The notes under the pieces: model-generated
Seen by the model: only the letters and a program-made list of their open reading frames with translations
What the model was told of the DNA's origin: nothing
Databases searched by the model: none
Assembly: GCA_021413595.1 (NCBI GenBank)
Contig: JAIOQD010000155.1
Coordinates: 1 to 13,800 of the forward strand
Direction of reading: 5' to 3'
DNA: 13,800 nt
Source of the DNA: Bacteroidota bacterium
GTDB taxonomy: Bacteria; Bacteroidota; Bacteroidia; 2-12-FULL-35-15
Position numbers and translations under genes: made by a program
Part shown: positions 1-13,800 of the stretch, piece by piece
How positions within the stretch are numbered: position 1 is the stretch's first letter
Layout of the letters: every line of letters starts with the position of its first letter

Positions 1-27
1 AATACGAACCTTATATTCCGATTTTTT

Positions 28-1401
28 TTAAAGATAAATTCTAAGTTTATCAGGTGCAGGATTTGGATAAATAAAAGCATTGATACCTCGAGTATATGCT
101 ATTTCATTTACACTTAAAGGATTGAGAAGAGGGTCGTTTGATAATAATTCTTCCACATCAATCAATTCATCTCCTGTTTGATATTCCAACCATAGGTAAG
201 CATCAAAAAGCATTTCATTTAAAGTGCTTGTTCCTGCAATAACTAAAGCAGGGGGACTGTTTGGATTGTTAGGATTGTTGGTAGTATTGTCATAAACATG
301 CTTGGAAAATAATTTGTATCCGGCAGGAATTTTCATAAGTTTAGGATAGGTATAATATCCTTGCCACATAAAATCCCAATCGTTTATACGAACCAATTGA
401 ATGGTATCGGTGCCGGAATAAGCATAGTTAACTATGCTTTTGCATACTTTGTGTGAATGTGGGAAAGCAGCAAACATTGAAATTGGAGCCTGCATTGTTC
501 CACTATTTGGATATACATCGGTGAATGCAGTAACGGTATTGGCAGGGATGTTTAACCCCCAGTTTTGTAATGGTGCTGAATTATATACGGGACGTATTCC
601 TGTTTCGTTAAGCGGGTAAAAATACATTCGAATTTTTGTGCTGTCTATCATACCCAAGGTGTTTGGTGGGTAATGTAGTTGTAGAATAATATTTGAGCCG
701 CCCGGGATAAGTATACCAGCCTTTAGCGGAAATTCACCGGGAAAAATAATAGGAGCTGCACCGGGGGCATAACCTCCAATACCGATCTCCCCGGGAGCAT
801 TGAAGCATTGTCCCGATAAATCATTGGGTACTGTACCGGTTGTATCTACATTAACAATCACGTGGTGCACAATTTCGGGGTTGCCAGGTATAATTTCGTA
901 TGCGCGGAGCACTCTATCTTGTGAAAGGCCGGTGGGAATAGAAAAACAAACGTAACTATCCGTAGAACCTGCATTGCTTGAAAATGTTGGCATTTGTAGG
1001 GTGATGGTTGGAGTTCCAAGGAGCTTGTATTGTGATGTATAAAGCGGAGCTGCAGGTGCAAGAGTGGTATCGCCAGCAAGTGCACCACTGTTTACCCAAC
1101 TAAGTATGTCGTTCTTTTCGGATAGCGTAATTGTTCGCTCGTCCATAAAACGAGAGTAGGTGGTGTCGGGCGACCAGGGGGGCATGTGCCCTTCCTGTAC
1201 GTGATATAATATAGAAGCGGCAAACGAGGATGTTTGACTAAAGTTCATTAAGGGCATTGGTGTCCCTCCTCCGGTATGATGACATGATGTACAATTGTTA
1301 AAGAATATCTGAGCTACATCCTTATATACAAGTTGAGCTTTTGCTGAATTACTATATACAATTACTGTCAGCATCAAAAAAATTATGTAGCGTTTTTTCA
1401 T
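28..1401 (-). CDS. Secreted c-type haem / PHM-like copper monooxygenase-fold protein with truncated T9SS type A tail
   Basis: 457 aa. Residues 1-22 are a signal peptide ending AKA|Q. A single c-type haem motif CTSCH (C37, C40, H41) follows, in a short cytochrome-like segment with M48/M52 nearby. The rest resembles the copper type II, ascorbate-dependent monooxygenase (PHM/DBM) fold. Candidate copper ligands are the HH pair H179-H180, H243 in LQLHYPP, the HxH pair H315/H317 in FPHSHKVCKS, and M397 in NEMLF, matching the CuH (three His) and CuM (two His, one Met) layout of the family. The last residues, FIYPNPAPDKLRIYL, are the start of a T9SS type A sorting domain, so the protein is probably exported and then secreted or surface-anchored. 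The domain stops early at an in-frame TAA (28-30). The same frame continues KKSEYKVRI to the window edge, which reads like the rest of such a domain. The substrate is unknown. The fold assignment is by motif only; export and haem binding are firmer. Confidence 0.8.
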   Translation of the reverse strand: MKKRYIIFLMLTVIVYSNSAKAQLVYKDVAQIFFNNCTSCHHTGGGTPMPLMNFSQTSSFAASILYHVQEGHMPPWSPDTTYSRFMDERTITLSEKNDILSWVNSGALAGDTTLAPAAPLYTSQYKLLGTPTITLQMPTFSSNAGSTDSYVCFSIPTGLSQDRVLRAYEIIPGNPEIVHHVIVNVDTTGTVPNDLSGQCFNAPGEIGIGGYAPGAAPIIFPGEFPLKAGILIPGGSNIILQLHYPPNTLGMIDSTKIRMYFYPLNETGIRPVYNSAPLQNWGLNIPANTVTAFTDVYPNSGTMQAPISMFAAFPHSHKVCKSIVNYAYSGTDTIQLVRINDWDFMWQGYYTYPKLMKIPAGYKLFSKHVYDNTTNNPNNPNSPPALVIAGTSTLNEMLFDAYLWLEYQTGDELIDVEELLSNDPLLNPLSVNEIAYTRGINAFIYPNPAPDKLRIYL

Positions 1402-1896
1402 GTTTTTTTATTTAAAAATTAAAGAATAGAGCACAAATAACATAACAAAAGTTCATTCGAATCTGTATTTAAATTGAGGTATTCAATACAAAATAAAATA
1501 GAATTAGGGTTATTTGTTTGCTAATGTAGAATAAAATGGATTAAAAAGGAAGCAAATCATTGTTTTTTTTGAAAAAAAAGAGTATCGACAAATTATGGCT
1601 CTAGTTAAAAAGTAGTAACCCAATTAAAATCGCATAGATTTAGTTTATACCCATTTCTCAATATCTTTTAGTCCTGAGTAGCTATACCTTACAGGTTTTC
1701 AAAACCTGTAAGGTATAATTTATCTGAACAAAAATGATTGGACTAATTCATATTAAGTGTTGGAATAATGTCTTTTTGTGGTATAAGGTAAATACACAAA
1801 ATCGACAAGCCTCAGTGCGACATCGAACGATGGTCAGTCATAATTTGTGAAAGACTGTGGACCGATTTTTTTTTCTTAAAAAACGACATTGATTGA
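1402..1896. other. Intergenic region with one long palindrome
   Basis: This AT-rich 495-bp gap separates two minus-strand genes. I see no convincing ORF or RNA gene. Its notable content is the palindrome at 1683-1717, listed separately. A short CATCG-aa-CGATG hairpin lies at 1821-1832. The promoter of the gene ending at 28 should lie near 1402-1480; I found only a 7-of-8 match to TAnnTTTG on the minus strand (1446-1453). Confidence 0.6.
1683..1717. repeat. 35-bp perfect palindrome (REP-like)
   Basis: Two 17-bp arms, TATACCTTACAGGTTTT (1683-1699) and its exact reverse complement (1701-1717), flank one central C. The symmetry ends abruptly at both edges. There is no T-tract, so it is not a typical intrinsic terminator, although it lies between two same-strand genes. 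I recall similar ACCTTACAGGTTTT palindromes scattered through Bacteroidota genomes but cannot verify that here. A dispersed REP/MITE-like unit is the best guess. Confidence 0.6.
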
Positions 1897-2502
1897 TCAG
1901 GACTTAAGTTCAGAAGGCTGATTGGCCATTAATTTGCTTATGTATTTCCCTAAAATATCAAATTCGAGGTTTACAATTGTTCCGGGTTGGATATCTTTAA
2001 AATTGGTATGTTCAAACGTGTAGGGTATGATACAAACCGAAAAGGAATTTTTTTGGGAATCTACAACAGTTAAACTCACCCCATTAACGCAAACAGAACC
2101 TTTTTCAACCGTTATATTATTTTGTGAGGGATCGTATTCAAATGTAAAGATCCAGCTTCCTTGGGTTTCTTTTACATGTTTGCAAACAGCTGTTTGATCG
2201 ACATGCCCTTGCACAATATGACCATCAAGCCTATCGCCAAGTTTCATGCAACGCTCTAAATTTACATGATCGCCAATTTTTAGTAAACTTAAATTAGTTT
2301 TTTGGAGTGTTTCAGCAATAGCAGTAACCGTATATTCTTCATTTTTTATGTCAACCACTGTAAGGCATACCCCATTGTGTGCAATGCTTTGATCAATTTT
2401 AAGTTCGGTTGTAAAACCGGATCTTATGGTAATGTGAAGATTGCTTTGTTCTTTGTATAATGCAATTGCCTCCCCTAAGCCTTCTGTAATTCCTGAAAAC
2501 AT
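1897..2502 (-). CDS. ribE: Riboflavin synthase, alpha subunit
   Basis: 201 aa, close to the usual 195-215. It catalyses the dismutation of two 6,7-dimethyl-8-ribityllumazine molecules to riboflavin plus 5-amino-6-ribitylaminouracil, the last step of riboflavin synthesis, in the cytoplasm as a trimer. It begins MFSGITEGLG, the family's N-terminal signature (MFTGIIEE-like), which fixes the start. Two homologous lumazine-binding barrels follow: residues about 1-97, with SIAHNGVCLTVVDI, and about 98-190, with HIVQGHVD at the junction and GSVCVNGVSLTVVD in the second barrel. The C-terminal helix (TIVNLEFDILGKYISKL) is intact. It stands alone, with no other rib genes in the window. The 84-bp upstream gap is too short for an FMN riboswitch aptamer, and none is visible. 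The symbol ribE is used here; some databases use ribC for the same enzyme. Confidence 0.95.
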   Translation of the reverse strand: MFSGITEGLGEAIALYKEQSNLHITIRSGFTTELKIDQSIAHNGVCLTVVDIKNEEYTVTAIAETLQKTNLSLLKIGDHVNLERCMKLGDRLDGHIVQGHVDQTAVCKHVKETQGSWIFTFEYDPSQNNITVEKGSVCVNGVSLTVVDSQKNSFSVCIIPYTFEHTNFKDIQPGTIVNLEFDILGKYISKLMANQPSELKS

Positions 2503-2535
2503 AACATTTTTAATTTGATAATTTGATAATTTACC

Positions 2536-2567
2536 AATTTGAAAATTAATTTATCGATTTTCAAATT
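2536..2567. repeat. Inverted repeat between the CHU_C fragment and riboflavin synthase
   Basis: Arms AATTTGAAAAT (2536-2546) and ATTTTCAAATT (2557-2567) are exact complements with a 10-nt loop. The stem is almost all A/T and lacks a clear T-tract, so a terminator for the upstream gene is possible but weak. It could equally be an operator in the riboflavin synthase leader. Confidence 0.3.
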
Positions 2568-2586
2568 AGCGAAATTTCAAATTTAA

Positions 2587-3003
2587 TTAATTGCTTGGTG
2601 CGTTTTTGTCTTTGATGAGTTGGATAAAACCGTTCAAGGTGCGGGTTTTAATTCCATCAAATCTTATTTCGTTAACGAGACATACATAAAAGTAAGTACC
2701 GTTGGCACAAAGCCTTTTGGTGCTTTTGTTTTTGCCGTCCCATAAAATATCCGGATCAGTAGTTTCAAACATTAACAAACCCCAACGGTCGTAAATTTTA
2801 ATTTCAATATCTTTTACATATCTATAGGGTAATGGGATAAAAAGATCATTTTGGCCGTCTCCGTTTGGTGTAAATACATTTGGTAATTCATAAACGGGGC
2901 AATTATCAACACATAAATTAGTAACAACGGGGCTTTCATTGCCGGCAGAATCAACTGCTGTAACTGAATAGCAGCCAGCCACAGATGGTACACCTTCAAA
3001 CAA
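2587..3003 (-). pseudogene. Split-off C-terminus with T9SS type B (CHU_C) sorting domain
   Basis: This frame encodes the C-terminal part of the large secreted protein upstream, separated by a frameshift. From its first codon it reads FEGVPSVAGCYSVTAVDS, then the sorting domain begins with YELPNVFTPNGDGQNDLF. That domain continues IKIYDRWGLLMFETTDP, WDGKN and NGTYFYVCLVNEI, ending in IQLIKD. This is the gliding motility-associated C-terminal (CHU_C) domain, which directs T9SS type B cargo across the outer membrane, and it is intact to the stop. No ATG, leader or promoter lies at the fragment's start (the first codon is TTG, 3001-3003), so it is very unlikely to be an independent gene. It overlaps the preceding frame by 8 bases. 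Either the gene is broken, the assembly has a one-base error, or the ribosome shifts +1 at GTT-TGA (2996-3001). Confidence 0.85.
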
Positions 3004-5266
3004 AGGTGGTTGTATTCATATCGGTTGAGGTGTATATCAATTCCGGTGTGCCATCTTGAGTAGCTGAAAAATATAAATTGTATTGCGCTGCGTCAGTACT
3101 ACAATAAGTGTTTGGGTTTGTCCAAGAAATGACATTTTGAAACAGATCACAATCATTAGAAATACTAAAATTAGGCTGACAAGGCGGCACAAGGTCTATC
3201 GGTTGGTCACATTTTATTTGTGAACTGTTGAACAAAGGGCGTGGCAATGTACTATCGGAATATTGTCCTACACTTACTATTTTGTAGCAATAGTTAAGTC
3301 CATTTACCAATCCGGTATCAATATATGACGGAGTAATTGACGTGTCAATTTTAACAAAGGTGGATGATCCTACCGGAATTGCACGGTAAATGTCGTAGCG
3401 GTAATTTGTCCATGGTACAAACTCCTGCCATGATAAATTAATTTTTTTATCAGCAGGGACTGTTGTTAAAAACACAGAAGAGGCCGTGCTGGTGGAGCCT
3501 AAAAACAGGTTGTTAGAATAAAAATCAACGCGGTAGGTGAATGCTGAATCTTGTGTATTTAAACCCGTGCTAATAAAACTTGAATCGGTTAATTGATAAA
3601 ATGTTGGTTGAACAAAACTCGCTACCTGTGTGAATGCAGTACTTGCTGGATTAAATCCCTGTGCCTGCATTAAACGGTATTCATAAGGAGGTGGATTGCC
3701 TATGGTATCAAGGTTTGTGGAGGTGCCCAATGGTTTTACCCAACGTACCAATATACTATCGTTTGTTCCGGTGCTGATTACACTTACATTGGTGATAATA
3801 GGTACATCACGCACCAATTGAGCACAACTGTTTTGAGAGGCTAAACTTTGCGATCCATCAGAATAATACGCTATAACAACATAGGAATAATCAACACCAT
3901 TTATTAACCCTTGACCACTATTATTATCGATAAATGTAGTAAGTGAAGGTGGTGTAGCACCAATTAATGTATAGCCGGTATAGGCAGGTACACCTGTTTC
4001 GCAAGCATCCGGTACCCATGGGGAACAATTATTTTTACGGTAAATTTTATAACCAAGTAATGGATTGCTTCCTAATGTATCATTGCAAGCAGCTGTGCTC
4101 CAATTAAGGATCATGCTGGATCCGCTTGGTGTTGCAGTTAAGTTGGTAGGAGCGGGAGCTATAACCCTTATGAAAATAGATTCGAAATCAACGAGCGGAG
4201 TAGTAGGGTTGCTGTCGATGGCTTTAAAAGTAACTAAATAGGGTAATAGCTGAACCTGTGCACAGCTTGGATTCCAATTGAATTGGCCTGTTACTGGACT
4301 TAAAGAAGGTGTTGAAGTAAATGTAGCAGCAGGATTCAGCTGGAATGGTCCTCCCGTAGCATTTAAGGTAACTATATTTGATTCTGCATCAGTAGCTGTA
4401 ACCGGGAAATGTAAATTAGTACCGGCAACAATACAGGTATCATTGATGTTTTCAATTTTTGGAGCAGTATTGCTACAAGCCGCTACATCAATTTGCATAT
4501 CCCGTAATATGGATCCAATGTAATAGTATTGGTTATTATATGGGGATCTCCGGTATTCTTTAATTAAAATAGCAATATTATATTGGCAAACCATAGTGGG
4601 GGTGCACCACACCAAGTCACCTCTAATAGGATCAATAGAATTTTGAGACATATTTGGTGGAAAAGAATACCCGTAGATAGCTTGTCCATTCGCATAACAC
4701 GTGGTTAAACTATAATATAAACTATCGCCATCTAAATCAAAAGCTCCGGGATTGTGTTCAAAACATTCGCCAGTACAGGCTTCATCAATAGGTGGGTTAA
4801 GAAGTGTTGGTGAGCTATTCAAACCAAGCCAGGGATTAATGACTAATTCTGTACGGAGAAAAAATGATTGGTCAACTGAACTTGGGATATTACAAATACC
4901 GGCATTCCGATTGGGATCCTCCATGGAGATAATATAATTTCCATCTCCGGGATACGTGTGTATTATTTCGTAAATATTCTTTTTTGTGTAGGTAACAATG
5001 GATTGACCATCGGCCGTATTGCACAATAGGGAAGGCCCATTAACACGAGGAGCAATGGCACTATCGTTATCACCAAAACGAACTAGCAGATCGCAACGGT
5101 CGGCCTGAGTTGTAAGAGGATTGGTATTGGTATAGGTGGTTACAATAATCTTATAAGTTCTGCCGGATATATGCTGATAAGTAATTTCTCCCGCCCGATT
5201 GTGCGTTGCAAATGAACTGTTTAAACTAGCAAGTACTATAAAAATTAACAGGAGATTTTTTTTCAT
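2996..5266 (-). CDS. Large T9SS-exported protein of the HNRAGEITY family, N-terminal part (frameshifted)
   Basis: About 756 aa when started at the ATG at 5264-5266, which I prefer because it gives a clean signal peptide (MKKNLLLIFIVLASLNSSFA|THNRAG). The upstream in-frame ATG at 5293 would add nine residues before it. The mature N-terminus, THNRAGEITYQ, is a recognisable opening of large Bacteroidota cell-surface proteins. An Ig-like or cadherin-like segment follows (ATDAESNIVTLNATGG, residues ~290-370), then at least three fibronectin type III-like repeats (e.g. APTNLTATPSGSSMILNWS). Many Cys (C-x-C-type pairs) suggest disulphides. The frame ends NTTTFV at a TGA (2996-2998), exactly where homologues run on into SVAGCY.AVDS and the type B sorting domain. 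That continuation is present one frame over (2587-3003). The full product would be about 890 aa. As written the protein has no T9SS tail and would remain periplasmic. No ligand can be inferred. Confidence 0.85.
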   Translation of the reverse strand: MKKNLLLIFIVLASLNSSFATHNRAGEITYQHISGRTYKIIVTTYTNTNPLTTQADRCDLLVRFGDNDSAIAPRVNGPSLLCNTADGQSIVTYTKKNIYEIIHTYPGDGNYIISMEDPNRNAGICNIPSSVDQSFFLRTELVINPWLGLNSSPTLLNPPIDEACTGECFEHNPGAFDLDGDSLYYSLTTCYANGQAIYGYSFPPNMSQNSIDPIRGDLVWCTPTMVCQYNIAILIKEYRRSPYNNQYYYIGSILRDMQIDVAACSNTAPKIENINDTCIVAGTNLHFPVTATDAESNIVTLNATGGPFQLNPAATFTSTPSLSPVTGQFNWNPSCAQVQLLPYLVTFKAIDSNPTTPLVDFESIFIRVIAPAPTNLTATPSGSSMILNWSTAACNDTLGSNPLLGYKIYRKNNCSPWVPDACETGVPAYTGYTLIGATPPSLTTFIDNNSGQGLINGVDYSYVVIAYYSDGSQSLASQNSCAQLVRDVPIITNVSVISTGTNDSILVRWVKPLGTSTNLDTIGNPPPYEYRLMQAQGFNPASTAFTQVASFVQPTFYQLTDSSFISTGLNTQDSAFTYRVDFYSNNLFLGSTSTASSVFLTTVPADKKINLSWQEFVPWTNYRYDIYRAIPVGSSTFVKIDTSITPSYIDTGLVNGLNYCYKIVSVGQYSDSTLPRPLFNSSQIKCDQPIDLVPPCQPNFSISNDCDLFQNVISWTNPNTYCSTDAAQYNLYFSATQDGTPELIYTSTDMNTTTFV

Positions 5267-5595
5267 TGAAAAAATACGATTGACCATAAACAAAACTCTA
5301 AATTACTAATTTTATTTTAAAAAACCTAAATAATCTATTTTCATAAATCCAAAGAGGAAAACGGGTATAAAAACACCTGCAAAATCAGATATTTCCTCTC
5401 TTAATCATTAGTTGGCACAGGTTCATTATTCAGTTCTACTACCGGGGGCAAATTTTATTCCTTCTTTATAACACATTTTGGCGATTGAAAATTCTATGCC
5501 ATCGAAAATCCAAGAACATCGGTTTTTGGCGATGGTATATTTGTCATAGTAAATGGTAATAATAAAAAGAATAATTAATCAGTAAAAAAAGAAAA
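5267..5595. other. Divergent intergenic region
   Basis: This spacer separates the minus-strand secreted-protein gene from the plus-strand DUF892 gene. It holds an 8-bp inverted repeat, AGAGGAAA (5353-5360) and TTTCCTCT (5392-5399), with a 31-nt loop, and the -7 box listed separately. I see no ORF or RNA gene. Confidence 0.5.
5536..5543 (+). promoter_or_regulatory. Candidate -7 box for the DUF892 gene
   Basis: TATATTTG matches the Bacteroidota primary-sigma -7 consensus TAnnTTTG exactly and lies 52 bases before the start codon. I found no clear TTG/TTTG -33 element at the usual 17-23 nt spacing, so the call rests on one element. Confidence 0.4.
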
Positions 5596-6156
5596 ATGAA
5601 AATGACATCAAATAAAACTGTCGGAAGAACTCAGGTTAGTACCGAGGAAAACGGCACAGAAGATTCGAAATTAATGAAATTGTTCGAAGAGCAACTAAAA
5701 GATATGTATTGGGCTGAAAAAGCTTTGACAAAAGCAATGCCCAAAATAATAAAAAATGTAAGTTCTCACGAATTATCGGATGCAATTCAAGACCATTTGA
5801 ACGAAACCGAATCTCAAGTAGGGAAAGTGGAAAGGGTTTTTCAAACTTTTGATAAAAAAGCTGTTGCAAAAAAATGTGAAGCAATGGATGGATTGATAAA
5901 GGAAGCCGAAGAAATAATGCGATCGTCAGATAAAGGTTCAATGCGGGATGCTGGAATTATAGCAGCTGTGCAAAAGATAGAGCATTATGAAATTGCTACT
6001 TATGGCACATTGCGCACATTTGCAAAGACCCTTGGTTTAACTGAAGCAGCAACTCTGTTAGAGGCTATTTTACAGGAGGAAAAAGATGCTGATGAAAAAC
6101 TGACGGAAATTGCAGTATCAAGTATTAATGAAAATGCAATGAGTGAAGTTGAATAA
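5596..6156 (+). CDS. DUF892 (YciE/YciF-like) ferritin-like protein
   Basis: 186 aa, cytoplasmic, with no signal peptide. A lysine- and serine-rich leader of about 25 residues precedes the DUF892 (PF05974) four-helix bundle. Family landmarks appear in order: LFEEQLKDMYWAEKALTKAM, DHLNETESQVGKVERVF, KCEAMDGLIKEAEE, VQKIEHYEIATYGTLRTFA and LLEAILQEEKDADEKLTEIA. The carboxylates and histidines in these helices (E in EEQL, E in HLNETE, E and H in KIEHYE, E in EEKDADE) are the ferritin-like metal-binding pattern. Family members are induced by stress in enterobacteria; their exact reaction is unknown. The neighbouring DUF4142 gene points to an envelope or desiccation stress module. The start at 5596 is preceded by an A-rich stretch without Shine-Dalgarno, as is normal for the phylum. 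An alternative Met lies three residues in. Confidence 0.9.
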   Translation: MKMTSNKTVGRTQVSTEENGTEDSKLMKLFEEQLKDMYWAEKALTKAMPKIIKNVSSHELSDAIQDHLNETESQVGKVERVFQTFDKKAVAKKCEAMDGLIKEAEEIMRSSDKGSMRDAGIIAAVQKIEHYEIATYGTLRTFAKTLGLTEAATLLEAILQEEKDADEKLTEIAVSSINENAMSEVE

Positions 6157-6365
6157 TTGATTTGTGATTCGAGAAGATCACATTATTTTTTTTCAGCGTA
6201 TGTTTTGAAAAATTAGATAAGAAATTTCTTAAAAACACACAGGCAGTAGTGGAATCATATTGTGGATTAAATTCTAACACGCAAATGCATTGTATTTAAA
6301 TGGTTTTAGAGTTTGTTTTCGGAAATTAATTAAAACTGTTACGTAATTTTTAAAAAATAAAAATC

Positions 6366-6944
6366 ATGAAAAATCAAAAAATAAATGTTTTAATAACTGT
6401 TTGTATGTTTTCTGCAGCAGTATTTACAACAGCTTTTGCTCAAAAAGACAGCAAAAAAGTAGCAATTAAGGAAAACGAAGAAAAGTTTGATGACACAAAA
6501 ATGGAGGAGGATGCAGAATTTGTGGTGAAGGCATGTGACGCAGGTTTGTTTCAAGTGATGGCAAGTGAGTTAGCCAAAAGAAAGTCGTCATCGCAAATGG
6601 TAAAAGATCTGGCAGAAAAGTTGATCAAAGATCACAGTCAATTTAATGCTGAATTAAAAACTGTGGCAATGGAGAAAAGTATCACTATTCCTTCCAAGCT
6701 AAGTGAAACGTACCAACGAAAATTCGATAATCTAAATGAAGAAACAGAAAATTTCGATCGGGTATATACTAGGGTAATGGTAAATGATCACAGCAACATC
6801 ATCTATTTGTATGAAAAGGAAGCTAAAAAAGGTGAAGTTGCAGAAATAAAATCATGGGCTTCAAAAAAGATCCCTACATTAAAGCAGCACATGGAAATGG
6901 CTGAAAATGTTAGAGATAGTGTTAGAGAAGTTTCTAGTAAATAA
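6366..6944 (+). CDS. Secreted DUF4142 domain protein
   Basis: 192 aa. Residues 1-25 are a signal peptide ending TAFA|Q, so it acts in the periplasm or outside. A charged linker (about 26-50) leads into a DUF4142 (PF13628) helical domain. Diagnostic stretches are DAEFVVKACDAGLFQVMASE, SSSQMVKDLAEKLIKDHSQF, ITIPSKLSE, NFDRVYTRVMVNDHSNIIYL and PTLKQHMEMAE. The conserved histidines H in KDHSQF, NDHSN and KQHMEM suggest a ferritin-like helical bundle with a possible metal site, by analogy to DUF305/DUF4142 relatives. Function is unknown. It lies 209 bp after the DUF892 gene in the same direction; the gap is long enough for a separate promoter, though I found no exact TAnnTTTG there. Transcription ends at the strong hairpin at 6994-7028. 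Confidence 0.9.
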   Translation: MKNQKINVLITVCMFSAAVFTTAFAQKDSKKVAIKENEEKFDDTKMEEDAEFVVKACDAGLFQVMASELAKRKSSSQMVKDLAEKLIKDHSQFNAELKTVAMEKSITIPSKLSETYQRKFDNLNEETENFDRVYTRVMVNDHSNIIYLYEKEAKKGEVAEIKSWASKKIPTLKQHMEMAENVRDSVREVSSK

Positions 6945-6993
6945 CAAATAAAAAAAGATCCACTGACAATTATTAGCAAGTTAATAATTGAAT

Positions 6994-7028
6994 AAAAAAA
7001 AGGTAGCTGTGAGGGCTACCTTTTTTTA
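6994..7028. terminator. Bidirectional intrinsic terminator
   Basis: Eight A's, GGTAGC (7002-7007), a 7-nt loop, GCTACC (7015-7020) and seven T's form a symmetric hairpin with an A-tract before and a T-tract after. It therefore works on both strands. It lies between convergent genes (the DUF4142 gene ends at 6944 and glpT ends at 7058), as expected of a shared terminator. Confidence 0.9.
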
Positions 7029-7057
7029 TTTTTAATGGGATAAACAAATATGTAGGC

Positions 7058-8389
7058 TTATACTAATCTTAATTTTTCTTTTTTCCAGGTGAATAAAGTA
7101 ACAACTATTGAGATCACACAAGCAGATAACATAAGAATGAATGCTGCGTCCCAGCCCCAAATATCAACAAGGAATCCGATAGCGATATTAGCAAATAATG
7201 CACCTCCAAGGTATCCGAACAGTCCTGTAAGTCCTGCTGCAGTTCCAGCAGCTTTCTTTGGCACAAGGTCCAAAGCTTGAACCCCTATCAGCATCACAGG
7301 ACCATAGATCAGGAAACCGATGGCAATCAAAGCAATATTATCAATTAAGATGTTGCCGGCAGGATTTTGCCAATAAACAATAACTGCGATCATCACTAAA
7401 AGCATATAAATAACAATTGCCGGTGCTCTGCGTCCGGAAAATACTCTATCCGAAAGCCAGCCGCAGAGAAGGGTTCCGGGGATACCGGCCCATTCATAAG
7501 CAAAATATGCCCAACCTGATTCTTTAATAGAAAAGCCTTTAGCTTCTTCGAGATAGGTAGGAGCCCAATCCAATACGCCATAGCGCACCAAATAGATCAT
7601 GGCATTTGAGATAGCTATCAACCAGAGTAATTTGTTTTTTAAAACATGGGTGAAAAATATTTCCCGTGTGGAAAATTCTTGCTCGTGGCTTTGCTCATAA
7701 TCTTTTGGGTAATCATTTTTAAATGCTTCAATATTGGGTAATCCACAGCACTGAGGTGTATCTCTGATCATAAAGTAAGCAATAAAAGCAAACACAATAG
7801 CGATCATTGCGGGGAAGTATAATTTACTTTCCCAGTCTCCGAATAGTGCAACACCCAAAACAGCCAAGGGGCCAATAAGACCACCTCCAACATTATGAGC
7901 AACATTCCAGATAGACATCTTTGTTCCTCGTTCTTTTGTGGAAAACCAGTGAACCATAATACGGCCCGATGGTGGCCATCCCATCCCCTGAAACCATCCA
8001 TTGATAAACATTACAATGAACATGATGGTTACAGTGGAGGTTAAAACAGGAATTGTTCCAAAGCATAAAACAGTAATAGCCGAAAGCATCAATCCCAAAC
8101 TTAAGAAAACGCGTGCATTACTTCGATCGGAAATACCACCCATTACAAATTTACTTATTCCATAAGAAATGGAAACAGCAGAAGCTATTATCCCCAGCTG
8201 CCCTTTTGTATAGCCTTGTGCTATGAGGTCGGGCATGATAAGGGAAAAGTTTTTTCTTACCAAGTAATACCCGGCATAGCCGATAAAAATCCCAAGGAAT
8301 ACCTGCCAACGCAATCTCTTATAGGTGGGGTCAATTTTTTCTGTTGGCAGTGGCGTAGCATGTGCAGGCGGTTTTAGAAAGTTTATCAT
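7058..8389 (-). CDS. glpT: Glycerol-3-phosphate:phosphate antiporter GlpT (MFS, OPA family)
   Basis: 443 aa, twelve hydrophobic segments, inner membrane. It imports sn-glycerol 3-phosphate in exchange for inorganic phosphate. The protein matches Escherichia coli GlpT as I recall it along its whole length: the N-terminal FLKPPAH..LP...IDPTYKRLRWQ, then YYLVRKNFSL, GISDRSNARVFL, GWFQGMGWPPSGR, SIWNVAHNVGGG, RDTPQCCGLP, LVRYGVLDWAPTYL, GTLLCGWLSDRVF and KKAAGTAAGLTGLFGYLGG. The substrate-phosphate arginines R45 and R269 and the central H165 fall at the same residue numbers as in E. coli GlpT, which favours GlpT over UhpT or PgtP. No glpK, glpD or glpQ is adjacent, so it is a solitary transporter gene. 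It is transcribed towards the shared terminator. I found no exact -7 box upstream. Confidence 0.93.
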   Translation of the reverse strand: MINFLKPPAHATPLPTEKIDPTYKRLRWQVFLGIFIGYAGYYLVRKNFSLIMPDLIAQGYTKGQLGIIASAVSISYGISKFVMGGISDRSNARVFLSLGLMLSAITVLCFGTIPVLTSTVTIMFIVMFINGWFQGMGWPPSGRIMVHWFSTKERGTKMSIWNVAHNVGGGLIGPLAVLGVALFGDWESKLYFPAMIAIVFAFIAYFMIRDTPQCCGLPNIEAFKNDYPKDYEQSHEQEFSTREIFFTHVLKNKLLWLIAISNAMIYLVRYGVLDWAPTYLEEAKGFSIKESGWAYFAYEWAGIPGTLLCGWLSDRVFSGRRAPAIVIYMLLVMIAVIVYWQNPAGNILIDNIALIAIGFLIYGPVMLIGVQALDLVPKKAAGTAAGLTGLFGYLGGALFANIAIGFLVDIWGWDAAFILMLSACVISIVVTLFTWKKEKLRLV

Positions 8390-8724
8390 AAGAATAATTT
8401 ATCTTTCGGAAATTTTAATTGTTCAATATATTTCAATTGTTTAGCAATTTAAATGGTTAAAATACACCTATCGTTTTTAGCCGTTTCGAAAACAAAATGA
8501 AGACCAAGATAAATAGTATTTTTGCATTAACCTAATTAGCATTTTGAAGTTTCCTTCCTACAATGCTTAAAAATAAACAAAACACGCAGGTAGGATATAA
8601 AATTAAACCGATAAAAAATATTCGGGGTAGAATCGCCAAATCTTCATAAATTTGTTTCGATGAAAGGAGTGCTCTCTCCCAATAAAATTAAAAATTTAAT
8701 CCATATACTTTTAAATATTGTAAT
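8390..8724. other. Divergent intergenic region between glpT and the PhnA-like gene
   Basis: 335 bp, AT-rich, and it must hold the promoters of both genes. Only the rightward gene has a clear -7 box (8647-8654). A short GGAG/CTCC stem (8666-8679) lies in its leader. No ORF or RNA gene is recognised. Confidence 0.5.
8647..8654 (+). promoter_or_regulatory. Candidate -7 box for the PhnA-like gene
   Basis: TAAATTTG fits TAnnTTTG exactly, 70 bases before the start codon. The -33 element is not obvious; TTCG at 8621-8624 is a poor candidate. Confidence 0.4.
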
Positions 8725-9282
8725 ATGTCAATCAGCCAGGAATTAAAAAAAAGAAATCAGGATTTATGCGAATTATGTAATGTAGAAGCCGCAACCATTG
8801 AATATACCGTAAGCCCCAAAAATGATGATTCAATTGAAAACCAAGTAGCACTTTGTGAAACCTGCATGAAGGCAATGGATGATGCTAATTCGGGCTTTCA
8901 CTGGCGCTGTATCGAAGGAAGTATTTGGAGCCCCTATTCAAGTGTTCAGGCTTTAAGTTACAGGATTCTGAATCAATACAAGAAAGAGGCCTGGGCCAGT
9001 GATCTAATCAACTCTTTGGATATAGATGAAAACACCGTACAGTGGGCATTAAGTGCTTTTGAGGTGAAAGAGGTACACAAAGATGCTTTTGGAAATGTGC
9101 TTGAAACAGGCGATAATGTGGTACTTACACAAGCACTTAATGTAAAGGGGACAAATTTTACCGCATCAAAAGGTACAGTAGTTAAAAAAATTAAACTAGT
9201 AAGTGATAATCACGAGCATATTGAAGGTAAGATAAACGATCAGGTGATCGTAATCCTTACCAAATTTGTGAAGAAAGGTTAA
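8725..9282 (+). CDS. PhnA/YjdM-like zinc-ribbon protein
   Basis: 185 aa, cytoplasmic. The N-terminus holds a four-cysteine zinc ribbon, C15-x2-C18 and C44-x2-C47. The middle (about 50-105) is a linker region seen in long Bacteroidota versions, with FHWRCIEGSIWSPYSSVQAL. The C-terminal third is the PhnA/YjdM domain (PF03831): VHKDAFGNVLETGDNVVLTQ, LNVKGTNFTASKGTVVKKIK and IEGKINDQVIVILTKFVKK. Despite the old name, this family is not phosphonoacetate hydrolase and its role is not established. It is annotated as an alkylphosphonate-utilisation-associated protein mainly because of its location in E. coli. No phosphonate genes are nearby here. It is a single-gene unit with its own terminator. Confidence 0.9.
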   Translation: MSISQELKKRNQDLCELCNVEAATIEYTVSPKNDDSIENQVALCETCMKAMDDANSGFHWRCIEGSIWSPYSSVQALSYRILNQYKKEAWASDLINSLDIDENTVQWALSAFEVKEVHKDAFGNVLETGDNVVLTQALNVKGTNFTASKGTVVKKIKLVSDNHEHIEGKINDQVIVILTKFVKKG

Positions 9283-9313
9283 AAATTTGATCGTGTTATA
9301 CTCCTTAAAATGC

Positions 9314-9349
9314 AAAAAACGAAGTCCCTTTTTAAGAGCTTCGTTTTTT
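9314..9349 (+). terminator. Intrinsic terminator after the PhnA-like gene
   Basis: AAAAAACGAAG (9314-9324) pairs perfectly with CTTCGTTTTTT (9339-9349) across a 14-nt loop, and the right arm ends in six T's. It starts 32 bases after the stop codon. The A-tract on the left also lets it act on the opposite strand. Confidence 0.85.
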
Positions 9350-9410
9350 ACAAACTTATAATTATTTTTTGAGGGTTGTGCAACAGCCACTGATGTTGGT
9401 GGCAGTGCAC

Positions 9411-9448
9411 CTTTCTTTCGAGTTACAGTCGTTTCATTCGAAAGAAAG
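9411..9448. repeat. 11-bp inverted repeat
   Basis: CTTTCTTTCGA (9411-9421) and TCGAAAGAAAG (9438-9448) are exact complements around a 16-nt loop. There is no T-tract on either side. It lies in the 236-bp non-coding gap between the PhnA-like terminator and the PIN-domain remnant, near the edge of the accessory island. Its role is unknown. Confidence 0.45.
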
Positions 9449-9518
9449 TAAGTTCTTAAATAACCCAATTTTCACTATACCTCAAAAGTTTCTGCTATAA
9501 AAGTCGGTGGACAGCCAA

Positions 9519-9863
9519 TTACATTTTCTTGATTAGTTCGTCAGGGTTGAATACAGGAATTTCAGAGCCTCTAAAGTCCTTAATATTTCGAGTTACAATG
9601 CAATCGATTTTTTCAATTAAATATGCGCAATTTATTTGAATTGCATCTTCAAAATCTTTATGCTTCGATTTCAGTCCTTTTTTAATCACGTCTATATCTA
9701 TGGGAATGATATGAATATAATCTAACAAACTATAAAGAATTTCCCGCAGTTCTTTTTCGCCAATGTGCTTTTTTAACAAATAATGTGTAGTTGCTATGGA
9801 ATGTGAGGAAGTGAATAGTTTTATCTTTTTGTCTTCAGCACTTTTGAAAATATCAATAGTTTT
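9519..9863 (-). pseudogene. N-terminally truncated PIN-domain (VapC-like) gene
   Basis: The frame is open from just after a TGA (9864-9866) to the stop at 9519. It encodes KTIDIFKSAEDKKIKLFTSS, then SIATTHYLLKKHIGEKELRE, DFEDAIQINCAYLIEKIDCI and TRNIKDFRGSEIPVFNPDEL. These are the middle and C-terminal parts of a PIN-domain ribonuclease, with acidic residues in DFEDA and the KDF motif. About 20-25 N-terminal residues, including the first catalytic Asp (the usual FLDTN strand), are absent, and no ATG lies in frame upstream. An ATG at 9865-9867 is out of frame by one base across a five-A run; restoring it would still not supply the missing strand. No antitoxin gene is adjacent. It lies just beyond the attC-like site at 9914-9976 and is most likely a remnant. 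Confidence 0.7.
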
Positions 9864-9913
9864 TCATTTTAGTTACTTGTCTGTCCGTTGATAATAGTTC
9901 GTTTTACAATGAC

Positions 9914-9976
9914 GCCCAACGAGTAGTTAAATGCAGTGGCCTTTTTAGGGCCATTGCATTTAACGGATGTTAGTTT
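9914..9976 (-). other. attC-like recombination site (attC2), 63 bp
   Basis: Read on the minus strand it begins AAACTAAC (R''-like, 9976-9969) and ends GTTGGGC (9920-9914), a perfect match to the R' consensus GTTRRRY. Between them lies a 16-bp stem with one G-T pair: plus-strand arms 9926-9941 and 9949-9964, with a 7-nt loop. Size and layout match short integron attC sites, which are conserved in structure more than in sequence. Support comes from R'' being the exact complement of the first eight bases of the same unit (GTTAGTTT, 10371-10364). The call is from anatomy only, not from a covariance-model score. Confidence 0.6.
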
Positions 9977-10154
9977 TTAGTTTTTCTTTTCACGTAGTTT
10001 TATGAACCGTCCCCTATATATAAAGAAGTCAGGCGTTTTTAGTTAAAATATTGCATTTATGTTTGATAGGTGCAGTATTTTAACGCAAAATTTTGATTTC
10101 AATCTTTCTCTCGCTACAAAATTCATTAAAGTTAATTTAAAGTTAGCCAAACAC

Positions 10155-10184
10155 TTGACTTTGTCAATCTTTTCTCTAACTTTG
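10155..10184 (+). promoter_or_regulatory. Candidate promoter in the non-coding cassette
   Basis: TTG (10155-10157) lies 19 nt before TAACTTTG (10177-10184), an exact TAnnTTTG box. This is the best two-part Bacteroidota-type promoter in the window. Transcription from about 10190 would run straight into the cloverleaf and then antisense to the end of the methyltransferase gene. The same bases also form hairpins (TTGAC/GTCAA at 10155-10167; AAAGTTAG/CTAACTTT at 10139-10183), so the match could be a by-product of palindromes. Confidence 0.4.
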
Positions 10185-10185
10185 C

Positions 10186-10250
10186 CAAGCAGTTTAACGA
10201 TGCAATCGTTTGAAAGAGCTGTCTTTCACCGATTTTTATCGAACTGCTTG
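10186..10250. other. 65-nt perfect cloverleaf fold
   Basis: An outer 9-bp stem, CAAGCAGTT (10186-10194) with AACTGCTTG (10242-10250), encloses three perfect hairpins that leave almost no base unpaired. These are AACGAT-gca-ATCGTT (10196-10210), TGAAAGA-gctg-TCTTTCA (10211-10228) and CGAT-tttt-ATCG (10230-10241). It is not a tRNA: it lacks the T-arm GTTCRA sequence, the usual loop sizes and the CCA-end geometry. Because all stems are perfect, the fold is the same on either strand. It sits at the centre of the palindromic cassette and just after the candidate promoter, so it may be a structured RNA or a DNA folding element. Confidence 0.6.
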
Positions 10251-10363
10251 AGGCTAAAATCAATGCTGATTTTAAATTAACTCCGCTCTCATTTTGAAGC
10301 CCCCCTTATTGAAATCAAAATTTTGAAAAACTCCTACTTCGCTTAGCTCGGTTCATAAAATTG

Positions 10364-10498
10364 AAACTAACGGTTTGCAGCTACACGCAGGTGGGGATTT
10401 TTAGCACTGAACTTCATTAGAAGTACAGAACTTTGATTTAGCACTTCACTTTAAAAGAAGCACTGAACCCCCACTTGCGTGTAGGTGCTGTTGGGTGC
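10364..10498 (-). other. attC-like recombination site (attC1), about 134 bp
   Basis: Read on the minus strand it opens with GCACCCAAC (10498-10490), whose ACCCAAC fits the R'' consensus RYYYAAC, and closes with GTTAGTTT (10371-10364), which fits GTTRRRY except at one base. The main stem pairs plus-strand 10381-10396 (CTACACGCAGGTGGGG) with 10469-10484 over 16 positions with one G-T pair. CAG/CTG (10378-10380 and 10488-10490) continue it across a 3-nt bulge, a kind of extrahelical base that polarises attC sites. The internal 10397-10468 is a variable loop made of repeats. The R'' box is the exact complement of GTTGGGTGC at 12414-12406, the start of the segment that carries the restriction-modification genes. 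The methyltransferase stop codon lies inside the site. Confidence 0.65.
10400..10470. repeat. Alternating imperfect repeats in the attC1 loop
   Basis: Two 15-nt motifs alternate: TTTAGCACTGAACTT (10400-10414), AGAAGTACAGAACTT (10419-10433), TTTAGCACTTCACTT (10437-10451) and AGAAGCACTGAACCC (10456-10470). This gives a 37-bp tandem period, as if a hairpin arm pair had been duplicated inside the loop. Confidence 0.6.
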
Positions 10499-11504
10499 TG
10501 GCTTTCTTTCTGTCTTCTTGTGGTTTCTTTATTACTCGTTTATTTTTGATTAATATTCTAAAGTATGGGCATTTTCCATCTATTGATAAGTCTTTGTCAT
10601 CGTTTCCTTTCCTGAATTTAATTAGTTCAAATTGGTCAGGATTAAATTTATGAAGAAATGTTATTGGTACTCCTATATGTCCATCATAGTCCAATGGTAT
10701 GTTTTCTGTTTTATCAACGTTTATACCTTCATAATTGTCATATTTTGGATATTCACTTTCGTTTCCAAAGTGTTTTTTTGTTAGCTCAATGTCTTCGTGT
10801 CGCTTGAAGTTATCTAAGTTTGTAAGCCATAAGCAATTGTTTGGTGAAATTATTCTATTTCCAAAACTATCTATTCTTGCTTCTGTTCCATAAAGTTCGT
10901 AGTGGTCAGGTACAATGAAGCCTGAAACACCTCTGCCAAGATTTATTCCTAACCAAGATTTATTCTCTTTGATAAGTTTAAAAATTTCTTTGTATGTAAT
11001 TGCGTTTATATTACCAATTATCAAAAATTTCTTGTCGTACTTTACTAATTGAGCTACATATTCTCTGAACAACGAAAATGGTGGGTTTGTAACTACAATA
11101 TCTGATTGCTTTAATAGTTCAATGCTTTCAGGACTACGAAAATCGCCATCACCTTTAAAGTGTACAATATCATTAAAAGTTGGTTTCTCCGTTTCGCCCT
11201 CTTTACCTGTATATTCAAAGGAAAAACCATTTTCAGACTCTTCAGTATTAAACAAATCATTCTTTGGTTCTTTATAGCAAGCCGCAATCAATTTTTTTAA
11301 CCCTAATTCCTTGAAGTTAGATGAAAAATATTTGAAAAAGTTACTAATGCGAGCATCATCACAGTTACAAAAAACCACCTTATCTTTAAAGTGATTTTTA
11401 TAATGTTGCAATTCACTTTCTATATCGGAAAATTGTGTGTAGAACTCATCACTTTTCGATTTTTTTGCCTTTTGCAGTAATTTGTTTGTTGCGTTTCTCG
11501 CCAT
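10446..11504 (-). CDS. EcoRI-type adenine-specific DNA methyltransferase
   Basis: 352 aa. It transfers a methyl group from S-adenosylmethionine to adenine N6, by homology in GAATTC (the second A for M.EcoRI), protecting host DNA. It belongs to the EcoRI methylase family (PF13651). The N-terminus MARNATNKLLQKAKKSKSDE is nearly the M.EcoRI N-terminus as I recall it. Other landmarks are FYTQFSDIESEL, VVFCNCDDARISNFFKYF, the catalytic motif IV TNPPF (N140-F143), FLIIGNINAITYKEIF, LGRGVSGFIVPDHYELYGTE and GKCPYFRILIKNKR. M.EcoRI is about 325 aa. Here roughly 25 extra residues follow KNKRVIKK, and the last 17 are translated from attC1 (10446-10498), so the native stop seems to have been lost or replaced when the gene joined this site. 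It starts 2 nt after the endonuclease stop, as in the ecoRIR-ecoRIM order, implying co-transcription and perhaps coupled translation. Confidence 0.93.
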   Translation of the reverse strand: MARNATNKLLQKAKKSKSDEFYTQFSDIESELQHYKNHFKDKVVFCNCDDARISNFFKYFSSNFKELGLKKLIAACYKEPKNDLFNTEESENGFSFEYTGKEGETEKPTFNDIVHFKGDGDFRSPESIELLKQSDIVVTNPPFSLFREYVAQLVKYDKKFLIIGNINAITYKEIFKLIKENKSWLGINLGRGVSGFIVPDHYELYGTEARIDSFGNRIISPNNCLWLTNLDNFKRHEDIELTKKHFGNESEYPKYDNYEGINVDKTENIPLDYDGHIGVPITFLHKFNPDQFELIKFRKGNDDKDLSIDGKCPYFRILIKNKRVIKKPQEDRKKASTQQHLHASGGSVLLLK

Positions 11505-11506
11505 GA

Positions 11507-12346
11507 TTATTCTTTATTTTTTGTTATCTGATTGAACAAATCACTTCCTAAAACTTTAAGTGAAGTTTTAGAAATTTCAATCATTATATCAAGCATTTCC
11601 TTGTTATCCCACTTTTCTCCTTTTCCTTGTGAGTAGATAGAGGTAGCTTGAAGCATAATCGTCTTATCTTTATGTTTAACGAATTTATTCGCGCACAAAT
11701 TGGTGTTAATAGGCATTCCAAAATTTGCCGAAGTTAGTCTATCTAATCTATTTAACATCCCTGATTTATATTCAAGTGTTACAATTCTTCCATCAGGTCG
11801 TTCAATCGAAATTGTTTCTGTCAAAAAATTAGAACCTTCTAAAAATAGAATGTAAGGGAAATGAGATTCAGAAAGCATAAAGTTAGCAATTTCTGATATG
11901 TTTTTATGAGACCTTTCTATAGCATTTCCTGCTGCCATTAAGTCTTGATTGTTTTTCTTGCCTACTTGTTTCCCTTTTTTGATGTTTACAATATCTTTCC
12001 CTTGATGTTTAGCTTCTGACACTAAAACTATTCTCCATTCACCGCTATCATCTTTTACTTCAATTATTCCGCCATCGGGTATTATACTTGAATTGGGAAC
12101 AAAAAGAGTTTGCCCTAATTCAGGATCGACTTTCTTTAAAGCTTGGTTTATTTCTTCTTTCCGTATACTTTTTTTATATCGAAAAGTTAATTGGGGAAAT
12201 TCTATTTTGAGTTGTTCAATTACAAGTTTTGATATTTGTCCAACTTTTAAGTCGTGTGATTTTGCCCCATCACCAAAGATTCCTACAACTCCTTGCGATT
12301 TTTTATGTTGCTTTGTCAGTCTTGTTGATTGGTTCTTTTTAGCCAT
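11507..12346 (-). CDS. EcoRI-type type II restriction endonuclease
   Basis: 279 aa (R.EcoRI is 277). It cleaves double-stranded DNA as a homodimer, by homology at G^AATTC. Similarity to R.EcoRI runs end to end: QSTRLTKQHKKSQGVVGIFG, PQLTFRYKKSI, TLFVPNSSIIPDGGIIEVKD, EAKHQGKDI, QDLMAAGNAIERSHKNISEI, ANFMLSESHFPYILFLEGSN, LNRLDRLTSANFGMPINTNL and ATSIYSQG. The catalytic PD...ExK residues D91, E111 and K113 fall at the R.EcoRI numbers. So do the DNA-recognition residues N141, A142, E144, R145, R200 and R203, which strongly supports the same specificity. It is intact and first in its operon, 2 nt before the methyltransferase. A -7 box lies 27 bases upstream, inside the cassette-like unit. Related enzymes such as RsrI share GAATTC. 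Confidence 0.95.
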   Translation of the reverse strand: MAKKNQSTRLTKQHKKSQGVVGIFGDGAKSHDLKVGQISKLVIEQLKIEFPQLTFRYKKSIRKEEINQALKKVDPELGQTLFVPNSSIIPDGGIIEVKDDSGEWRIVLVSEAKHQGKDIVNIKKGKQVGKKNNQDLMAAGNAIERSHKNISEIANFMLSESHFPYILFLEGSNFLTETISIERPDGRIVTLEYKSGMLNRLDRLTSANFGMPINTNLCANKFVKHKDKTIMLQATSIYSQGKGEKWDNKEMLDIMIEISKTSLKVLGSDLFNQITKNKE

Positions 12347-12372
12347 TTTATTAATTCTATTTTATATTCTTG

Positions 12373-12380
12373 CAAAGTTA
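12373..12380 (-). promoter_or_regulatory. Candidate -7 box for the restriction-modification operon
   Basis: On the minus strand TAACTTTG (12380-12373) matches TAnnTTTG exactly, 27 bases before the endonuclease start. That leaves a leader of about 20 nt. No good -33 element is seen. It lies inside the cassette boundary (12414), so the unit would carry its own promoter. Confidence 0.45.
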
Positions 12381-12405
12381 GCAATTACGGTCGTCTTTTA
12401 AGCTT

Positions 12406-12414
12406 GCACCCAAC
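12406..12414 (-). other. 5' boundary of the restriction-modification cassette
   Basis: Minus-strand GTTGGGTGC (12414-12406) contains GTTGGGT, a perfect GTTRRRY core. It is the exact complement of the R'' box of attC1 (minus-strand GCACCCAAC, 10498-10490). In an integron cassette the first bases and the R'' box are complementary because both take part in the same folded site in the circular form. No attC hairpin is visible just upstream, so the unit may have entered a secondary GTT site. Confidence 0.55.
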
Positions 12415-12438
12415 ATCTATATAAACACAACTTTAGCA

Positions 12439-12474
12439 TTTACAAATACTTACAAGCAATTGTAAATAATTACA
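12439..12474. promoter_or_regulatory. Cluster of TTACAA/TTGTAA boxes
   Basis: In 36 bp there are ATTTACAA (12439-12446), TTACAA (12450-12455), TTGTAAAT (12460-12467) and TTACA (12470-12474). They can form overlapping inverted repeats: ATTTACAA with TTGTAAAT, TTACAA with TTGTAA, and TGTAA with TTACA. The cluster lies in the divergent gap between the restriction operon and the AddB-like gene, so it could be an operator or an alternative-hairpin leader. No regulator is identified. Confidence 0.3.
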
Positions 12475-12567
12475 CCTCGCTTTTATTTCAAATATATGCT
12501 ATAATTGCCACTTTATTAATAAAAACTATAAAAACAATTTTCAATTAATAATCCTTAATTTCGTTCC

Positions 12568-13800
12568 ATGCAATCTTTTCTCGAAAAAACGGTAAAACAC
12601 CTGTGTGAAAAATATGGTGACAACATAAGTGAATTATGTATTGTCCTTCCCAACCGAAGAGCAGGATTGTTTTTGAAAACACACTTTGCCAACAATCTCA
12701 AAAAAACATTCTGGAGCCCTGAAATTTATGCAACCGAAGATTTTGTTGCACTGCTGGCCGAATTGGAAATTGCGGATTCAACTACCTTATTGTTTGAATT
12801 ATACGAAACAGTAAAAAATGTCAATAAAAATGAAGTAGAGAGTTTTGATGAATTCAGTAAATGGGGGCAGATTTTATTAAGTGATTTGAATGAGATAGAT
12901 CGTTATTTGGTGGATGGAACGCAATTGTTTGGAAATTTAAAGGACATAAAGGAGCTTGAAGCCTGGAGTTTAAATAGCGAAGAAGGGTTAACAGATTTTC
13001 AACAACAATACCTGCATTTCTGGCAGTCATTAGGGACTTACTATTTTGATTTTAATAAAAGGTTATTGGATAAACATCAGGCCTATCAGGGATTAGCATA
13101 TAAGATAGTTGCTTCCACTATTGAAGAAAGAATAAATAAGCACCCTTGGAAAAAAATAATTTTTGCTGGTTTTAATGCCCTGAATAAGGCAGAAGAACAG
13201 ATCATTGAAAAGTTGTTGGATCTTGGGAAAGCTGAAATTATATGGGATACCGATAGCTATTATATAAATGATATCCGGCAGGAAGCCGGTAAGTTCATTC
13301 GTAAATATGATAATCATGGAAGTTTTAAAAAGATCCCGGGTAAAAATATTGTATTTGAAGAAAACCTACTATCTACTGAAGATAAACACATTACTATTAT
13401 TGGTGCGGCAAAAAATGTAGCACAGGCAAAGGTTGCAGGAAATTTAGTAGCTGCATTTCAAAAGCAGAACACCAACCTGCAAAATACAGCATTGGTGCTT
13501 GCCGATGAAAATTTGTTGTTTCCTGTTTTACATTCACTCCCCGAAAAGTTAGAAGATATAAATGTAACAATGGGGTATCCCTTAAAGAATACGCCTATTG
13601 CGGGATACTTCGACCTCGTTTTTAATTTGCATAACAATGCTATAAAGCTAAGCCAGGGAAAAGAGAAATATAGTTTTTATCACAAGGATCTGTTAAAACT
13701 ATTGAGCCATCCGTTCAGTACTATTTTAATTTTTAATAAGGATCATCATAATTCTGTTAAGCCTGTTGTAAAGGCAATTCAGGATAGAAATATCGTATTT
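12568..13800 (+). CDS. AddB-like helicase/nuclease (PD-(D/E)XK family), 5' part
   Basis: The frame is open for 411 codons from ATG 12568-12570 to the window end. The N-terminus MQSFLEKTVKHLCEKYG, then SELCIVLPNRRAGLFLKTHF and PEIYATEDFVALLAELEI, is the standard opening of the Bacteroidota AddB/RecB-like 'PD-(D/E)XK nuclease family' proteins of roughly 900-1000 aa. The VLPNRRAGLFL stretch corresponds to the degenerate first helicase motif of AddB-type subunits, which lack a proper Walker A lysine. Further stretches are FDEFSKWGQILLSDLNEIDR, WKKIIFAGFNALNKAEEQII and NTALVLADENLLFPVLHSLP. The nuclease domain would lie beyond the window. The likely role is double-strand-break end processing together with an AddA partner. 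It is divergent from the restriction operon. Its C-terminus is not visible. Confidence 0.85.
   Translation, partial: MQSFLEKTVKHLCEKYGDNISELCIVLPNRRAGLFLKTHFANNLKKTFWSPEIYATEDFVALLAELEIADSTTLLFELYETVKNVNKNEVESFDEFSKWGQILLSDLNEIDRYLVDGTQLFGNLKDIKELEAWSLNSEEGLTDFQQQYLHFWQSLGTYYFDFNKRLLDKHQAYQGLAYKIVASTIEERINKHPWKKIIFAGFNALNKAEEQIIEKLLDLGKAEIIWDTDSYYINDIRQEAGKFIRKYDNHGSFKKIPGKNIVFEENLLSTEDKHITIIGAAKNVAQAKVAGNLVAAFQKQNTNLQNTALVLADENLLFPVLHSLPEKLEDINVTMGYPLKNTPIAGYFDLVFNLHNNAIKLSQGKEKYSFYHKDLLKLLSHPFSTILIFNKDHHNSVKPVVKAIQDRNIVF

Follow-up and report, generated by a model that had tools for sequence, protein, structure and literature searches.

We found that the EcoRI/M.EcoRI operon in this stretch of DNA is an integron-type gene cassette in a CALIN-like array. 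The stretch, called the window below, is a whole contig (C385) of 13,800 bp from a Bacteroidota MAG of 3.64 Mb (793 contigs, 84% complete). The explanation that best fits the data as a whole, and in which we have high confidence, is that the operon is a mobile cassette of integron type, in an array on the chromosome, with a tyrosine recombinase lacking the IntI-specific insert as the most likely enzyme. A sequence-only reading had described a complete EcoRI-type operon packaged as an integron-like cassette, and the cassette boundaries, the attC family and the recurrence of the unit in ten further genomes agree with that description.

The restriction-modification (R-M) cassette occupies positions 10371..12413 of the minus strand (2,043 bp, counted from the base that follows G12414 up to and including the G of the next R' box). 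It starts directly 3' of the G in GTTGGGTGC; from 12414 the minus strand reads ...ATAGATG|TTGGGTGCAAGC, which places the start at G|TTGGGTGC. The insertion point is the G of a GTT preceded by TGTTTATATAGAT (12412..12427, minus strand). The first gene encodes an EcoRI-family restriction endonuclease of 279 aa (11507..12346, minus strand; PF02963, 491 bits), of which residues 3-276 match EcoRI crystal structures at about 460 bits. The second, taken from the list of open reading frames, encodes an EcoRI-family adenine methyltransferase of 352 aa (10446..11504, minus strand; PF13651, 435 bits). Both the endonuclease and the methylase profile of the EcoRI-family type II systems were thus matched. 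The endonuclease is 74.5% identical to that of the EcoRI system of E. coli plasmids, and plasmid copies of Escherichia and Klebsiella show 74.5-77.5% identity among the matches listed. The alignment shows that the PD...EAK motif is kept. The pair is predicted to be a functional EcoRI-type system that would cut and protect GAATTC. The E. coli system is found on small plasmids, whereas the pair in the window lies in a cassette.

The cassette ends in an attC site of the long-loop type (10363..10498, minus strand), which was identified by a covariance model, by its fold and by covariation. Its R'' box, GCACCCAAC (10498-10490), is the exact complement of the cassette start at 9/9 positions, as expected of a circle joined at G|TT, and its R' box, GTTAGTTTC, lies at 10371-10363. 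Both genes lie between the cassette start and the attC, and the stop codon of the methyltransferase gene is inside the attC. The sequence-only reading had pointed out the complementary boxes and the position of this stop, and the box comparison and the ORF positions bear it out on both. The unit therefore has the features of an integron gene cassette: a 3' attC with complementary R'' and R' boxes and a folding stem, first bases complementary to its own R'', and occurrence in different arrays with different neighbours.

The covariance model, R2, was built from thirteen aligned sites after a DNA search of the same MAG with positions 9900-10510 had given ten further places. The attC of the R-M cassette, one of the 13 training members, scores 127.6 bits (E 3e-29), far above background, and R2 finds 30 sites in the MAG and sites in 33 of the 36 genomes of the genus, where the fold lies next to many other genes. 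A covariance-model check and a search for the same fold beside other genes had both been proposed by the earlier reading, and both turned out in its favour. In the core stem, 16 of 19 pairs have compensatory changes, 96.7% of cells are paired across the 13 aligned sites, and the covariation score is higher than in all 500 shuffles. One G.T pair of the bottom strand (A.C on the top strand) is invariant (13/13 sites). The bottom strand folds better at 62 of 79 sites, by a mean of 2.6 kcal/mol, although the use of a bottom-strand model to find the sites biases the comparison in that direction. A bias toward bottom-strand folding is expected of attC sites.

Complete platforms, with a recombinase, an attI-like box and a tandem attC array, were identified at loci L065 and L066 and in Flavobacterium covae, the attI being placed by the box of the first cassette. 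At L066 (genome G016) and L065 (genome G027), a tyrosine recombinase of 370-375 aa is followed by genes in the same direction that end at attC sites, and the first-cassette box lies about 100 bp past the recombinase. We tested 14 platforms: in 12 the first-cassette box was exact (9/9), 11 of them with the box 67-204 bp from the recombinase, and the other two had no such box; L073, L074, L084 and L228, with a site near the recombinase, were left out of this test. Genomes G031 and G034 have a common recombinase end and attI flank, with the 40 bp preceding the box identical, followed by different first cassettes; the same holds for two platforms of F. covae. These two platforms, at 2154 kb and 3128 kb of one chromosome (G036), have near-identical recombinases, the same attI flank and different cassettes.

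The F. covae array contains 17 R2 sites (E<=0.1), with an EcoRI cassette among them and a divergent recombinase at the array start. We scanned ten proteins of its cargo, out of 18 array ORFs of >=100 aa with the R-M pair excluded. Four match PADLOC models (AAA/PDC-M37, a type II methylase, FRG/PDC-S15 and Fic/PDC-S04), and a fifth has the Cass2 integron family as its Pfam match. Among the matches listed, 23 recombinases have an attC no more than 25 kb away; the array was downstream in the same direction in 15, on both sides in 1, upstream in 1 and divergent in 6. This count used 83 of about 150 attC sites listed and 56 of the recombinases listed, and the fraction 23/42 is descriptive only. Seven of the 20 recombinase loci fetched first had no R2 site, and all 7 contigs end <1.5 kb from the 3' side of the recombinase. 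The array recombinases in the tree and spacing comparisons are those from fetched loci, including these loci without a detected attC.

To characterize these recombinases, we compared them with canonical IntI and with other tyrosine recombinases. The spacing between the KxDR and HxxRH motifs is 58-61 in 25 of 26 measurable recombinases (66 in the other) and 100 in 4/4 canonical IntI proteins. About 42 residues are thus absent between the two motifs, as was also found by alignment to 2a3v, and the IntI-specific additional domain is missing. The 12 array recombinases scanned score 183-219 bits with the canonical IntI model TIGR02249, below its cut-off of 265, and that cut-off is exceeded in none of the 36 genomes of the genus. 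Their best NCBIfam model, in 12 of 12, is XerA / NF040815, named 'site-specific tyrosine recombinase/integron integrase' (190-232 bits, cut-off 220), and XerA also gives the highest VIA Z (22.6, rmsd 13.0 over 251 residues). Canonical IntI (2a3v) is the best Foldseek match of the recombinase AlphaFold model (E 4e-17; pTM of the model 0.51), and IntI and the array recombinases share one side of a branch with 100/100 support that separates them from XerC/D. The recombinases of L074 and L084 fall nearer to IntI in the tree, in which the inner branches are weak. Unlike XerA / NF040815 proteins, the array recombinases adjoin cassette arrays and mostly have an N-terminal extension. In the recombinases of L070, L072, L078 and L080 the extension is about 250 aa long, with repeated-looking units; no Pfam match was found for it in the one scanned.

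The arrays resemble the sedentary chromosomal integrons of Vibrio and Xanthomonas, and CALINs, in having tandem genes that end at a folded attC, with G|TT boundaries. Sedentary chromosomal integrons likewise carry defence cargo, including R-M systems (Xanthomonas, according to the part of PMC12444791 available to us). They differ from the platforms described here, in which the recombinase has no IntI insert and often carries an extension at its N-terminus. In most of our platforms, moreover, the recombinase is co-directional with the cassettes and the attI-like box lies 3' of it, while in F. covae and some others the recombinase is divergent.

We then determined how attC sites and the two kinds of enzyme are distributed in 395 genomes of the phylum. 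The attC family was found in 162, the insert-less recombinase (E<=1e-60) in 116 and canonical IntI over the cut-off in 105, all of which are lower bounds, as 8, 4 and 5 candidates, respectively, were scored per genome. Both attC and the insert-less recombinase were present in 93 genomes, attC only in 69, the recombinase only in 23 and neither in 210 (OR 12.3). Canonical IntI was depleted among attC genomes (29 with both, OR 0.45), and the 29 are all outside the host's class. Among the 97 genomes of that class, 67 have attC, 53 the insert-less recombinase, 45 both and 1 canonical IntI, which occurs in none of the 67 attC genomes. The co-occurrence of attC and the recombinase in the class has an OR of 5.6 (p 3e-4), the p values in these tests being too small because species are not independent. 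The enzyme was not detected at this threshold in 22 of the 67 attC genomes of the class, 8 genomes of the class have the recombinase without attC, and 61 of the 162 attC genomes of the phylum have neither enzyme. Integron-type structure had been called uncommon in the phylum in the earlier reading; this does not hold for attC sites, as the count for the class shows, and it does hold for canonical IntI in the class. Canonical IntI is common in the phylum outside the host's class, where 104 genomes exceed the cut-off; from the accessible part of the literature, a lower figure would have been expected for Bacteroidota. Outside the phylum, R2 found sites in 5 of 25 genomes (Ignavibacteriales, Melioribacteraceae, Chloroherpeton, one Chlamydiales MAG and one Woesebacteria MAG); these few bins hold the attC family or are contaminated.

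These distributions bear on the strongest alternative, in which the units are integron cassettes of the ordinary kind that move solely through canonical IntI from other bacteria or plasmids, and the insert-less recombinase has another role, such as dimer resolution or its own mobility. The additional domain has been called necessary or essential (in the title of Messier and Roy 2001, cited in PMC2426708, and in the part of PMC8138268 available), the formation of CALINs by an IntI located elsewhere is accepted (PMC8618304, in the portion consulted), and canonical IntI is present in more than a hundred genomes of the phylum. However, the near absence of IntI from the class and its depletion among attC genomes overall argue against this alternative, as does the position of the insert-less recombinase beside an attI-like box with an identical flank and exchanged first cassettes. 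We consider it unlikely, and retain the insert-less recombinase as the most likely enzyme of the arrays.

A second alternative is that the sites only resemble attC and are conserved ends of a different element, such as a transposon end, a REP-like sequence or a dif-module. Imperfect palindromes flank many mobile genes, and an Rfam search at E<=1 of positions 9000-13000 gave no attC family and one chance match. This explanation is contradicted by the rule that links the start box to R''. In arrays, R' matched the complement of the next R'' at 6/6 positions in 53 of 58 neighbouring pairs and in 12 of 339 other pairs, and at >=5/6 positions in 55 of 58 and 44 of 339, respectively. The 87 sites of this test came from 29 arrays or single-site loci, after 4 of 91 R2 hits had been dropped for an unclear box; the hits had been chosen so as to exclude weak ones, echoes on the wrong strand, some of the single-site loci and L088 (the same region as L222). 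The unrelated flanks of the R-M unit also contradict it. To our knowledge, this box rule, a covarying stem with a bottom-strand bias, tandem arrays in one direction and an attI-like box are not found in combination in any such element, and we regard this alternative as very improbable.

The homologous R-M unit was found to be a cassette in ten further genomes with unrelated flanks, including Flavobacterium covae, Patiriisocius, Saprospiraceae and Ignavibacteriales. With R2, seven of 80 EcoRI-homologue loci have an attC immediately to either side of the operon (Flavobacterium covae, two Saprospiraceae MAGs, Bacteroidetes 37-13, an Ignavibacteriales MAG, Patiriisocius marinus and a Urechidicola MAG). 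A model-free test, which asks for a start box complementary to R'' plus a stem, was given 74 of the 80 loci, of which 65 were testable; 9 of the 65 passed, against 15 of 1277 swapped controls, and the window passes as well. The window, the 9 passing loci and L124, which is narrowly below the stem threshold, give 11 R-M cassettes of 2,043-2,124 bp, and these align over 1,811-2,050 bp in 55 of 55 pairs. Their flanks have only 2 short matches when the 135 bp left of each cassette are excluded. The start boxes vary (GTTGGGTGC, GTTGCCTGC, GTTACCTGC and GTTAGTAGC), and R'' changes accordingly. The remaining 56 of the 65 testable loci, including those of Microcystis, Prevotella and Patescibacteria, fail the strict cassette test; the R-M operon therefore also lives outside the cassette system. 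Across loci L086-L164, EcoRI-type systems were seen in Microcystis, Patescibacteria, rumen Prevotella and others, with no cassette structure detected. Together with the small plasmids that carry the E. coli copies, these failures are what could be cited for a fixed chromosomal R-M system that lies beside an attC by chance, a reading that deserves hardly any credence given ten further genomes with a homologous unit, attC-type ends and different neighbours. Such a chance adjacency would require the operon to keep the same surroundings across distant genomes; conserved flanks, which the sequence-only reading had named as evidence that would count against a cassette, were not seen.

Beyond the R-M cassette, the window array contains a second cassette of 451 bp (9920..10370, minus strand), without an ORF of note, whose first bases, GTTAGTTT, are complementary to the R'' box of the same cassette, AAACTAAC. 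It ends in a short attC (9912..9976, minus strand), recognised by sequence and fold. The earlier reading had named an attC2 at this place; we correct that reading by assigning the site to this separate cassette, which has no ORF of note and lies on the minus strand like the R-M cassette. A copy of this site with 99% identity is present on contig C433 of the same MAG; identity stops at the GTT, and the downstream box differs. Over 119 bp, the middle of the ORF-less cassette shares 82% identity with a segment of a cassette in genome G002 (L197, about 3328-3754), and weaker matches occur in G010 and G030. It is possibly a structured RNA or small-element cassette. A third, decayed cassette starts with GTTGGGCGT (9519..9919, minus strand), followed by a PIN_3 fragment (9779-9519) that covers positions 52-115 of the 115 of the profile; R2 found no attC for it.

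The array is bordered by a chromosomal gene that we take to be AddB-like (12568..13800, plus strand, cut by the contig end), and orthologues of this gene were identified in 33 of the 36 genomes from the genus. An empty site, which the sequence-only reading had expected in related genomes, was not found in clean form in the stretches beside this gene in ten relatives. In the closest relative (G017, 97%), homology ends at window position 12535, not at 12414, and the upstream gene is different, presumably an OmpA-like gene. G002 has another cassette array beside its copy of the AddB-like gene, in the opposite orientation. A 16-mer left of the R-M cassette, TGTTTATWTAGATGTT (12427-12412), recurs in a Melioribacteraceae MAG (L124, 3023-3038), again in front of the R-M cassette. 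Two unrelated chromosomal sites thus share it, with no recombinase beside them in the stretch read. It is at background in the phylum (5 of 395 genomes, against 4 for the reversed control), and the four matches outside the window's own MAG resemble coding sequence; we therefore did not call it attI or attG. It is perhaps a preferred secondary insertion site. No recombinase was found among the window ORFs, so the locus is without the adjacent integrase of a complete integron, and the insert-less family was absent at E<=1e-60 from this MAG (84% complete, 793 contigs).

Taken together, we propose that the R-M operon entered a small chromosomal cassette array in circular form, through an exchange between G and TT for which bottom-strand-folded attC sites would be the presumed substrate. 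In the class, the most likely enzyme would be the IntI/XerA-like tyrosine recombinase without the IntI-specific insert that stands beside the attI-like box at complete platforms. The window array, being CALIN-like, may have been filled in trans or may have been cut off from its platform.

More broadly, we think it probable that a separate and widespread branch of integrons exists in the host's class, which is probably Bacteroidia. XerA/IntI-like recombinases in which the IntI-specific domain was lost or was never present would operate it, and surveys requiring this domain would have passed it over. These recombinases would act on long-loop, bottom-strand attC sites at an attI box and would carry defence cargo such as the EcoRI R-M system between genera and classes. 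The additional domain has been used as a filter in at least one integron survey (PMC2426708, in the part seen). Two reports, each available to us in part, count against full novelty: the insertion is described as 'not fully conserved' in an integron-like subgroup (PMC8138268), and attC sites with two methyltransferases have been reported on a Polaribacter phage (PMC9892861). In literature outside subscription journals and bioRxiv, we recognised no description of insert-less integrases running cassette arrays or of EcoRI as a cassette, which is a weak negative. The surprise lies in the platform, as integron-like arrays appear to be widespread in the class and tied to recombinases without the IntI insert. 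Should such recombinases indeed run the arrays of roughly half the genomes sampled in this very large class, current ideas on where integrons occur, how they arose and what the domain does would need to be revised. The EcoRI cassette offers a concrete route for the spread of the textbook EcoRI system. The finding also extends to a further group the picture, now emerging in titles cited in PMC12444791, of integrons as anti-phage libraries.
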